Positions 1 to 64,000 of a stretch of DNA of 64,000 nt are shown here, one piece after another. Source of the stretch: Thiomicrospira pelophila DSM 1534 (GTDB lineage: Bacteria > Pseudomonadota > Gammaproteobacteria > Thiomicrospirales > Thiomicrospiraceae); NCBI RefSeq assembly GCF_000711195.1, contig NZ_JOMR01000001.1:310001-374000 (forward strand), given 5' to 3'. The notes under the pieces were generated by a model. It was given only the letters and a program-made list of their open reading frames with translations, searched no databases and had not been told where the DNA came from. Each line of letters begins with the position of its first letter. Within the stretch, counting starts at the first letter, position 1. A program made the position numbers and the translations under genes.

Positions 1-3000
1 TTCGGCAATTACGCTCATATTAAACTTCTGTCCGAGTGACATAATGGCTTGTACCATTACGGCATCCATTTGATCGTGTACTAAATCGTGAATAAAGGAT
101 TGGTCGATCTTGATTTGCGATAGTGGAAGTTGCTTTAAATAAGCAAGTGATGAATAACCCGTTCCAAAATCATCCATTGAAAATTGTATACCTAATAAGC
201 GTAGCGCTTTCATTTTTGATATGGAGTCTTCCCGATGGCTTAATAGTACGCTTTCAGTGAGTTCGAGTTTTAACATGATTGGGTTGATTTGATATTGTGT
301 CACTAGCCGCTGTATTTGATCGACAAACAGAGGATGACGCAGTTGATTCGCGCTGATGTTGACAGCCAATTGAATTAAACAAAGTTTCGGGTCAAGCCGC
401 CATTCAGCTAGCTGTTTACAGGCGGTTTCTAGTACCCAGTTGCCTAAATTTAAAATTAGCCCCGTTTCTTCCGCGAGAGGGATAAACAGACTTGGTGGAA
501 CAAAGCCTCGCTGAGGATGTTGCCAGCGAAGTAAAGCTTCTGCTCCTAAAATACGACGCTGTGCATCCACTTGCGGTTGATAGTAAAGCTCTAATTGTTC
601 TTGCTCGATTGCTTTTCTCAAGTCTTGCTCTAAACTGGCACGTTCATCCAACTCGGTTTGCATATCTGGATCAAACAATCGTACTTCGTTACGACCAGAG
701 GCTTTGGCTTGGTACATCGCCATATCAGACCACTTAAGCAGATCTTCTAGTGATTTATCGTGATCCTGAAAAACTGTTAATCCCATACTGCTGCTGATGG
801 AATACTCAATTTTATCGGTGTCGTTATCGATCTCAATAAAATACACTTGCCCAAGCGATTCACGAATTTTTTCAGCAACTTGTTTGGCTTGCTGAGCGGC
901 TTTCATCGCTTGCGAATCTAACTCAGTAAGTAGAATAACAAACTCATCACCACCAAACCGAGCAACGGTATCACCACTTCGAACACACGCTTGAATTCGT
1001 TTAGCAACGTCTATGAGCAATCGGTCACCTATATGGTGACCATAACTATCATTCAGAACCTTAAAATGATCTAAGTCTAGAAATAATAGGGCCGCATGAA
1101 ATTGACGACGGTCAGTTTGTGCCATGACCGTTTCAAGTCGGTCGATTAGCAATCGTCTATTAGGTAGGTTAGTTAATGGGTCAAAAAAAGCCAGGTTTTG
1201 TATTTGTTGTTCGGCTAAACGTCGTTCAGTTATATCCTGCACAACCGCAACAAAGTTACGAATTTGATGTTGTTGATCTTTCACGGGGGTAATGGTGACT
1301 TCTTCATAATATAGGTCACCATTTTTATGAGTTTGTTGAAGCACTCCGTGCCAAACCTGCCCTTCTCGCACAACCTGTTGAATTTGTTCGTAGAGGGCTT
1401 TGTCATGGTCACTAACATCATCCGGATGATAAAGCAGTTTCCCCTTAATTTCGTTGCCACTATAACCTGTAAGTTGGCTATAGGCTTTATTAGCCCAAAT
1501 GATCACCCCTTTATGATCCGTGATAGCAATAGCATTGGCCGCATAGTTTAAAGCGGTGTCGTGTAATTTAAGACGTTCTTCAAACTGAACCCGGGATGTA
1601 CTGTCGTGAATGATCGAAAACAATCGTGTTTGGCCATTAATTTGTACGGGAGAAGAATGTACATCCACATAACGCAGTTTGCCATTAGAGAGTTTATGCG
1701 TAAACACAAAGTAATTACGTTGTTGCAACGCGGCTAAAGTACGTTCTTTAGCTAGCTCTTGCTCGCTAAGGATGTTAATTTGACTGAGATTCATATGTCT
1801 CAGTTGTTCAATTTTATAGCCATAAAAATCAGCCGCAGCTTGATTAGTATCAATGATTTCACCCGTTGGCGGGTCAATTAAAAGCATGGGGGAAGCGTGT
1901 TTTTCAAACATTTGTCGAAAGCGCTGCTCGCTTTCAAGTAAGTCATGTGTTCGACGTTCGACTAGGGTTTCTAAGTTTTGATTGACTGACAGGAGTTCAT
2001 GATTTAATTGTGCGCGCTCAAGCGCTACTCGATTAGCACGGCGGTTGTAATAAACCAAAAAACCGCTGAGTAGTATTAAAACCCCACCTAAGACAAGTAA
2101 GGCTGGAATAATACGAGCACCAAATCTATGAAAAATATCTTGCCAACCAAAATCTTCACGCGGCAAAACGTCGAGACGTAGCATGACCGCTTCAATAGGT
2201 TGATAATTGCCCGGTGGCGAAAAACCATAAATTTTTGCTTGTGCGGCTACCGGGTGGTCGGCCGATAAATTTAGCAAACTCATACTGACTTTTTTATTTA
2301 GGTTCGTATCAGTATCAGCACTAGCGGCGAATGGCCATTCAGGGTAGAGATCCGTCGAATGAACGTGTGGAAATCGACTATCTATTTTAGGTTGAATCAA
2401 TTTAATTTGAGACCAGCTCAATGAACCTTCTTTTATCATTGACTCGAGTACGCCTGTCCGTACAAAACCTACATCGGCTTCTTTATTTAATACCGCTTTC
2501 ACCACATTATCGTGTGGCATCCCAGTAAACAGTAACTTGTTAGGGCGACTATTCTGCTTATACATTTCCCAGCGTTGCATTAAGTAACCACCGAAAGAGT
2601 CTGGAAACGTCGCGGCGATGGTCACTTTTTCTAAATCAGACAATTCATTAAGCTTGTTATCTTCTGCACGACTAAAAATCACACCGCCGAATTCGGTCAC
2701 AGGTACGCCACCGGCAAGTGGCATTAATGTTAATAGTGCTTTTAAGTTGGTTTGATGATTAAGACGGGCAAAGTGCTGTGGATTAGTTAAGATATAATCA
2801 AGTGATTGGTTGGCCATTGCTTGATTAAAATCTTCGTAAAAGAATACTTTAAGGCGCCAATCATGTTCGGGTACTTCTTGGTTTAGGTAGTTTATGAGTG
2901 GTTGCCAGCGTTGTTGGGTTTGGGCAACCGAACGAAAAGCTAAGACACCGACATTAATTGTGTTTTTGATCGAGGGGGTTGAGTCGGCCATCACGCACGG

Positions 3001-3099
3001 GGATACACCTAATGTCCAGACAAGAGCTATCCATAGAGCTAGGTGTTTGAAATAGGACAAGCTTATCCCCCATAAACAATTAAAGTTCAAATTAAGCAT
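1..3099 (-). CDS. Sensor diguanylate cyclase/phosphodiesterase with periplasmic binding, PAS, GGDEF and EAL domains (3' partial)
   Basis: This frame is open from an ATG at 3099 to the window edge, giving 1033 residues without the C-terminus. A hydrophobic N-terminus (about 1-38) looks like a signal peptide. A region resembling PhnD/ABC substrate-binding proteins follows (about 45-310), then one membrane span (about 330-352). Two PAS domains (about 390-500 and 505-620) precede a GGDEF domain with an intact FGGDEF near residue 714. The EAL domain from about 820 shows GAEALLRW and DDFGTGYSSL, and the fragment ends in VIAE of the usual VIAEGVE motif. By family it should make or degrade cyclic di-GMP in response to a periplasmic ligand. 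The ligand and the dominant activity cannot be read from sequence. Confidence 0.9.
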   Translation of the reverse strand, partial: MLNLNFNCLWGISLSYFKHLALWIALVWTLGVSPCVMADSTPSIKNTINVGVLAFRSVAQTQQRWQPLINYLNQEVPEHDWRLKVFFYEDFNQAMANQSLDYILTNPQHFARLNHQTNLKALLTLMPLAGGVPVTEFGGVIFSRAEDNKLNELSDLEKVTIAATFPDSFGGYLMQRWEMYKQNSRPNKLLFTGMPHDNVVKAVLNKEADVGFVRTGVLESMIKEGSLSWSQIKLIQPKIDSRFPHVHSTDLYPEWPFAASADTDTNLNKKVSMSLLNLSADHPVAAQAKIYGFSPPGNYQPIEAVMLRLDVLPREDFGWQDIFHRFGARIIPALLVLGGVLILLSGFLVYYNRRANRVALERAQLNHELLSVNQNLETLVERRTHDLLESEQRFRQMFEKHASPMLLIDPPTGEIIDTNQAAADFYGYKIEQLRHMNLSQINILSEQELAKERTLAALQQRNYFVFTHKLSNGKLRYVDVHSSPVQINGQTRLFSIIHDSTSRVQFEERLKLHDTALNYAANAIAITDHKGVIIWANKAYSQLTGYSGNEIKGKLLYHPDDVSDHDKALYEQIQQVVREGQVWHGVLQQTHKNGDLYYEEVTITPVKDQQHQIRNFVAVVQDITERRLAEQQIQNLAFFDPLTNLPNRRLLIDRLETVMAQTDRRQFHAALLFLDLDHFKVLNDSYGHHIGDRLLIDVAKRIQACVRSGDTVARFGGDEFVILLTELDSQAMKAAQQAKQVAEKIRESLGQVYFIEIDNDTDKIEYSISSSMGLTVFQDHDKSLEDLLKWSDMAMYQAKASGRNEVRLFDPDMQTELDERASLEQDLRKAIEQEQLELYYQPQVDAQRRILGAEALLRWQHPQRGFVPPSLFIPLAEETGLILNLGNWVLETACKQLAEWRLDPKLCLIQLAVNISANQLRHPLFVDQIQRLVTQYQINPIMLKLELTESVLLSHREDSISKMKALRLLGIQFSMDDFGTGYSSLAYLKQLPLSQIKIDQSFIHDLVHDQMDAVMVQAIMSLGQKFNMSVIAE

Positions 3100-3317
3100 T
3101 TTGTAAGACCCTAAACGTCGAGTCAACTGCAAAAATGTTTTAAACTCAAGATTCATGATTTAACTTAAGTTTTCATTTGGATTATAAAGGCTTAAAGCCT
3201 AATGAGTATGATGCCTTTGATAAATCCTCAGGTTTAGGATTGTTGCATGCCATGATAAAACCTCTATCATATGAGTTCAGCTGACAAAGTCACGGCGTAA
3301 ACATTGGGAGCGTATTA

Positions 3318-4070
3318 ATGGCGCAGGGTTTAAGGTTTGGTCTAATCATAATAGGCGATGAGATTTTATCTTCAAAACGACAAGATCGACATTTGGCGAA
3401 CTTGAATGCGTTATTAAAACCTAGAGGTTTGGCCTTGAGTTGGGTGCGTATTTTGGGTGATGAAGCTGGCTTGCTAGTTGATACCTTAAAGCAATCTTTT
3501 AATAGCGGGGATGCGGTGTTTTGTTGTGGTGGAATTGGTGCAACGCCGGATGATCGCACACGCCAAAGTGCGGCCAAAGCCTTAAACTTAGCCTTAAAGC
3601 GGCACCCAAAAGCGGTGGCTGAAATTGAAGACCAATTTGGTGAGCTAGCTTATCCGCATCGAGTTCTTATGGCCGAATTTCCTGAGGGTTCTGACATTAT
3701 TCCCAATGCGTTTAATCGGGTTCCAGGCTTCTCGATTAAGCAGCATTATTTTATGCCCGGATTTCCGCAAATGACGCAACCCATGATGGAATGGGTGCTA
3801 GATACCTACTATGCCGATGCTAAACAAACACCAAGCGTTGAAAAAGCGATTCGTTTGTTGGATGGAGCAGAATCGGAATGGGTTGAGTTTATGGAAGCCT
3901 TTGAGCGCGAATACCCAAGCCTGCGCTTATTCAGTTTGCCACATATTTCTGTAGAGGGTCGCCGTACGATTGAGTTAGGGGTTGAGGGCGAACCACAGCT
4001 GGCTGAAGTGGGTTTGAACGCAATTTTGCATGAAGTAAACAAGCGCCAGCAGGCATGGGAACCGCTTTAA
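3318..4070 (+). CDS. MoCF_biosynth (MoaB/CinA-N-like) domain protein
   Basis: This 250-residue protein starts with a strand-loop segment (GLIIIGDEIL) and later has CCGGIGATPDDRT, which fits the GGxGxTPDD signature of molybdopterin-binding MoaB/Mog/CinA-N domains. The C-terminal third is family-specific and lacks the CinA deamidase domain. Stand-alone proteins of this type are usually annotated as competence/damage-inducible protein A-like or FAD-synthetase-like, and the exact reaction is uncertain. Its TAA stop directly abuts the ATG of the next gene, so the two are probably translationally coupled. Confidence 0.8.
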   Translation: MAQGLRFGLIIIGDEILSSKRQDRHLANLNALLKPRGLALSWVRILGDEAGLLVDTLKQSFNSGDAVFCCGGIGATPDDRTRQSAAKALNLALKRHPKAVAEIEDQFGELAYPHRVLMAEFPEGSDIIPNAFNRVPGFSIKQHYFMPGFPQMTQPMMEWVLDTYYADAKQTPSVEKAIRLLDGAESEWVEFMEAFEREYPSLRLFSLPHISVEGRRTIELGVEGEPQLAEVGLNAILHEVNKRQQAWEPL

Positions 4071-5246
4071 ATGCAGCAATACGATGTGGTGATTATTGGT
4101 GCAGGTGCCGCAGGTTTAATGTGCGCCGCTCAAGCAGGTTACCGAGGTCGTCAAGTACTTGTGCTTGATCATGCCCCCAAAGCAGCGGCCAAGATTCGTA
4201 TATCAGGGGGGGGCAAATGTAACTTTACTAACTTAAATGTAAAGCCCGAACATTACATTACTCAAAACCCTCACTTTGTTAAATCGGCCCTAGCCCGATA
4301 TCCCTCAAGTCAGTTTATTGAACTGGTTGAGCGTCACGCAATTGACTATGAGGAACGATCTCATGGCCAGTTATTTACCATGCAAGGCGCCGGTCAGATT
4401 ATTCAAATGCTGCGTCAAGAGTGCGATTGGGCAGAGGCGAAAATTCAGCTCAATACCCACATTCACAAGCTTGAGGCTCAGGCGGATGTTGGTTTTATCA
4501 TTCAGACATCTGAGGGCGATTATATGGCCCAATCGTTGGTGGTGGCGAGCGGCGGGCTGGCTTATCCTAAACTCAAAGCCAGCGACTTTGGCCATCGGAT
4601 CGCACAAAAGTTTGGCTTAAATGTGATGCCATCGCGACCAGGCCTGGTGCCTTTGGTTTTTAAGTCGAGTTGGAAAGATTGGTTTAGTGAATTAAGCGGC
4701 TTAAGTATGGAAGTGGAGATAAGGTCGGCTGGCCACATATTTCGCGAGGCAATGTTAGTTACGCATCACGGGATAAGTGGGCCGGTGGTGTTACAAACTT
4801 CAAATTATTGGCAGCCCGGCCAGCCGATAGAGATTAATTTATTGCCTGACAAAGATGTATTAGCTGAGCTAAAACAGCTTAAGTCTCAATCTCAAAGCCT
4901 GAACAAGTGGTTAAGTCAGTTAACTACTAAACGCTTCAGCCAGGCCTGGTTAGCTAAATATCCGCTCGACAAACCACTGGCCGAATGTACCGATAAAGAG
5001 CTAGAGGATTATGCATTAAGTTTAAGCCAATGGCGTCTTTACCCAGAAGATACAGCCGGGTACGATAAGGCCGAGGTATCCTTGGGCGGGGTCGACACCA
5101 ATGAGGTGTCATCCAAAACATTTGAGTCCTACAAACAACCAGGCCTGTATTTTATTGGTGAGGTGCTGGATGTGACCGGGCATTTGGGCGGGTATAATTT
5201 TCAGTGGGCTTGGGCATCCGCCGTAGCCTGCGCACAAGCTGTATAG
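4071..5246 (+). CDS. BaiN/HI0933-family FAD-dependent oxidoreductase (YhiN-like)
   Basis: This 391-residue flavoprotein has an N-terminal Rossmann dinucleotide-binding motif (VVIIGAGAAGLMCA). It is followed by the family-typical KIRISGGGKCNFTN segment near residue 45. The C-terminus carries GEVLDVTGHLGGYNFQWAWASA, the FAD-contacting end of this family. It abuts the upstream MoCF gene without a gap and is followed 8 bp later by a small hypothetical gene, so the three form a likely operon. The physiological substrate of this family in proteobacteria is not established. One copy of the 12-bp palindrome lies inside and encodes part of RPGLVP. Confidence 0.88.
   Translation: MQQYDVVIIGAGAAGLMCAAQAGYRGRQVLVLDHAPKAAAKIRISGGGKCNFTNLNVKPEHYITQNPHFVKSALARYPSSQFIELVERHAIDYEERSHGQLFTMQGAGQIIQMLRQECDWAEAKIQLNTHIHKLEAQADVGFIIQTSEGDYMAQSLVVASGGLAYPKLKASDFGHRIAQKFGLNVMPSRPGLVPLVFKSSWKDWFSELSGLSMEVEIRSAGHIFREAMLVTHHGISGPVVLQTSNYWQPGQPIEINLLPDKDVLAELKQLKSQSQSLNKWLSQLTTKRFSQAWLAKYPLDKPLAECTDKELEDYALSLSQWRLYPEDTAGYDKAEVSLGGVDTNEVSSKTFESYKQPGLYFIGEVLDVTGHLGGYNFQWAWASAVACAQAV
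4637..4648. repeat. ACCAGGCCTGGT palindrome, copy 1
   Basis: Exact 12-bp copy inside the BaiN-family gene, read in the frame that gives Pro-Gly-Leu-Val. A one-mismatch copy (GCCAGGCCTGGT) lies at 4939-4950 of the same gene. Confidence 0.95.
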
Positions 5247-5254
5247 GAGAGCAG

Positions 5255-5704
5255 ATGAATTTGTTGAATTTAAACACTGAAGATCGCGCTATTTTTGCCA
5301 AAACCTTGGCGACCTTGATTGGCGATCACAAGATGAATCCAAACGAAGTGTTTTTAAATGTTTTAGAAAGTACCGAAGCACCGGACATGAATTACTGGAT
5401 GAGCCTGGTTTTATTAGAAGAACACGGGGTAGATGGTCAGCAAGTGTTAGATAAAGATGCCGCAGGTGAAGATGTAAAGCCATTGCAAGCGGCTTGTTTA
5501 TTGCAGAATCTTGGCACCGTCGCCGCTTTGCTTGAAAAGCAAGCTTATCAGGGCAGTGTGGTCGATCGTGAATTTCAATTGGCTGCACGCATTGCATCCA
5601 AACACGAGGACCAAGCTTTACTGGGCGTGTTAATGAAATATGCGCAAGAGCGTAATGAACTTGAATGGATGATGAAAGCCTTGCAAGGCACACGGCTCCA
5701 GTAG
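5255..5704 (+). CDS. Hypothetical protein, all-helical, possibly ankyrin-like
   Basis: I choose the ATG at 5255 because AGGAGA lies just upstream at 5245-5250. The longer open frame from 5204 would overlap the flavoprotein gene. The 149-residue product is acidic and appears helical, with no signal peptide or membrane span. Repeated Leu/Ala-rich helix pairs (LQAACLLQNLGTVAALLEKQ and FQLAARIASKHEDQALLGV) suggest a solenoid such as ankyrin-type repeats, but I do not recognise the family. It is probably the last gene of the operon that begins at 3318. Confidence 0.65.
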   Translation: MNLLNLNTEDRAIFAKTLATLIGDHKMNPNEVFLNVLESTEAPDMNYWMSLVLLEEHGVDGQQVLDKDAAGEDVKPLQAACLLQNLGTVAALLEKQAYQGSVVDREFQLAARIASKHEDQALLGVLMKYAQERNELEWMMKALQGTRLQ

Positions 5705-5758
5705 TTGGAGGCCCTAGGTTTTTTATTATAGGACGTTCCTATTCTAGTGTAAGACGCG

Positions 5759-6256
5759 TTAGTCGAAACAGCTATAATTGCGTGTTGTACGATAAACACG
5801 GGCATCATGTGTGCGTTGTTGAGGGGGCATTTTAAATAAAGTCCATAGCAGCGTGTAATAACCAGCCGTTTCAAAATATTCTTCAAAAAATAGGCTGTAC
5901 TCATCTGTCAACCATCCTCGGTCAAATACACCGCCCATAAATAAAAAACTGGCTGCTAATAACATCATCCAAAAATATTGGCTTTTCATAAAGCACAAGC
6001 TGCTTTGCCATGCAAATATCAAATGCCGTAAGCTGTAAAAAATGAATGGTAAAAATATCAGTATCGTAATAATGGCTGAACCGGTTGGGCTCGTCATATA
6101 AATCAGCCAGCTAGGGAGTTCGGTGTCGCGCAGTTCTAGTTCTCTTAAGAAGAAGCCAACCCTCAATAAAGCAAAGCCAGTACTTAGGTAAATTAATTTT
6201 CTCTGTTTGTGGGCGAACGTATTTATCAAAGCCAATATAAAAGCTATTAGAATCAA
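5759..6256 (-). CDS. Small multi-pass membrane protein, N-terminus possibly disrupted
   Basis: The frame encodes about 165 residues with four likely membrane segments and a Cys-containing tail (YSCFD). The only near-canonical start is a TTG at 6256. The same frame stays open about 20 codons further upstream to 6316, reading like genuine protein (APDLAAENGLYENIQA), before a TAA at 6317-6319. An ATG at 6335 opens a different, overlapping frame. This is compatible with a small frameshift near the 5' end, or with a non-standard start. I do not recognise the family, and function is unknown. Confidence 0.5.
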   Translation of the reverse strand: MILIAFILALINTFAHKQRKLIYLSTGFALLRVGFFLRELELRDTELPSWLIYMTSPTGSAIITILIFLPFIFYSLRHLIFAWQSSLCFMKSQYFWMMLLAASFLFMGGVFDRGWLTDEYSLFFEEYFETAGYYTLLWTLFKMPPQQRTHDARVYRTTRNYSCFD

Positions 6257-6321
6257 TATGGCTTGAATGTTTTCGTATAGACCGTTTTCGGCCGCTAAGT
6301 CGGGCGCGCTGTAAATTTAAG

Positions 6322-6356
6322 ACTAAATCCAACATAAAAATTATGTTGGATTTAGT
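6322..6356. repeat. 16-bp perfect inverted repeat with 3-nt loop
   Basis: The arms 6322-6337 and 6341-6356 are exact reverse complements around an AAA loop. It sits at the 5' edge of the membrane-protein gene on the minus strand and 214 bp before the peroxiredoxin start. It is AT-rich and has no following T-run, so a classical terminator is unlikely. Confidence 0.8.
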
Positions 6357-6569
6357 AGAGTTCGAGAAGAGATTTGAGCGCTAGTGTCATATTTATTACA
6401 CAAATATGACAGAAAATTTAAAGTCAAACCTGGTCAATAGTTTTTAGCTATCAAAACTATTGATATATTTAAATTTACTAATTGAGACTGTATCGCTAAA
6501 CTAGCATCCAACCGAATAAGTCGGTTAAAATTTTTAGCTGATTTTTACACTTAACGATGGAGATAAAAC

Positions 6570-7307
6570 ATGGCATTACCAAATAAAGAAGGTCAACGCG
6601 TTCCTAACGTAACTTTCCCAACTCGCCAGAATGGTGATTGGGTTAATGTGACAACAGATGAGTTGTTTAAAGGTAAAACAGTTGTTGTATTCTCACTACC
6701 TGGTGCGTTTACGCCAACTTGTTCTTCAACCCACCTTCCACGTTACAACGAATTAGCGCCAGTATTTTTTGAAAATGGCGTAGACAGCATTGTATGTATG
6801 TCAGTAAACGACACGTTTGTAATGAACGAGTGGGCACAAGATCAAGAAGCGAACAATGTAGTTCTAATTCCTGATGGCAACGGCGAGTTTTCAGAAGGTA
6901 TGGGCATGCTGGTGGACAAAGCAAACCTTGGTTTTGGTAAGCGTTCATGGCGTTATTCGATGCTGGTAAAAGATGGCGTTGTTGAAAAAATGTTCATCGA
7001 ACCAGAAGTAGAAGGCGACCCATTTGAAGTGTCGGATGCCGACACCATGTTGAACTACATCAACCCAAGTGCGAAAAAGCCACCAGTTGCGACTATCTTC
7101 ACTAAAACAGGCTGCCCATTCTGTGCTAAAGCGAAAGCGGCACTAGAAGATGCAGGCATTAAGTATGAAGAAATCCTTATCAGCAACAGCGGCGTGACTT
7201 CACGTACTCTACGTGCTGTTGCGAATCGTGATACGGTACCTCAAGTGTTTATCGAAGGTAAACACATTGGTGGATCGGAAGAGTTGACGGCTTATCTTAA
7301 AAAATAA
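6570..7307 (+). CDS. Peroxiredoxin-glutaredoxin fusion protein (hybrid Prx5/Grx)
   Basis: This 245-residue protein joins a Prx5-type peroxiredoxin (about 1-165) to a C-terminal glutaredoxin (about 172-245). The peroxidatic cysteine lies in [14 protein letters not shown]. The Grx redox motif is CPFC within [12 protein letters not shown], with the conserved [17 protein letters not shown] segment. Such hybrids reduce hydroperoxides using glutathione through their own Grx domain. Glutathione reductase follows after a terminator, so enzyme and reductant-recycling gene are neighbours. The start is supported by ATGGAGAT upstream at 6557-6564. Confidence 0.95.
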
Positions 7308-7351
7308 GTTTTAATTGGCTCAGTCCATAATCACCAGGCTTGGTGGTTATC

Positions 7352-7375
7352 AAGGGAGCTTCGGCTCCCTTTTTT
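7352..7375 (+). terminator. Rho-independent terminator after the peroxiredoxin gene
   Basis: AAGGGAGC, a TTCG tetraloop and GCTCCCTT form an 8-bp stem followed by a T-run to 7375. A one-mismatch version of the window-wide palindrome (ACCAGGCTTGGT, 7333-7344) lies just before it. Confidence 0.92.
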
Positions 7376-7448
7376 CAACAAACTTGTTTTGTGTGGGATT
7401 AGTTTGAATCATAGACAAAACAGGTTTAAAAAGAAAGGATACACAACC

Positions 7449-8804
7449 ATGAAATATGATTACGATGTGATAGCGATTGGGGCCGGCAGTGGTGGTTTGT
7501 CGATTGTTGAACGTGCGTCAGAGTACGGCAAAAAATGCGCTGTGGTTGAAGCCAAAAAACTAGGCGGCACTTGTGTGAATATTGGATGTGTCCCTAAAAA
7601 AGTCATGTGGTTTGGTGCGCATATCGCTGAAGCTTTACGTGATGCGCCAGACTTTGGCTTTGATGTGGATGTTAAAAGCTTTTCTTGGTCAAAGCTGGTA
7701 GAAAAGCGTGAGCAATATATCCAGAACATTAATACCTGGTACAACGGCTACATGAAAGACTTGGGAGTGGATGTGTTGCAAGGCTGGGGCAGTTTTGTCG
7801 ATAACCACACGGTTGAAGTTGATGGTAAGAAATACACAGCTGAAACCATCGTGATTGCACCAGGTGGCGTACCCGATATCCCCCAGGATGTTGAAGGTGC
7901 TGAATTAGGTATCACATCAGATGGTTTCTTTGCTCTAAAAACGCAGCCTAAAAAGGTCGCCGTAATTGGTAGTGGCTACATAGGCGTTGAGTTAGCCGGT
8001 GTATTCCAAGCTTTAGGCACGGACGTGAGCTTATTAAGTCGTAAAGATCTAGTGTTGCGTGGTTTTGACGATATGATTCGTGAGAACTTAACCGATGCGA
8101 TGATTACCAGTGGCATACATAAAGAATACCATTTCCGGGTTGCGCGTATTTACCGCGCCGAAAACGGCAGTTTGACGGTAGAAAGTGAAGACGGTCAGCA
8201 CTTAGAAGGTTTTGATGAAGTGGTTTGGGCGGTAGGGCGTCGTAACTTAATTGAACCAATGAAAATTGAGAACGCGGGGTTAACCGCGCATTCAAAAGGC
8301 ATTATTGAAGTGGACGACGAACATCGTACCTCCGTTAATAATATCTTCGCAATTGGGGATGTGACGGGTCAGCCGCAATTAACACCGGTGGCGATCCGTG
8401 CGGGTCGTTTCTTGGCTGAGCGCTTATACAATAACAAACCGCACTTGAAGTTGGACTTGAATGCGGTGCCAACGGTTATTTTCTCTCACCCGCCAGTGGG
8501 AACAGTTGGCTTGGCGGAGCATGACGCGCGTGCGAAATACGGCGATGAGAATGTAAAAGTCTACACCTCGATTTTCACGCCGATGCGTTATGCCTTTACC
8601 GAGCACCAAATTAAAACCGCGCTAAAGTTGGTCGTGACCGGGCCGGAAGAGAAGGTCGTGGGCATTCACATTGTTGGCGATACAGCTGACGAAATGTTGC
8701 AAGGTTTTGCGGTAGCCGTACAAATGGGGGCGACTAAAGCCGACCTAGATGCGACCATAGCGATTCACCCTAGCTCGTCAGAAGAGTTGGTGACGATGCG
8801 CTAA
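7449..8804 (+). CDS. gor: Glutathione-disulfide reductase
   Basis: Starting at ATG 7449 (AAAGGA upstream) gives 451 residues, close to the 450 of the E. coli enzyme. The longer open frame from 7389 lacks a good start. The redox-active disulfide motif is [16 protein letters not shown] near residue 40, the glutathione-reductase form rather than the lipoamide-dehydrogenase form. Features include the N-terminal FAD motif ([10 protein letters not shown]), the NADPH-binding Rossmann motif ([13 protein letters not shown]) and the C-terminal HPSSSEE catalytic histidine region. It regenerates GSH from GSSG with NADPH and so can feed the Prx-Grx enzyme next to it. Confidence 0.95.
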
Positions 8805-8827
8805 GTCGTCGTAAGACTGTAAAAGTT

Positions 8828-8872
8828 AAAAAGCCCGCGGGATCAAATAGATGATCCCGCGGGCTTTTTTTT
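8828..8872 (+). terminator. Strong Rho-independent terminator after gor
   Basis: AAAAAGCCCGCGGGATCA (8828-8845) pairs with TGATCCCGCGGGCTTTTT (8852-8869) around a 6-nt loop, followed by further Ts. The A-run on the left arm means it could work in both directions. Confidence 0.95.
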
Positions 8873-8923
8873 GGTGAGTTTAAAATTAAGGTTATAATAG
8901 CTTAAAAATTAAGGACTCTTTTT

Positions 8924-10015
8924 GTGCCATTTGAAATTGACTTTTTACCTTCCGAAACCAACGGCGAAATTGGCGATGCCATTGCCTTGCGTTACGGTTT
9001 AACAAGTAATCAAAAAATCATCGTTTATGATGCCGGTGATTCTCAGCATGCGCAAAAACTGGTTCAGCACATCCAGTATTTTTTTAACACAGACCGAGTT
9101 GAACATCTCGTCTGCTCTCACCCGGATTCCCACAGTACACCAGGCCTGGTGGTTTTATTAGAGCAAATGCAGGTCGGAACATTGTGGTTACATCAGCCCT
9201 GGCTATATTGCAACGATATGGCGAGTTACTTCGCCACCAACCAATGTAATGAACCCGGTTTGGGGCAAACCTTTGAAACCAAGTTTCGCGACAGTTACGA
9301 ACTGGCCAAGCTCGCTAACCAACAAGGCGTGCCGATTAAAGAGCCTTTCCAAGGTCAATGGATCGGACACTTTCATGTGTTATCGCCCTCTAAAGAATGG
9401 TATGTAAATGATTTGGTTGCGCAATTTAAACAGCCTATTTCATCGCCCAATCATTTACTGCGTTTTTTACGGTGTTTAAGAAAAACTGCCAAACGTGCGG
9501 TGTCTTGGGTCGCAGAACAGTGGGAAACTGAATATTTACCCGAAACCGGTCACACCTCCGCTGAAAATGAAAGTTCGGTGGTGCTCTATGGAAACCTAGA
9601 AGATTATCACTATGGCTTATTATTGACCGGGCATGCCGGCGTTGAGGCACTACATCGAGCGCTGGATTATTTAGAACAACTCAATATTAATGCACCCAGA
9701 CATATCCAATTTATACAAATCCCACATCACGGAGCCTTAGAGCATGTATCGAGCGTGTTACTCAATCGTCTAGTAGGCGCGCCGTTGGAGCAAGAACCAG
9801 TGGTTAAAAATAAGGTGGCATTTATCTCGACCCCAGCTGGCGAGTCGTCTTATCCACATGCATCGGTGGTGAATGCGTTATTAAGACGCGGCGTAAAAGT
9901 GGTGGCGACCGAAGGTAAAATTAAGCGTCATCATAAAAACACCCAAACCTCTCCGGACTGGCGCGTCGCACAACCGCTGCGTTTTAGTGAGCAGGTTAAG
10001 TTAGAGTCGAACTAG
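8924..10015 (+). CDS. Metallo-beta-lactamase-fold protein, ComEC-like, with altered metal motif
   Basis: This 363-residue protein uses a GTG start at 8924. It resembles stand-alone MBL-fold proteins related to the hydrolase domain of ComEC. The first metal motif, normally SHxDxDH, reads SHPDSHS near residue 67, so the second Asp and last His are changed. Later segments LLLTGHAG and IPHHGALEH are close to family motifs. It has no signal peptide. Its 3' end overlaps the convergent waaA stop (10012-10015). Substrate is unknown, and catalytic competence is doubtful until the metal ligands are modelled. Confidence 0.65.
   Translation: MPFEIDFLPSETNGEIGDAIALRYGLTSNQKIIVYDAGDSQHAQKLVQHIQYFFNTDRVEHLVCSHPDSHSTPGLVVLLEQMQVGTLWLHQPWLYCNDMASYFATNQCNEPGLGQTFETKFRDSYELAKLANQQGVPIKEPFQGQWIGHFHVLSPSKEWYVNDLVAQFKQPISSPNHLLRFLRCLRKTAKRAVSWVAEQWETEYLPETGHTSAENESSVVLYGNLEDYHYGLLLTGHAGVEALHRALDYLEQLNINAPRHIQFIQIPHHGALEHVSSVLLNRLVGAPLEQEPVVKNKVAFISTPAGESSYPHASVVNALLRRGVKVVATEGKIKRHHKNTQTSPDWRVAQPLRFSEQVKLESN
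9139..9150. repeat. ACCAGGCCTGGT palindrome, copy 2
   Basis: Exact copy within the MBL-fold gene, encoding Pro-Gly-Leu-Val immediately after the degenerate metal motif. It is extended by an extra C/G pair on each side. Confidence 0.95.
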
Positions 10016-11217
10016 ATTAAGTTGAGGGCTTTTTTATAATCTTCAAGGATATTGGCTTGGTTTTGGATGCATTGCAAAGCATGAGTTGCCAACTCATCGG
10101 CCAGAGCTTGGTTGGTTAGAAGTTGGTTTAAACGCTGTTGAAGTTTGTCATAATCCGGGCACAGGATAATTGCAGAATGTTGTTGAAACTCGGCGAGTTC
10201 GTCTTCGAAGTCACTATTATCCCAGCCGGTGATGATGGTGCGCCCAAGCGCCGCCGGTTCTAGGAAGTTGTGTCCACCCTTGGCAACAAACGATCCGCCC
10301 ATAATCACTAACTTGGCAAACGCAAACAAACCCATTAAATGCCCAAACCGATCATCTATAAACACTTGTGTATCGTTACTAATGGTTTGCTGACGACTAG
10401 CTAGGTTTACGTGTAGATTGAGTTGAGCGAGTTGTGTTTGAATTTGCGCACCTCGTTTCGCATGACGCGGCACAATCACCAGCAATTCGCTACGCTGTAG
10501 TTGCTGCCAGCGTTGGGCGATTTGAACTTCCTCATCGGCATGAGACGAAGCCAGCAAAATATAGTCACGCTCAATTTCACGCTTATACTGGGGCAATGAA
10601 TTGAGTCCGGCCTGTTTCAAATTACCCAAAATCTGCACCTTATCAGGATCCGCACCTAGTTGGATATAGCGTTGAGCTTCGGCGTTGGAACGTGCTAAGA
10701 CTTGATGGGTGTGACTTAAACACAAGCGATATTGCGCTTTAAGCCAGTTAGGTGCATTCAAGCTTTTACGCGACAAACGCGCATTGATTAAACGAATTTT
10801 GATGCCTTGCTGGTGGGCAAGTCGATAAAGGTTGGGCCAGAGTTCGGTTTCTACCACCCATAACTGGGTGGGCTGGCTGACTTTTAAAAACCGACGGATT
10901 GCAAAAGGCCAATCAATCGGGCAATAACGGAGTTGGGCGTTGGCTAAATAGAGGGCTTGCGCGGTTTGAAAACCGGTGGGCGTGTTAGTGGTAATTAACC
11001 AGGCTTGGTGGGGGGCGGATTTTAATAAGGCTTCGACCGCTTTAACTTCTCCTACCGAAGCACAATGCACCCAAATAGCACCAGGCCTGGTGGTTGGATA
11101 AGAAAGTCCCAAACGTTGTTTTATAAAGCCCCAGCCACCATGGCGTTTAATGGCATCTAATACAATCAAAACCAAAATCAGTGGGCTTAATAAACGAATT
11201 AAAAACTGGTAAAGCAT
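10012..11217 (-). CDS. waaA: 3-deoxy-D-manno-octulosonic acid (Kdo) transferase
   Basis: This 401-residue glycosyltransferase has an N-terminal membrane anchor (LIRLLSPLILVLIVLDAI). The WaaA signature GAIWVHCASVGEVKA, with the catalytic Glu, lies near residue 47. The C-terminal nucleotide-sugar half contains VIMGGSFVAKGGHNFLEPAALG. The family transfers Kdo from CMP-Kdo to lipid IVA at the inner face of the cytoplasmic membrane. It lies 3 bp downstream of kdsB, so supply of CMP-Kdo and its use are co-expressed. Given kdnA and kdnB upstream, the donor here may be CMP-8-amino-Kdo. Confidence 0.95.
   Translation of the reverse strand: MLYQFLIRLLSPLILVLIVLDAIKRHGGWGFIKQRLGLSYPTTRPGAIWVHCASVGEVKAVEALLKSAPHQAWLITTNTPTGFQTAQALYLANAQLRYCPIDWPFAIRRFLKVSQPTQLWVVETELWPNLYRLAHQQGIKIRLINARLSRKSLNAPNWLKAQYRLCLSHTHQVLARSNAEAQRYIQLGADPDKVQILGNLKQAGLNSLPQYKREIERDYILLASSHADEEVQIAQRWQQLQRSELLVIVPRHAKRGAQIQTQLAQLNLHVNLASRQQTISNDTQVFIDDRFGHLMGLFAFAKLVIMGGSFVAKGGHNFLEPAALGRTIITGWDNSDFEDELAEFQQHSAIILCPDYDKLQQRLNQLLTNQALADELATHALQCIQNQANILEDYKKALNLI
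11080..11091. repeat. ACCAGGCCTGGT palindrome, copy 3
   Basis: Exact copy within waaA, just upstream of the GAIWVHC codons on the minus strand. A one-mismatch copy (ACCAGGCTTGGT) is at 10998-11009 in the same gene. Confidence 0.95.
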
Positions 11218-11220
11218 GGC

Positions 11221-11967
11221 TTAGTGACCAGATAGCAGCAAGGCTTCCATCATTTCGATATCACCCGGCACATCGACTTCAGGTGAATCGTGCTTGCTTA
11301 GAACAACTTTAATTTTGTGCCCGTATTCCAGCGCTCGCAACTGCTCTAGTTTCTCTATGTCTTCTAACTGCCCCATGGGTAGCTGATTAAATTGATCCAC
11401 AAATCGTTTGGTGTAGGCATAGATGCCGAGGTGTTTGAAAGAGTCGTGATCCCAATAGTCGCGGCCATGTGGAATGGTGGCGCGTGAAAAATATAGCGCA
11501 AAGCCATTCACATCCGTAACAAGTTTCACGTCTTTCGGACTGGTAATTTCGGCTTGGTTAACGATTTTGAAAGACAAGGTCGACATTTCAAATGAGCCGT
11601 CGTAATCAGGCGCTAAAAATGGCGAAATAGCAGCCTCAATTGACTCGTGATGTACTAAAGGTTGGTCGCCTTGGACATTTACGATTAGCGCATCATCACT
11701 TAAGCCCAAAGCTTGAGCCGCCGCTGCAATACGGTCTGTGCCGGAGGCCGCTTCCACTGGCGTCATGATGACATCGCCACCAAACTCGCGCACGACTTCG
11801 GCAATGCGTTCGTCGTCAGTGGCTACGTATACTCCTGCTAACCCCTGAGCTTTGGCGATGCGTTCATACACATGCTGAATCATCGGTTTGCCAGCAATCA
11901 GTTTAAGCGGTTTGCCCGGTAAGCGTGAGCTGCCATAACGCGCCGGAATAAATACATAAGTTTGCAT
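11221..11967 (-). CDS. kdsB: 3-deoxy-manno-octulosonate cytidylyltransferase (probably 8-amino-Kdo-using)
   Basis: At 248 residues it is normal for the family. The N-terminal nucleotide-binding segment [16 protein letters not shown], the NVQGDQPLV metal-site segment and [11 protein letters not shown] are all present. It activates Kdo with CTP to CMP-Kdo in the cytosol. In Shewanella the KdsB encoded with KdnA and KdnB prefers 8-amino-Kdo, and the same gene neighbourhood here (kdnA, kdnB, kdsB, waaA on one strand) makes that substrate likely. The preference is inferred from context, not from a diagnostic residue. Confidence 0.93.
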
Positions 11968-11991
11968 AAATGTCTCGTTTAAAGAGTTTTA

Positions 11992-12041
11992 ACCACGGAG
12001 GATACAAAGCAATACTTGCTTCTCTTCGTATCCTTCGTGGT
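11992..12041. repeat. Imperfect hairpin element between kdsB and kdnB
   Basis: The arms 11992-12009 and 12024-12041 pair at 16 of 18 positions. The left arm begins ACCACGGAGGATAC. It belongs to the CCACGGAGGATACAAAG-type intergenic repeats seen in many environmental bacterial genomes. A looser relative lies near 63852-63913. Confidence 0.65.
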
Positions 12042-12050
12042 AATAACCCA

Positions 12051-13121
<1,071 letters not shown>

Positions 13122-13168
13122 TCATCAATCCTTTATTCAATCACCAGGCCTGCTGGTTGGCGGGGCGT

Positions 13169-14365
<1,197 letters not shown>

Positions 14366-14374
14366 TCAAAAAAA

Positions 14375-15043
<669 letters not shown>

Positions 15044-15113
15044 TTATCAAACCAAGCTAATTTGCGTGTAGGTTTTTAGATTCTGTCGCGCAATTTTGGA
15101 TACAATAATTTAT

Positions 15114-15641
15114 ATGCAAAAACAAAGTATTTTTTTAGTCGGCCCAATGGGGGCCGGAAAGTCCACGGTCGGTCGATTTTTAGCTGAACGACTGGGCTAT
15201 GAATTTATCGACAGCGACCACGAAATCGAAGAGCGAACCGGCGTCACGATTCCGATGATTTTTGATATCGAAGGCGAAACTGGTTTTCGACAGCGCGAAA
15301 TGACGGTGATTGACGAACTCACACAACGCCCCAATATTGTATTGGCAACCGGCGGAGGTGTGGTATTGGCTGAAGATAATCGGCGCGCATTACGTTCGCG
15401 TGGGTTTGTCATTTATTTACGCTCTTCGGTCGAATCTTTGGTTCAACGTACCAAAAATGACCGTAATCGCCCATTACTTCAAACCGACGACCCAGAAAAA
15501 GTGATCCGGCAAATTTTGGAAGCTCGCGATCCGCTCTATATGGAAATTGCCGATTTGGTGATCGAAACCCAGCAAGTGTCGGTGTTTCGTGTTGTTAAAC
15601 ACATTCATGAGGCGCTGGAAGCCCAGGGCATCGTGTCGTGA
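15114..15641 (+). CDS. aroK: Shikimate kinase
   Basis: The ATG at 15114 gives 175 residues beginning [20 protein letters not shown], where GPMGAGKST is the family P-loop. The in-frame ATG at 15096 would add six residues and is less likely. Substrate contacts are seen in [13 protein letters not shown] and FRQREMTVI, with the ATGGGVVL Walker-B-like segment and the lid arginines in NDRNRPLL. It phosphorylates shikimate at the 3-position. aroB follows 81 bp downstream, the usual aroK-aroB pairing. Confidence 0.95.
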
Positions 15642-15722
15642 CGCTCAGCTCACGATTAATATTGTAAAAGGCCGCCGCTTTAACGACGGCGATCAACCCG
15701 AAAACGCATTAAGGACAGACCA

Positions 15723-16802
15723 TTGATTACTCTTAACCTCGACTTAGGTGACCGCAGTTATCCGATCTATATCGGCCAGGATTTATTACAGCAACCAGGC
15801 CTGGTGACGCCCTTTGTAAAAGGCACCCAAGTGATGATCGTTACCAATACCACGGTCGCGCCTTTATATTTGGATACTTGCAAAGCTCTATTCAAAGATT
15901 TCGAGGTGGACTGCGTGATTCTGCCTGATGGTGAAGAATATAAGAATCTAACTGTGATGAACTCGGTATTCGACAAACTGATCGAACGTCATTTTGACCG
16001 AAAATGTACCTTGGTGGCTTTAGGCGGTGGCGTCATTGGTGACTTAACTGGTTTTGCGGCGTCCGCTTATCAGCGTGGCGTGCCGTTTATTCAAGTGCCC
16101 ACCACCTTATTGTCACAAGTGGATTCCTCGGTGGGTGGAAAAACCGGCGTGAATCACCCGAAAGGCAAAAACATGATAGGCGCGTTCCACCAACCGCAAG
16201 CCGTAGTGATTGATACCCATACCTTAAATACTTTGGACGACCGTCAACTGTCGGCCGGTTTAGCCGAAATCATTAAATACGGTTTAATTCGTGATTTGGC
16301 TTTTTTTGAATGGTTAGAGCAAAACCTAGAAGGTTTAATGGCGCGCGACCACATCTTATTAGCCGAAGCGATTCAACGCTCCTGCCAAAACAAAGCCGAC
16401 ATCGTCGCCGCCGACGAAACTGAGCAAGGCCAACGTGCCCTGCTTAACCTGGGCCATACTTTCGGTCACGCGATTGAAGCCGGTATGGGCTATGGTACTT
16501 GGCTACATGGCGAAGCGATTAGCGCGGGTATGATGCAAGCGGCTTATATGGCGCAATTACTAGGCGACTTAAGCGCCGCCGATGTAGAACGCATCGGTGC
16601 GATTTTTAAACGCGCCAAACTGCCGATTTATCCACCCAACGAACTCAGTAACGAGCAGTTTATGCAATACATGGCGGGTGATAAAAAAGTCCAAGCCGGT
16701 AAAGTGCGTTTAGTCTTATTAAAGTCAATCGGCGAAGCCTACATCACCGGTGATTATCCCGCTGAAATCCTAACCAAAACCCTCTCTGACTGGCGGGTGT
16801 AA
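15723..16802 (+). CDS. aroB: 3-dehydroquinate synthase
   Basis: This 359-residue protein starts at a TTG (15723) with AAGGACAGA upstream. The NAD-binding motif [14 protein letters not shown] lies near residue 98, followed by [20 protein letters not shown]. Zinc-ligand segments include [12 protein letters not shown] and HGEAIS. It cyclises DAHP to 3-dehydroquinate, the second step of the shikimate pathway. A copy of the 12-bp palindrome encodes Pro-Gly-Leu-Val close to the N-terminus, in the poorly conserved QQPGLVTPF segment. Confidence 0.95.
15794..15805. repeat. ACCAGGCCTGGT palindrome, copy 4
   Basis: Exact copy in the variable N-terminal part of aroB, read as Pro-Gly-Leu-Val. Confidence 0.95.
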
Positions 16803-16836
16803 AACGCCATAAAACCAATTCACTATAAAAAACCAG

Positions 16837-16903
16837 TGTCATGTTGAGCAAAGCGAAACATCTTTTAAACCAAAAAAGCGCTTTCGCACTGCTCAGGGTG
16901 ACA
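16837..16903. repeat. Intergenic hairpin repeat (TGTCATGTTGAGCA type)
   Basis: TGTCATGTTGAGCA at 16837-16850 is mirrored imperfectly by TGCTCAGGGTGACA at 16890-16903, with GCGAAA / TTTCGC pairing inside. It resembles a widespread class of intergenic palindromic units in environmental bacteria. It fills the aroB-yeaD gap (135 bp) and may act on mRNA ends. Confidence 0.6.
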
Positions 16904-16937
16904 AGGGATGCCCTGACATTAATTAAAAGGACAAATC

Positions 16938-17846
16938 ATGATCAACCAATTGCAGCAGCGCTTTAACCATCCGAATGTGCGTTTTTATTTGCGTGACCAA
17001 TTGGTCATGATTGAGCTAAAAAATCAGTTTGGTGAAGCTACCATCACCACTCATGGCGCGACCTTGTTAAGCTACATTCCGGCTGGCGGCACAGATTTAT
17101 TATGGGTGAGCGAAACCGCCATTTATGACGGTAGCAAACCAGTGCGCGGCGGTGTACCCGTTTGTTGGCCGTGGTTTGGCGCGTACGACGACAGCAAAAT
17201 GGGCGCGCACCCAACCGATGCCGCCAAAAAAGCTCACGGATTTGCGCGTTACGAATTATGGGAAATCGAATCCGTTGCCAGCGTCGGCGAGGCGACTCAA
17301 GTGATCTTAAGCCTAACGCCCAATGCCTCAATAGAAAAAGCTTGGCCGTTTGATTTTAAAGTTAGCTTAGCCATAACGCTTGGTGAAAAGCTCACGGTCG
17401 AATTAATCGGCGAAAACCGTAGCAACCAGGCCTGGTATGTTACCGAAGCGCTGCATACCTATTTCAAAGTCGCCAAAGCACCAGGCCTGGTCGTCGAAGG
17501 CTTAGAAGGTAAAACCTACTACGACAAAAATCAAAATTTTGCCGACTTCCAACAAACCGACACTTTAAAAGTACAAGCGCCCATGGACTGTGTCTATGTC
17601 GATCATAATGACAAGGTGGTGATGAAAGACCAAGGCCGCGATATCGTGATGGACAAAATCAACAGCGCTAGCACCGTAGTATGGAACCCAGGCGCAGAAG
17701 GCGTCAAAGCCTTCGCCGATATGCCCGACGACCAATACGAATTTATGGTCTGCGTCGAAGCCGCCAACGCCCTACAAAACGGCTACCAACTCAAAGCCGG
17801 AGAAAAACACACCATGGGTATGGTGCTGTCAGCGGTTAAAAAATGA
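16938..17846 (+). CDS. yeaD: D-hexose-6-phosphate mutarotase, YeaD/galM-like
   Basis: This 302-residue aldose-1-epimerase superfamily protein has GATLLSYIPAGGTDLLWVSE and the GGVPVCWPWFGA segment typical of YeaD. The catalytic His of ALHTYFKV near residue 173 and a Glu in the C-terminal VCVEAANAL are present. It interconverts anomers of glucose-6-phosphate-type sugars. The last codons overlap the next gene (17843-17846). Two exact copies of the 12-bp palindrome lie 55 bp apart in this gene, one read as Gln-Ala-Trp and one as Pro-Gly-Leu-Val. Confidence 0.9.
   Translation: MINQLQQRFNHPNVRFYLRDQLVMIELKNQFGEATITTHGATLLSYIPAGGTDLLWVSETAIYDGSKPVRGGVPVCWPWFGAYDDSKMGAHPTDAAKKAHGFARYELWEIESVASVGEATQVILSLTPNASIEKAWPFDFKVSLAITLGEKLTVELIGENRSNQAWYVTEALHTYFKVAKAPGLVVEGLEGKTYYDKNQNFADFQQTDTLKVQAPMDCVYVDHNDKVVMKDQGRDIVMDKINSASTVVWNPGAEGVKAFADMPDDQYEFMVCVEAANALQNGYQLKAGEKHTMGMVLSAVKK
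17425..17436. repeat. ACCAGGCCTGGT palindrome, copy 5
   Basis: Exact copy in yeaD, read in the frame giving Asn-Gln-Ala-Trp. Confidence 0.95.
17480..17491. repeat. ACCAGGCCTGGT palindrome, copy 6
   Basis: Exact copy in yeaD, 55 bp after copy 5 but in a different reading frame, giving Pro-Gly-Leu-Val. Confidence 0.95.
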
Positions 17847-18187
17847 GAGTCCCTAGCGATCTAGAGATACTCAGTGCAATCTATGAAACCTACTACAACG
17901 AATTTGCAAATTATGATAAGAACAAACCAACACGACAATCTAAGATTTTGGTTCCAATAAGCTGTAAATTTATTGGTGAAAAGTTAAATGTTGATTCTGA
18001 TATTGTATTTGGTAGGCTCTATTACCATTTAGAAAAGCAACATGGCTATAAGCGTAGTGATGAATCTCGTGTATATTTCTTTGCGAATCGAGTAGGTGAG
18101 GAAATTCACTGTATAAACTTCCCATACATGGCATCGGCACTAGGTCAGTTGAAATATGAGAATCGTAAGTTTTTGATCACTTCATGA
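17843..18187 (+). CDS. Hypothetical protein (114 aa)
   Basis: The ATG overlaps the yeaD stop as ATGA, so it is probably translated by coupling. The 114-residue product is charged and soluble-looking, with LEILSAIYETYYNEFANYD at the N-terminus and VFGRLYYHLEKQHGYKR in the middle. That layout could be a winged-helix fold, but no diagnostic motif is visible. Its base composition is more AT-rich than yeaD, hinting at separate origin. I do not recognise the family. Confidence 0.6.
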   Translation: MRVPSDLEILSAIYETYYNEFANYDKNKPTRQSKILVPISCKFIGEKLNVDSDIVFGRLYYHLEKQHGYKRSDESRVYFFANRVGEEIHCINFPYMASALGQLKYENRKFLITS

Positions 18188-18252
18188 ATGTCCGGTGTTG
18201 CACTTGTGCTTTCAGCGTTTGCTGTAGCGCTCAGCTATTTTAATGTCGTTAA

Positions 18253-19380
18253 TTAAAAATAAGCCGCCCATTGAATATAAGCTTGGGTGGTGGTTTCGAA
18301 TTCGGTGTTTTTGTTGCCGAAAGATTGTTGAAGGCCGAGCAGGAGTTGTTGGGTGTTGGAAAGTGAATAAGTACCGTTGAGCATCAGTAGGCCGCTGTTG
18401 TCTTGCAGGTTTTGCAAGGCGCTGGCGTTTAAGCTGGATAAAGCGGTGATTTCCATGCTGCCGCCTAGGCCTAGGTAATATTGGTTTTTGGTAAAGAGTT
18501 GGCCGCGCGCGATGCGAGCCGCGAGTTCGTTTGATAGGGTGGTGGGTTTGGCCTCATCTTCGCCAAAGCTGTTGTAAAAACTTTCGATATAGCCGGATAT
18601 ATTGCGTTCCCACCACGACCAGGCCTGGTGATAGTTAACTAGGCCGCTGGTTTTAATCTCGCCGCTTTCTAGTTGAGTGGGCATAAGTTCTAAATTCCAT
18701 TGGCCGTCGAGCCAGTTTCCGCTAAATGAGAGTCCCAAAACGGTGTCGTCATAATCTTTCGCGAGCATGATGTGGGTTTCTATTGTTGCAAAATGTCGCC
18801 AAAAAGCGGCGTAACTGGATTGATCGGATTCGATGTTGCTGCTTTGTGTATTACGCCTAGGCACGGCTAGTAAACTGAAATCATCACCGGAATTCATTAA
18901 ATATTGGGCATGTATCATGTCGCTGCCGGGTTTGTATTCTGTGTCGAATGCGGTGGGGGCGAAGGGGTTAAATAGGTCCAGCGGGTTAAAGATCATGCCT
19001 TGTCCCCAGCTAAAGGCTTGCCGCCCTACATTTATAGAGTATTGCGCTTGGGTGTAGCTGACGCTTAAACGATCTATGCGGTGTTGGGCGATCACATCCT
19101 GTTCGTTAACTAGGGTGTGTTGCAGGTTCATCACTTGCGCATTGTCATTTGGGATCGGTAGACTACCAATGCCCTCGCTGGCAGCGGCTTGCAGTTGGTA
19201 GTCGAGTTTAAACGACCAGGCCTGGTAATATGTTTGGTTTTTTAAACGCAGGTCGGTGGCGGCTAAAGCATCGCTATCTTTTGATTGGCCTAAGCCTTTT
19301 ATATGTCCGTCCCAATCGGCCGACGCATTGTGGGCTGCAAAACAAAGCACCAGGCCTGGTAGTAGCCAGCGTATCGACAT
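18253..19380 (-). CDS. Predicted outer-membrane beta-barrel protein of an ABC export cluster
   Basis: The 375-residue protein starts with a signal peptide (about 1-21, cut after NASA-D). Alternating amphipathic strands rich in Tyr/Trp/Gln follow, ending in the aromatic terminus YIQWAAYF expected of a BAM substrate. GRQAFSWGQGMIFNPLDLFNPF resembles DUF1302/alginate-export-like barrels. It overlaps the preceding histidine-phosphatase gene as TAATG. With ABC, permease and LolA-like genes upstream it is probably the outer-membrane part of an export or lipid-handling system. Three palindrome copies fall inside. Confidence 0.65.
   Translation of the reverse strand: MSIRWLLPGLVLCFAAHNASADWDGHIKGLGQSKDSDALAATDLRLKNQTYYQAWSFKLDYQLQAAASEGIGSLPIPNDNAQVMNLQHTLVNEQDVIAQHRIDRLSVSYTQAQYSINVGRQAFSWGQGMIFNPLDLFNPFAPTAFDTEYKPGSDMIHAQYLMNSGDDFSLLAVPRRNTQSSNIESDQSSYAAFWRHFATIETHIMLAKDYDDTVLGLSFSGNWLDGQWNLELMPTQLESGEIKTSGLVNYHQAWSWWERNISGYIESFYNSFGEDEAKPTTLSNELAARIARGQLFTKNQYYLGLGGSMEITALSSLNASALQNLQDNSGLLMLNGTYSLSNTQQLLLGLQQSFGNKNTEFETTTQAYIQWAAYF
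18618..18629. repeat. ACCAGGCCTGGT palindrome, copy 7
   Basis: Exact copy in the beta-barrel gene, read on the minus strand as His-Gln-Ala-Trp. Confidence 0.95.
19215..19226. repeat. ACCAGGCCTGGT palindrome, copy 8
   Basis: Exact copy in the beta-barrel gene, read as Tyr-Gln-Ala-Trp. Confidence 0.95.
19349..19360. repeat. ACCAGGCCTGGT palindrome, copy 9
   Basis: Exact copy inside the signal-peptide codons of the beta-barrel gene, giving Leu-Pro-Gly-Leu-Val. Confidence 0.95.
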
Positions 19381-19973
19381 TAATCAAAAACCTTTATCGC
19401 GATTAAATCGAACAGACCATCTCCTAGCGGCTCAATAACGGCTACATAGCCGGGCTGCACGCGCTGATGAATGAGCTCACCTATGTTGGGGCGATGGGTA
19501 ACTAATATCAAGTTGCCTGCGCCGGTGTAATCTCCGATCAGGCGTTTTATGGTGGCCATGTTGTGCTTGGCTTGCTCTTCTGGCAACGCGCGGATTAAGC
19601 GCAGTTCGGGTTTGATTTCGTATTTTCCAAACGCGAGTTGAGCGGTGTCTTTGGTGCGACAGTTTGGGCTGGCGTAGACGGCTTCGATCGGGACTTGGTA
19701 GTGACGGAAGGTGTGGCCAATCACTTGAGCTTGGGTGCGGCCTTCGTCAGATAAATTACGTTCGATAAAACAAGATGGGTCGAGCGAGAAGGGATCGCCG
19801 ACGTTTTCATCCAGTTTAGCGTGTTGCACTAACACGACTTTACCGCCTTGTTGTAGTGCGGCCCAGAATTCTTCGTCTTGGGCGTGTGCGTTATTGAAAC
19901 TGGTGATTAACGCTATACATAATGCAAACAATCCAACAACATAACCAGGCCTGGTGGTGATTTGAAATGACAT
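19380..19973 (-). CDS. Secreted histidine-phosphatase-family protein with altered RHG motif
   Basis: This 197-residue protein has an N-terminal hydrophobic segment ending in NAHAQD, a likely signal peptide. The phosphoglycerate-mutase-like core has VYASPNCRTKDTA and VTHRPNIGEL, but the catalytic RHG/RHA motif reads QHA in VLVQHAKLDEN. The nucleophilic His is kept while the first Arg is Gln, so activity may be reduced or changed. It lies between the ABC ATPase and the beta-barrel gene in one operon. A role in processing the exported substrate is only a guess. Confidence 0.75.
   Translation of the reverse strand: MSFQITTRPGYVVGLFALCIALITSFNNAHAQDEEFWAALQQGGKVVLVQHAKLDENVGDPFSLDPSCFIERNLSDEGRTQAQVIGHTFRHYQVPIEAVYASPNCRTKDTAQLAFGKYEIKPELRLIRALPEEQAKHNMATIKRLIGDYTGAGNLILVTHRPNIGELIHQRVQPGYVAVIEPLGDGLFDLIAIKVFD
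19944..19955. repeat. ACCAGGCCTGGT palindrome, copy 10
   Basis: Exact copy near the start of the histidine-phosphatase-like gene, giving Thr-Arg-Pro-Gly. It is extended to ACCAGGCCTGGTGGT on the right. Confidence 0.95.
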
Positions 19974-19996
19974 GTCGATTTCCTTTTAATTATGGA

Positions 19997-20701
19997 TTAA
20001 CTCTTATTTGTAGCTAAATCATCCGATACGACTTGGCCGTCACGTAGTTGAATTTGGCGTGGGGCGAAATGAATCACTTCGGGATCGTGGCTAGTGATAA
20101 TAAAGGTCATATTCAGTTCTTCGTTTAGCTGTTTTAGCAGTTCAATCAGCGCGCGTGAGTTTTGACTGTCGAGGTTAGCGGTGGGTTCGTCGGCTAAGAC
20201 TAAGCTGGGCTTTGCGGCGATGGCGCGTGCAATCGCGACACGTTGTTGTTGACCGCCGGAAAGATGCGCTGGTCGCCTATTTTCTAGTCCTTCTAAACCG
20301 ACCGCTTTTAAGACTTCGTGTGCACGCGCTAGTGTGCTGGCTTTGTCTTGGCCTTGCATTTGCATAATAAACGCGACGTTTTCGAGCGCACTAAATACCG
20401 GGATGAGATTGTAAGATTGAAAGATAAAGCCGATTTTATTTAGGCGTAAGTCGGTGAGTTGATCGGCATCGAGCTTGGGGGTGGATTGCCCGTTAAGCAG
20501 AATGTCTCCGCTATCTGGTCGCTCTAGCCCGCCGATTAAGTTTAATAAGGTGGTTTTGCCCGAACCGGATGGGCCATATAACGAAATGAACTCGCCTTTT
20601 TCGATGGTCAGGCTTACTTGGTCGACCGCTTGAATCAACTTGTCGCCATCGTGATAGTGTTTGCAAAGTTGTTGGATTTCTAAAATCGGTTGCATAGGCA
20701 T
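19997..20701 (-). CDS. ABC transporter ATP-binding protein, LolD/MacB type
   Basis: This 234-residue ATPase has Walker A GPSGSGKTT near residue 41, the LSGGQQQRVAIARA signature and Walker B LVLADEPTANLDS, followed by ITSHDPEVI. The layout matches LolD/MacB/FtsE-type ATPases that work with FtsX-fold permeases, two of which are encoded immediately upstream. Together with the LolA-like protein and barrel gene, the unit probably extracts or moves a lipoprotein or hydrophobic substrate. It is a second system rather than canonical lolCDE. Confidence 0.92.
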   Translation of the reverse strand: MPMQPILEIQQLCKHYHDGDKLIQAVDQVSLTIEKGEFISLYGPSGSGKTTLLNLIGGLERPDSGDILLNGQSTPKLDADQLTDLRLNKIGFIFQSYNLIPVFSALENVAFIMQMQGQDKASTLARAHEVLKAVGLEGLENRRPAHLSGGQQQRVAIARAIAAKPSLVLADEPTANLDSQNSRALIELLKQLNEELNMTFIITSHDPEVIHFAPRQIQLRDGQVVSDDLATNKS

Positions 20702-20712
20702 CCTTTGTAAAG

Positions 20713-21921
20713 TTAACGAGCTTGCAGTCGGTTATGACGCGTGGCGCGCCAAATCGGCCATAGGCTAAACACAATGGTGGTGGATAAGGTGGCCACGAGC
20801 ACTTGTGTCCATTTGGGCAGATCAATTAACAAGTATAGCGTCGTGCCCATGCCAAATTGCGCCGCCCCTTGGGCGAAACGTTTGAGTTCGATGCCGTCCC
20901 CGATCCAGGCCACGAGCCCCAGCATAAGTGCGATGGCTAATAAGGTGGAGACGAGTAAAATTAAACCAATCTCATAGACAACCAGCAGGCGCAAACGCAG
21001 GGGTTTGATGCCTAGCGAATACAGAAGGTTAAACTCTTTTTGACGTTCGTAGAGCGACATCATTAAGGTATTGAGCATGCCTAGCATCATGAGCAATAAC
21101 ACAAAGCCTAGCCAAATCCAGATCATGTTTTCTGAGAGTTCTAAGGTGGCTTCTAAAATCGGTTGGCGTTGCCAAATGGTTTGCACACTTAGGTCAGGAA
21201 ACGCGGCTTGCAGGTTGGCGCTTAAAGTTTGAATGTCGAGTTTGTTGTCGGTGGCGGGCACGATGCCTATTTCGTGAAGGCCTTGTGGGATATTAAGCCA
21301 GTTGGCGGCGGTGTCGATCGGCATAAATACCAGGCTTTCTTCAATGCGTGGGTCGGCGTGTTTATAGAGACCTTGTATGGGTAGGCCGATTTCGGCTAAA
21401 CCGCCGCCATTTTTTTGCGCCATTAGTACCACGCGTCGATCAAGTTGTGTGGTTAAGCGTTTAGCCAGTTTTTCGCCGATCACCAGGCCTGGTACTTCGC
21501 GTTGATAGTCACCGGCTAGCATGGATTCGCTTAAGAAAGACAGGTTAGCTTCGGCTTTCGGATCGAAACCGACAATCATAACCGAGACGCTGTCGTATTC
21601 ACTTTGCATGGTGGCATTGACTCGTATACGTGGTGCAATTTGAAGGCCGGGTGTGCTTTCGAGTTGCTGTTTAAGCTGGGCATTAAAGTCGAAAAAGTGT
21701 TCAACTTCGGGTTCGTCAATGTAATCTGGATGGTGGATTTGAATGGGCTCGGCTAGGTTTTTATAGGTGGTTTCGAAAGTGCTTTTCATCCAGCCTTGCA
21801 AAAAGCTTTGAATCAGTAGCATGGTGAAAATGCCCAGCGTAAACACGCTGATTAACACGAGGGTTCGGCGTGCATTACGCCATAAGTTACGCCAGGCAAA
21901 AGTGGATAAACGCACGCTCAT
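20713..21921 (-). CDS. ABC transporter permease, FtsX/MacB-like (second of two)
   Basis: I choose ATG 21921, which overlaps the upstream permease stop as ATGA. The 402-residue product begins MSVRLSTFAWRNLWRNARRT. It has one N-terminal membrane span, a large periplasmic domain (about 45-270) and three C-terminal spans starting near IWIWLGFVLLLMM, the FtsX topology. LLYSLGIKPLRLRLLVVYE matches the conserved cytoplasmic coupling segment. It is paralogous to the neighbouring permease, and the two probably form a heterodimer with the ATPase. Confidence 0.9.
   Translation of the reverse strand: MSVRLSTFAWRNLWRNARRTLVLISVFTLGIFTMLLIQSFLQGWMKSTFETTYKNLAEPIQIHHPDYIDEPEVEHFFDFNAQLKQQLESTPGLQIAPRIRVNATMQSEYDSVSVMIVGFDPKAEANLSFLSESMLAGDYQREVPGLVIGEKLAKRLTTQLDRRVVLMAQKNGGGLAEIGLPIQGLYKHADPRIEESLVFMPIDTAANWLNIPQGLHEIGIVPATDNKLDIQTLSANLQAAFPDLSVQTIWQRQPILEATLELSENMIWIWLGFVLLLMMLGMLNTLMMSLYERQKEFNLLYSLGIKPLRLRLLVVYEIGLILLVSTLLAIALMLGLVAWIGDGIELKRFAQGAAQFGMGTTLYLLIDLPKWTQVLVATLSTTIVFSLWPIWRATRHNRLQAR
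21482..21493. repeat. ACCAGGCCTGGT palindrome, copy 11
   Basis: Exact copy in the periplasmic-domain codons of the second permease (Val-Pro-Gly-Leu-Val). Confidence 0.95.
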
Positions 21922-23150
21922 TTGGTTTGTCTCCCAGATAACGGATGCAGGCCGAAAATACGCCACACGACCATCGCGGACATCAGCCAAGTGCTTAACC
22001 ATAAAAAACCCGGTGCAAACCAAATCGCCATCATGGTTAGGTTCGGATAAGTAGTGGCATTCATGCCGTATTGGGCAAACATTTCTTCGGTGCCGGGAAT
22101 GGTAATGCCGGTTTGGTAAAAATACAGGGTAATTAAAATGCCCAGCGTGATGCCTAAAATCAAACCTAAACTTAAGGTTAGATGGGTTTCTATTTGGGTG
22201 AGCCAGGCGAGTTGTTTGCGTGATAAACCGAGTGATAACATCAAACCAAATTCGCGTTCGCGCTCTAATACCGACATAAGCAGCGTGTTAAATAGAATCA
22301 ATACGACGATAAATAAGATCGCCACATACCAGATAAAGCCGGAGTAATAATCTAAATCAATGCCCTGCGCGACGCCAGGCTGGAGCTCGCGCCAGTTGCG
22401 ATAAGTGATATTGTATTGCTCAGCGAGTGCACGTAATTGGGGTTCGAGTTGATTGATTTGTTGAAAAGGGTCGGTAATCAGAGCTAACTGATGCGCTTGA
22501 TTGGGCAACACAAATAAGGTTTGTGCATAATCAAACGGGATGAGTGCAAGTTGACGATCAAGATCGGGCGAGCCGGAATCAAAGATACCAACGAGGGTGA
22601 AAATGTCGGCGGCCAAGCTGCCGTCTTTATCTTGGCCAAGCAGCTGAATTTCGTCACCAATGCCTAAATTTAATCGTTGCGCTAAGGTTGTACCAATCAA
22701 CATGTGAGCTGAGTCGTCTTGTGTAAGAAAACGGCCTTGTTTAATTAGACTGGCGAGGCGCGAAATTTGAGGTTCGACTTGTGGTTGCACGCCTAAAACC
22801 ATCGACCCTTGGTTGCGATCGCCCGCACTCAATAAGCCAAATGCCTGAGTCCGATAACCTAGTGTTACCAGGCCTGGTAGTTGGTTGAGTTGGGCTTCTA
22901 ACTCGGGTTGGATTTCAAAACTATTTCGCAACGAGGGGGTGTCGAGATAGTCAGGATGTTGGAATTGAGCGTAGCCATCCAATAAACTCAAGGCGTTGAT
23001 TTTCATGCTGTCGTAAGAACCCAGCTGAAACGCAAGCATAAAAATAAATAACGCACTGGTAAGCGTCATGGCGAGCACGGTCATAACGGTACGTTTTGGA
23101 TGGCGCCAGAGGTTGCGCCAAGCGAGTTTGGTGAGAAAGCTCAATCCCAT
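21918..23150 (-). CDS. ABC transporter permease, FtsX/MacB-like (first of two)
   Basis: This 410-residue protein begins MGLSFLTKLAWRNLWRHPKRT, a typical FtsX-family N-terminus, then one span, a periplasmic domain and three C-terminal spans. FGLMLSLGLSRKQLAWLTQIE is the coupling-helix segment. It overlaps the next permease by 4 bp. A palindrome copy at 22867 encodes QLPGLVTLG in the periplasmic domain. It probably pairs with the second permease to make the membrane channel. Confidence 0.9.
   Translation of the reverse strand: MGLSFLTKLAWRNLWRHPKRTVMTVLAMTLTSALFIFMLAFQLGSYDSMKINALSLLDGYAQFQHPDYLDTPSLRNSFEIQPELEAQLNQLPGLVTLGYRTQAFGLLSAGDRNQGSMVLGVQPQVEPQISRLASLIKQGRFLTQDDSAHMLIGTTLAQRLNLGIGDEIQLLGQDKDGSLAADIFTLVGIFDSGSPDLDRQLALIPFDYAQTLFVLPNQAHQLALITDPFQQINQLEPQLRALAEQYNITYRNWRELQPGVAQGIDLDYYSGFIWYVAILFIVVLILFNTLLMSVLEREREFGLMLSLGLSRKQLAWLTQIETHLTLSLGLILGITLGILITLYFYQTGITIPGTEEMFAQYGMNATTYPNLTMMAIWFAPGFLWLSTWLMSAMVVWRIFGLHPLSGRQTK
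22867..22878. repeat. ACCAGGCCTGGT palindrome, copy 12
   Basis: Exact copy in the first permease gene, again read as Pro-Gly-Leu-Val. Confidence 0.95.
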
Positions 23151-23275
23151 TTTTTATCCTAAATACTTGACCGGGAGTTTAATTCGTTTTCAAAAGCATA
23201 AAAAGCACACGTGCAGGCTGAGTATTTTTTGCTATGATAACTCACGATGTTCTACAACCTTATGGAGAGTATAGT

Positions 23276-23614
23276 ATGGAAACAAATTTTTTGACCGATT
23301 TTTTGGTCATGCTTTCAGGCTGGGTGCGCCCATATATGGGTGAAATTGGTTTTGCTATGATGGCAACTTTGTTAGTCATTTATGGCGACGATTTAACCTC
23401 AATTTTGAAAAAACAAATCGGTGGACTGCATTTCTTTTTGCGTCTGACCGTGTTTATTTTGTTTTGTGCGTTTGGCTTTGCCTTACTTGCCAATTATCTT
23501 ACGCCGATGCTGATTGATTTGTTAGCGAGCACGGGGGATGTTTGGTTGGGTGTCGCTGTGATCGGACTTTTCTATATTATCGGACTACTAGCTCAGCGTC
23601 GTGGTGCGATTTAA
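23276..23614 (+). CDS. DUF3392-like small inner-membrane protein
   Basis: ATG 23276 follows GGAGA at 23264-23268. The frame stays open upstream to 23234 but without a better ribosome site. The 112-residue product has three predicted membrane spans and the segment MATLLVIYGDDLTSILKKQIG, followed by FCAFGFALLANYLTP and a final GLLAQRRGAI, the pattern of DUF3392 proteins. It sits antisense inside the minus-strand ABC cluster, between the LolA-like gene and the permeases. Function is unknown. Confidence 0.75.
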   Translation: METNFLTDFLVMLSGWVRPYMGEIGFAMMATLLVIYGDDLTSILKKQIGGLHFFLRLTVFILFCAFGFALLANYLTPMLIDLLASTGDVWLGVAVIGLFYIIGLLAQRRGAI

Positions 23615-23634
23615 TTAAGTTTTGATATGGCTCT

Positions 23635-24393
23635 TCAGGGCTTCCACGGTCGGGGGCGCTGAAGATTGGCTAGGGTGAATAAATAGTCTGGCAAATCAAT
23701 ATTAATCATCACCTGGCTGGTGCGGATTTCGGTCCACTGGTCTGGTTTGTCCGCATTGGTAATACGCATCACGGTTGGAAACGGCCGCCCATCTATGTCT
23801 TCAATTTTAAGCGTTTGTAAACGTTTCACTTCTTGCATAGACTGATCATAAAACACGTTTTCTAACATGACATAATCCCCACGAATTTTGGCGACTTCTT
23901 TGCCCCAGACTACGGGCGCATTCGCCTTGGGAATGGCTTCGATAATATAAACCTCAAAGCCGTCTTGTTGGCGTGTTTCCAATAATGTGTGCGTGTAGTT
24001 ATCTAGGGTTTGGTCGGAGCGTGCTAAATCGTTATAAGAAAAGTCTGATCCCATCCATGACTGAGTCATCATGCTGGCGGGTAATTTGGTGACGCGATTA
24101 AGCTTGGGGGTAAAAATCCACATTTCGTTATCAAGTTTAAGCGTAGCGTTGTCGGCATCCCGCGGTGGATACACAAATCGAATCAACGAGTCTTTCATTC
24201 CACGAGTCCAGCCTTCTAAACGCATTTCGCGTTGCCACTCAGGCCGATGTATGATCATTTCGGTGACGCTATAGGAAGTATCCCCGCGCCATAAGTCTAG
24301 TGACGCTTCGATAATCTCCGCTGCGGTTTTGGATTGGCCCAGTACCAGGCCTGGTAATAAGCTGAGGATGAAACTGAATAACACTATTCGCAT
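23635..24393 (-). CDS. Outer-membrane lipoprotein-sorting (LolA-like) protein
   Basis: This 252-residue protein has an N-terminal signal peptide (VLFSFILSLLPGLVLGQS) and a LolA/LppX-like fold pattern. SYSVTEMIIHRPEWQREMRLEGWTRG is followed by MWIFTPKLNRVTKLPASMM and SWMGSDFSYNDLARSD, typical of the outer membrane lipoprotein-sorting family found beside MacB-like ABC genes. It probably carries a hydrophobic substrate across the periplasm for the ABC system downstream. A palindrome copy lies within the signal-peptide codons. Confidence 0.85.
   Translation of the reverse strand: MRIVLFSFILSLLPGLVLGQSKTAAEIIEASLDLWRGDTSYSVTEMIIHRPEWQREMRLEGWTRGMKDSLIRFVYPPRDADNATLKLDNEMWIFTPKLNRVTKLPASMMTQSWMGSDFSYNDLARSDQTLDNYTHTLLETRQQDGFEVYIIEAIPKANAPVVWGKEVAKIRGDYVMLENVFYDQSMQEVKRLQTLKIEDIDGRPFPTVMRITNADKPDQWTEIRTSQVMINIDLPDYLFTLANLQRPRPWKP
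24344..24355. repeat. ACCAGGCCTGGT palindrome, copy 13
   Basis: Exact copy in the signal-peptide codons of the LolA-like gene. It is the last copy before the repeat-free stretch that runs to 48512. Confidence 0.95.
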
Positions 24394-24416
24394 GGCTGGA
24401 TTCCTTAGCTAACGGC

Positions 24417-24740
24417 TTAACAAGTTTCGCAAGCCGACAGTTTTAAACGTGCTAAGTCGGCTTGTAATTCGGTAATTTGGGTTAAATCAATCGCCGATAA
24501 AAGGGGGGCGGCGGCCGGTAACAAGCGATAATGTGCCCATGTCCCCTTCTTTTCGGCCATTACCAGGTCGGCATCACGCAAAATGGCTAAGTGGCGCGAG
24601 ACAAAGCTTTGACCAAAATCCAACACACGCATGACTTCACAGACACATAATGAGTCTTGTTGACTTAGCAGATTAACAATACGCAAACGTGCTGGGTGAC
24701 CAAGGGCTTTGTATTGGTTTGAAGCGTGATCCAATGTCAT
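24417..24740 (-). CDS. ArsR-family transcriptional regulator
   Basis: This 107-residue winged-helix protein has LGHPARLRIVNLL and the recognition-helix segment FGQSFVSRHLAILRDADLV. It carries CVCE in DSLCVCEVMRVL, the ELCVCDL-like position used for As/Cd/Pb sensing in ArsR/CadC proteins, and a C-terminal CETC. This points to a thiol-based metal or redox ligand. It is the first gene of the minus-strand ABC cluster, 23 bp from the LolA-like gene, so it probably controls that operon. Confidence 0.88.
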   Translation of the reverse strand: MTLDHASNQYKALGHPARLRIVNLLSQQDSLCVCEVMRVLDFGQSFVSRHLAILRDADLVMAEKKGTWAHYRLLPAAAPLLSAIDLTQITELQADLARLKLSACETC

Positions 24741-24975
24741 TGTTTTAACTCATGTAAATGAAAGTAGCTGAAAACGTTAAGTGACATTATACACTCCGAG
24801 ATTATTGAGGAATAATTCGACCTAGGTTTTCTTTAATCAAGTTTAAAGCTAAACCTTAGTATATAACTGGGTTATTAGTTAGTTCTATATGCCAATTATA
24901 ATATTCAGCGCGCGAACTATCAGGTTGTTGCATAGAATGAATTCGCTTTAAAAATAACAATAGGAGTTTACAAGC

Positions 24976-25425
24976 ATGAAGAAATTACTAGCTGGCATCG
25001 CTACCTTATGGATTATGGCCTTTAGTGCCCAGGCAGAGTATGTTAAGCCAAATATTACACATGAGCCTTATGGTAACCAGAAAGTTGTTTACCAGATGAA
25101 CACCAGCAACGTGGATATGCAGGTGCAGATCTTACGTAACATCAATAACCATGTTAGAGCTGTAGGTGCAGATAATATGGATTTGAAAGTGGTGGTATTT
25201 GCTGGTGGTATGTCGGCGCTAGAAACGACAAAACCAGAAATTGTATCGGCGATTGACAACTTGCGTTCGCAAGGTGTGGGTTTTTCGATTTGCAACAATA
25301 CGCTGAAGGCCCGTAATGTTGATTGGCGTACATTAAAAGATGTTAAAGAAACTGATGTTGTGCCAGCGGGTGTGGCCGAACTGGCTTACCTACAAGGTAA
25401 GGGCTATATTTACGTTAGACCTTAA
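24976..25425 (+). CDS. Secreted DsrE/DsrF-like protein
   Basis: The 149-residue protein has a signal peptide (about 1-20, ending FSAQA-E). A DsrE-fold domain follows: KVVYQMNTSNVDMQVQILRNINNHV, then LKVVVFAGGMSAL and a Cys in GVGFSICNNTLKAR. Periplasmic DsrE-like proteins are common in sulfur-oxidising bacteria, where the Cys may carry sulfane sulfur. That role is inferred. The start has AGGAG upstream at 24962-24966. The gene is monocistronic and followed by a hairpin terminator. Confidence 0.85.
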   Translation: MKKLLAGIATLWIMAFSAQAEYVKPNITHEPYGNQKVVYQMNTSNVDMQVQILRNINNHVRAVGADNMDLKVVVFAGGMSALETTKPEIVSAIDNLRSQGVGFSICNNTLKARNVDWRTLKDVKETDVVPAGVAELAYLQGKGYIYVRP

Positions 25426-25444
25426 TCGATAGGGTTGAATGATT

Positions 25445-25471
25445 AAGTGCACAACGCAGTTGTGCACTTTT
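25445..25471 (+). terminator. Hairpin terminator after the DsrE-like gene
   Basis: AAGTGCACAAC (25445-25455) pairs perfectly with GTTGTGCACTT (25459-25469) around a GCA loop, with a short T-run. The short U-tract makes termination moderate rather than strong. Confidence 0.75.
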
Positions 25472-25517
25472 GTAATCAAACTCGATTTTTCTCATTAAAC
25501 ATTCGTTATTTTCTTAT

Positions 25518-25868
25518 TTATACTAATTTGGGCGCATCGTAATTTTCTGGCTCATCAGTATAAACGCACACATTCCATTTAGCCGCGAGACCGGTTTCCG
25601 AGACACAGTAGGTTTGGAAGAAATTCACGATTTCTGGACGCTGACAGTGGGCTTCGAAATGTGCCATGCTTTGCCAAATCTCATTAAATACCAATGGAAA
25701 GCTTTCACCATCCGCAAACGGGCTAGAAATTTGTCGGGTTACGCGATACTGGATGCAGCCATCTTCGCGCAGGGTGTTAGGCTCTAGAGACTGCAAAATC
25801 TTAAATAATTCGGGCTCTTTACCTTTCTTAGGTAAAAACTGCGCTAAACAGTAGACTTTTTTTGACAT
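25518..25868 (-). CDS. Antibiotic biosynthesis monooxygenase (ABM)-like domain protein
   Basis: ATG 25868 is preferred over 25874 because AGGA lies at the right spacing. The 116-residue single-domain protein has KVYCLAQFLPKKGKEPELFKIL, EDGCIQYRV and FNEIWQSMAHFEAH, the ABM/YgiN dimeric alpha-beta barrel pattern. Such proteins are small oxygenases or quinol-related enzymes, and the substrate here is unknown. Confidence 0.8.
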   Translation of the reverse strand: MSKKVYCLAQFLPKKGKEPELFKILQSLEPNTLREDGCIQYRVTRQISSPFADGESFPLVFNEIWQSMAHFEAHCQRPEIVNFFQTYCVSETGLAAKWNVCVYTDEPENYDAPKLV

Positions 25869-25909
25869 ATACATTCCTAAGTTTGGATTATTAACATGCG
25901 GGTCTGGTG

Positions 25910-26905
25910 CTAATAACGTAATGAGTAAGTGAGGGCACCAAATGAGTCGATGCGACCTTGGGTATCGAATTCTGGTGTGCGAAATACATGAGTGTAACTT
26001 AAACGAGAACTTTCCCAGTCGACAATGACACCAAACTGTAAATCAGCGACTAGTGGGTTTTTATTAACTCGACGGCTGTCGACAAAGGTATTACCGTCTA
26101 AGAAAATATTTTTTGCCACCAAACGTGTTTCAATGCCAGCAAACCAGTAGTGGTTGAAGTTTTTATGATGTGAAAAGTCGGTGACGGTTGGTAGGCCATG
26201 TTGTACACGTGGGGGGCCATAATCAAATGGTAGGTTTTCGCCAAACCTTAGCGTTATACCTCCATTGGCGTAGGTATAGATGTTACCAAGCGTAAAGCCC
26301 ACGTGAGGAGTGTAATCGAGTTGGTGGTCATTAACCTGTGTGCGGCTCAAACCACGCCAGTTTCGCTGGAACATTAGATTTAGACCAAGTTCGTCTTCGA
26401 GTTGCTTATCCCATCCCATGGGCTGGGGTGAGCTAATTAAATCATGAAATGCTGTTTGTGTTTCGCCGGCTAAAGATGATGGTCCAACTACTCCGATGGT
26501 TAAGCTCAAAATATCTAACTGTTGATCTTGCTCTGCAATTAATCCAATTGAACCATATAGCCAACCGGCATAAGGGCGGTCATTTATGTCTGGATCAGTA
26601 TCACGTGTATGTCTTGGGGTGAACATACTTTGGCCAATTGCATAACCATGGCGAATAGTTTGTTTTTCAGGAAACCAGGGCACAAAACGGGCGACATTGG
26701 CAGCCCAATTAGGCGTGGGACTATTCGTACCTGAAACCCATGCAAAACGTAAACCATTGGTGTAATGACCATCTGATCCGGAAAAAAAATCATTTTCTTG
26801 TGTAAAGCTAATACTGTTTTGTTGTGTAGCATGTGTGCTGGGTATAAAAGAGAGCAGCAAGCCGATTAGCATGAGTGTATTAACGAGTTTTGCTCTTAGA
26901 TACAT
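25910..26905 (-). CDS. LpxR-like lipid A deacylase family outer-membrane protein (DUF2219)
   Basis: The 331-residue protein has a signal peptide (about 1-26) and the LpxR/DUF2219 N-terminal signature FTQENDFFSGSDGHYTNGLRFAW. The segment DINDRPYAGWLYG is also conserved, and the protein ends in an aromatic residue after LTYSLRY as a barrel should. Salmonella LpxR removes the 3'-acyloxyacyl group of lipid A in a calcium-dependent way. The window also carries Kdo-modifying genes, so LPS remodelling is a shared theme. Confidence 0.85.
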   Translation of the reverse strand: MYLRAKLVNTLMLIGLLLSFIPSTHATQQNSISFTQENDFFSGSDGHYTNGLRFAWVSGTNSPTPNWAANVARFVPWFPEKQTIRHGYAIGQSMFTPRHTRDTDPDINDRPYAGWLYGSIGLIAEQDQQLDILSLTIGVVGPSSLAGETQTAFHDLISSPQPMGWDKQLEDELGLNLMFQRNWRGLSRTQVNDHQLDYTPHVGFTLGNIYTYANGGITLRFGENLPFDYGPPRVQHGLPTVTDFSHHKNFNHYWFAGIETRLVAKNIFLDGNTFVDSRRVNKNPLVADLQFGVIVDWESSRLSYTHVFRTPEFDTQGRIDSFGALTYSLRY

Positions 26906-27084
26906 TGTTCACGAACCCTCTTGGTTACAACTTGGTGCTCTCGGTCTGAAAAGAAGTGTCGAGATGGGCCGATAATAGAAAAAATAAATAAAACGTATTT
27001 TACTGACTTTTATAGTTTAATTGATTTTTTTTGGGGTGTGACTGGTCTTTAATTTGTTCGCAGTATTTTGTGAGGGGCTCAAAT

Positions 27085-27107
27085 AAAAAAGGGCGGAAAA
27101 TCCGCCC
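27085..27107 (-). terminator. Terminator downstream of sodB
   Basis: GGGCGGA (27091-27097) and TCCGCCC (27101-27107) form a stem with an AAA loop. On the minus strand it is followed by six Ts, ending sodB transcription. Confidence 0.88.
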
Positions 27108-27142
27108 CCTGCTAAGGTTAAGTAGTTAGCTGCGAAATACAA

Positions 27143-27751
27143 TTACTTGTAGTTTTGATAAAGCTCAGATACTTTATTCCAATTAACCACGTCCCACCAT
27201 GCATTGATATAGTCAGGGCGACGGTTCTGGTAACGCAAGTAATAAGCGTGTTCCCAAACATCAAGACCTAAAATTGGTGAACCTTTCACTTCGGCCACAT
27301 CCATTAATGGGTTGTCTTGATTAGGTGTAGAAGTAATTTGTAACTTGCCTTCACCATTTACAATCAACCAAGCCCAACCAGAACCAAATCGAGTTAAGCC
27401 AGCTTGCGTAAATTGTGTTTTGAATGTATCAAAATCACCAAAGGTAGATTTGATTTGGTCAGCTAATTCGCCTTGTGGCGCGCCCATGCTGTCAGCCGTC
27501 ATAAGTTCCCAGAAGAAACTGTGGTTCCAGTGACCGCCGCCATTGTTGCGAACAGCTGGTGAAGTTGAGCCGGCATTTTTAACCAAGTCAATTAAGTCTT
27601 TGTCTTCGTTTTCGGTACCAGCTACAGCATTATTTAAATTGGTGATATAGGTTTGATGGTGTTTAGTGTGGTGGATTTCCATAGTTTGGGCATCAACGGC
27701 CACTTCCAACGCATTATAGTCATATCCAAGATCAGGTAGAGTAAAGCTCAT
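27143..27751 (-). CDS. sodB: Superoxide dismutase, Fe/Mn family (probably Fe)
   Basis: ATG 27751 follows GGGAGCACCT, giving 202 residues starting [17 protein letters not shown]. The frame is open further upstream but without support. Metal ligands lie in [24 protein letters not shown] and [16 protein letters not shown]. The [12 protein letters not shown]-type position reads [16 protein letters not shown], as in Fe-SODs. It dismutates superoxide in the cytosol. It is divergent from cbbL, separated by a 301-bp intergenic region. Confidence 0.93.
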
Positions 27752-28052
27752 AGGTGCTCCCTTTTTATAGGTGTAAAAAATATTAATAATCAATTTTATA
27801 TGTTCGGTTATTGTAACTTGGAAATGACTAGGATGAAAGGTTGACTTAAATAGAAGGTTATTTAGGTGAAGTTTTTTAAAGTACTTGTTTAATAAATGAT
27901 ATTTTGGTAATTTGGTATGATCTTATTCAAGCCATAACCCATAGATTAAGTTTAATGGGATGTATCGATTATTCCAATTGGTCAATATGGGTTGGTTTGG
28001 TTAATATATATAGTGAGTTCGTAACAACCTTTAAATTAGAGGTAATTTAAGT
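27752..28052. promoter_or_regulatory. Divergent sodB-cbbL intergenic control region
   Basis: This 301-bp AT-rich gap must hold the promoters of sodB (minus strand) and of the carboxysome operon. A palindrome CCAATTGG lies at 27974-27981. TTGGTC (27978-27983) and TTAATA (28001-28006), 17 bp apart, are a possible but weak -35/-10 pair. I see no definite CbbR operator. AGAGG at 28038-28042 is the cbbL ribosome site. Confidence 0.45.
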
Positions 28053-29465
28053 ATGGCAAATCAATCATTTAATGCTGGTGTACAGGATTATAAGCTGACC
28101 TATTGGACACCAGACTACACTCCGCTAGACACAGATCTATTGGCGTGTTTTAAAGTTATTCCACAAGCTGGCGTTCCGCGCGAAGAAGCTGCAGCGGCTG
28201 TAGCGGCTGAATCTTCAACTGGTACTTGGACAACTGTATGGACTGACCTGTTGACAGACATGGAGTTCTACAAAGGTCGTTGTTACAGAATTGAAGAGGT
28301 TCCTGGTAATAAAGATGCGTTCTATGCGTTTATCGCTTACCCATTAGACCTTTTCGAAGAAGGTTCTGTTGTAAACGTATTGACTTCATTGGTTGGTAAC
28401 GTATTCGGCTTTAAAGCTGTTCGTTCACTACGTCTTGAAGATATCCGTTTCCCAGTAGCTTACATCAAAACATGTGGCGGCCCACCCTCTGGTATTCAGG
28501 TTGAGCGTGACAAGTTGAACAAGTATGGTCGTCCTATGTTGGGTTGTACTATCAAGCCTAAGCTTGGTTTGTCTGCTAAAAACTACGGTCGTGCTGTTTA
28601 CGAATGTTTGCGTGGTGGTCTAGATTTAACAAAAGATGATGAAAACATCAACTCACAGCCGTTCCAGCGCTGGAGAGATCGTTTCTCTTTTGTTGCTGAT
28701 GCAATCAACAAAGCAGAAGCTGAAACTGGTGAAGTAAAAGGGCATTACTTAAACGTAACAGCCGCTACTTGTGAAGACATGATGGAGCGTGCGGAGTACG
28801 CGAAAGAGTTAGGCGTGCGTATCGTTATGCATGACTTCTTGACTGGTGGTTTCTCGGCTAACACGTCTTTGGCTAACTGGTGTCGTAAAAACGGTATGTT
28901 GTTACACATTCACCGTGCAATGCACGCTGTAATTGACCGTAACCCTAACCATGGTATTCACTTCCGCGTATTGGCAAAATGTTTACGTTTGTCTGGTGGT
29001 GACCATCTTCATACTGGTACTGTTGTTGGTAAATTGGAAGGTGACCGTGCTTCTACTTTAGGTTTTGTTGATCAGTTGCGTGAAGCATTTGTTCCTGAAG
29101 ATCGTTCACGTGGTATTTTCTTCGATCAAGACTGGGCTTCTATGCCTGGTGTATTTGCGGTTGCTTCTGGTGGTATTCACGTATGGCATATGCCAGCGTT
29201 GGTAAACATCTTTGGTGATGACTCAGTTCTTCAGTTTGGTGGTGGTACGCAAGGTCACCCAGGCGGTAACGCAGCTGGTGCCGCGGCTAACCGTGTTGCT
29301 TTGGAAGCCTGTGTTAAAGCCCGTAATGAAGGTCGTGAACTAGAGCGTGAAGGTGGAGACATTCTTCGTGAAGCAGCTCGTCATAGCCCAGAGCTAGCAG
29401 TTGCACTAGAGACTTGGAAAGAAATTAAGTTTGAGTTCGACACTGTCGATAAGCTTGACTCTTAA
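28053..29465 (+). CDS. cbbL: Form I RuBisCO large subunit, carboxysomal type (form IA)
   Basis: At 470 residues this is a full-length form I large chain. The carbamylated lysine lies in [17 protein letters not shown], with [18 protein letters not shown], the catalytic HIHRAMHAV and loop 6 in [10 protein letters not shown]. It fixes CO2 onto RuBP. Direct linkage to cbbS, csoS2 and csoS4/csoS1 identifies it as the alpha-carboxysome enzyme. The window holds a second, unrelated RuBisCO (cbbM at 61500), so the organism can switch between high- and low-CO2 enzymes. Confidence 0.98.
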
Positions 29466-29501
29466 TTTTTAACCAATTTAATTTAGATTAAGGAGAATTC
29501 T

Positions 29502-29846
29502 ATGTCAGTAATGGCTTCAGGTGATTTCCGCACAACGCGCACCTATGAAACTTTTTCGTTCTTGCCACCTTTAACTCAAGACGAAATTTACGATCAAATC
29601 GTTTATATCATTAACCAAGGCTGGACAGTTGGTCTAGAGCATGACACTCCTGAAAATGGTGGAGAAAGCTATTGGGGTATGTGGAAACTGCCTTTCTTCG
29701 GCATGCGCAACCCTGATCAAGTTCTAGCTGAGCTTGAAGAGTGTAAACGTGCTTACCCTGATCACTTGATCCGTATGGTTGGTTATGACAACTATGCTCA
29801 GTGCAAAGGTCACGAGTTTGTTGTTTACCGTCCACGTGGTCTGTAA
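29502..29846 (+). CDS. cbbS: Form I RuBisCO small subunit
   Basis: The 114-residue small chain starts after AAGGAGAATTCT and shows [27 protein letters not shown]. The family-conserved [11 protein letters not shown] and GYDNYAQC segments follow. It caps the L8 core to form L8S8 and, with cbbL, provides the groove bound by the CsoS2 N-terminal repeats. It lies 36 bp after cbbL and 30 bp before csoS2, consistent with one operon. Confidence 0.98.
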
Positions 29847-29876
29847 TTAGAAAGGCCAACTCTTAGGAGGCTATGC

Positions 29877-32069
29877 ATGAGTGATAATACTCAAGCCTTG
29901 TCGGGTCGCGCGTTAGCTCGTGCGAGACGTCAAGCATTAACAAAGGGTAAGGGAGCTAAGATTGATTATGCTGAACTTTCCCAGAGTACCTCTGCACCTG
30001 TAAAGAGTTCGGCGCCTGAGCGGAGTGAGGAAGTTCCCACTCCGTCAAGTCGCAAAAGATCAAGAGATGTTATTCCCCAGCAGCCAGCTATGTCTGCAGG
30101 TAGAAAAGCATCTATTGAGCGTCGAAAGCAACAGGTTAAAGGTAAAACTTCACGAGGTGGCGCACAGCCAACTAGACAGCCTAGAAAGTCTGTTGAAACG
30201 GCGGTTGATACTACGCCGGTTGAGAAGTCAGCAACAGCAGAGCAGAGTTATATTGCGCCTGCAAGTGCTGGCAAAAACCGTGCAAAAGTTAATGCTGTCA
30301 AGCCAACAGCTACTGTGCAACCAAAAGGTCGCTTAGTTGCAAAGGCTTATAGAAAAGCCGCATGTGAAGGTAAGGCTAAATTGCAAGCTAAGATGAGTCA
30401 AAACAGTGCATTAACCTGCATTGATGCGTCGACTGATCCGAATGCAAGTTGTCGTGATATTGCTCGGAAGGTACGTGAGCAGCGTGCTACTCACGGTAAA
30501 GTGAAGGCGTCATCTTCACAACGTCCAGCAGGTCGTGCGTCAAAAAAGTCTGGTAACAGTGCACCTGAGAAGGTCGGTGTTGCGAAAACATCTTATGATC
30601 AAGATGTAAGTGGAACGCTTGTTTCAAATACCAACAAGATGACGGGTAGTGAAGCAGGTGGTTGCCGAGTAATTAGTGGTACTGAATATACTGGCCCTGA
30701 TGAATATCAAGCGAAGTGTAGTTTTAAACCAGAGCCTAATCCAAGAAAGGTAGCAATGACAACAACTGCATCCGGCCGTAGTGTCAGTGGAACTGAAGTT
30801 GGCTTTTCAAAGTCAGTGACTGGTACAGAGTCGGGACAATGTCGTAGCGTTACTGGTACAGAATATTTGCCGGCTGATCAAGGTGAAGTTTTCTGTGGTA
30901 GTAAGCCTGAAGCAGGTCCTTCGAAAGTGAGTCAATCAAAAACGGTAAGAAACCAAATGGTATCTGGCCCAAGTATGAATACTCGCCAAGACATGACTGG
31001 ATTAGAAGCAGGTGCACAGCGTACTGTGACCGGAAGTCAGTACGTGTCTAGTTCAGCGCCTATGGGCAAAGAACCAACACGTCAAGCACGCGGTAGTATA
31101 ATGTCTCAGTCTGAAAAACATGAAGTTTCTCATACAGGTGGCGGCGCAGCGGTATCAGGTACAAACGTAAATTTTTATAAGCCTGTTACAGGCGATGAGT
31201 CTGGTTTTTGTAAGAATGTAACTGGTGGGCAGTATCAATCACAAGAAGTTCGTAAAGAACGTTGTGATGATGAGTTGCAACCAGGACCTACAAAATCCAT
31301 TCAATCACAGACATTTGCAGGTCAGAAAATCACCGGGGATCGTGCTGGTTTAGGCGGAAAAATCACTGGTGCGGCTGCAGGTATGTGTAAAAGTGTAACA
31401 GGCTCTTCATATTTAAGTTTTGATGCTGTTGAGTCTTGTGGTGTTGAACCTTCAAGTCTAAAACCTGACGCGAATAAGTTCACCCCTCAGTCAAAGCCAA
31501 CAACGGGCGGCCAGCCTGGACCTTTAGGTCTTACTGGTGCTCAAAAAGGCGTTTGTAGCTCTGTGAGTGGTACTCCATATCAGGGTGTAGATCATACATC
31601 TGCTATGTGTCAGTCTAGTATGCCTTCTATGGCAGGTGAGTCAGATTATCCAACGATGATTATGGCTGCGCCTCAACCTATGATGGCTCAGGCACCGGCT
31701 ATGTTTAATGGTGCTAATGCTTACTCTGCACCTATGGTTCAGCCGGCACCAATTATGATTGGTTCAGAGCAACACAATGAAGCTGACAAAGCGGTTGCTT
31801 CAAGAATAACAGGAGATGGAGCCGATTCTGGTTTTTCAATTACCGGTGATTCTTGGCGTCGTGATGGAAAAGTTTCTGGAACGGAAGGCAAATGGTCACA
31901 ATCTCGTAATGTCTCAATGCGTGGTGTGGAAACACGCCAATCAATGGGGGCACATGATTTTAGACCGGTTACTAATCCGCAGGTTGCTGATATAAGCCCA
32001 ATTACAGGTTCTTCTGGCAACACAACTAGTGGTGCAAGCATAACTGTATCGGGTGGAGCACGCGCTTAA
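29877..32069 (+). CDS. csoS2: Carboxysome scaffold protein CsoS2
   Basis: This 730-residue, repeat-rich, disordered protein organises RuBisCO and shell. The N-region has four basic RuBisCO-binding motifs, near residues 11-25, 76-90, 151-166 and 191-208. The middle region contains repeated VSGT / VTGTE units with paired Cys, for example SGTEVGFSKSVTGTESG and CRSVTGTEYL. A C-terminal region ends ITGSSGNTTSGASITVSGG. In Halothiobacillus a ribosomal frameshift makes a short CsoS2A. I found no clear canonical slippery heptamer here, so isoform status is open. The start has AGGAGG upstream at 29865-29870. Confidence 0.97.
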   Translation: MSDNTQALSGRALARARRQALTKGKGAKIDYAELSQSTSAPVKSSAPERSEEVPTPSSRKRSRDVIPQQPAMSAGRKASIERRKQQVKGKTSRGGAQPTRQPRKSVETAVDTTPVEKSATAEQSYIAPASAGKNRAKVNAVKPTATVQPKGRLVAKAYRKAACEGKAKLQAKMSQNSALTCIDASTDPNASCRDIARKVREQRATHGKVKASSSQRPAGRASKKSGNSAPEKVGVAKTSYDQDVSGTLVSNTNKMTGSEAGGCRVISGTEYTGPDEYQAKCSFKPEPNPRKVAMTTTASGRSVSGTEVGFSKSVTGTESGQCRSVTGTEYLPADQGEVFCGSKPEAGPSKVSQSKTVRNQMVSGPSMNTRQDMTGLEAGAQRTVTGSQYVSSSAPMGKEPTRQARGSIMSQSEKHEVSHTGGGAAVSGTNVNFYKPVTGDESGFCKNVTGGQYQSQEVRKERCDDELQPGPTKSIQSQTFAGQKITGDRAGLGGKITGAAAGMCKSVTGSSYLSFDAVESCGVEPSSLKPDANKFTPQSKPTTGGQPGPLGLTGAQKGVCSSVSGTPYQGVDHTSAMCQSSMPSMAGESDYPTMIMAAPQPMMAQAPAMFNGANAYSAPMVQPAPIMIGSEQHNEADKAVASRITGDGADSGFSITGDSWRRDGKVSGTEGKWSQSRNVSMRGVETRQSMGAHDFRPVTNPQVADISPITGSSGNTTSGASITVSGGARA

Positions 32070-32074
32070 AGAAA

Positions 32075-33073
32075 ATGAAAGTTTCTTTGTCCTCGAAAAA
32101 GGTTGTACGTTCCCCTTCTGGTAAGGTGGTAACTAAGCCCGATTTAGCCAATAAGTTGGTTGAAAATTCTAGGACTGAATCGCATGCTTTTATACCGGGT
32201 GGCAAGTTAGAAATAATTGACACTCGGTATATTAACCAACTTGTTACGCCTAGCTTTTGGCTTAAAAGGGCTACTAAGCGCAATGAGTTAGAAGTTGTAA
32301 AAAAAGTTCTCAAAGAAATTGAGAAAGCAAAAAATAATGAGTTTTTTACTGTAATAGCACAGCAGACTATTCAAGGTGAACTTGGATTGCGTGTGCCTTA
32401 TCAGGTATTTGATAAGGAGCGGTTAGAGCGAAAAAACAAGTCGAGAATTGGTGGATTTGTTTTAACGTTATATTGGCTGGTTATTCCAATAAAAAATTTG
32501 TTACGTAAATTAACAGCTGAAAAGCACCCGCACCGAGTCGTTGCATGGCAGTGGAGTGAGTCTAGTAAGTGTAAGTATGTTAATTCGCTTGTAAGTGATT
32601 TTATATTGCTTACACAGGAGAGCGAAATACACAAGTCGGAAAAATATACGATTCACCATGCCGAGTTACGTCATGTAAATGGTGACCGAGTCTTAATAAC
32701 GACAACTGACTTAACGGAATATGAATATAAGCGAGGGCGCGATTCATCAAGGTTACTTTTGACTGAATCAGAACTAGAATCCACGAACAAACCTTTAAAA
32801 AAGGTGGTTGAGTTGGTTTTAGGTTCGCCAAGCAGTAAGGTTGTATGGTTAGGTGTTACGGATGGTCAGACAAGGCAAACAATTAACTTATCAAGTTTGT
32901 ATGCCTTGACTGATGCATTAGCAATTGATTTGGTTGCCCAGGCGCATCAAAAATATATTTTAGATGCGATTTATGCTTTACCGTTTACGCCTTCAATTAA
33001 TATTCAATTATTAATTGAAGTGCTAACACTGCAACTTGTTGCACAAGATTATGCAGTGCGCTTATTAAGATAA
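32075..33073 (+). CDS. Unrecognised 332-aa protein in the csoSCA position
   Basis: The gene starts 5 bp after csoS2 and ends 40 bp before csoS4A, exactly where csoSCA (about 500 aa, Cys/His/Cys zinc site) normally lies. This product is shorter and has a single Cys (166), so it cannot carry a CsoSCA zinc site. Residues 1-45 are basic and probably disordered. A charged helical stretch spans about 68-90, a hydrophobic segment RIGGFVLTLYWLVIPIKNLL about 125-143, and a mixed alpha/beta C-terminal half ends in a hydrophobic helix. I recognise no family. Placement implies a shell, cargo or assembly function. An unknown type of carbonic anhydrase is possible but unsupported. Confidence 0.8.
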   Translation: MKVSLSSKKVVRSPSGKVVTKPDLANKLVENSRTESHAFIPGGKLEIIDTRYINQLVTPSFWLKRATKRNELEVVKKVLKEIEKAKNNEFFTVIAQQTIQGELGLRVPYQVFDKERLERKNKSRIGGFVLTLYWLVIPIKNLLRKLTAEKHPHRVVAWQWSESSKCKYVNSLVSDFILLTQESEIHKSEKYTIHHAELRHVNGDRVLITTTDLTEYEYKRGRDSSRLLLTESELESTNKPLKKVVELVLGSPSSKVVWLGVTDGQTRQTINLSSLYALTDALAIDLVAQAHQKYILDAIYALPFTPSINIQLLIEVLTLQLVAQDYAVRLLR

Positions 33074-33113
33074 TGCGTACATTACGAAGTTGTAAATTAG
33101 GTTTTAACATACT

Positions 33114-33365
33114 ATGAAGATTATGTTGGTTGATAAAGCGATTGTTTCTACAAATCGTATTGCGACAATGGATCACAAGCCACTTTTAATCGTAAGAGAT
33201 AAGCCAGATGGCAGCCCTCAAGTTGCGGTTGATCCGGTTGGTTGTAAATCAGGTGATTGGGTTTTGTGTGTCGGAAGCTCAGCCGCCCGTGATGCAACGG
33301 GTACTAAGGCCTACCCAAGTGACTTAACCATTGTCGGTATTATCGATAGATGGGAGACAGACTAG
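33114..33365 (+). CDS. csoS4A: Carboxysome pentameric vertex protein CsoS4A (BMV)
   Basis: This 83-residue EutN/CcmL-family protein begins MKIMLVDKAIVSTNRIATMDHKPLLIV. It contains VAVDPVGCKSGDWVLCVGSSAARDA, the family core with the conserved Asp-Pro-x-Gly-Cys. Pentamers cap the icosahedral vertices of the shell. Its TAG stop overlaps the GTG start of csoS4B (TAGTG), so the two are translationally coupled. Confidence 0.96.
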   Translation: MKIMLVDKAIVSTNRIATMDHKPLLIVRDKPDGSPQVAVDPVGCKSGDWVLCVGSSAARDATGTKAYPSDLTIVGIIDRWETD

Positions 33366-33619
33366 TGGAGATACATCAGGTAACTCATCGACTAATTTTA
33401 ACGAGTCGATTAGATGGCATGGGTCATTTACCTGTAAAAGTTTTATTAAGTGTTTCGGGCGGTGTTGCCGTTGCACTTGATCCTATAGGATGCAAGATTG
33501 GTGATTGGGTTTTTACAATTGCCAACTCGGCGGCAAGAACCGCAGCTGGTGATGATCGTTATTTAACAGATCTTACTATCAGTGGCATTATTGACAACTG
33601 GGCAGAGCAAGAGTCTTGA
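33365..33619 (+). CDS. csoS4B: Carboxysome pentameric vertex protein CsoS4B (BMV)
   Basis: I choose the GTG at 33365, giving 84 residues starting MEIHQVTHRLILTSRLDGMGHLP, the length and start expected for CsoS4B. An ATG at 33350 inside csoS4A is less likely. The core VALDPIGCKIGDWVFTIANSAAR matches CsoS4A. It forms minor vertex pentamers. Confidence 0.95.
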   Translation: MEIHQVTHRLILTSRLDGMGHLPVKVLLSVSGGVAVALDPIGCKIGDWVFTIANSAARTAAGDDRYLTDLTISGIIDNWAEQES

Positions 33620-33774
33620 GTTGTTTGTTTTCGGGGTGGGGTGTTACTATCTCGCTTAAGTGTAAGGATTTAAATCGGCCATAGCCATGGAAGATTTAAA
33701 AGTATTTTTAACAGTTACGAACTCACTTTTTAAATGTAATTTGTTAAATTTAATTTTTTTATTAGGAGAATGAT

Positions 33775-34074
33775 ATGTCTACTGAATATGGTATCGCATT
33801 GGGTATGATCGAAACTCGTGGTTTAGTTCCAGCTATTGAAGCGGCTGATGCTATGACTAAAGCGGCTGAAGTTCGTTTAGTTTCTCGTGACTTCGTTGGT
33901 GGCGGTTACGTAACTGTAATGGTTCGTGGTGAGACTGGTGCTGTAAATGCTGCAGTTCGTGCTGGCGCAGATGCTTGTGAACGTGTTGGTGACGGCCTTG
34001 TTGCTGCACACATCATTGCACGTCCTCACAAAGAAGTTGATCCAATTTTGAACGGTAACTTAATCCAAGGTTAA
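33775..34074 (+). CDS. csoS1: Carboxysome hexameric shell protein CsoS1, first copy (BMC-H)
   Basis: This 99-residue single-BMC protein shows GMIETRGLVPAIEAADAMTKAAEV, FVGGGYVTVMVRGETGAV and VAAHIIARPHKEVDPIL, all typical of CsoS1A/C. Hexamers tile the shell facets, with a charged central pore for bicarbonate and RuBP. It has a strong ribosome site (TTAGGAGAAT at 33762-33771). A 155-bp gap after csoS4B could hold an extra promoter for the abundant shell proteins. Confidence 0.97.
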   Translation: MSTEYGIALGMIETRGLVPAIEAADAMTKAAEVRLVSRDFVGGGYVTVMVRGETGAVNAAVRAGADACERVGDGLVAAHIIARPHKEVDPILNGNLIQG

Positions 34075-34149
34075 CTTCAAAGAATCATCTGAACTTTAAC
34101 CCTGTTACGAACTCAAAACAGCGTTTAAATTCATTATGGAGATTTTAGA

Positions 34150-34458
34150 ATGAGCAATGAATATGGTATTGCACTAGGTATGATTGAAACTCGTGGTTTG
34201 GTTCCAGCAATCGAAGCTGCAGACGCGATGACTAAAGCTGCCGAAGTTCGTTTAGTTACACGCGAATTTGTTGGTGGTGGTTACGTTACTGTTTTGGTTC
34301 GTGGTGAAACTGGTGCCGTTAACGCCGCAGTTCGCGCTGGTGCTGATGCTTGTGAGCGTGTTGGTGACGGCCTTGTTGCTGCGCACATCATTGCACGTCC
34401 GCACAAAGAAGTTGAGCCTGTTTTAACTGCAGGTATTAACCCAGCTTCTCGTCTGTAA
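34150..34458 (+). CDS. csoS1: Carboxysome hexameric shell protein CsoS1, second copy (BMC-H)
   Basis: The 102-residue paralogue is nearly identical to the preceding one through residue 90 and differs at the C-terminus (VEPVLTAGINPASRL). Tandem csoS1 genes are usual in proteobacterial alpha-carboxysome operons. Many synonymous differences between the two copies show the duplication is old but held by protein-level selection. It is followed by a perfect 26-bp palindrome before the next gene. Confidence 0.97.
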   Translation: MSNEYGIALGMIETRGLVPAIEAADAMTKAAEVRLVTREFVGGGYVTVLVRGETGAVNAAVRAGADACERVGDGLVAAHIIARPHKEVEPVLTAGINPASRL

Positions 34459-34467
34459 ATATTGCAG

Positions 34468-34493
34468 TAAGCATGAGGTTAACCTCATGCTTA
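34468..34493. repeat. Perfect 26-bp palindrome between csoS1 and the bacterioferritin-like gene
   Basis: The core GCATGAGGTTAACCTCATGC at 34471-34490 is extended by TAA/TTA on the two sides, making 26 bp of perfect symmetry. No U-run follows, and the ribosome site AAGGAG (34493-34498) starts inside its right edge. It may stabilise the csoS1 mRNA 3' end, attenuate downstream genes, or bind a dimeric regulator. Confidence 0.85.
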
Positions 34494-34503
34494 AGGAGTG
34501 GTT

Positions 34504-35052
34504 ATGACTTATCAAAGAGCAACTAGAAATAGTGTTATGGCAGGTGTAGGGCAATATTCCAGACGTGAACTTGCAAGTTCCTCTAGCATGAATCCTCAGA
34601 TTTTGGGTTTTCTTGGTAGAGCAATGAGTCTAGAGTTCAGTGCTGCCCAACAATATTTGTCACATGCTGCTTTGTGCCAAAGTCGTATGGAAAATCAATT
34701 TGCTGAAGAATTTGTGCAACTTGCAAATGAAGAGTTCCGCCATGCATCAGAATTAACTGAGCGCATGGTGGATCACGGTGCCTTACCTTCGGGTACGGTT
34801 TTAACACCGTCTAAGCCTTCTTTTAATATTATTGAAGCGCTGTCTATCTGTGAGTTAAGTGAAATGCAGTTAATTAATTTGTACGAACAGGCTTACAAGC
34901 TAAGTGCAAATATTGGTTCTACTGGTGATGCTGAATTATTTGGCCGACTATATGAAGAAGAGGTGACTCAACTTCATCGCATACGCCAATGGTCAGCTGA
35001 CTATATTGCCAAATCTCATGCACCTCATCCTATGAAAGGAGGTTTTGCATGA
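34504..35052 (+). CDS. Carboxysome-associated bacterioferritin/ferritin-like protein
   Basis: ATG 34504 is best spaced from AAGGAG and gives 182 residues. A four-helix ferritin-like domain is indicated by EFSAAQQYLSHAALCQ, the diiron ExxH in NEEFRHASELTERM and a second ExxxxH-like element in YEEEVTQLHRIRQW. Such genes are regularly found between csoS1 and the acRAF gene in proteobacterial cso operons. The role is not settled; iron or redox protection of the carboxysome is suggested. Its TGA overlaps the acRAF start as ATGA. Confidence 0.88.
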   Translation: MTYQRATRNSVMAGVGQYSRRELASSSSMNPQILGFLGRAMSLEFSAAQQYLSHAALCQSRMENQFAEEFVQLANEEFRHASELTERMVDHGALPSGTVLTPSKPSFNIIEALSICELSEMQLINLYEQAYKLSANIGSTGDAELFGRLYEEEVTQLHRIRQWSADYIAKSHAPHPMKGGFA

Positions 35053-35288
35053 GTCTAAACTGGAAGGAAAGTAAAAATGCCTCAAGTTTAGAAGCTAAGT
35101 TTGTTTTTGAAGGTTATGAAACTCTGCGTGACTTTTTAGATGAGGTTGCGCAGATAACTGAAGAAATGGAGGTTCATCCCAACATTAGCTTTGGTCGCGA
35201 TTATGCGAGTTTAATTATTTATGCACAAGACGGCACCTTATCTGATAAGGAACGAGACGTTGCGGCAAAGATTTTGAATTTAGTTTAA
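35049..35288 (+). CDS. acRAF, pterin-carbinolamine-dehydratase-like RuBisCO assembly factor
   Basis: This 79-residue protein has the PCD fold pattern: FVFEGYETLRDFLDEVAQITEEMEVHPNISFGRDYASLIIYA. In true dehydratases the signature is HHPxx with more His. Here the central motif is MEVHPN, as in carboxysomal acRAF proteins, which help form IA RuBisCO assemble instead of acting on pterins. It is the last gene of the first carboxysome transcription unit. Confidence 0.92.
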   Translation: MSLNWKESKNASSLEAKFVFEGYETLRDFLDEVAQITEEMEVHPNISFGRDYASLIIYAQDGTLSDKERDVAAKILNLV

Positions 35289-35314
35289 TTAGGTAACCTG
35301 ACTTGCTTAGAAAC

Positions 35315-35340
35315 TGCTGATAGATGTAGATCTATCAGCA
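35315..35340 (+). terminator. Stem-loop directly after acRAF
   Basis: TGCTGATAGAT (35315-35325) pairs perfectly with ATCTATCAGCA (35330-35340) around a GTAG loop. It has no U-run of its own and precedes a classical terminator. It may protect the operon mRNA 3' end. Confidence 0.7.
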
Positions 35341-35350
35341 ACCAAATTCC

Positions 35351-35380
35351 AAAGGGCTGGTATGACCAGCCTTTTTTTTT
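35351..35380 (+). terminator. Rho-independent terminator of the cbbL-acRAF operon
   Basis: GGCTGGT, an ATG loop and ACCAGCC form the stem (35355-35371), flanked by AAA and ten Ts. The 355-bp gap 35289-35643 otherwise shows only AT-rich sequence and the promoter region of the SulP-like gene. A minus-strand open frame at 35307-35621 runs through this terminator and is not called. Confidence 0.92.
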
Positions 35381-35643
35381 GAAAGCAACTTGATGTGGGT
35401 TGCTCAAAATAACCATATATAAGTATGGTAATAATCATTAAAAGTGAACTGACTGATTTGTGAAGCACAAATGACCCATTGTCTTTATGAACAGTAATTT
35501 GCAAACCTTTAGAGGTTATGCTTAAACCACAATCATAAACAGCCAAAAGCTTAAGTGATGAAGCCTGGTAAAGACACTCCAACATTTGTTGAGGGTTACT
35601 ACAGAATATACGTTTATGCATAAATGAAGTGGTATTGTTAATT

Positions 35644-36969
35644 ATGATAGCTAAAGAAACTCAACAAGAAGCGCCTAAACAAGACAAAGTTTGTGCAAAT
35701 GATAGCTGTGCAGCGTTTCAAAAACAATATTTGATTCGAGATGTTCAGGCTGGCGTTATTACAGCCGCAATGGCTATTCCTTTGTCGATTGGTATTGCAT
35801 TAATGTCGGATTATCCAATCCAAGTGGGTTTGGCAACTGTCGCGTTTGCTTCTTTTATTGGTTGGATGTTTGCCTGGTTTAAACCAGGTAATTTTATTGG
35901 TGCTCCTGGAATTGCAGCAGGCTTAGCTCCAATATTAGCGATGGGTGTGGCTACTTTTGGTATCCAGAATATGGCTTTTATTATATTCCTGACGGCTACA
36001 TTTCAAGCTATTATTTGGAAATACAATTGGCAGCGATATATTTTAATGGCTGTTCCAACATATTTAGTTGAGGGTTTACTTGCGGGTATTGGCTTGAAAA
36101 TAGTACTTGCATTTATTGTTTTTACTTATGAATTACCTGCGGGTGTGAGTTCGTCGAGTGATTTTCTATCTTCAGATCGTGTTACGGTTATTTTCTTGTC
36201 AATAATTGGTGCATTATTATTTTTCGTGCTATTCAAACGTTATAAGGATACTAAACCAGCACTGCCATACTTTGCGCTGATTATTTTCGGTATATTACTA
36301 GCCTTGTTTTTACCTGTTTCAATGCTAAATGTTGAGGATGCTGAGCTTAGTCTAGCTTTACCTGTGCCTACTTTTGATACCTGGTCTCTATGGATTTATG
36401 CTATAGGTTTTGCAGTTATGTTGTCTGTGATTGATGTGATCGAACAGGTAATGAGTAACGCGGCAATTGAAAAGATTGATCCACTAAAGCGCAAGTGCAA
36501 CAGTAATAACAGTTTATTATCCATCTGGGTATCAAACATGGGCTCTAGTTTTTTTGGCGGCATGACGAATCTGGATGGTTTGGCTAAGAGTTCAACTAAC
36601 AAGCTTGCTGGCGCATACACTAAATTTTCTGTATTGATTATTGGAATATTAATTACATTCTTTGTAATCAATATTCAATACCTTGAGTATCTTCCAAAAT
36701 TTGCCTTAGGAATAATAATGGTATTTGTTGGATTAAAGATGATTTTAGGGCTTTTGCACGTTGTAAAACATGGACCGTATGCACTGTTGCTGGCAACAGT
36801 TTGTGGTCTATTAGTTTATCAGGTGGGGATCTTTGAAGGCTTATTGATAGCTTTAGCAATACATGCGGTTATAAGTTATGTGATCTTCACTAAAATTGAG
36901 AATATGTCGGCAAATACGATTGTGAGTACTTACTTTAGTAAGTTTAAAGATGAGGATGGCTTAAACTAA
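35644..36969 (+). CDS. SulP-family-like transporter, probable bicarbonate uptake, no STAS domain
   Basis: ATG 35644 gives 441 residues; a GTG at 35629 would add five. About ten to twelve membrane spans are visible. The N-terminal SulP-like core reads RDVQAGVITAAMAIPLSIGIALMS and GAPGIAAGLAPILAMG, and SSFFGGMTNLDGLAKSSTNKLAGA lies near residue 295. The protein ends shortly after the last span (TKIENMSANTIVSTYF), so the usual C-terminal STAS domain is missing. Its place beside the carboxysome and sbtA supports bicarbonate transport, as proposed for SulP-type proteins in related sulfur oxidisers. Confidence 0.85.
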   Translation: MIAKETQQEAPKQDKVCANDSCAAFQKQYLIRDVQAGVITAAMAIPLSIGIALMSDYPIQVGLATVAFASFIGWMFAWFKPGNFIGAPGIAAGLAPILAMGVATFGIQNMAFIIFLTATFQAIIWKYNWQRYILMAVPTYLVEGLLAGIGLKIVLAFIVFTYELPAGVSSSSDFLSSDRVTVIFLSIIGALLFFVLFKRYKDTKPALPYFALIIFGILLALFLPVSMLNVEDAELSLALPVPTFDTWSLWIYAIGFAVMLSVIDVIEQVMSNAAIEKIDPLKRKCNSNNSLLSIWVSNMGSSFFGGMTNLDGLAKSSTNKLAGAYTKFSVLIIGILITFFVINIQYLEYLPKFALGIIMVFVGLKMILGLLHVVKHGPYALLLATVCGLLVYQVGIFEGLLIALAIHAVISYVIFTKIENMSANTIVSTYFSKFKDEDGLN

Positions 36970-37096
36970 CTTAAGTAAGCTATGACCCATAGCTTCAAGT
37001 CAATGGAACCTAGTTCTATTATCAATTATTCAATCAAAATAAATTGCTTTAATATTACTATAGTTTCGAAAGATATCAATTGATAGGAGATAAACC

Positions 37097-38086
37097 ATGG
37101 GTTTAGATGCCATACTTATTCCAGCAATTTTGTTTTTTGCTTTGGGTGTGTTTGCAAAGGCCATAAAATCTGACTTAAAGTTTCCTGATGGCATGTCTAA
37201 GGGTTTATCGCTTTATTTGTTAATCGCTATTGGGTTAAAAGGTGGTGCTGAGCTTGCAAATGCAGAGTTGGGCCTCGCGATTAAATCGATTTTTTGGGCT
37301 GTCGTACTTGGCTTTTTGACTCCTGTTATTGGTTATATGATTTTGCGCTTCCGGGATCGGATTGACCGGATGAATGCCGCAGCCATAACTGCACACTATG
37401 GATCAGTCAGTGCAGGGACTTTCCTTACAGCGGTTGCTTTTTTAGAGGCTTCGGGTATTTACCATGAAACCTACCCTATTATAATGATGGTTGTAATGGA
37501 AACGCCAGCCATAATTATAGGCCTTTTATTGGCTGCCATGGCACGCCGGAAACTTCAGCAAGTTGAAGGTGCTGGATCTGAGGATGCAAATGTACCTTGG
37601 GGATCTTTGCTGCATGAAGCTCTAACTAATGGCAGTGTAGTTCTATTGTTAGGTGCCATGGTGATTGGTTCTGTTGCCAGCCCTGAAGCCATGCAAAAAG
37701 TTTACCCATTCTCGCATGAGATTTTTATGGGGGTGCTTTGCTTATTTTTACTAGATTTGGGGATGGAAGCAGCAAAACGCATGAAGTCCTTTAAAAAAGT
37801 AGGTGTTACCTTAGTGGCTTTTGGTATCATAATGCCGATTATTGGCGGCTTGATCGGTATTTTTGTAGGGGCAACTTTGCTAGAGTTTAGTGTGGGTGGC
37901 ACGCTGTTAGTCGCAATATTAGCGGCTAGTGCATCCTATATTGCGGTGCCTCCTGCGATGAGAATGGGGGTCCCTGAGGCTAACCCATCCTACTATTTAA
38001 CACTGGCACTTGGAGTTACCTTTCCGTTTAACGTATTGGTTGGTATTCCATTGTTTTATTCGATTGCCAACTGGTATATTGGTTAA
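37097..38086 (+). CDS. sbtA: SbtA-type sodium-dependent bicarbonate transporter
   Basis: This 329-residue membrane protein has about ten spans in two inverted halves. Residues typical of SbtA include FPDGMSKGLSLYLLIAIGLKGGAEL, AHYGSVSAGTF and VMETPAIIIGLLLA. The C-terminal half contains ASASYIAVPPAMRMGVPEANPSYYLTLALGVTFPFN. It imports bicarbonate with Na+. The PII-like gene follows 18 bp later, as sbtA-sbtB in cyanobacteria. The start has ATAGGAGAT upstream. Confidence 0.95.
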   Translation: MGLDAILIPAILFFALGVFAKAIKSDLKFPDGMSKGLSLYLLIAIGLKGGAELANAELGLAIKSIFWAVVLGFLTPVIGYMILRFRDRIDRMNAAAITAHYGSVSAGTFLTAVAFLEASGIYHETYPIIMMVVMETPAIIIGLLLAAMARRKLQQVEGAGSEDANVPWGSLLHEALTNGSVVLLLGAMVIGSVASPEAMQKVYPFSHEIFMGVLCLFLLDLGMEAAKRMKSFKKVGVTLVAFGIIMPIIGGLIGIFVGATLLEFSVGGTLLVAILAASASYIAVPPAMRMGVPEANPSYYLTLALGVTFPFNVLVGIPLFYSIANWYIG

Positions 38087-38104
38087 TCAAAAGGGGTAAA
38101 AACT

Positions 38105-38407
38105 ATGTCTTGTAACCAAAAGCTAATCCAGATTATTACATCTAATACATTGGAAGACCGAATTAAAAAGGTTTTCAAAAAAATTGGTATCACAGGTTTT
38201 ACCTTTTTTAATGTGTCTGGTGAAGGAGACTCAGGTGTTCAGTCAGGACATTTCGATGCAGATAGTAATGTTTTATTTATGGTAATGGTGAGTGAAGAAC
38301 AGTTTAACCAAGTAAGTGAAGAGCTATTGAAAGAGATACAAAAAGGTTATCACTATTTTATTTTTAGTTTGAATGCAGAAGTGCTAACACCGAGCAAGTG
38401 CATATAA
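38105..38407 (+). CDS. sbtB: SbtB-like PII-family regulator of SbtA
   Basis: At 100 residues with DRIKKVFKKIGITGFTFFNVSGEGD, FDADSNVLFMVMVSEEQFNQVSEEL and a final FIFSLNAEVL strand, this fits the PII-like SbtB fold. Cyanobacterial SbtB binds adenine nucleotides including cAMP and blocks SbtA. The C-terminal CGPxGC redox loop of many SbtB proteins is absent; the chain ends TPSKCI with one Cys. Redox control is therefore unlikely, though nucleotide control could remain. Confidence 0.85.
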   Translation: MSCNQKLIQIITSNTLEDRIKKVFKKIGITGFTFFNVSGEGDSGVQSGHFDADSNVLFMVMVSEEQFNQVSEELLKEIQKGYHYFIFSLNAEVLTPSKCI

Positions 38408-38425
38408 CTTTTCAAGGTTGAAATT

Positions 38426-39385
38426 TTGAGCAACAAAACACAAGAGTTTGGTGCGAGTCATCATCTAATACGTTATCTGACCTTGCGTCAGATACAAGTG
38501 TTTGAAGCTGTTGCCCGATATAGTAGCTTTACTAAAGCGGCTGAAGCTTTACATTTAACTCAACCTACGGTATCAACCCAGATAAAAAGTTTTCAAGAAA
38601 GTCTAGATGTGCCACTTTACGAGCAAATAGGCCGGAATATTTATTTAACTGATGTCGGTGAAGAAGTGGCATATTCTTGTCGGCAGGTCATTGATGTATT
38701 GTCAAACCTAGAAATGAAATTGAATGATTTCAAAGGTATGAGAAAAGGTAGATTAAGAATAGCTGTTGTGACCACGGCAAAGTATTTTTTACCCTTAGCT
38801 CTAGGCGAGTTTTCAAAGAACTACCCTGATATAGAGTTATCCTTTACGGTTTGTAACCGCGAGACAATACTGAGTCGCATAGAAGAAAATCTAGATGACT
38901 TATATATTATGGGACAAAAGCCGCCGAGCTCGCTTGATGCTGTAGTTATCCCCTTTGCACCAAACCCACTAGTATTTATTGCACATCGCGATCATCCACT
39001 GGTGGGCGAAAAAAATATTTCACTGAAGCGTATAGCTGATGAACCAGTACTGATGCGTGAAGTGGGATCTGGTATTCGTTCCGCGGTAGAAGAAAGATTC
39101 CATAATCAAGGGCTGGTCATTAACGAAAGATTAACTTTGGAAGGCACTGAAACTATTAAGCACGCTGTGTTTGGAGGACTGGGTATTTCAGTAGTCCCTA
39201 AGCACTCTCTGTATATTGAAGGCGTTGAAGGCCCATTGGCAATTTTGGATGTAGAGGGGTTTCCTTTGGCTAAGGAGCTCAATATTGTTTATCCAACTGG
39301 AAAATCTTTGTCAATTTTATCTACAGAGTTTTTAGAGTTTTTGCTTGAAAAGGGCGCCGAATATTTTCAGACGAATAATACATAG
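38426..39385 (+). CDS. LysR-type regulator of the CbbR/CcmR group
   Basis: The 319-residue protein starts at a TTG (38426) with AAGG upstream. Its helix-turn-helix (LTLRQIQVFEAVARYSSFTKAAEALHLTQPTVSTQIKSF) is close to the CbbR at 60395. The effector domain has CNRETILSRIEENLDDLYIMGQKP and FGGLGISVVPKHS. It lies between sbtB and the iota-CA candidate and probably controls low-CO2-inducible genes. The next gene starts 69 bp downstream behind a motif shared with the cbbM leader. Confidence 0.92.
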   Translation: MSNKTQEFGASHHLIRYLTLRQIQVFEAVARYSSFTKAAEALHLTQPTVSTQIKSFQESLDVPLYEQIGRNIYLTDVGEEVAYSCRQVIDVLSNLEMKLNDFKGMRKGRLRIAVVTTAKYFLPLALGEFSKNYPDIELSFTVCNRETILSRIEENLDDLYIMGQKPPSSLDAVVIPFAPNPLVFIAHRDHPLVGEKNISLKRIADEPVLMREVGSGIRSAVEERFHNQGLVINERLTLEGTETIKHAVFGGLGISVVPKHSLYIEGVEGPLAILDVEGFPLAKELNIVYPTGKSLSILSTEFLEFLLEKGAEYFQTNNT

Positions 39386-39454
39386 TGTCTATTATTATCT
39401 ATACATATTGATTGGTTGTAACAAGCCTTAATAAGGCTTATTGAGGAAAATACA
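39386..39454 (+). promoter_or_regulatory. Leader of the iota-CA candidate with hairpin and shared motif
   Basis: CTATTATTATCTATACATAT (39389-39408) followed by TGATTGG resembles the cbbM leader at 61351-61390 (CTATTATCTATCATTATCAT, then TATTGATTTG). A hairpin AAGCCTT-AAT-AAGGCTT is at 39423-39439, then TGAGGAAAA as ribosome site. Both leaders lie just behind a LysR gene, so a common LysR-type operator is plausible. Confidence 0.5.
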
Positions 39455-39997
39455 ATGAAAAAAAATACGGTTTATATTACCGGGACCCTTGGTATTGAAA
39501 GTCAAAACAAGGCGAAAGTAAGTCTTAGTAATTCTTTAAGAACGCCTTCACAAGCTGTAACGGGTGTTTCATCTCGCCCGATTGATACCTTAACGGCTAA
39601 TGAAAACAGTTTTTGTGCGCCGGTTGATGAAAAGCTTGCTGCTGACCTATTTGATAAATGGAATGCGGCACTAAAAACACGCAACCCTAAAGCGGTAGCA
39701 GCGCTTTATGCAGAGGATGCGGTTTTACTACCGACAGTTTCAAACCTTGCCAGAACGAATTTGGCAGAGATAGAAGATTATTTTGCACATTTCTTAGAAA
39801 AAAGCCCAGTTGGTACGATAGTTCAGCGCAATGTTAAAAAAGGTTGTAACAAAATAACAGATGCTGGTATTTATTCATTCCGCTTGACTGATAAGACTGG
39901 TACGAAAGAAGTACCAGCGCGTTACACTTTTGTATACGAATTTAGAGATAATGGCTGGAAAATAGTTCATCATCATTCATCTGTGATGCCTGAATAA
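39455..39997 (+). CDS. Putative iota-class carbonic anhydrase with CsoS2-like N-terminal extension
   Basis: Residues about 58-180 form a SgcJ/CaMKII-association-like domain matching bacterial iota-CAs: LYAEDAVLLPTVSN, AEIEDYFAHFLEKSPVGTI, ARYTFVYEF and the terminal WKIVHHHSSVMPE (HHHSS at 172-176). Iota-CAs interconvert CO2 and bicarbonate, some without metal. Residues 1-57 are polar, not a Sec signal, and contain ITGT (8-11) and AVTG (34-37), like the VTG/VSGT units of CsoS2 in this window. I infer that this enzyme is packaged in the carboxysome in place of CsoSCA. Family membership is well supported; location and activity are inference. Confidence 0.85.
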   Translation: MKKNTVYITGTLGIESQNKAKVSLSNSLRTPSQAVTGVSSRPIDTLTANENSFCAPVDEKLAADLFDKWNAALKTRNPKAVAALYAEDAVLLPTVSNLARTNLAEIEDYFAHFLEKSPVGTIVQRNVKKGCNKITDAGIYSFRLTDKTGTKEVPARYTFVYEFRDNGWKIVHHHSSVMPE

Positions 39998-40014
39998 CCA
40001 TGGGTTAGTATTTA

Positions 40015-40632
40015 ATGCATTCTCGTAATCAAAAAAATGGTTTACATGCACCAAAACCAATAGTTTTGGCATCTAGCAATCCAGGTAAGCTTGCAGAAAT
40101 GCAGGAGATTATGAAGGGATACTATGTGTACCTGCAGTCTGAGTTTTTTTCTGATCAGGTAGAAGAAACAGGCCACAGTTGCATTGAAAATGCGATCCTA
40201 AAAGCAAGGTATGCGGCGGAAAAAACTGGCTTACCCGCTATAGGTGATGACTCTGGTTTATTTGTTGAAGCTTTAAATGGAGCTCCAGGTCTGTTTTCCG
40301 CTAGGTTTGCCGGCGAGACGGCTGATGATAAAGCCAATGTTCAAAAGCTGCTAAAGGTTATGCATGATATCCCTGAGGGGCACCGTCATGCTAAATATGT
40401 CTGCACTATGGCCTATGTAAGGTATGCCACGGATCCGTTGCCAATATGTGTAACTGCTGACTGGTCTGGTTATATTCTGGCTGAGCCACGTGGTAAAGAA
40501 GGATATGGGTATGATTCAGTATTTTACCTTTTCCGTGAGCGCGCAACCGTGGCCGAGTTGTCACCCGTATTAAAACTTAGACTAAGTAACCGAACGCAAG
40601 CGTTGCGTGAGCTCTTAGCACAAATAGATTAA
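40015..40632 (+). CDS. Ham1/RdgB-like nucleoside triphosphate pyrophosphatase of the carboxysome locus
   Basis: This 205-residue protein contains VLASSNPGKLAEMQEIM, IGDDSGLFVEALNGAPGLFSARFAG and GYGYDSVF, the Ham1/RdgB substrate- and Mg-binding segments. The C-terminal LSNRTQALRELL replaces the usual SHRGQA with SNRTQA, so the conserved Ser-His-Arg becomes Ser-Asn-Arg. Ham1 genes also occur in cyanobacterial alpha-carboxysome clusters. It may remove non-canonical purine nucleotides or have a locus-specific role. It lies 17 bp after the iota-CA gene. Confidence 0.88.
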   Translation: MHSRNQKNGLHAPKPIVLASSNPGKLAEMQEIMKGYYVYLQSEFFSDQVEETGHSCIENAILKARYAAEKTGLPAIGDDSGLFVEALNGAPGLFSARFAGETADDKANVQKLLKVMHDIPEGHRHAKYVCTMAYVRYATDPLPICVTADWSGYILAEPRGKEGYGYDSVFYLFRERATVAELSPVLKLRLSNRTQALRELLAQID

Positions 40633-40644
40633 GTAGCAAACTAT

Positions 40645-41259
40645 ATGATTAAACTTAGAACATATATAAACATTAATTCGCTTCAGCCCCAGATTGCGTC
40701 TTATATGGGTACAGCATCGCAAGGTTTTTTGCCTGTCCCAGGTGATGCTTGCCTTTGGTTAGAGGTAGCTCCAGGCATGGCGGTTCATCGTTTGACAGAT
40801 ATCGCTTTAAAAGCATCGAATGTGCATTTAGGTCAGCAACTTGTAGAAAGAGCTTATGGCTCTATGTTCATTCATCATCGTGATCAAAGTGATGTGCTAG
40901 AATCCGGTAAAACTATGTTGGATTTTTTGAAAACTAGAGAATGTGACCGTCAAAAATGCCACATTATGTGGAATGAAATAATCAGATCTGTTATGCCTGA
41001 TCATGCAGTTTTGATTAACCGAGATAATCGTCGAGGTTCGATGATGCTACCGGGCCATAGTATGTATATTTTAGAAACAGAGCCAGCTGGCTACATAGTA
41101 TATGCGGCCAATGAAGCTGAAAAGGCTGCAAATATCACACTTATTGAAGCGAGAGCGGTTGGTGCTTATGGTCGTTTGATTTTGGCGGGTAACGAAGCCG
41201 ATATAAATGTTGCAGCCGAAGCGGCTACTCGTGCGATAGAACAGTTGACGGGTATTTGA
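40645..41259 (+). CDS. csoS1D: Carboxysome trimeric (tandem BMC) shell protein CsoS1D
   Basis: The 204-residue protein matches CsoS1D from [22 protein letters not shown], through [34 protein letters not shown], to the second BMC domain [10 protein letters not shown]-like segment ([21 protein letters not shown]) and [29 protein letters not shown]. Pseudohexameric trimers have a large gated pore, thought to admit RuBP and 3-PGA. The long N-terminal tail found in some homologues is absent. It sits 12 bp after the Ham1-like gene. Confidence 0.96.
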
Positions 41260-41323
41260 TGAACAATGTCATGGGGATTGCGTTACAATTTGGTTATTTA
41301 GATAGTTTGACTAAGTAGGTATT

Positions 41324-41956
41324 ATGATTATTCAAATTGGCAATATTAAAGGTGGTTGTGGTAAAAGTACTTTAACGGTAAATTTAGCGGCCCTTCTAGC
41401 ATCAAATGGTAAAGATGTGATTATTGTCGATGCGGATCGTCAAGGTACATCATCTAATTGGACGCTTGATCGTCAAGAGTTGGACCTGCCACGCGTTCAC
41501 CATGTGCAAGCATTTGATAATATTCGGGATACTATTTTAGATCTTGGCAAACGTTACGAGTACGTACTGGTTGATGCTGGTGGGCGTGATAGCCGCGAGC
41601 TTCGCACAGGTTTGACTGCGGTTGATATTTTATTGGTTCCCTTTAGGCCTTCACAGCCAGATTTAGATGTTCTACCAAGTCTGCAAGAAATTATCACATT
41701 ATCTCGAGATTATAATCCTAAGCTGAAGGTGAGAGCCGTTTTAACACTTGCTCCAACTAATCCATCGGTTAAGGAAGTTGAAGAAGCTCAAGGTTACTTA
41801 GCCGATTATCACGAGCTATTGTTGTTAAACAGTATTATCCGGGATAGAAAGGTGTATCGTGACTCGATGAGCATGGGACGCGGTGTGGTTGAGATGGATA
41901 ATGACAAAGCTAAACTTGAAATAAACCAATTATGGGAGGAATTACATGGTAACTAG
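41324..41956 (+). CDS. mcdA: ParA-type ATPase McdA, carboxysome positioning
   Basis: This 210-residue ATPase has the deviant Walker A KGGCGKSTLTVNLAALLAS, the Asp of IVDADRQGTSSNW, and Walker B YVLVDAGGRDS. McdA binds the nucleoid and, with McdB, spaces carboxysomes along the cell. mcdB follows with an 11-bp overlap, and csoS1D precedes it, which separates it from chromosome-partition ParA proteins. Confidence 0.95.
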   Translation: MIIQIGNIKGGCGKSTLTVNLAALLASNGKDVIIVDADRQGTSSNWTLDRQELDLPRVHHVQAFDNIRDTILDLGKRYEYVLVDAGGRDSRELRTGLTAVDILLVPFRPSQPDLDVLPSLQEIITLSRDYNPKLKVRAVLTLAPTNPSVKEVEEAQGYLADYHELLLLNSIIRDRKVYRDSMSMGRGVVEMDNDKAKLEINQLWEELHGN

Positions 41957-42137
41957 ACGTAAGCCAAAAACAACACAAAACAGTCCAGCGGCTAATAACG
42001 AAGAAACGGTAGAGAAGTCAAGCACTGACACAGTTAGTGAAAAACCTTCTGCGCCGGCAACTGAGAAAAAACAGCCGCCAGCTAAGAAAGAACCCGAACC
42101 GAAAGTACATATCGGTCGTCGTGTTTGGCCTGATTAA
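41946..42137 (+). CDS. mcdB: Carboxysome positioning adaptor McdB (alpha type)
   Basis: The 63-residue, disordered, charged protein has a basic N-terminus (MVTRRKPKTTQNSP), a Glu/Lys/Pro-rich middle, and the C-terminal signature VHIGRRVWPD typical of proteobacterial alpha-McdB. The C-terminal Trp motif is linked to carboxysome association and the N-terminus to McdA. The start overlaps mcdA and has GGGAGGAA upstream (41933-41940). Confidence 0.95.
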   Translation: MVTRRKPKTTQNSPAANNEETVEKSSTDTVSEKPSAPATEKKQPPAKKEPEPKVHIGRRVWPD

Positions 42138-42147
42138 ATAGGGCTGT

Positions 42148-42183
42148 AAAACCGATAAGAACCTTGTTCTTATCGGTTTTTTT
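42148..42183 (+). terminator. Strong terminator after mcdB, end of the CO2-concentrating island
   Basis: AAAACCGATAAGAAC (42148-42162) pairs perfectly with GTTCTTATCGGTTTT (42166-42180), loop CTT, with a T-run to 42183. It marks the downstream boundary of the carboxysome genes. Confidence 0.95.
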
Positions 42184-42190
42184 GTATCTT

Positions 42191-42487
42191 CTAGAATATA
42201 TTGTCCAAATGTTCAGGGGGAGCAGGCATATCGCTTATTTTCTCAACCTCATTTGGTGGCATCTGTATAAAGTATCCTCTACTTTTTAGACCATTCAAAA
42301 CTTCAGTTGAATCTTCACGCCCCATTTTTCGATCTGTCGTCAATTCAAAGTCAATGACGTGCTCTGGTTCTCCAAACATGACAAGCAGTTCGTTGGGCAA
42401 TTTATCAAGCCCATTTTCTTGTGGTACAAATAAGTATAACTCGTTTTTTTTCGAACTTTTAAAAGCTGAAACTAGCATGGGTTGCAT
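42191..42487 (-). CDS. YcgL-domain protein
   Basis: The 98-residue protein reads VSAFKSSKKNELYLFVPQENGLDKLPNELLVMFG, then FELTTDRKMGREDSTEVLNGLKSRGYFIQMPP, which is the YcgL (UPF0745) pattern of gammaproteobacteria. Structure is known in the family but function is not. It is convergent with mcdB across the terminator. Confidence 0.85.
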   Translation of the reverse strand: MQPMLVSAFKSSKKNELYLFVPQENGLDKLPNELLVMFGEPEHVIDFELTTDRKMGREDSTEVLNGLKSRGYFIQMPPNEVEKISDMPAPPEHLDNIF

Positions 42488-42662
42488 AATTACTCCGCTC
42501 AGGTGTGTTTAAAATGTATTTTATCATACACCTCAAGCTGCCCAGCTAATTTGAAGTTCAAGCCAAGTGATTTATAGGGTTTTACAACTAAAATAGTGTT
42601 TTCCGTGAGTTTACTGAACGACGAACAAAATTCGTTTAATCTTTAAACAGGATTACTTTAGA

Positions 42663-45248
42663 ATGACTTTATTATGTTTTCATAGTGTTCGCCTGCTTAG
42701 GAGTGTTGTTGTGCATATTAAAAAATGGTTGGGATTGCCGGTTGGCGTCAGTCTGGCCTATGCCATATTGGCGGGATTCTGGATTGGGCTATCGGACTAT
42801 ATTCTAGCCTTTCTAGTTAAATCGCCTGAGCTACTGGTCACTTTAAGTTTGACTAAGGGATTTGTGTTTGTAGCGATTACGGCCTTGTTACTGTATGTGC
42901 TTTTAACCAGTTGGCAGGGATTGAGCCAACTTAATCGGATAGAAAAGCCGCTAATAGGTTACAACCGTTGGTTAATTGGTGGTTTTTTTCTCACAGCCTT
43001 ATTGGTACCGGTTATTTCTGGAGGGTTAATTTGGAAGCAAACACCTCAGGTTGAACGTGAAACTCAAGATCGTTTAATGGCGTTTTCGCAGTTGCAAGCT
43101 GACCTGGTTAATAACTGGTTGGCTGAAAGACAAGGTGATGCAAATAACCTAGCAAGTGATGTTTTTTTATCGCAGGCTTTACAACGCTGGCTCATTGTTG
43201 AAGAGGATTCAGGCCTAGAACAAATTCTTGACCGTGTCTTTACGAATCGGATTAAAGCCTATGGATATGATGCGATAGAAGTATATTCGGGCGGTCAACT
43301 GGTTAAGTTTTGGGGTGGTCAGACCCACGCAAATTCAAACATTATAAGTGAGCTAATTGCAGATTCTGGACGATCCCAGGAGGTCATGCAAAGTAACCTC
43401 TATAAGGACGAACAGGGTGTGTTACACCTGGAATGGCTCATTCCATTTCCGGCTGAAGATATGGAACGCAGTATCGTTTTGGTGTTACATGCCTCACCGT
43501 CTGACATTTTATTAAAAGCTTTACAGCACTGGCCAGTTGCTCCAGACGGGGCTATGTCTTATTTGGTCGTTCAGGAGGCTAAGGCACCTCTATTTTTAGG
43601 TGTCAATGACGCAGGGAACGAGATTGTTAATTTTGATTGTGCTCAGTCGGCTTGGCTGTTGCAGGTGCGAAGTACATCTAACCTAGATTCTGTTATAAAA
43701 GGATGTAACGATGAAAAAATGGTCTATGGTTTTACTGAGATTAAAAATGCCAATTGGAGTGTTTATACTCAAATGACGCGTGAGCAAGCCAGGGCTCCTT
43801 TACGAGAGTTGGTGGGTTGGGTAACCTTTATTTCAAGTCTAGCTATGGTTGCTTTGCTTTTGATGTTGTGGATGATCTGGCGTCGAGAATTATTGGCACA
43901 TAAGTTTGAAATTGAAACACGTACGGCTGAAAAAGACGCCTTGCTTGATTATGTCTCGCACTATGACCATGTAACCGGTTTACCGAATCGTGTACTGTTC
44001 ATGACACGTTTAAGCCATCAAATAAAACAAGCCAAACGTGAGCATAAGAAAATGGCTTTAATTATGCTCGATTTAGATCGATTTAAGGATGTAAATGATA
44101 GTTATGGCCATGCGGTAGGAGATGAGTTACTGGCCGCTTTGGCTTCACGTTTATCAGACCAGCTTGGCCAAATGGATACCCTCGCTCGAATGGGCGGCGA
44201 TGAGTTTGCGGTGTTAATTGAAGACTTGCCAAATACTAAGTCAGCAGAAGTATTGGCAAACCGTATTGCACAGAATATTAGTCAACCCCTTCAGCTTACA
44301 CAGGGTGCGGAGGTGAGAGTCGGAGTGACTATGGGGATCAGTGTTTTCCCTGATCATGGGCAATCTGCCGATAGTCTATTGCAAAATGCCGATGCAGCCC
44401 TATACCGTGCAAAAGCCGATGGAAAAGGAGGATTTGCATTCTATAATGATGAGTTGACAGAACTTGCTCGTCAACGTGTACGCCAAGAACTACAGTTAAA
44501 ACAGGCCATTTTTAAAAAACACTTAAAGCTATATTATCAGCCACAAGTTGATTTAAAAACTAACCAGATTGTTGGTGCAGAAGCTTTAATTCGCTGGCTT
44601 GATCCTGAAAAGGGTTTTATTTCGCCCTTGAATTTTATTCCGATGGCGGAAGAAACAGGAATTATTCAGGAAATTGGTGAGTGGGTGCTACGTGAAGTTT
44701 GCACCCAAGGGCAGGCTTGGTTGAAACAAGGCTATCCACCGATTCGTTTAGCGGTTAATGTATCGGCTCAACAATTGCGTCATGGTGGTGTGGAGAAGTT
44801 AATTAAAAAAGTTCTAGATGAAACGGGGTTCCCAGCACGCTACTTAGAGCTAGAGTTAACAGAGAGCGCGCTTATGCAGGAGGTATCGCATATTGATGAA
44901 ACTCTAATGAAGCTACGCCAGTTGGGATTGACGTTAGCTTTAGATGATTTTGGTACGGGTTATTCTTCGTTATCTTATTTAAAGCGTTTTGCATTGGATG
45001 TGATTAAGATTGATAAGAGCTTTGTGGCCGACCTAAGTCATGAACAAAACGGCCAGCAAATTGTGAATGCGATTATTACGATGGGGCATGCGCTGGGCTT
45101 GTGTGTATTGGCAGAAGGTGTTGAAAATACAGACCAATTAACTTATTTAATAGAGCACGATTGTGATCTATATCAAGGGTTTTTGGTCAGTCAAGCAATT
45201 CCAGCAGACGACTTTATCCAGCTATACCAGAAAAGTTTAGCGAAATGA
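42663..45248 (+). CDS. Membrane GGDEF-EAL cyclic di-GMP signalling protein
   Basis: The 861-residue protein has three N-terminal membrane spans (about 28-50, 60-82, 103-122) and an extracytoplasmic sensor region (about 125-380). A fourth span lies near 385-407, followed by GGDEF and EAL domains. The GGDEF site is intact (ARMGGDEFAVL, near 511). The upstream RxxD inhibitory site reads GQMD, so product feedback is probably absent. The EAL domain has GAEALIRW, DDFGTGYSSL and LAEGVENTDQL, so phosphodiesterase activity is likely. The start could also be a GTG a few codons inside. Ligand is unknown. Confidence 0.92.
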   Translation: MTLLCFHSVRLLRSVVVHIKKWLGLPVGVSLAYAILAGFWIGLSDYILAFLVKSPELLVTLSLTKGFVFVAITALLLYVLLTSWQGLSQLNRIEKPLIGYNRWLIGGFFLTALLVPVISGGLIWKQTPQVERETQDRLMAFSQLQADLVNNWLAERQGDANNLASDVFLSQALQRWLIVEEDSGLEQILDRVFTNRIKAYGYDAIEVYSGGQLVKFWGGQTHANSNIISELIADSGRSQEVMQSNLYKDEQGVLHLEWLIPFPAEDMERSIVLVLHASPSDILLKALQHWPVAPDGAMSYLVVQEAKAPLFLGVNDAGNEIVNFDCAQSAWLLQVRSTSNLDSVIKGCNDEKMVYGFTEIKNANWSVYTQMTREQARAPLRELVGWVTFISSLAMVALLLMLWMIWRRELLAHKFEIETRTAEKDALLDYVSHYDHVTGLPNRVLFMTRLSHQIKQAKREHKKMALIMLDLDRFKDVNDSYGHAVGDELLAALASRLSDQLGQMDTLARMGGDEFAVLIEDLPNTKSAEVLANRIAQNISQPLQLTQGAEVRVGVTMGISVFPDHGQSADSLLQNADAALYRAKADGKGGFAFYNDELTELARQRVRQELQLKQAIFKKHLKLYYQPQVDLKTNQIVGAEALIRWLDPEKGFISPLNFIPMAEETGIIQEIGEWVLREVCTQGQAWLKQGYPPIRLAVNVSAQQLRHGGVEKLIKKVLDETGFPARYLELELTESALMQEVSHIDETLMKLRQLGLTLALDDFGTGYSSLSYLKRFALDVIKIDKSFVADLSHEQNGQQIVNAIITMGHALGLCVLAEGVENTDQLTYLIEHDCDLYQGFLVSQAIPADDFIQLYQKSLAK

Positions 45249-45380
45249 AATCGCAAGGGTTAGGAAGGCTTGCTTGACCCTTCTGAAACTTTTACTTAAT
45301 ATTGCCAGCTTTTGAATCGTGCTCAAATAGCAAGATGTGAAATTGATTTGGCCGAGCAGAACATAAGAGAGAAATATCGA

Positions 45381-46355
45381 ATGATGAAATTGGGAAAAAA
45401 AGTATGTGTGTTAGGCGGGTCAGGGTTTGTAGGGCGTGCCGCTATATCGGCTTTAACTGAAGCTGGTTATCAGGTCACGGTAGCTGTGCGTCGTGTCGAA
45501 CGTTATCGCGAGCTAGCTCTAATTCCAGGAGTACACTTAGTAGCTCTTAAAAACATTACAACCGATACGTTGGTGGCCCTGTTTAAGAGTCACGATACGG
45601 TTATTAACTTATATGCTGATCAAAGCAATCGTACAGAAAGTGTTGAAGAAGCAAATTTCGTCAGTGTTACTCAAACGATTAAGAGAGCGGCTGAACAATT
45701 GGGAGTAGCTCGTTTAATTCAATTATCCCAAATTGGCGCCAATGCCTCTCAAGCCAAGTCGGACTGGCTGCGTGTATTGGGGGAAGCCGATGGCATAATT
45801 CACAACATGGCATCTAGTAAAACGACCATTTTGCGAGCGGGTTTATTAATTGGAGAAGGTGATAATTCCACTCAACTGTATAAGGCTCAGTTAGCTCGTT
45901 TTCCAGTGATGATGGTGCCTAATGCGGATAAACAAATTCAGCCTCTTTGGGTTAAAGATTTTGCGCGCGCACTGGTGGTTTCGATTAAAAATCCTGCTTG
46001 TTTTAATGCTAAAGTTGAAGTGGCTGGTGAGGAGCGTATGACGGTTATGGATTTGGCCGAATGGGTTAAGGGCTTTATGGGCTTAGAGTCCACTAAATTG
46101 TTACCTATGTGTCAAGCAAATGCTAAGTTTATGCTTTGGCTAGGTTGGCTAGCTCCGTTTAAGACCGTGAACACTTATCAGCAAAAACAGTTAGCGGTAG
46201 ACTTGGTGAGTCAGCAGGATTTTTCGACTCAGTTTGGCTTTGAGCCAACTAGCATTGAACGTATTTTGTCGAGCTATGTAGTGCCGCACAAAATTCGCCA
46301 GCGTTATGAATTCTTTCGTGGGCATGCCGGGCGTAAATCAAGCGAGTTTAAGTAA
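45381..46355 (+). CDS. NAD(P)-binding epimerase-like protein, complex I NDUFA9 subunit family
   Basis: I choose ATG 45381 (324 residues) because [21 protein letters not shown] puts the Rossmann motif GGSGFVG at its usual place. The frame is open upstream to a TTG at 45312. The extended-SDR pattern continues with [19 protein letters not shown] and [27 protein letters not shown], where the catalytic Tyr is replaced, as in NDUFA9-like proteins. It may act in quinone or electron-transport biology; direct function is unknown. It lies 2 bp upstream of cca. Confidence 0.85.
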
Positions 46356-46357
46356 TT

Positions 46358-47617
46358 ATGCAGGTCTACCTAGTTGGAGGAGCGGTTAGGGATGCGATGT
46401 TACAAATCCCTGTTCAAGATCGTGACTGGGTAGTGGTTGGTGCTACTCCAGATGCCATGTTGGCTTTGGGCTGCAAGCAGGTGGGAGTCGACTTTCCTGT
46501 ATTTCTTCACCCTGAAACACAAGAAGAGTATGCTTTAGCTCGTACCGAGCGTAAGTCAGGTCACGGCTATCACGGTTTTGAAGTGAACGCATCACCTGAG
46601 GTCACTCTTGAAGAAGATTTAATGCGTCGCGACTTGACTATTAACGCAATGGCGATGACTCAATCCGGTCGTTTGATTGATCCTTATGGTGGTGAGCAGG
46701 ATTTACAAGAGCGACGGCTACGTCACGTTTCGCCAGCTTTCACCGAGGATCCACTCAGAGTATTAAGAGTTGCACGTTTTCGTGCTCAATTATCCGATTT
46801 CGATTTTCGGTTAGCGGATGAAACTCGTGCGTTATTGTGTGAGATGTCATCAGGGGGTGAGTTAGATGACTTAGTGCCTGACCGTGTCTGGCAAGAGGTT
46901 TCCAAGGCCTTGTTAACTAAGCGCCCCAGTTGGTTTTTCAGATGCTTACGTGAAGTGGGCGCCCTAAGTATATTATTTCCTGAACTAGACAAGTTATTTG
47001 ATGTGCCACAATCCCCCGTGCATCATCCAGAAGGTGATGCCGGTACACATACGATGATGGTGCTGGACGCCGCCACTCAATTATCCGATTCGTTAGATAT
47101 TCGATTTGCAGCGTTGGTACATGATCTAGGAAAAGCTTTAACTCAGCCTGACTTCTGGCCGAAGCACCCCGGACATGAGCAGGCTGGTGTCGCTTTGATC
47201 AGCCGTTGGGCGAAGATTTATCCGGTTCCTAAATCGACACTTCAGTTGGCTTTGCGTGCAACTGAATGGCATGGTTGGATTCATCGTGGTGGCTTGGATA
47301 TGTCACCAAAAGATATGTTAAAAGTGATAAAAGGCTGTGATGCAATGCGTCAACCAGAACGCTTTGAACAGTTGTTAACCGTGTGTGAGGCCGACCATCA
47401 TGGCCGTTTGGGTTTTGAACTTGAAGAGTATAGGCAAAAAAAATTCTGGCTTGGTGCCGTTGAAGCTTGCCATCAAGTGGACGCCAAAGCCCTGGCGGAT
47501 AGCGGTTTAAGTGGTGAAAAAATTGGTTTGGCGATTGAACAGCAACGCTTAGCGAGACTGGATAATTACAAAACGCATTTAATCACGACCAAAAACTCGG
47601 TGGAGTCGCATGGATAG
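46358..47617 (+). CDS. cca: CCA-adding tRNA nucleotidyltransferase with HD domain
   Basis: This 419-residue class II nucleotidyltransferase begins [13 protein letters not shown]. It has the metal-binding [18 protein letters not shown] and the ERxxxE-like [14 protein letters not shown] segments. A C-terminal HD domain is shown by [10 protein letters not shown] and [15 protein letters not shown], as in the multifunctional gammaproteobacterial form. It adds or repairs the 3' CCA of tRNAs. It overlaps fieF by 8 bp. Confidence 0.96.
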
Positions 47618-48509
47618 CCGTCAGTTAACTCGGTTGGCGACTTACGCTTCTGTGAGCGTTGCCTTAACCCTGATCGTCACTAAATTACTCGGCTGGTGGG
47701 TAACTGGTTCGGTAAGTATTTTGGCTTCCTTGTTGGATTCAACCTTGGACGTGGTCGCATCCGTGATGATTTTATTTGCGGTGCGTCTAGCGCAAGTTCC
47801 AGCCGATTCAGAACACCGTTTTGGCCATGGTAAGGCTGAGCCATTAGCGGCACTGGCTCAAAGTGTTTTTATCGCCGGCTCAGCTTTTTATCTACTCGTT
47901 TATGCTGTTGGGCGTTTGATCAACCCAGAAAGTATTCAGCAAGTACCGCTTGGTATTTGGATTATGGTATTTTCGATGATATTAACCAGTGCTTTGGTTT
48001 TATTCCAGCGTTATGTCGTTCGTCAAACCCAATCCACCGCAATTAAGTCGGACTCTCTGCACTATATTACCGATATTGCTGCCAACGCATTGGTGGCGGT
48101 AGGTTTAATTGTTGCGTTATGGAGCTTTGAGTGGGTTGATGCTCTACTGGCGATTTTTATTGCGTTGTTTATTGGTTGGAGTGCCTTAAAGCTGGCCAAA
48201 GAATCGGCGAATCAACTGCTGGACATTGAGTTGCCTGATGAAATGCGGGAACATATTCAGCAGATTATATTATCACACCGCGGCGTGGAAGGCTTTAATG
48301 ACTTGCGTACTTATCGTTCAGGCCCGAATATGTTTATTCAAGTAGATTTGGAGTTGGATGACCGAATGCCTTTGGTAAAAGCGCACCGTATTGCGGAAGA
48401 AGTCACAGAGCGTATTCAAGGGGCATTTCCTCAGGCCGATGTGTTGATTCACCAAGAGCCGGTGAGTTTACGTTCAGATCCAGAGCACCATCAGTGGGGC
48501 GTGTCATAA
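47610..48509 (+). CDS. fieF: Cation diffusion facilitator, FieF-like
   Basis: The 299-residue protein has six predicted membrane spans. The metal-site Asp pairs lie in [11 protein letters not shown] and [13 protein letters not shown], and [18 protein letters not shown] matches the conserved cytoplasmic loop. The C-terminal CDF domain includes [27 protein letters not shown] and ADVLIHQEP. It exports divalent cations such as Zn or Fe by proton exchange. The metal is predicted from family only. Confidence 0.92.
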
Positions 48510-48528
48510 CCACCAGGCCTGGTGGTTA
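48507..48528. repeat. ACCAGGCCTGGT palindrome, copy 14, extended to 22 bp
   Basis: Exact 12-mer at 48512-48523 whose symmetry extends perfectly to 22 bp. It lies just after the fieF stop and 66 bp before the efflux adaptor start, and ends the 24-kb repeat-free stretch. Confidence 0.95.
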
Positions 48529-48593
48529 ATTTGATTTGCATAAGAGTAGATTTAACGCTATTTATCTATTGCTTTATATACAAAGGGTTCCGA

Positions 48594-49853
48594 ATGTCTG
48601 TGTCGCCTAAAATCAAAGTTTGGCTTTGGCCGTTGTTAATTGTGTTGCTGTCGATTGCAGTCTTTCAATATTTGAAGGCCACCAAACCGAAAGTCGCTGC
48701 TACCGAAATCACTGAGCGCGCGTGGGGTGTGGAAGTTATGAGCCTGACTCAGCAGGACTGGCGGCCTAATCATACCTTGTACGCACGAGTTGAATCGAAT
48801 CAACGAATCAAACTCGTTGCGCCTTTGGCGGCTGAAGTTAAACATTTGCCTTTTAAGGAAGGAGCTTTTTTTAAGTCAGGCGATACCTTATTGCAGCTGA
48901 ACCCATTAGAAGTTGACCTGGCCTTGCAAACTGCTCAAGCCGAATTTGATGAAGCCCAAGGCGCTTTTCAGGCGGAGCAACAGGCTCAACAAACCGAACA
49001 TAAGCGTCTAGAACAAGAGCAAACGTTATATCAAATCAAGCAGTCAGATCTGGCTCGAAATCAACAGTTAGTTGAACGTAACTTAGCTTCTGAATCCAGT
49101 GTCGATCAAGCTCGTGATGCATTGGCACGGCAGGCTTTAGCCTTAATGAATGCGCGTTTAGTTGTGGATCAGCAGGCGGTTAAGTTAAAACAGCTTCAAG
49201 CGCGATTAGACCGTGCTCAAGCAAATTTGAATCGCACAAAACTAAATGTAAGTCGTTCACATGTCAAAGCCGATGTCGCTGGTCGAGTGCTGCAAGTATC
49301 AGTAGCAGAAGGCGACCAAGTCAATGCCAACACCTTGGTGCTTGAATATTATCCACTGGACTCTTTAGAGTTGCGCTCCAAACTACCGACCAAGACACGT
49401 TTAAAAATTCAGCAAGCATTGGATGAAAAACAATCAATTCGTGCATTATATGACGTTCGTGGCGATCAAATGGCGTTGCCATTAGTACGTTTGGGTGGTG
49501 AAGCAACAAGTTCCGGTTTGGATAGTTTCTTTAAAGTGCCACCTGAACTAAGTCATTTGCGTCCGGGGGATGTGTTAGAGATTGTGCTGGAAATGCCTAC
49601 GCAGCAACAAGCTTTTGCTGTACCTTACAGTGCGCTTTATAGCAGTGACCGTGTTTATGTGGTGGAAGATCAGCGATTGGTTGCGCGTTCGGTTTCAGTC
49701 GTAGGTGAAGTTGAAATAGATAATGTGCGATGGGCTTTGATTGAAGGTGAGCTGTCTGAGGGAGATCAATTAAGTGTGACGCATCTACCCAATGCAATTT
49801 CCGGACTATTGGTAACACCGCAATCGTTTAACGGGCAGCGTGGTCGTCGATGA
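48594..49853 (+). CDS. RND efflux periplasmic adaptor (membrane fusion protein)
   Basis: ATG 48594 gives 419 residues with an N-terminal membrane anchor (KVWLWPLLIVLLSIAVFQYL). The longer frame from 48522 would start inside the palindrome. Barrel-sandwich halves (NQRIKLVAPLAAEVKHLPFKEGAFFKSGDTLLQL and SRSHVKADVAGRVLQVSVAEGDQVNA) flank a coiled-coil hairpin at about 115-220. It joins the inner-membrane pump, encoded next with a 4-bp overlap, to an outer-membrane channel not encoded nearby. Confidence 0.93.
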   Translation: MSVSPKIKVWLWPLLIVLLSIAVFQYLKATKPKVAATEITERAWGVEVMSLTQQDWRPNHTLYARVESNQRIKLVAPLAAEVKHLPFKEGAFFKSGDTLLQLNPLEVDLALQTAQAEFDEAQGAFQAEQQAQQTEHKRLEQEQTLYQIKQSDLARNQQLVERNLASESSVDQARDALARQALALMNARLVVDQQAVKLKQLQARLDRAQANLNRTKLNVSRSHVKADVAGRVLQVSVAEGDQVNANTLVLEYYPLDSLELRSKLPTKTRLKIQQALDEKQSIRALYDVRGDQMALPLVRLGGEATSSGLDSFFKVPPELSHLRPGDVLEIVLEMPTQQQAFAVPYSALYSSDRVYVVEDQRLVARSVSVVGEVEIDNVRWALIEGELSEGDQLSVTHLPNAISGLLVTPQSFNGQRGRR

Positions 49854-52800
49854 AACCGACGAATAAACCCACCTCTTACGGACTGATTGGCGTATTTGTT
49901 CGTCATAAAGTCGCGTCTAACTTATTAATGATCTTGATGATTCTGTTAGGGGTCGTAGCCTTAATGAAGTTAAACGTGCAGTTTTTTCCAAACTTCAACC
50001 TAGATTACGCTCAGGTTCGAGTGATCTGGCCTGGTGCCAATGCGCAAGATGTCGAAAAAAGCATAACAGACCCGATTGAACGGGTTTTGCGTAATGTTGA
50101 AAACCTCGATGAAATGACATCAACCTCGTCACTGGGTGCATCTTTAGTGACTCTGAAGTATGTTGAAGGCACCGATATGATTGAGGCGGTTGATCAAGTT
50201 CGCCAGCGCGTATCGGAATTGCGTAACTTACCTCAGGATATTCAAACCCCAGTTGTTGAGCGTCTTATCCGTTACGAGCCAGTAGCAAAGGTGTTGGTAA
50301 TGGGACAGCCGGGTGAGGAGGATCGTTTACGTTATTTGGTGCGCGAGTACGAACGTACCTTATTAGATATGGGGATTGATAAAATTGAGTTTCGAGGTCG
50401 CCCTTTGGAAGAAATGGCGATTGAGATCGACATGGCCTCGATGGCGAAGTTTGACCTGAGTTTTGATAAGGTAGCCGGTCAAATCAATAGCTTGAGTCAA
50501 GATGTACCGGCGGGTCGGTTTGGTGATCAAGATACAGCAAGGGATTTGCGCGCAATAGAGCAGCGTCGAAGTGAACAAGGGTTTCGAGATTTGCCTTTAC
50601 GTGTCGGCGATACAGAATACTTAGAGCTTGGTGAATTGGCTGAGGTCACCTTAAGACCCGTTCGGGATGCAAGCTACTTAGTCGTTGAGGGGCGTCCCGC
50701 CATTGAAATGGCACTGCAGCGCGCCGAATCTGGGGATACCCTAGTGTCTTCAGGCATTATGCAAGATTGGTTGACAGAAACAAAACCTCAGTTACCAAAA
50801 GGCGTCGAGCTTAGGGTTTATGACGAAACATGGTCCTTGGTTAAAGAGCGGATTATGCTATTAGTCAATAATGGTGTGGGCGGCTTGATTCTGGTATTGA
50901 TCATTCTATATATCTTTTTAAATGGTCGAGTTGCCTTTTGGGTTGCACTGGGTATTCCGGTCTCCTTTATGGCTACTATGATGGTGTTGTATTTAGCCGG
51001 TGGCAGCATCAATATGATGAGCCTGTTCGCTTTGATTATGGCACTGGGGATTATTGTCGATGACGCGATTGTTGTAGGTGAAGACACCTTGACCCATTAT
51101 GAACAAGGTGAACCCTCGGTCGAAGCTGCCGAAGGTGGGGCCCATCGAATGTTTACACCGGTTATGGCGTCCTCCCTGACTACCATTGCCGCTTTTTTAC
51201 CCTTGATGATGATTGGGGCAGAAATAGGGGCCATTTTATTTGCGATTCCGATGGTGATTGTATCGGTCATTTTGGTTTCGCTAATTCAATGTTTCTTAGT
51301 GTTACCAGGCCATTTACGCTTTGGCTTGCGTCACGGAAAACCACTAAAATCCAATCGATTGCGTGAGCGCTGGGATAATGCGTTTAATCATTTCAGGCAA
51401 TCTCAATTTCGCCAGGTTATACGCTGGGTATTGCAAAGCCGAGCAACGGTGTTGGCACTGGCGATGGGGTTAATTGTCGTAACGATTGGTTTGATCGCCG
51501 GTGGGCGTATGGGCTTTACGTTTTTCCCTTCCCCTGAATCCGACAAAATCAATGCTTCAATTCAGTTTGTATCTGGCACGCCAGAAGCGGTAACCGCGCA
51601 GTTTATTGATCGGGTTTACAATGCATTGCTGGAAACCGAGAAAGAGTTAGAGCCAGGTATTGTCAAAACTGCGGTAGTTGCGTACAACCAGGGCTCGGGT
51701 TCATCAGGTTCGGTATACGGTACAATCAATGTTGAGCTGCTAGGCCCAGATCGTCGTCATACCCGTAATGCAGAGTTTATCCGTAGCTGGACCTCTAAGG
51801 TTGACCCTATGCCAGGCCTGGAAAACTTTAACGTGGTATCACAAGTAGGCGGGCCGCCCGGCCGCGATATTCAAATTCAATTTACCGGTGGTAGCCCACA
51901 AAACCTTAAGCAAGCATCATTAGACTTGCAACAAGTCTTAGACGACATTGAAGGTGTGAGTGGTTTATCAGATGATCTGCCTTATGGTCGTGAGCAAATG
52001 GTGTTTAAATTAACGCCAATTGCGCAGGCTATGGGTTTCACTTATCAGTCAGTTGGGGCGCAGTTAAGCTCCGCCTTTTCTGGGCAGTTGTCACAGATTT
52101 ATACACTTGGCGAAGACGAAATTGAAGTTCGTGTAATGTTGCCGCGTGATCAGCAGGAACAACTTGCAGTATTGAATGCAAAACAGTTAATCAGTCCATC
52201 TGGCGAGCGTGTCCCTTTAAGCAATGTCGTGACTTGGCAAACTCGACAAGGGTTTGATGTGATGCGCCATTTTAATGGCAAGTTGGCGGTGACTGTGTTG
52301 GGTGATGTGGATCGAAGTTTGAATAGTGCGAATCGCATTCTGGCGAATTTAGAGCAAGATGTGCTTCCACAGATTAGGCAGAAATATGGGGTTCATTATA
52401 GCTTGGAAGGTACAGCTAAGAACCAGCAAAAAACCTTTGGCGATATGATGCTGGGTTTGTTCATCGGTATGGCTTTGATTTATTTAATTCTAGCGTGGGT
52501 CTTTGAGTCCTATGGATGGCCTTTAATTGTGATGATGGCGATTCCGTTAGGCTTGATAGGGGCTATTCTAGGTCATTATTTTATGGGTGTGAGTTTGACC
52601 ATCTTATCCATGTTTGGGTTCTTTGGTTTGGCCGGTATTGTGGTAAACAACTCTATTATTCTGGTAACTTTCTACAAACGCTTGCGAGAAGAAGGCATGG
52701 CGGTAAATGAAGCACTTGAAGAGGCCTCAGTGCAGCGCTTGCGTGCAGTATTAGTTACATCCTTAACCACCATTGCCGGTTTAACTCCTTTGTTGTTTGA

Positions 52801-52966
52801 AACCTCCTTGCAGGCGCAGTTTTTGATTCCTATGGCTATTTCAATTGCATTTGGTTTGATGTTTGCCACGGTGCTTATTTTATTGGTGATTCCAGCCTTG
52901 TTATCACTATATGAGAGTGCAAGCACAAATATTTCTTATAAAATTCAATCGCTTCGAACGGATTAA
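49850..52966 (+). CDS. RND efflux permease subunit
   Basis: At 1038 residues this has the 12-span RND layout with two large periplasmic loops. The N-terminal span is followed by QFFPNFNLDYAQVRVIWPGANAQDVEKSITDPIERVL. The TM4 proton-relay segment reads ALIMALGIIVDDAIVVGEDTL, with two consecutive Asp. C-terminal spans include FFGLAGIVVNNSIILV. The substrate class is not deducible. The start overlaps the adaptor stop as ATGA. The CCAGGCCTGG core of the palindrome occurs at 51812-51821. Confidence 0.95.
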   Translation: MKPTNKPTSYGLIGVFVRHKVASNLLMILMILLGVVALMKLNVQFFPNFNLDYAQVRVIWPGANAQDVEKSITDPIERVLRNVENLDEMTSTSSLGASLVTLKYVEGTDMIEAVDQVRQRVSELRNLPQDIQTPVVERLIRYEPVAKVLVMGQPGEEDRLRYLVREYERTLLDMGIDKIEFRGRPLEEMAIEIDMASMAKFDLSFDKVAGQINSLSQDVPAGRFGDQDTARDLRAIEQRRSEQGFRDLPLRVGDTEYLELGELAEVTLRPVRDASYLVVEGRPAIEMALQRAESGDTLVSSGIMQDWLTETKPQLPKGVELRVYDETWSLVKERIMLLVNNGVGGLILVLIILYIFLNGRVAFWVALGIPVSFMATMMVLYLAGGSINMMSLFALIMALGIIVDDAIVVGEDTLTHYEQGEPSVEAAEGGAHRMFTPVMASSLTTIAAFLPLMMIGAEIGAILFAIPMVIVSVILVSLIQCFLVLPGHLRFGLRHGKPLKSNRLRERWDNAFNHFRQSQFRQVIRWVLQSRATVLALAMGLIVVTIGLIAGGRMGFTFFPSPESDKINASIQFVSGTPEAVTAQFIDRVYNALLETEKELEPGIVKTAVVAYNQGSGSSGSVYGTINVELLGPDRRHTRNAEFIRSWTSKVDPMPGLENFNVVSQVGGPPGRDIQIQFTGGSPQNLKQASLDLQQVLDDIEGVSGLSDDLPYGREQMVFKLTPIAQAMGFTYQSVGAQLSSAFSGQLSQIYTLGEDEIEVRVMLPRDQQEQLAVLNAKQLISPSGERVPLSNVVTWQTRQGFDVMRHFNGKLAVTVLGDVDRSLNSANRILANLEQDVLPQIRQKYGVHYSLEGTAKNQQKTFGDMMLGLFIGMALIYLILAWVFESYGWPLIVMMAIPLGLIGAILGHYFMGVSLTILSMFGFFGLAGIVVNNSIILVTFYKRLREEGMAVNEALEEASVQRLRAVLVTSLTTIAGLTPLLFETSLQAQFLIPMAISIAFGLMFATVLILLVIPALLSLYESASTNISYKIQSLRTD

Positions 52967-52998
52967 TAAGACCCTTCTAAGCCGCATTCTACCGGCTT

Positions 52999-53040
52999 AG
53001 CACGCCTTTTTTTAGTCAAAAAAAAGGCGTGCTATCTTTT
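52999..53040 (+). terminator. Terminator between the RND operon and tkt
   Basis: AGCACGCCTTTTTTT and AAAAAAAGGCGTGCT (ending 53032) form a stem around a short AGTC-type loop, with TATCTTTTT after it. A smaller stem TAAGCCG / CGGCTTA lies just upstream. Confidence 0.88.
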
Positions 53041-53176
53041 TGCAATATTCGCATTTTTCTTGAAGAAATTTTGTTTTTGAGCGAGAATAGCGGATTAAGT
53101 TTATTCTGGATAAGGCTGTATGAAACGCCGAAACTTCTAGAACCCCCGAATTTTTTTCAAAATTGAGGAAGTTGAT

Positions 53177-55183
53177 ATGCCAACTCGTAGAGATTTAGCT
53201 AACGCGATTCGTGCGTTAAGTATGGATGCCGTACAAAAAGCCAAGTCAGGTCACCCAGGCGCGCCTATGGGCATGGCTGATATAGCTGAAGTACTGTGGA
53301 ATGGCCACATGAAGTACAACCCAAAAAATTCAAACTGGGCAGATCGTGACCGTTTTGTGTTATCAAATGGTCATGGCTCAATGCTGATCTACTCTCTACT
53401 ACATTTGACCGGTTTCGACTTGGGTATGGAAGATATCAAGCAATTCCGTCAGCTACATTCTAAAACGGCTGGTCACCCAGAGTATGGTTATGCCGATGGT
53501 ATTGAAACTACGACTGGGCCACTAGGTCAGGGCATTACCAATGCGGTTGGTATGGCCATTGCAGAGCGTACTTTAGCGGCGCAGTTTAACCGTCCGGGCC
53601 ATGCAATTGTAGATCACCACACTTATGCCTTTATGGGCGATGGCTGTTTGATGGAGGGCTTGTCTCACGAATCTTGCGCGATGGCCGGAGCTCTAGGTCT
53701 TGGCAAATTAGTCGCTTTCTGGGATGACAATAATATCTCAATCGACGGACACATTGACGAGTGGATGGAGCAAGATGTGGCGGGTCGTTTCGAGTCTTAT
53801 GGCTGGCACGTTATTCGTGGTGTAGATGGTCACAATGCCGATGCAATTGATGCGGCAATCCACGAAGCCAAGTCTATTCAAGACAAGCCGACTTTAATTT
53901 GTACTAAAACCACCATCGGTTTTGGTTCGCCAAACCTATGCGGTACGCACGACTGCCACGGTGCACCACTGGGTGATCAAGAAATCGCATTAACGCGTGA
54001 AAACTTAGGCTGGAAGCACGAGCCATTCGTTATCCCACAAGAAATCTATGATGGCTGGGATCACACTAAGAAAGGCGCGGATGAAGAAGCTGAATGGAAT
54101 GCATTATTTGAAGATTATGCGAAAAACTATCCTGATTTAGCGAAAGAGTTCAAGCGTCGTATGGCGGGTGAATTACCAGCTAACTTTGAAGTTGAAATGG
54201 ATAAGTTTATTGCTAAGACGCAAGCAGATATGCCAAATATCGCTTCACGTAAAGCGTCACAAAATGCGATTGAAGCGATGGGTCCATTGCTACCAGAAAT
54301 GTTTGGTGGTTCAGCGGATTTAACCGGTTCAAACCTAACCAACTGGTCAGGCACGGTTAAAGTGAACAAAAACACACCAAACGGTAACTACCTGTCTTGG
54401 GGTGTACGTGAATTTGGTATGGCACACATGATGAACGGTATGGTTCTGCATGGTGGCTTCAAAGTTTATGGTGCGACTTTCTTAATGTTTATGGAATTCA
54501 TGCGTAACGCATTACGTATGTCGGCTTTGATGAAGATCGGTACTATCTATGTTTACACTCACGACTCAATCGGTCTAGGTGAAGATGGCCCAACACATCA
54601 GCCAGTTGAGCAAATTGCGACCATGCGCATGATTCCTAACTTCCAAACCTGGCGTGGTTGTGATGCGATCGAATCAGCCGTATCTTGGAAAGTAGCCATG
54701 ATGCGTGGCAATGCGCCAACAGCGTTAGTCTTCTCTCGTCAAAACCTAACGCCAATGGAGCGTACCCCAGAGCAAGTTAAAATGATTGAAAAAGGCGGTT
54801 ATGTCTTGAAAGATTGCCAGTGCTCAGGCGCTTGCGATGCTGATTTGATTATCATCGCAACGGGTTCTGAAGTTGAGCTGGCAGTAAAAGCCGCTGATGC
54901 GATCACAGCAAAAGGCAAGAAAGTACGTGTTGTATCTATGCCTTGCCCAGATATGTTTGATATGCAAGACCAAGCTTACAAGGATTCGGTCTTGATTCCA
55001 GGTGTAAAACGCTTGGCAGTAGAGGCGGGTGTAACGGATTTCTGGCGTAAATATGTTGGCCTAGAAGGTGATGTTGTCGGTATCGACACCTTCGGTGAGT
55101 CAGCGCCAGCCGGTGAACTATTTAAAGAATTTGGTTTCACCGTTGAAAACGTTGTATCGAAAGCCGAAGCATTAATCGGGTAA
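53177..55183 (+). CDS. tkt: Transketolase
   Basis: The 668-residue enzyme shows [26 protein letters not shown], the thiamine-diphosphate motif [12 protein letters not shown] through DDNNISIDG, and the pyrimidine-domain [34 protein letters not shown] completes the active site. It moves two-carbon units in the Calvin cycle and pentose phosphate pathway. It leads the run tkt-gap-pgk-pyk-fba, whose order fits joint supply of RuBP regeneration in an autotroph. AGGAAG precedes the start. Confidence 0.97.
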
Positions 55184-55205
55184 TAAAGTTTTATTTTTAA
55201 AGTTT

Positions 55206-55229
55206 AACTCGTCAGTTTCTGGCGAGTTT
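55206..55229 (+). terminator. Weak hairpin between tkt and gap
   Basis: AACTCGTCAG (55206-55215) pairs with CTGGCGAGTT (55219-55228) with one T-G wobble. The U-run is broken, so it may attenuate rather than end transcription. Confidence 0.5.
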
Positions 55230-55269
55230 GTTGTGTTTGAAACCCGGTTTTAAACACCTCATCAATTAG

Positions 55270-56277
<1,008 letters not shown>

Positions 56278-56287
56278 GGGGAAAGCT

Positions 56288-57469
56288 ATGTCTTTTATTC
56301 GTATGGCTGACTTGGATCTTAAAGGCAAGCGCGTATTAATTCGTGCGGACCTTAACGTTCCTGTTAAAGGCGGCAAAGTTACCTCTGATGCACGTATTCG
56401 AGCGTCTATGAAAACATTTGAAGCGGCTATGAAAGCCGGCGCTAAGGTGATGGTTATGTCACACCTTGGTCGTCCGGAAGAAGGCGTCTTCTCTGAAGAA
56501 AACTCTTTGGCACCCGTAGCGGCTGATTTATCAGCTAAGCTAGGCAAGGAAGTTCGCTTAATTAAAGACTACTTAGATGGCGGCTTTGATGTAGCAGAAG
56601 GTGAATTGGTTCTCCTTGAAAACGTACGTTTTAACGTAGGTGAGAAAAAGAATACCGAAGAGCTATCAAAGAAATATGCGGCTTTATGTGATGTATATGT
56701 GATGGATGCTTTCGGTACGGCACACCGTGCACAAGGTTCGACTCACGGCGCTGGCGTTTATGCACCTGTTGCTTGTGCTGGCTTGTTGCTAACTGAAGAA
56801 TTGGATGCTTTAACAAAGGCTCTGAAAGAGCCAGCACGTCCTTTAGTTGCAATTGTTGGTGGTTCTAAAGTATCAACTAAGTTAACCGTTTTAGAGTCTT
56901 TGTCTACCGTTGTGGATCAGTTGGTTGTAGGTGGTGGTATCGCCAATACCTTCATTAAGGCTGCAGGCCATAATGTAGGTAAATCTCTTTGTGAAGACGA
57001 TTTAGTGCCTACCGCTAACAAGCTAAATGACATCATGAATGGTCGTGGAGCTTCAATCCCTTTAGCAAAAGATGTTGTAACTGGCAAAGAGTTTGCTGAA
57101 AATGCGGCAGCAGAAACGAAATCTGTTTCTGACGTAGCCGATGACGACATGATTTTCGATATTGGTCCGAAAACAGCGGCTGAGCTAGCTGAGATCATCA
57201 AAAATGCTGGAACGGTTGTTTGGAACGGTCCAGTTGGTGTATTTGAGTTTGATCAGTTTGGAGAAGGTACAAAAACCATCTCTAAAGCGATTGCTGAATC
57301 AAAAGCCTTTTCAATTGCAGGCGGTGGTGACACCTTAGCCGCGATTGATAAATATGGTATTGAAGATCAAGTATCTTATATTTCAACAGGTGGTGGCGCA
57401 TTCCTAGAGTTCTTGGAAGGCAAAAAGCTACCGGCGGTTGATATGTTGGAAAAACGCGCCGCTAAGTAA
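56288..57469 (+). CDS. pgk: Phosphoglycerate kinase
   Basis: ATG 56288 (393 residues) follows AAGGGGAAAG. The in-frame frame opening upstream overlaps gap and is not used. Substrate-site segments are [23 protein letters not shown] and [15 protein letters not shown]. The nucleotide-site residues lie in [30 protein letters not shown] and [13 protein letters not shown]. It converts 3-PGA to 1,3-bisphosphoglycerate after RuBisCO. Confidence 0.97.
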
Positions 57470-57484
57470 GCGTGTTTATAAAGT

Positions 57485-57496
57485 ACCAGGCCTGGT
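57485..57496. repeat. ACCAGGCCTGGT palindrome, copy 15
   Basis: Exact intergenic copy 15 bp after the pgk stop, with a partial echo (CCCAGGGCTGGT) downstream at 57501-57512. Confidence 0.95.
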
Positions 57497-57674
57497 GATC
57501 CCAGGGCTGGTGCTTTCAATTTAATAAAGTATTGGCTTATGGAAGTAACAGGGTGTCTCGGGAAGTGAATTGCTGTTTAGGCCGGATGTGTCTATTCCCC
57601 GCTTAGGGGTAACAGTTTATTTTGCGAGCCATCTTACTGAGCATAAGCCCTTTTAAGAAAGGAAAAGTAATTTA

Positions 57675-59117
57675 ATGGTCACCTCAATGAGAAGAACTAA
57701 AATTGTTGCTACGCTAGGTCCAGCAACGGATCGTCCAGGCGAAATTGAACGCATTATTAAAGCGGGTGTGGATGTTGTGCGTATTAACATGTCGCACGGT
57801 GCGGCGGAAGATCATATTGATCGCGCTAACTGGATTCGTGAAGCGGCAGCTAAACTTAACCGTGAAGTCGCGGTTTTGGTTGATTTACAAGGCCCAAAAA
57901 TTCGAATTGCTAAGTTTAAAAACGGCCCAATCGAAGTTAAAGACGGCGATCAATTTGCACTCGATAACGCAGTTGGTACCGAAGAAGGTAACCAGCAGGA
58001 AGTCGGTTTGACCTATAAAAACCTGCCTTATGACGTTAAAGCCGGTGATTTATTGTTGTTGGATGATGGGCGTATTGTCATGCAAGTCAATCAAGTGGTT
58101 GGCGAACGTGTAGAGTGTACCGTTACTGTTGGTGGAACCTTGTCTAACAACAAAGGCATTAACTTAATGGGTGGTGGTTTATCAGCCAGTGCATTAACGG
58201 AAAAAGATAAGGAAGATATCTTAACCGCGGCCAAAATTGACGCAGATTATTTAGCTTTGTCATTTCCACGCTCAGCCGAAGATGTCGAATATTGTCGTAC
58301 ACTTGCAAGCCAGGCCGGTTTGAATTGCAGTATCGTATCTAAAATTGAACGTGCCGAAGCGGTCGCGGATGATGAAACATTAGATGGCATTATCTTAGCC
58401 TCTGACGTGGTGATGATTGCGCGTGGTGACTTAGGTGTGGAAGTAGGTGACGCGCAACTACCTGCTTTGCAAAAGAAAATTATTAAACGTTCACGTCAGT
58501 TGAATCGTGTCACCATCACAGCGACTCAGATGATGGAAACCATGATTGATAATGCGATTCCGACTCGCGCCGAAGTATTTGACGTAGCCAATGCGGTTAT
58601 GGATGGTTCGGATGCGGTAATGCTATCTGGCGAAACAGCGACGGGTCGTTTCCCGGCTCAGGTTATTGAGACGATGGGTCGTATCTGTCATGAAGCGGAA
58701 AAGTCGCGCTCTACTCGCCATTCTACACACCGTGTTGAAGACTATTTCAGTGCAGTTGATGAAACCATTGCGATGGCCACCATGTATGCGGCTAATCACT
58801 TCAATGTTAAGTGTATCGCCGCGTTAACCGAATCAGGCAATACGCCCTTGTTGATGTCTCGTATTAGCTCGGGTATTCCAATTTTTGCGCTAACACCACA
58901 CGTTGGTACGCGTCGTAAAGTTTGTATGTACCGTGGTGTCTATCCATCAATGGTTGATTACAGTGGCTTAAATGATGATGAAATTCAGCAAAATGTACTG
59001 ATGCAGCTTAAAAAGTTCGGCATTGTGCAGGAAGGTGATTTAGTTATCTTGACTCGTGGCGAACAACGCGGCACTATGGGCGGAACTAATCGTTTAGAGA
59101 TCGTAAAAGTCCCTTGA
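57675..59117 (+). CDS. pyk: Pyruvate kinase
   Basis: The 480-residue enzyme begins RRTKIVATLGPATDRPGEIERIIKAGVDVVRINMSHG. It contains the metal/phosphate-site Lys in SIVSKIERAEAV, ARGDLGVEVG and MDGSDAVMLSGETATGRFP. It makes pyruvate and ATP from PEP. An ATG at 57687 is an alternative start. Location between pgk and fba is characteristic of the CBB cluster in sulfur-oxidising Thiomicrospira relatives. Confidence 0.96.
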   Translation: MVTSMRRTKIVATLGPATDRPGEIERIIKAGVDVVRINMSHGAAEDHIDRANWIREAAAKLNREVAVLVDLQGPKIRIAKFKNGPIEVKDGDQFALDNAVGTEEGNQQEVGLTYKNLPYDVKAGDLLLLDDGRIVMQVNQVVGERVECTVTVGGTLSNNKGINLMGGGLSASALTEKDKEDILTAAKIDADYLALSFPRSAEDVEYCRTLASQAGLNCSIVSKIERAEAVADDETLDGIILASDVVMIARGDLGVEVGDAQLPALQKKIIKRSRQLNRVTITATQMMETMIDNAIPTRAEVFDVANAVMDGSDAVMLSGETATGRFPAQVIETMGRICHEAEKSRSTRHSTHRVEDYFSAVDETIAMATMYAANHFNVKCIAALTESGNTPLLMSRISSGIPIFALTPHVGTRRKVCMYRGVYPSMVDYSGLNDDEIQQNVLMQLKKFGIVQEGDLVILTRGEQRGTMGGTNRLEIVKVP

Positions 59118-59229
59118 ATCTTAAGGGAAAATAACCGGCTATCAACCAAGGTTGGCAGGTTATGAAACTAATAGAATAGGCGCTTAGTGGCGCAAGAATT
59201 TTTTTGAAACCAATAGAGGAGTTTCGCAG

Positions 59230-60294
59230 ATGGCGATGATTACACTTCGTGAATTAATGGACTACGCAGCAGAACACCAATTCGGTATGCCAGCGTTTAA
59301 CGTAAACAACATGGAACAGGTTCGTGCCATCATGCGCGCTGCAGCCGCTGTTGACTCACCGGTTATCCTTCAGGGTTCAGCTGGTGCGCGTAAATATGCT
59401 GGTGAACCTATGTTGCGTCACCTTGTACAAGGTGCGGTAGAAATGTTCCCGAACGTACCGGTTGTTATGCACCAGGATCACGGCTCAGACGTAGGCGTAT
59501 GTTTACGCGCGATCCAGTCTGGTTTCACTTCGGTGATGATGGACGGTTCTTTGATGTCGGACATGAAAACCCCAGCATCTTATGAATACAATGCGGGTAT
59601 CACGGCTGAAGTGGTTAAAATCGCACACGCTGGTGGTGTTTCAGTTGAAGGTGAACTAGGTTGTTTAGGTTCACTAGAAACGGGCATGATGGGCGAAGAA
59701 GACGGCCACGGTTCTGACGAAAAACTAGATCATTCAGCTTTGTTGACTGATCCAGAAGAAGCGGCTCAGTTTGTAAAAGACACTAACGTAGACTGTTTAG
59801 CGGTAGCGGTTGGTACATCTCACGGTGCTTACAAGTTTACTTCTAAGCCATCTGACGATGTATTAAAAATTGATCAGATCAAAAAGATCCATGAGCGTAT
59901 CCCAACCACTCACCTTGTAATGCACGGTTCATCTTCTGTACCAGAAGAGTGGCTAACCATCATCAACAACTACGGTGGTGATATGGGTCAAACTTACGGT
60001 GTACCGGTTGAAGCGATTGTTGAAGGCATCAAGTACGGTGTGCGTAAAGTAAACATCGATACCGACCTACGTATGGCATCTACTGGTGCGATTCGTAAGC
60101 ACTTAGCAGAAAATACTTCAAACTTCGATCCGCGTAAATTCTTTAAAGCGGCTGAAGATGCGATGATGGAAATCTGTAAAGCACGTTTCGAAGCATTTGG
60201 CTGTGCTGGTCACGGTTCTAAGATCAAGGCACTTGGTCTAGAAGAAATGCAAGCACGTTATGCTTCTGGTTCATTGAACCAAATCGTAAAATAA
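59230..60294 (+). CDS. fba: Class II fructose-1,6-bisphosphate aldolase
   Basis: The 354-residue enzyme shows [18 protein letters not shown], zinc ligands in [39 protein letters not shown] and [13 protein letters not shown]. Class II (CbbA-type) enzymes also make sedoheptulose-1,7-bisphosphate in autotrophs. GAGGAG precedes the start at 59216-59221. It closes the metabolic run and is followed by a terminator. Confidence 0.97.
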
Positions 60295-60321
60295 GATTTA
60301 ACACCTAAATCTTATGTTATG

Positions 60322-60349
60322 AAAACCCAGGCTTGTCCTGGGTTTTTTT
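60322..60349 (+). terminator. Terminator after fba
   Basis: AAAACCCAGG (60322-60331) pairs with CCTGGGTTTT (60337-60346) around CTTGT, followed by further Ts. Confidence 0.93.
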
Positions 60350-60373
60350 GTTTTAATAGACTCAATTTAAACA

Positions 60374-60385
60374 ACCAGGCCTGGT
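60374..60385. repeat. ACCAGGCCTGGT palindrome, copy 16
   Basis: Exact intergenic copy ending 9 bp before the cbbR start codon, so it overlaps the expected ribosome-binding region of cbbR. Confidence 0.95.
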
Positions 60386-60394
60386 GCTTAATTT

Positions 60395-61342
60395 ATGGCA
60401 GATAAACCTAATCAATTAATTCGACACGCGACCATACGGCAGCTTCAAGTGTTTGAAGCGATCGCGAGGCATAAAAGCTTTACGCGTGCGGCTGAAGAAT
60501 TACACCTAACCCAACCAACAGTTTCGATGCAGGTTAAAAAATTAGCCGATGCACTAGAGGTTGATTTGTTTGAGCTAATTGGGCGCAAAGTATTTTTAAC
60601 CCAAGCTGGAGAAACCCTCTATGATGCGGCTAAAGATATTCTTGAGAAGCTTGAGGTCTCAGAAGACCATATTAAAAATCAAAAGGGCTTTTCTGGCGGA
60701 CGCGTAAAATTTTCGGTTGTTTCCTCTGCACAGTATTTTGTGCCTAAAGTGATCTATGATTTTGTCGAGCGTTACCCTGAGGTGAAAGTCGCGATGAATG
60801 TAGGCAACAAGGAACAGCTACTCGAACGCATTCAAAAAAATGAAGACGATTTTTATATTCTAGGTGAACCATCCGATGCTCTGAATATCGAATCCTACCA
60901 ATTGGCCCCTAATCCTTTGGTTTTTATTGCCCACAAGTCGAACCCTTTAGCAAAAAAATCGAAAATCAAACTGTCTGAGTTGGCAAATGTGCCGTTCTTG
61001 ATGCGAGAAAAGGGATCGGGCAAACGTGCACAAGTAGAAAAAGCGTTTCAAAAACAAAACTTCAATCCTAATATCAAAATGATTTTGGGCGGCAATGAAC
61101 TGGTTCGTTTAGGCGTGTTGCAAAACTTGGGCGTTGCGGTTGCTTCACTCGCTACCGTGATAAATTACGTTGAACAAGGGGAGCTTGTCATCCTGGATGT
61201 AGAAGGGTTTCCGATTCATCGCCATTGGTATTTGGTCACATCAAAAGGGAAAATGCTATCAATCGCGGCGCAAAAATTAATTGAATTGTTAAAAATTGAA
61301 ATTAAAAGTCTCAACAAGAAAATAGAGCAATACCTTCCCTGA
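60395..61342 (+). CDS. cbbR: LysR-type regulator CbbR
   Basis: The 315-residue protein has the N-terminal helix-turn-helix IRQLQVFEAIARHKSFTRAAEELHLTQPTVSMQVKKL and a LysR effector domain with NKEQLLERIQKNEDDFYILGEPSD. It lies directly upstream of and in the same direction as cbbM, 157 bp away. It is clearly paralogous to the regulator at 38426. It probably activates cbbM-cbbQ-cbbO in response to Calvin-cycle metabolites. No good Shine-Dalgarno is seen; the palindrome occupies that region. Confidence 0.94.
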   Translation: MADKPNQLIRHATIRQLQVFEAIARHKSFTRAAEELHLTQPTVSMQVKKLADALEVDLFELIGRKVFLTQAGETLYDAAKDILEKLEVSEDHIKNQKGFSGGRVKFSVVSSAQYFVPKVIYDFVERYPEVKVAMNVGNKEQLLERIQKNEDDFYILGEPSDALNIESYQLAPNPLVFIAHKSNPLAKKSKIKLSELANVPFLMREKGSGKRAQVEKAFQKQNFNPNIKMILGGNELVRLGVLQNLGVAVASLATVINYVEQGELVILDVEGFPIHRHWYLVTSKGKMLSIAAQKLIELLKIEIKSLNKKIEQYLP

Positions 61343-61499
61343 CTTGTTCATAGTCTATTATCTATCATTATCATGTAATATATTGATTTGTGTAAATCCT
61401 AAAACTCTATAAACTAGCCTCATTAATTTTGGGGTTATTGATTTTTATCGATAACAAATAGTCAAAGACGGGTCACCGTCTATTATTGAGGTAAGTTAA
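61343..61499 (+). promoter_or_regulatory. cbbM leader and probable CbbR operator region
   Basis: CTATTATCTATCATTATCAT (61355-61374) and TATTGATTTG (61381-61390) resemble the iota-CA leader at 39389-39415. A perfect 10-bp palindrome TTATCGATAA lies at 61445-61454, and TGAGG near 61486 serves as ribosome site. Binding is inferred. Confidence 0.5.
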
Positions 61500-62879
61500 A
61501 TGGATCAGTCGAATCGTTATGCTGACTTGAGTTTGAAAGAAGAAGACCTAATTGCCGGTCAAAACCATATTTTGGTGGCTTATAACATGCAGCAGGTCGC
61601 GGGTTATGGTTACCTAGAAGTGGCGGCGCATATTGCGGCCGAATCATCAACCGGTACAAACGTAGAAGTATGTACTACCGATGATTTTACTAAAGCGTTA
61701 GACGCATTGGTTTATGAGATTGATGAAGCCAATCACGTGATTAAAATTGCTTATCCGTTCGATTTGTTCGACCGTAACGGCACTGATGGCAAAACCATGT
61801 TGGTTTCTTTCCTAACTTTGGCGATTGGTAACAACCAAGGTATGGGCGATGTTAAAAACCTACAGATGGTAGATTTTTGGGTTCCAGAAACTAAATTGCA
61901 CTTGTTTGATGGTCCTGCAAAAGACATTTCTGACATGTGGCGTGTTTTGGGTCGTGATTATAAAAACGGTGGTTACATCGCGGGTACGATCATCAAGCCA
62001 AAATTAGGCTTACGTCCAGAACCTTTTGCAGCCGCAGCTTACCAGTTCTGGTTAGGTGGCGACTTCATTAAAAATGATGAACCACAAGGTAACCAAGTTT
62101 TCGCACCAATGAAAAAGGTTATGCCTTTAGTGGTTGATGCGATGAAACGTGCACAAGACGAAACCGGTCAAGCCAAGTTGTTCTCTGCCAACATCACCGC
62201 AGATGACCATTACGAAATGCTTTACCGCGCGGACTACATCCTAGAAGCCTTTGGTGAGTTTGCACAAAACGTTGCATTCCTAGTTGACGGCTATGTAGGT
62301 GGTCCTGGCATGATTACAACCGCTCGTCGTAATTATCCTTCACAATACTTACATTATCACCGTGCAGGTCATGGTGCGATCACATCGCCATCTGCTAACC
62401 GTGGTTACACCGCATTTGTTTTATCTAAAATCTCTCGTTTACAAGGGGCGTCAGGTATCCACGTGGGTACGATGGGCTTCGGTAAAATGGAAGGTGGCAA
62501 CGAAGACAAAAATATTGCTTACATGATCGAGCGTGATGAGTGTCAAGGGCCATTCTTCTATCAAAAATGGAACGGCATGAAGCCAACCACGCCAATCATC
62601 TCTGGCGGTATGAACGCACTTCGCCTACCGGGTTTCTTCAAAAACTTAGGTCACGGCAACATCATCAACACCTCTGGCGGTGGTTCATATGGCCACATCG
62701 ACAGCCCAGCCGCCGGTGCGATTTCATTGCGCCAGTCTTATGAGTGTTGGAAGCAAGGGGCCGACCCAATCGAATTCGCGAAAGAACACAAAGAATTCGC
62801 GCGTGCGTTTGAGTCCTTCCCTGCTGATGCTGACAAAATCTATCCAGGTTGGAGAGAAAAGTTAGGCGTTCATAAATAA
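61500..62879 (+). CDS. cbbM: Form II RuBisCO
   Basis: This 459-residue enzyme is the form II type: [38 protein letters not shown] carries the carbamylated Lys. [23 protein letters not shown] and [13 protein letters not shown] (loop 6) complete the active site. It has no small subunit and works best at high CO2 and low O2, complementing the carboxysomal form I enzyme. cbbQ and probably cbbO follow as its activase. Confidence 0.98.
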
Positions 62880-62897
62880 GCATCGCTTAAGCTAGTT

Positions 62898-62926
62898 AAA
62901 AACCCCTGTTAAATTCAGGGGTTTTT
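62898..62926 (+). terminator. Terminator after cbbM
   Basis: AAAAACCCCTG (62898-62908) pairs with CAGGGGTTTTT (62916-62926) around a 7-nt loop. cbbQ lies 114 bp further on. Confidence 0.92.
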
Positions 62927-62972
62927 GCTATCCCCTATCCCAATATTTCATTGTTAATCAACCATAGGTTGT

Positions 62973-63008
62973 TTTTATTAAAGCACCAGGCCTGGTGGTT
63001 TAATAAAA
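62973..63008. repeat. ACCAGGCCTGGT palindrome, copy 17, within a 36-bp near-perfect inverted repeat
   Basis: The exact 12-mer is at 62985-62996. Symmetry continues through flanking AT-rich arms to 36 bp with a single mismatched pair (62983/62998). It lies 31 bp before the cbbQ start. Confidence 0.93.
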
Positions 63009-63039
63009 GTAACTTCATCGTATTTTAAGAGGTCAGGTC

Positions 63040-63840
63040 ATGGATATTCGCCAATATAACATCGAAAAAGAACCGTTTTACCAAGCACAGAACAACGAGG
63101 TTTCGTTATACCAAGCCGCTTATAATGCGCGTCTCCCGGTGATGGTTAAAGGTCCAACCGGTTGTGGTAAATCGCGTTTTATTGAACACATGGCTTGGAA
63201 ATTGGGCAAACCATTAATCACCGTATCATGTAACGAAGACATTACAGCGTCTGATTTAGTTGGTCGTTTTTTATTAGACTCGAGCGGCACACGTTGGGTA
63301 GACGGACCTTTAACTATGGCCGCACGTCATGGCGCGATTTGTTATTTAGATGAAGTGGTCGAAGCACGTCAAGATACGATGGTGGTAATTCACGCGTTAA
63401 CCGATCACCGTCGTGAATTGTCATTAGATAAAAAAGGCGAGCTAGTTAAAGCCCACCCAGATTTTCAATTAGTGATCTCTTACAATCCGGGTTATCAGAG
63501 CTTGATGAAGGACTTAAAGCAATCAACCAAACAACGTTTCTGCGCGCTAGATTTTGATTATGCCCCGGCTTATGTCGAAGCCGAAATTTTGGTCAAAGAA
63601 TCTGGCGTGGAGTTGGAGGTCGCGAAAAAATTGGTTCAAATTGGTGAAGCCGCACGTAATTTAAAAGGCCACGGTCTGGACGAAGGTATTTCAACACGTT
63701 TGATGGTCTATGCGGCCACGCTGATTGCGCAGGGTGTTGAAAAGCAAGATGCTTGTCGTATGGCATTGGTTCGCCCGATTACCGACGATGCGGATATCCG
63801 TGAAACCTTGGATAATGCCATTAATATGGTTTTTGCTTAA
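63040..63840 (+). CDS. cbbQ: RuBisCO activase AAA+ subunit CbbQ
   Basis: The 266-residue MoxR-type AAA+ ATPase has Walker A GPTGCGKSRF near residue 38, ITVSCNEDITASDLVGRF, Walker B AICYLDEVVEA and SYNPGYQSLMKDLK. With CbbO (a von Willebrand A protein) it removes inhibitory sugar phosphates from RuBisCO. Its position behind cbbM suggests the Q2-type activase for form II. AAGAGG precedes the start. Confidence 0.96.
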   Translation: MDIRQYNIEKEPFYQAQNNEVSLYQAAYNARLPVMVKGPTGCGKSRFIEHMAWKLGKPLITVSCNEDITASDLVGRFLLDSSGTRWVDGPLTMAARHGAICYLDEVVEARQDTMVVIHALTDHRRELSLDKKGELVKAHPDFQLVISYNPGYQSLMKDLKQSTKQRFCALDFDYAPAYVEAEILVKESGVELEVAKKLVQIGEAARNLKGHGLDEGISTRLMVYAATLIAQGVEKQDACRMALVRPITDDADIRETLDNAINMVFA

Positions 63841-63851
63841 CTCCTTTTGAA

Positions 63852-63913
63852 CCTCAAACACACAAAGAGCGGAAGTCACGCACTTAATCCTCGTGTGTTT
63901 GTGCCTCTGTGGT
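63852..63913. repeat. Degenerate intergenic repeat between cbbQ and cbbO
   Basis: CAAACACACAAAGAG on the left and CTCGTGTGTTTGTG on the right form an imperfect hairpin, ending CCTCTGTGGTG. It resembles the element at 11992-12041 in reverse, with poorer symmetry. Confidence 0.5.
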
Positions 63914-63920
63914 GAAAAAC

Positions 63921-64000
63921 ATGACGCTAGAATTACTTGAAACCTACCGAAAGCAACTCAACTGTGGCTTTGAGCAGGTTCAGCAACTTTTCCCCCAATG
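63921..64000 (+). CDS. cbbO: Start of probable cbbO (5' partial gene, cut by window end)
   Basis: An open frame begins at ATG 63921, about 80 bp after cbbQ, and reads MTLELLETYRKQLNCGFEQV before the window ends. Only 26 complete codons are visible, so assignment as the VWA-domain activase partner CbbO rests on the usual cbbM-cbbQ-cbbO order. No clear Shine-Dalgarno is visible; GGTGAAAAAC precedes the ATG. Confidence 0.6.
   Translation, partial: MTLELLETYRKQLNCGFEQVQQLFPQ

Follow-up and report, generated by a model that had tools for sequence, protein, structure and literature searches.

A probable encapsulation tag with a CsoS2-type shell-binding motif at the N-terminus of a carboxysomal iota-class carbonic anhydrase

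In alpha-carboxysomes, contact between the scaffold protein CsoS2 and the shell is ascribed to a short motif, [IV][TS]G (passages of PMC11606499). According to sections of PMC10484944, the [IV]TG motif of CsoS2 contacts a strand and His79 of CsoS1A in Halothiobacillus shells, and every CsoS2-CsoS1A interface aligned there uses this pair. An exchange of VTG to AAA in the CsoS2 middle region was reported to weaken shell binding as well as growth in air (excerpts of PMC11365436), and the C-terminal region (CsoS2-C) acts as an encapsulation peptide which brings foreign cargo into shells (excerpts of PMC10938918). The entry of carbonic anhydrases into alpha-carboxysomes is disputed even for CsoSCA, for which a Rubisco-bound and a shell-bound position are discussed (passages of PMC12646314). 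An iota-class carbonic anhydrase (iCA) in Thiomicrospira carboxysomes was published by Wieschollek et al. 2024, as cited in PMC12628692, PMC12646314 and PMC13159521; the passages of these three papers which cite that work make no mention of a tail. In titles, abstract openings and passages of the literature, the text of Wieschollek et al. 2024 lying outside this scope, no description of a shell-binding tail on an iota-CA was found. The enzyme class itself is already known, and any novelty lies in the tail and in its occurrence outside Thiomicrospira, in genomes with a retained CsoSCA.

The window analysed in this study comprises 64,000 nucleotides of Thiomicrospira pelophila DSM 1534, and its iCA gene, the only copy in the genome, is placed in an extended alpha-carboxysome locus (Table 1). 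The locus starts with cbbL, cbbS, csoS2, a degenerate csoSCA, csoS4A, csoS4B, two csoS1 genes, a ferritin-like gene and a SulP transporter. Behind these follow genes for an SbtA-like transporter, a PII-like protein and a LysR regulator (cbbR), then the iCA and a Ham1/RdgB-type gene, and finally csoS1D and the gene of a ParA-type ATPase. The genes were recognised by their domains, whereas cbbS and the precise gene designations follow common usage. For CsoSCA_C no match was found in the window genome, and a degenerate csoSCA is described in passages of PMC9164163. The Ham1/RdgB-type gene recurs in the carboxysome loci of relatives and has no obvious link to carbon fixation. The PII-like product is possibly an SbtB-like regulator, and the second Rubisco of the window is possibly of form II.

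Table 1. Features of the window discussed in the text (positions are those of the window)
Feature	Position	Strand	Basis or remark
CsoS2 C-terminal region, residues 644-730: ITGD, ITGD, VSGTEG, ITGSSGN...VSGGARA	31806..32066	+	motif positions 644, 655, 666, 709, 724
Degenerate CsoSCA (csoSX in the literature), 332 aa	32075..33073	+	CsoSCA_N E 0.0011, under the Pfam cut-off
His79 codon, first CsoS1 copy; proposed docking residue	34009..34011	+	His at 79; BMC domain
His79 codon, second CsoS1 copy	34384..34386	+	His at 79; BMC match
PII-like protein, 100 aa	38105-38407		directly after SbtA-like transporter
Iota-class carbonic anhydrase (iCA), 180 aa	39455..39997	+	ORF, PF08332 match, C-terminus HHHSSVMPE
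N-terminal extension, residues 1-57: proposed encapsulation tag (~1-45) and conserved junction to core	39455..39625	+	pLDDT; one iCA clade
First motif ITGT, residues 8-11	39476..39487	+	[IV][ST]G[TS] in 51/51 distinct tails
VS, residues 22-23, conserved hydrophobic-Ser pair	39518..39523	+	Ser in 50/50 aligned tails
Second motif VTG, residues 35-37	39557..39565	+	second [IV][ST]G in 39/51 tails
PIDT, residues 42-45, conserved, adjoining core	39578..39589	+	Asp in 50/50 aligned tails, Ile in 45/50
Ham1/RdgB-type nucleotide pyrophosphatase gene	40015-40632		between iCA and csoS1D
Second Rubisco large subunit	61566-62789		33% identical to carboxysomal CbbL

The assignment of the enzyme rests on domain, fold and C-terminus. 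A domain search placed PF08332 (CaMKII_AD) over residues 63-179 (E 2.9e-21). By sequence comparison 3h51 is the closest relative of known structure (E 1e-36), and it is also the best fold match in Foldseek (E 6.5e-17), as for a protein of the CaMKII_AD / SnoaL-type fold; the fold neighbours include oligomeric CaMKII hubs. Within the C-terminal HHHSSVMPE, the HHHSS is invariant or almost so among relatives and presumably represents the iota-class motif. Because of the domain match, the solved relative and this C-terminal end, the product is classified as an iota-class carbonic anhydrase. The class is defined by CO2 hydration activity without a metal, and the Thiomicrospira iCA enzyme is reportedly active.

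The earlier note, made from the sequence alone, had pointed to an ITGT (residues 8-11) and an AVTG (residues 34-37; 39554-39565) in the N-terminal extension of this protein. The ORF, its coordinates and both motifs were found as described there, and its view that the extension is neither a Sec signal nor part of the core domain also agrees with our results. The most hydrophobic 11-residue stretch averages only 0.85 on the Kyte-Doolittle scale, compared with 1.95-2.83 in five untagged iCA N-termini resembling signal sequences, and a Sec signal was rejected on these values; the CaMKII_AD match begins only at residue 63. The first 50 residues or so are predicted to be disordered. In the AlphaFold2 model, pLDDT is below 50 for residues 1-39, averages 51 for residues 41-50 and ranges from 39 to 51 over residues 1-50, and the core from residue 51 onwards reaches a mean of at least 84 per block. 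No helix is predicted within residues 1-57, the first one (residues 59-74) lying inside the core.

From 52 tagged loci, 51 distinct tail strings were obtained and used for motif counts, spacing and pN/pS; the position-by-position alignment comprised 50 tails, with L108 left out. The motif [IV][ST]G lies in this extension in all 51 tails, and the first motif reads ISGT in 35, ITGT in 14 and ISGS in two of them. Eight different codons are used at its S/T position and synonymous changes occur freely, and therefore the conservation acts on the protein. In 39 of the 51 tails a second [IV][ST]G follows at a distance of 27-29 residues from the first; in the other 12 it is degenerate (VTQ, VTT, VTV) or absent. 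Further fixed positions among the 50 aligned tails are a Ser preceded by a hydrophobic residue, an Arg shared by most of them, the PIDT next to the core, and a Cys-x-Pro junction of tail to core. Pooled pN/pS over 13 chosen pairs, many with saturated synonymous sites, was 0.141 for the extension and 0.074 for the core.

As chance controls served 1134 mechanical ORFs of the same loci (at least 150 aa, ATG start), from which iCA and CsoS2 had been removed. An [IV][ST]G within the first 57 residues occurred in 62 of these, two or more in five, and [IV][ST]GT within the first 20 residues in two. The motif content of the tail exceeds chance, since [IV][ST]G[TS] followed by [IV][ST]G 20-32 residues later was found in none of the 1134 control ORFs. 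Inspected by eye, 26 of 39 tagged loci have a carboxysome gene in the flank (csoS1D counted; parA, cbbR, sulP and sbtA excluded) and 13 have none, partly through contig ends; the tail is retained in both groups. In L059, L060 and L061 (G005, G007 and G001 of the same genus) a second tagged iCA was seen beyond csoS1D on the far side, and this paralogue retains ITGT without a second VTG motif.

The comparison of the tail with targeting sequences by column shuffling separates shell-binding from Rubisco-binding elements. Only two of 250 shuffles scored as high as the tail against the CsoS2 C-terminal VTGTEG element and again two against the M-repeats, whereas 185 did so against the CsoSCA N-termini and 188 against the Rubisco-binding N-repeats of CsoS2. 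Because of these counts the likeness appears to be of the shell type and not of the Rubisco type. The matched stretch is only seven columns long for the C-terminal element as well as for the M-repeats, so that the profiles point to the short shell-binding motif of CsoS2 with nothing longer proven. In a run of 200 shuffles, two were as high for the C-terminal element, one for the M-repeats, 31 for the extreme C-terminus and eight for the whole C-terminal region. Two more extended readings were rejected: for a copy of VTGTEGxWxxxRNxSxRG, nothing past the short motif beats the column shuffles, and for a copy of ITGSSGN...VTLSGGAR at the extreme C-terminus, 39 of 250 shuffles were as high, which is within chance and leaves extended homology unproven. 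In line with a short likeness, the tail profile had no match to CsoS2 in the 62 genomes of the window's family at E <= 1, a smaller profile comparison gave E 0.034, and no match to PF12288 (CsoS2_M) was found in the iCA, which is not counted as a CsoS2 family member. Single Thiomicrorhabdus tails look strikingly like the CsoS2 C-terminus.

The earlier note had described the two motifs as spaced like the VSGT...VTGT units of CsoS2, and this detail was wrong. Within the CsoS2 repeats, motif triplets stand about 8 residues apart (11 from start to start), whereas the starts in the iCA tail are 27 residues apart (27-29 in relatives), and mimicry of the M-repeats by spacing was rejected. The first tail motif aligns to the C-terminal element of CsoS2 (KVSGTEG) and only the second to an M-repeat, with equal shuffle support. 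According to passages of PMC10484944, the resolved CsoS2 fragment F2 ends at Gly823; numbered on an 869-residue chain, this corresponds to the last Gly of ITGTAGQWASGRNPSMRG, the element that comes closest to the first iCA motif. The C-terminal region of the window's CsoS2 itself matches solved shell-bound CsoS2 chains with a best E of 2.5e-16.

Among 62 genomes of the window's family, an iCA relative (E <= 1e-4) was detected in 25 and CsoS2 in 47, including all 25 iCA genomes; none of the 15 family genomes without CsoS2 holds an iCA. The CsoSCA_C domain is present in 37 of the 62. Ten family genomes have CsoS2 and no CsoSCA_C, every one of them with an iCA, and an iCA also occurs in 15 of the 37 genomes holding CsoSCA_C, where tagged iCAs stand beside intact CsoSCA_C matches. 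Within the window's genus, eight of nine genomes contain an iCA, and in the remaining one (G004, 83% complete) CsoSCA takes its place. The tail was found on the iCA of 23 of the 25 iCA-holding family genomes, and all 23 encode CsoS2.

Public genomes gave a similar picture. The best 80 of 150 iCA relatives comprise 39 tagged loci, 40 untagged loci and one of FKBP type, the tagged ones belonging to Thiomicrospira, Thiomicrorhabdus, Hydrogenovibrio, Thioalkalivibrio, Guyparkeria, Halothiobacillus sp., Methylonatrum, Ectothiorhodospiraceae and other MAGs. Many of the 40 untagged iCAs among these 80 have signal-like or bare N-termini, and in none of the 40 was [IV][ST]G found within the 62 residues before the core (frame set by match position; an HHHSS-framed version of this check covered nine loci, one of them of FKBP type). 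Of the 30 tagged genomes of the public scan that were searched for CsoS2, 28 gave a match; the other nine of the 39 tagged loci were left out of this search, mostly as apparently already present in the family survey. By profile search, CsoS2 was found in none of 39 genomes with untagged iCAs (40 loci, L144 apparently being from the same genome as L142 and counted once); in 36 of the 39 the search gave no match anywhere, controls included, and the same model matched in the family and in the public tagged genomes. The proposal of the earlier note, a scaffold-mimic peptide that recruits the enzyme, is thus partly supported: it holds in outline, having withstood the refuting condition set in the note (the same extension on iCAs of organisms without carboxysomes) save for two tagged genomes with no CsoS2 match, and it fails for the M-repeats in particular, for the reasons of spacing and alignment given above.

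The two tagged genomes without a CsoS2 match differ from each other. The assembly of G091 (1.1 Mb) encodes a 206-residue CsoS1D-like BMC protein and has no match to the window's CbbL; in the 5.1-Mb assembly of G112 the iCA is encoded on a contig of 3.65 kb next to unrelated genes, and neither a BMC nor a CbbL match was found. As to other cargo, the tail profile gave 27 matches at E <= 1e-3 in the 62 family genomes (23 genomes), all of them iCAs, so that no other tagged cargo was found there; the next-best match (E 0.003) has an internal stop. In 369 genomes drawn from the class, tail matches occurred in five, again all iCAs, two of them in genomes apparently identical with those of L106 and L091.

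A core-domain tree (70 rows, 123 columns, quick method, unrooted) included 39 of the 52 tagged loci. Of the 71 rows prepared, L118 dropped out because the core pattern missed it. On this tree a single branch (SH-aLRT 99) separates all 39 tagged rows from the remainder, the two FKBP-type rows included. The tail is restricted to one iCA clade and has a single origin. Because the tag arose once, its link to carboxysomes represents one event which was kept, and not repeated gains. The FKBP-type iCAs carry an N-terminal FKBP-like domain instead of the tag (PF00254; E 2.1e-5 in G009 and 5e-8 in G060), and their loci, L015 and L115 (G009; Thiotrichales bacterium 35-46-9) and L029 (G060), belong to carboxysome genomes without a CsoSCA_C match. 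Since the FKBP-type rows form a branch of their own, a second recruitment of an iCA is suggested. A tagged iCA and an intact-looking CsoSCA gene were seen on one stretch in L062, L064, L066, L067, L071, L088, L090, L093-L096, and likewise in L098, L100-L102, L107, L108 and L110-L112. Because they share one stretch, two carboxysomal carbonic anhydrases, CsoSCA and the tagged iCA, may coexist in those loci.

The first 50 or so residues of the iCA are probably a disordered encapsulation tag for the carboxysome, acting through the CsoS2-type shell-binding motif [IV][ST]G(T). This reading is based on the motif together with a lineage that nearly always encodes carboxysomes, which would make the tail a label for bringing the iCA inside. 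The disordered tail would carry once or twice the motif that grips the inner face of the shell, and would lie on the edge strand and His79 of CsoS1 at the lumen side; His79 is present in both CsoS1 copies of the window. Several tails per enzyme oligomer could provide avidity and keep the enzyme inside during shell assembly, and the tag would be needed for packaging. The sticker may have been borrowed from the scaffold CsoS2 or have converged with it, rather than stemming from the Rubisco-binding tails of CsoSCA and CsoS2. The case for docking is weakened by a likeness limited to a short motif, the mismatch in spacing, the 12 of 51 tails that lack the second motif, the single origin and the two tagged genomes without a CsoS2 match. 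It also counts against the proposal that CsoSCA reportedly attaches to the shell without a defined peptide (passages of PMC12646314), because a carbonic anhydrase would then be able to enter without such a tag.

It seems unlikely to us that the tail is a targeting peptide for Rubisco in which [IV][ST]G is incidental. The precedent is CsoSCA, likewise a carboxysomal carbonic anhydrase, whose disordered N-terminal tail is reported to bind Rubisco (passages of PMC12918739), and basic residues are present in the iCA tail. By sequence, however, this reading was rejected, as the shuffles revealed no profile similarity to CsoSCA N-termini or to the Rubisco-binding repeats of CsoS2, whereas the shell-binding motifs score. 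There is likewise little probability that the tail has no targeting role and serves folding, oligomerisation or regulation, or is a relic of the clade, with entry of the iCA through its core or through a partner, for example csoSX. The single origin of the tag, which reduces the co-occurrence with CsoS2 to one event, would fit such a role, and so would the conserved PIDT and Cys-x-Pro junction, which may pack on the core, and the two carboxysome genomes whose FKBP-type iCAs lack the tail. However, among the segments distant from the core the best-conserved one is the known shell-binding motif, and no csoSX is required in those 15 family genomes where a tagged iCA stands beside intact CsoSCA_C matches.

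A binding partner other than His79 of CsoS1, reached by the same motif, appears very improbable; CsoS1D, the CsoS4 pentamer or a condensate of CsoS2 and shell would come into question. Such a partner would be in keeping with the binding of CsoS2 F3 at the pentamer-hexamer interface (passages of PMC10484944) and with the position of the iCA near csoS1D in several loci; in L097, L103 and L104 no carboxysome gene other than csoS1D was seen beside it. Against this stand the aligned CsoS2-CsoS1A interfaces from the same source, all of the [IV]TG-His79 type, and the His79 of both CsoS1 copies here. Docking on CsoS1 is the reading that we prefer.

In a wider view, which we put forward tentatively and as a whole, alpha-carboxysomes might use an address code for cargo that is derived from the shell-binding motif of their scaffold. 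One iota-CA clade of sulfur-oxidising gammaproteobacteria, spanning Thiomicrospira, Thiomicrorhabdus, Thioalkalivibrio, Guyparkeria, Halothiobacillus sp. and others, would be docked by its scaffold-mimicking tail directly on CsoS1 and independently of Rubisco; many such bacteria would run CsoSCA and iCA together, and the FKBP-like domain would be the solution to the same problem in a second iCA lineage of carboxysome genomes. If true, a natural cargo with the scaffold's own motif would be a small and clean test case for the entry of carbonic anhydrases. The tail might also become relevant as a compact targeting tag for shell engineering, where CsoS2-C, the current tag, loads cargo less well than synthetic anchors (excerpts of PMC10938918), and it could help to recognise by sequence those carboxysomal iCAs whose genes lie apart from the carboxysome locus.

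Among known systems, the Rubisco-binding tail of CsoSCA agrees with the iCA tail in being disordered and in extending a carboxysomal carbonic anhydrase at the N-terminus; the two have no sequence similarity in the shuffle comparison. Like the encapsulation peptides of bacterial microcompartments (BMC), the iCA tail is short, terminal and attached to the core of an enzyme. These peptides are short helical domains (passages of PMC12339742), whereas the model of the iCA tail has no terminal helix, and a helix may form on binding. With the C-terminal and middle regions of CsoS2 the tail has in common a disordered chain and [IV][ST]G followed by T, its first motif matching the C-terminal VTGTEG. 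CsoS2 is a scaffold with motif triplets 11 residues apart, whereas the tail is the N-terminus of a cargo enzyme with one or two motifs 27-29 residues apart. The enzyme itself very probably belongs to the same protein family as the Thiomicrospira carboxysomal iota-CA of Wieschollek et al. 2024, the nearest named relatives of the window's iCA being those of Thiomicrospira.
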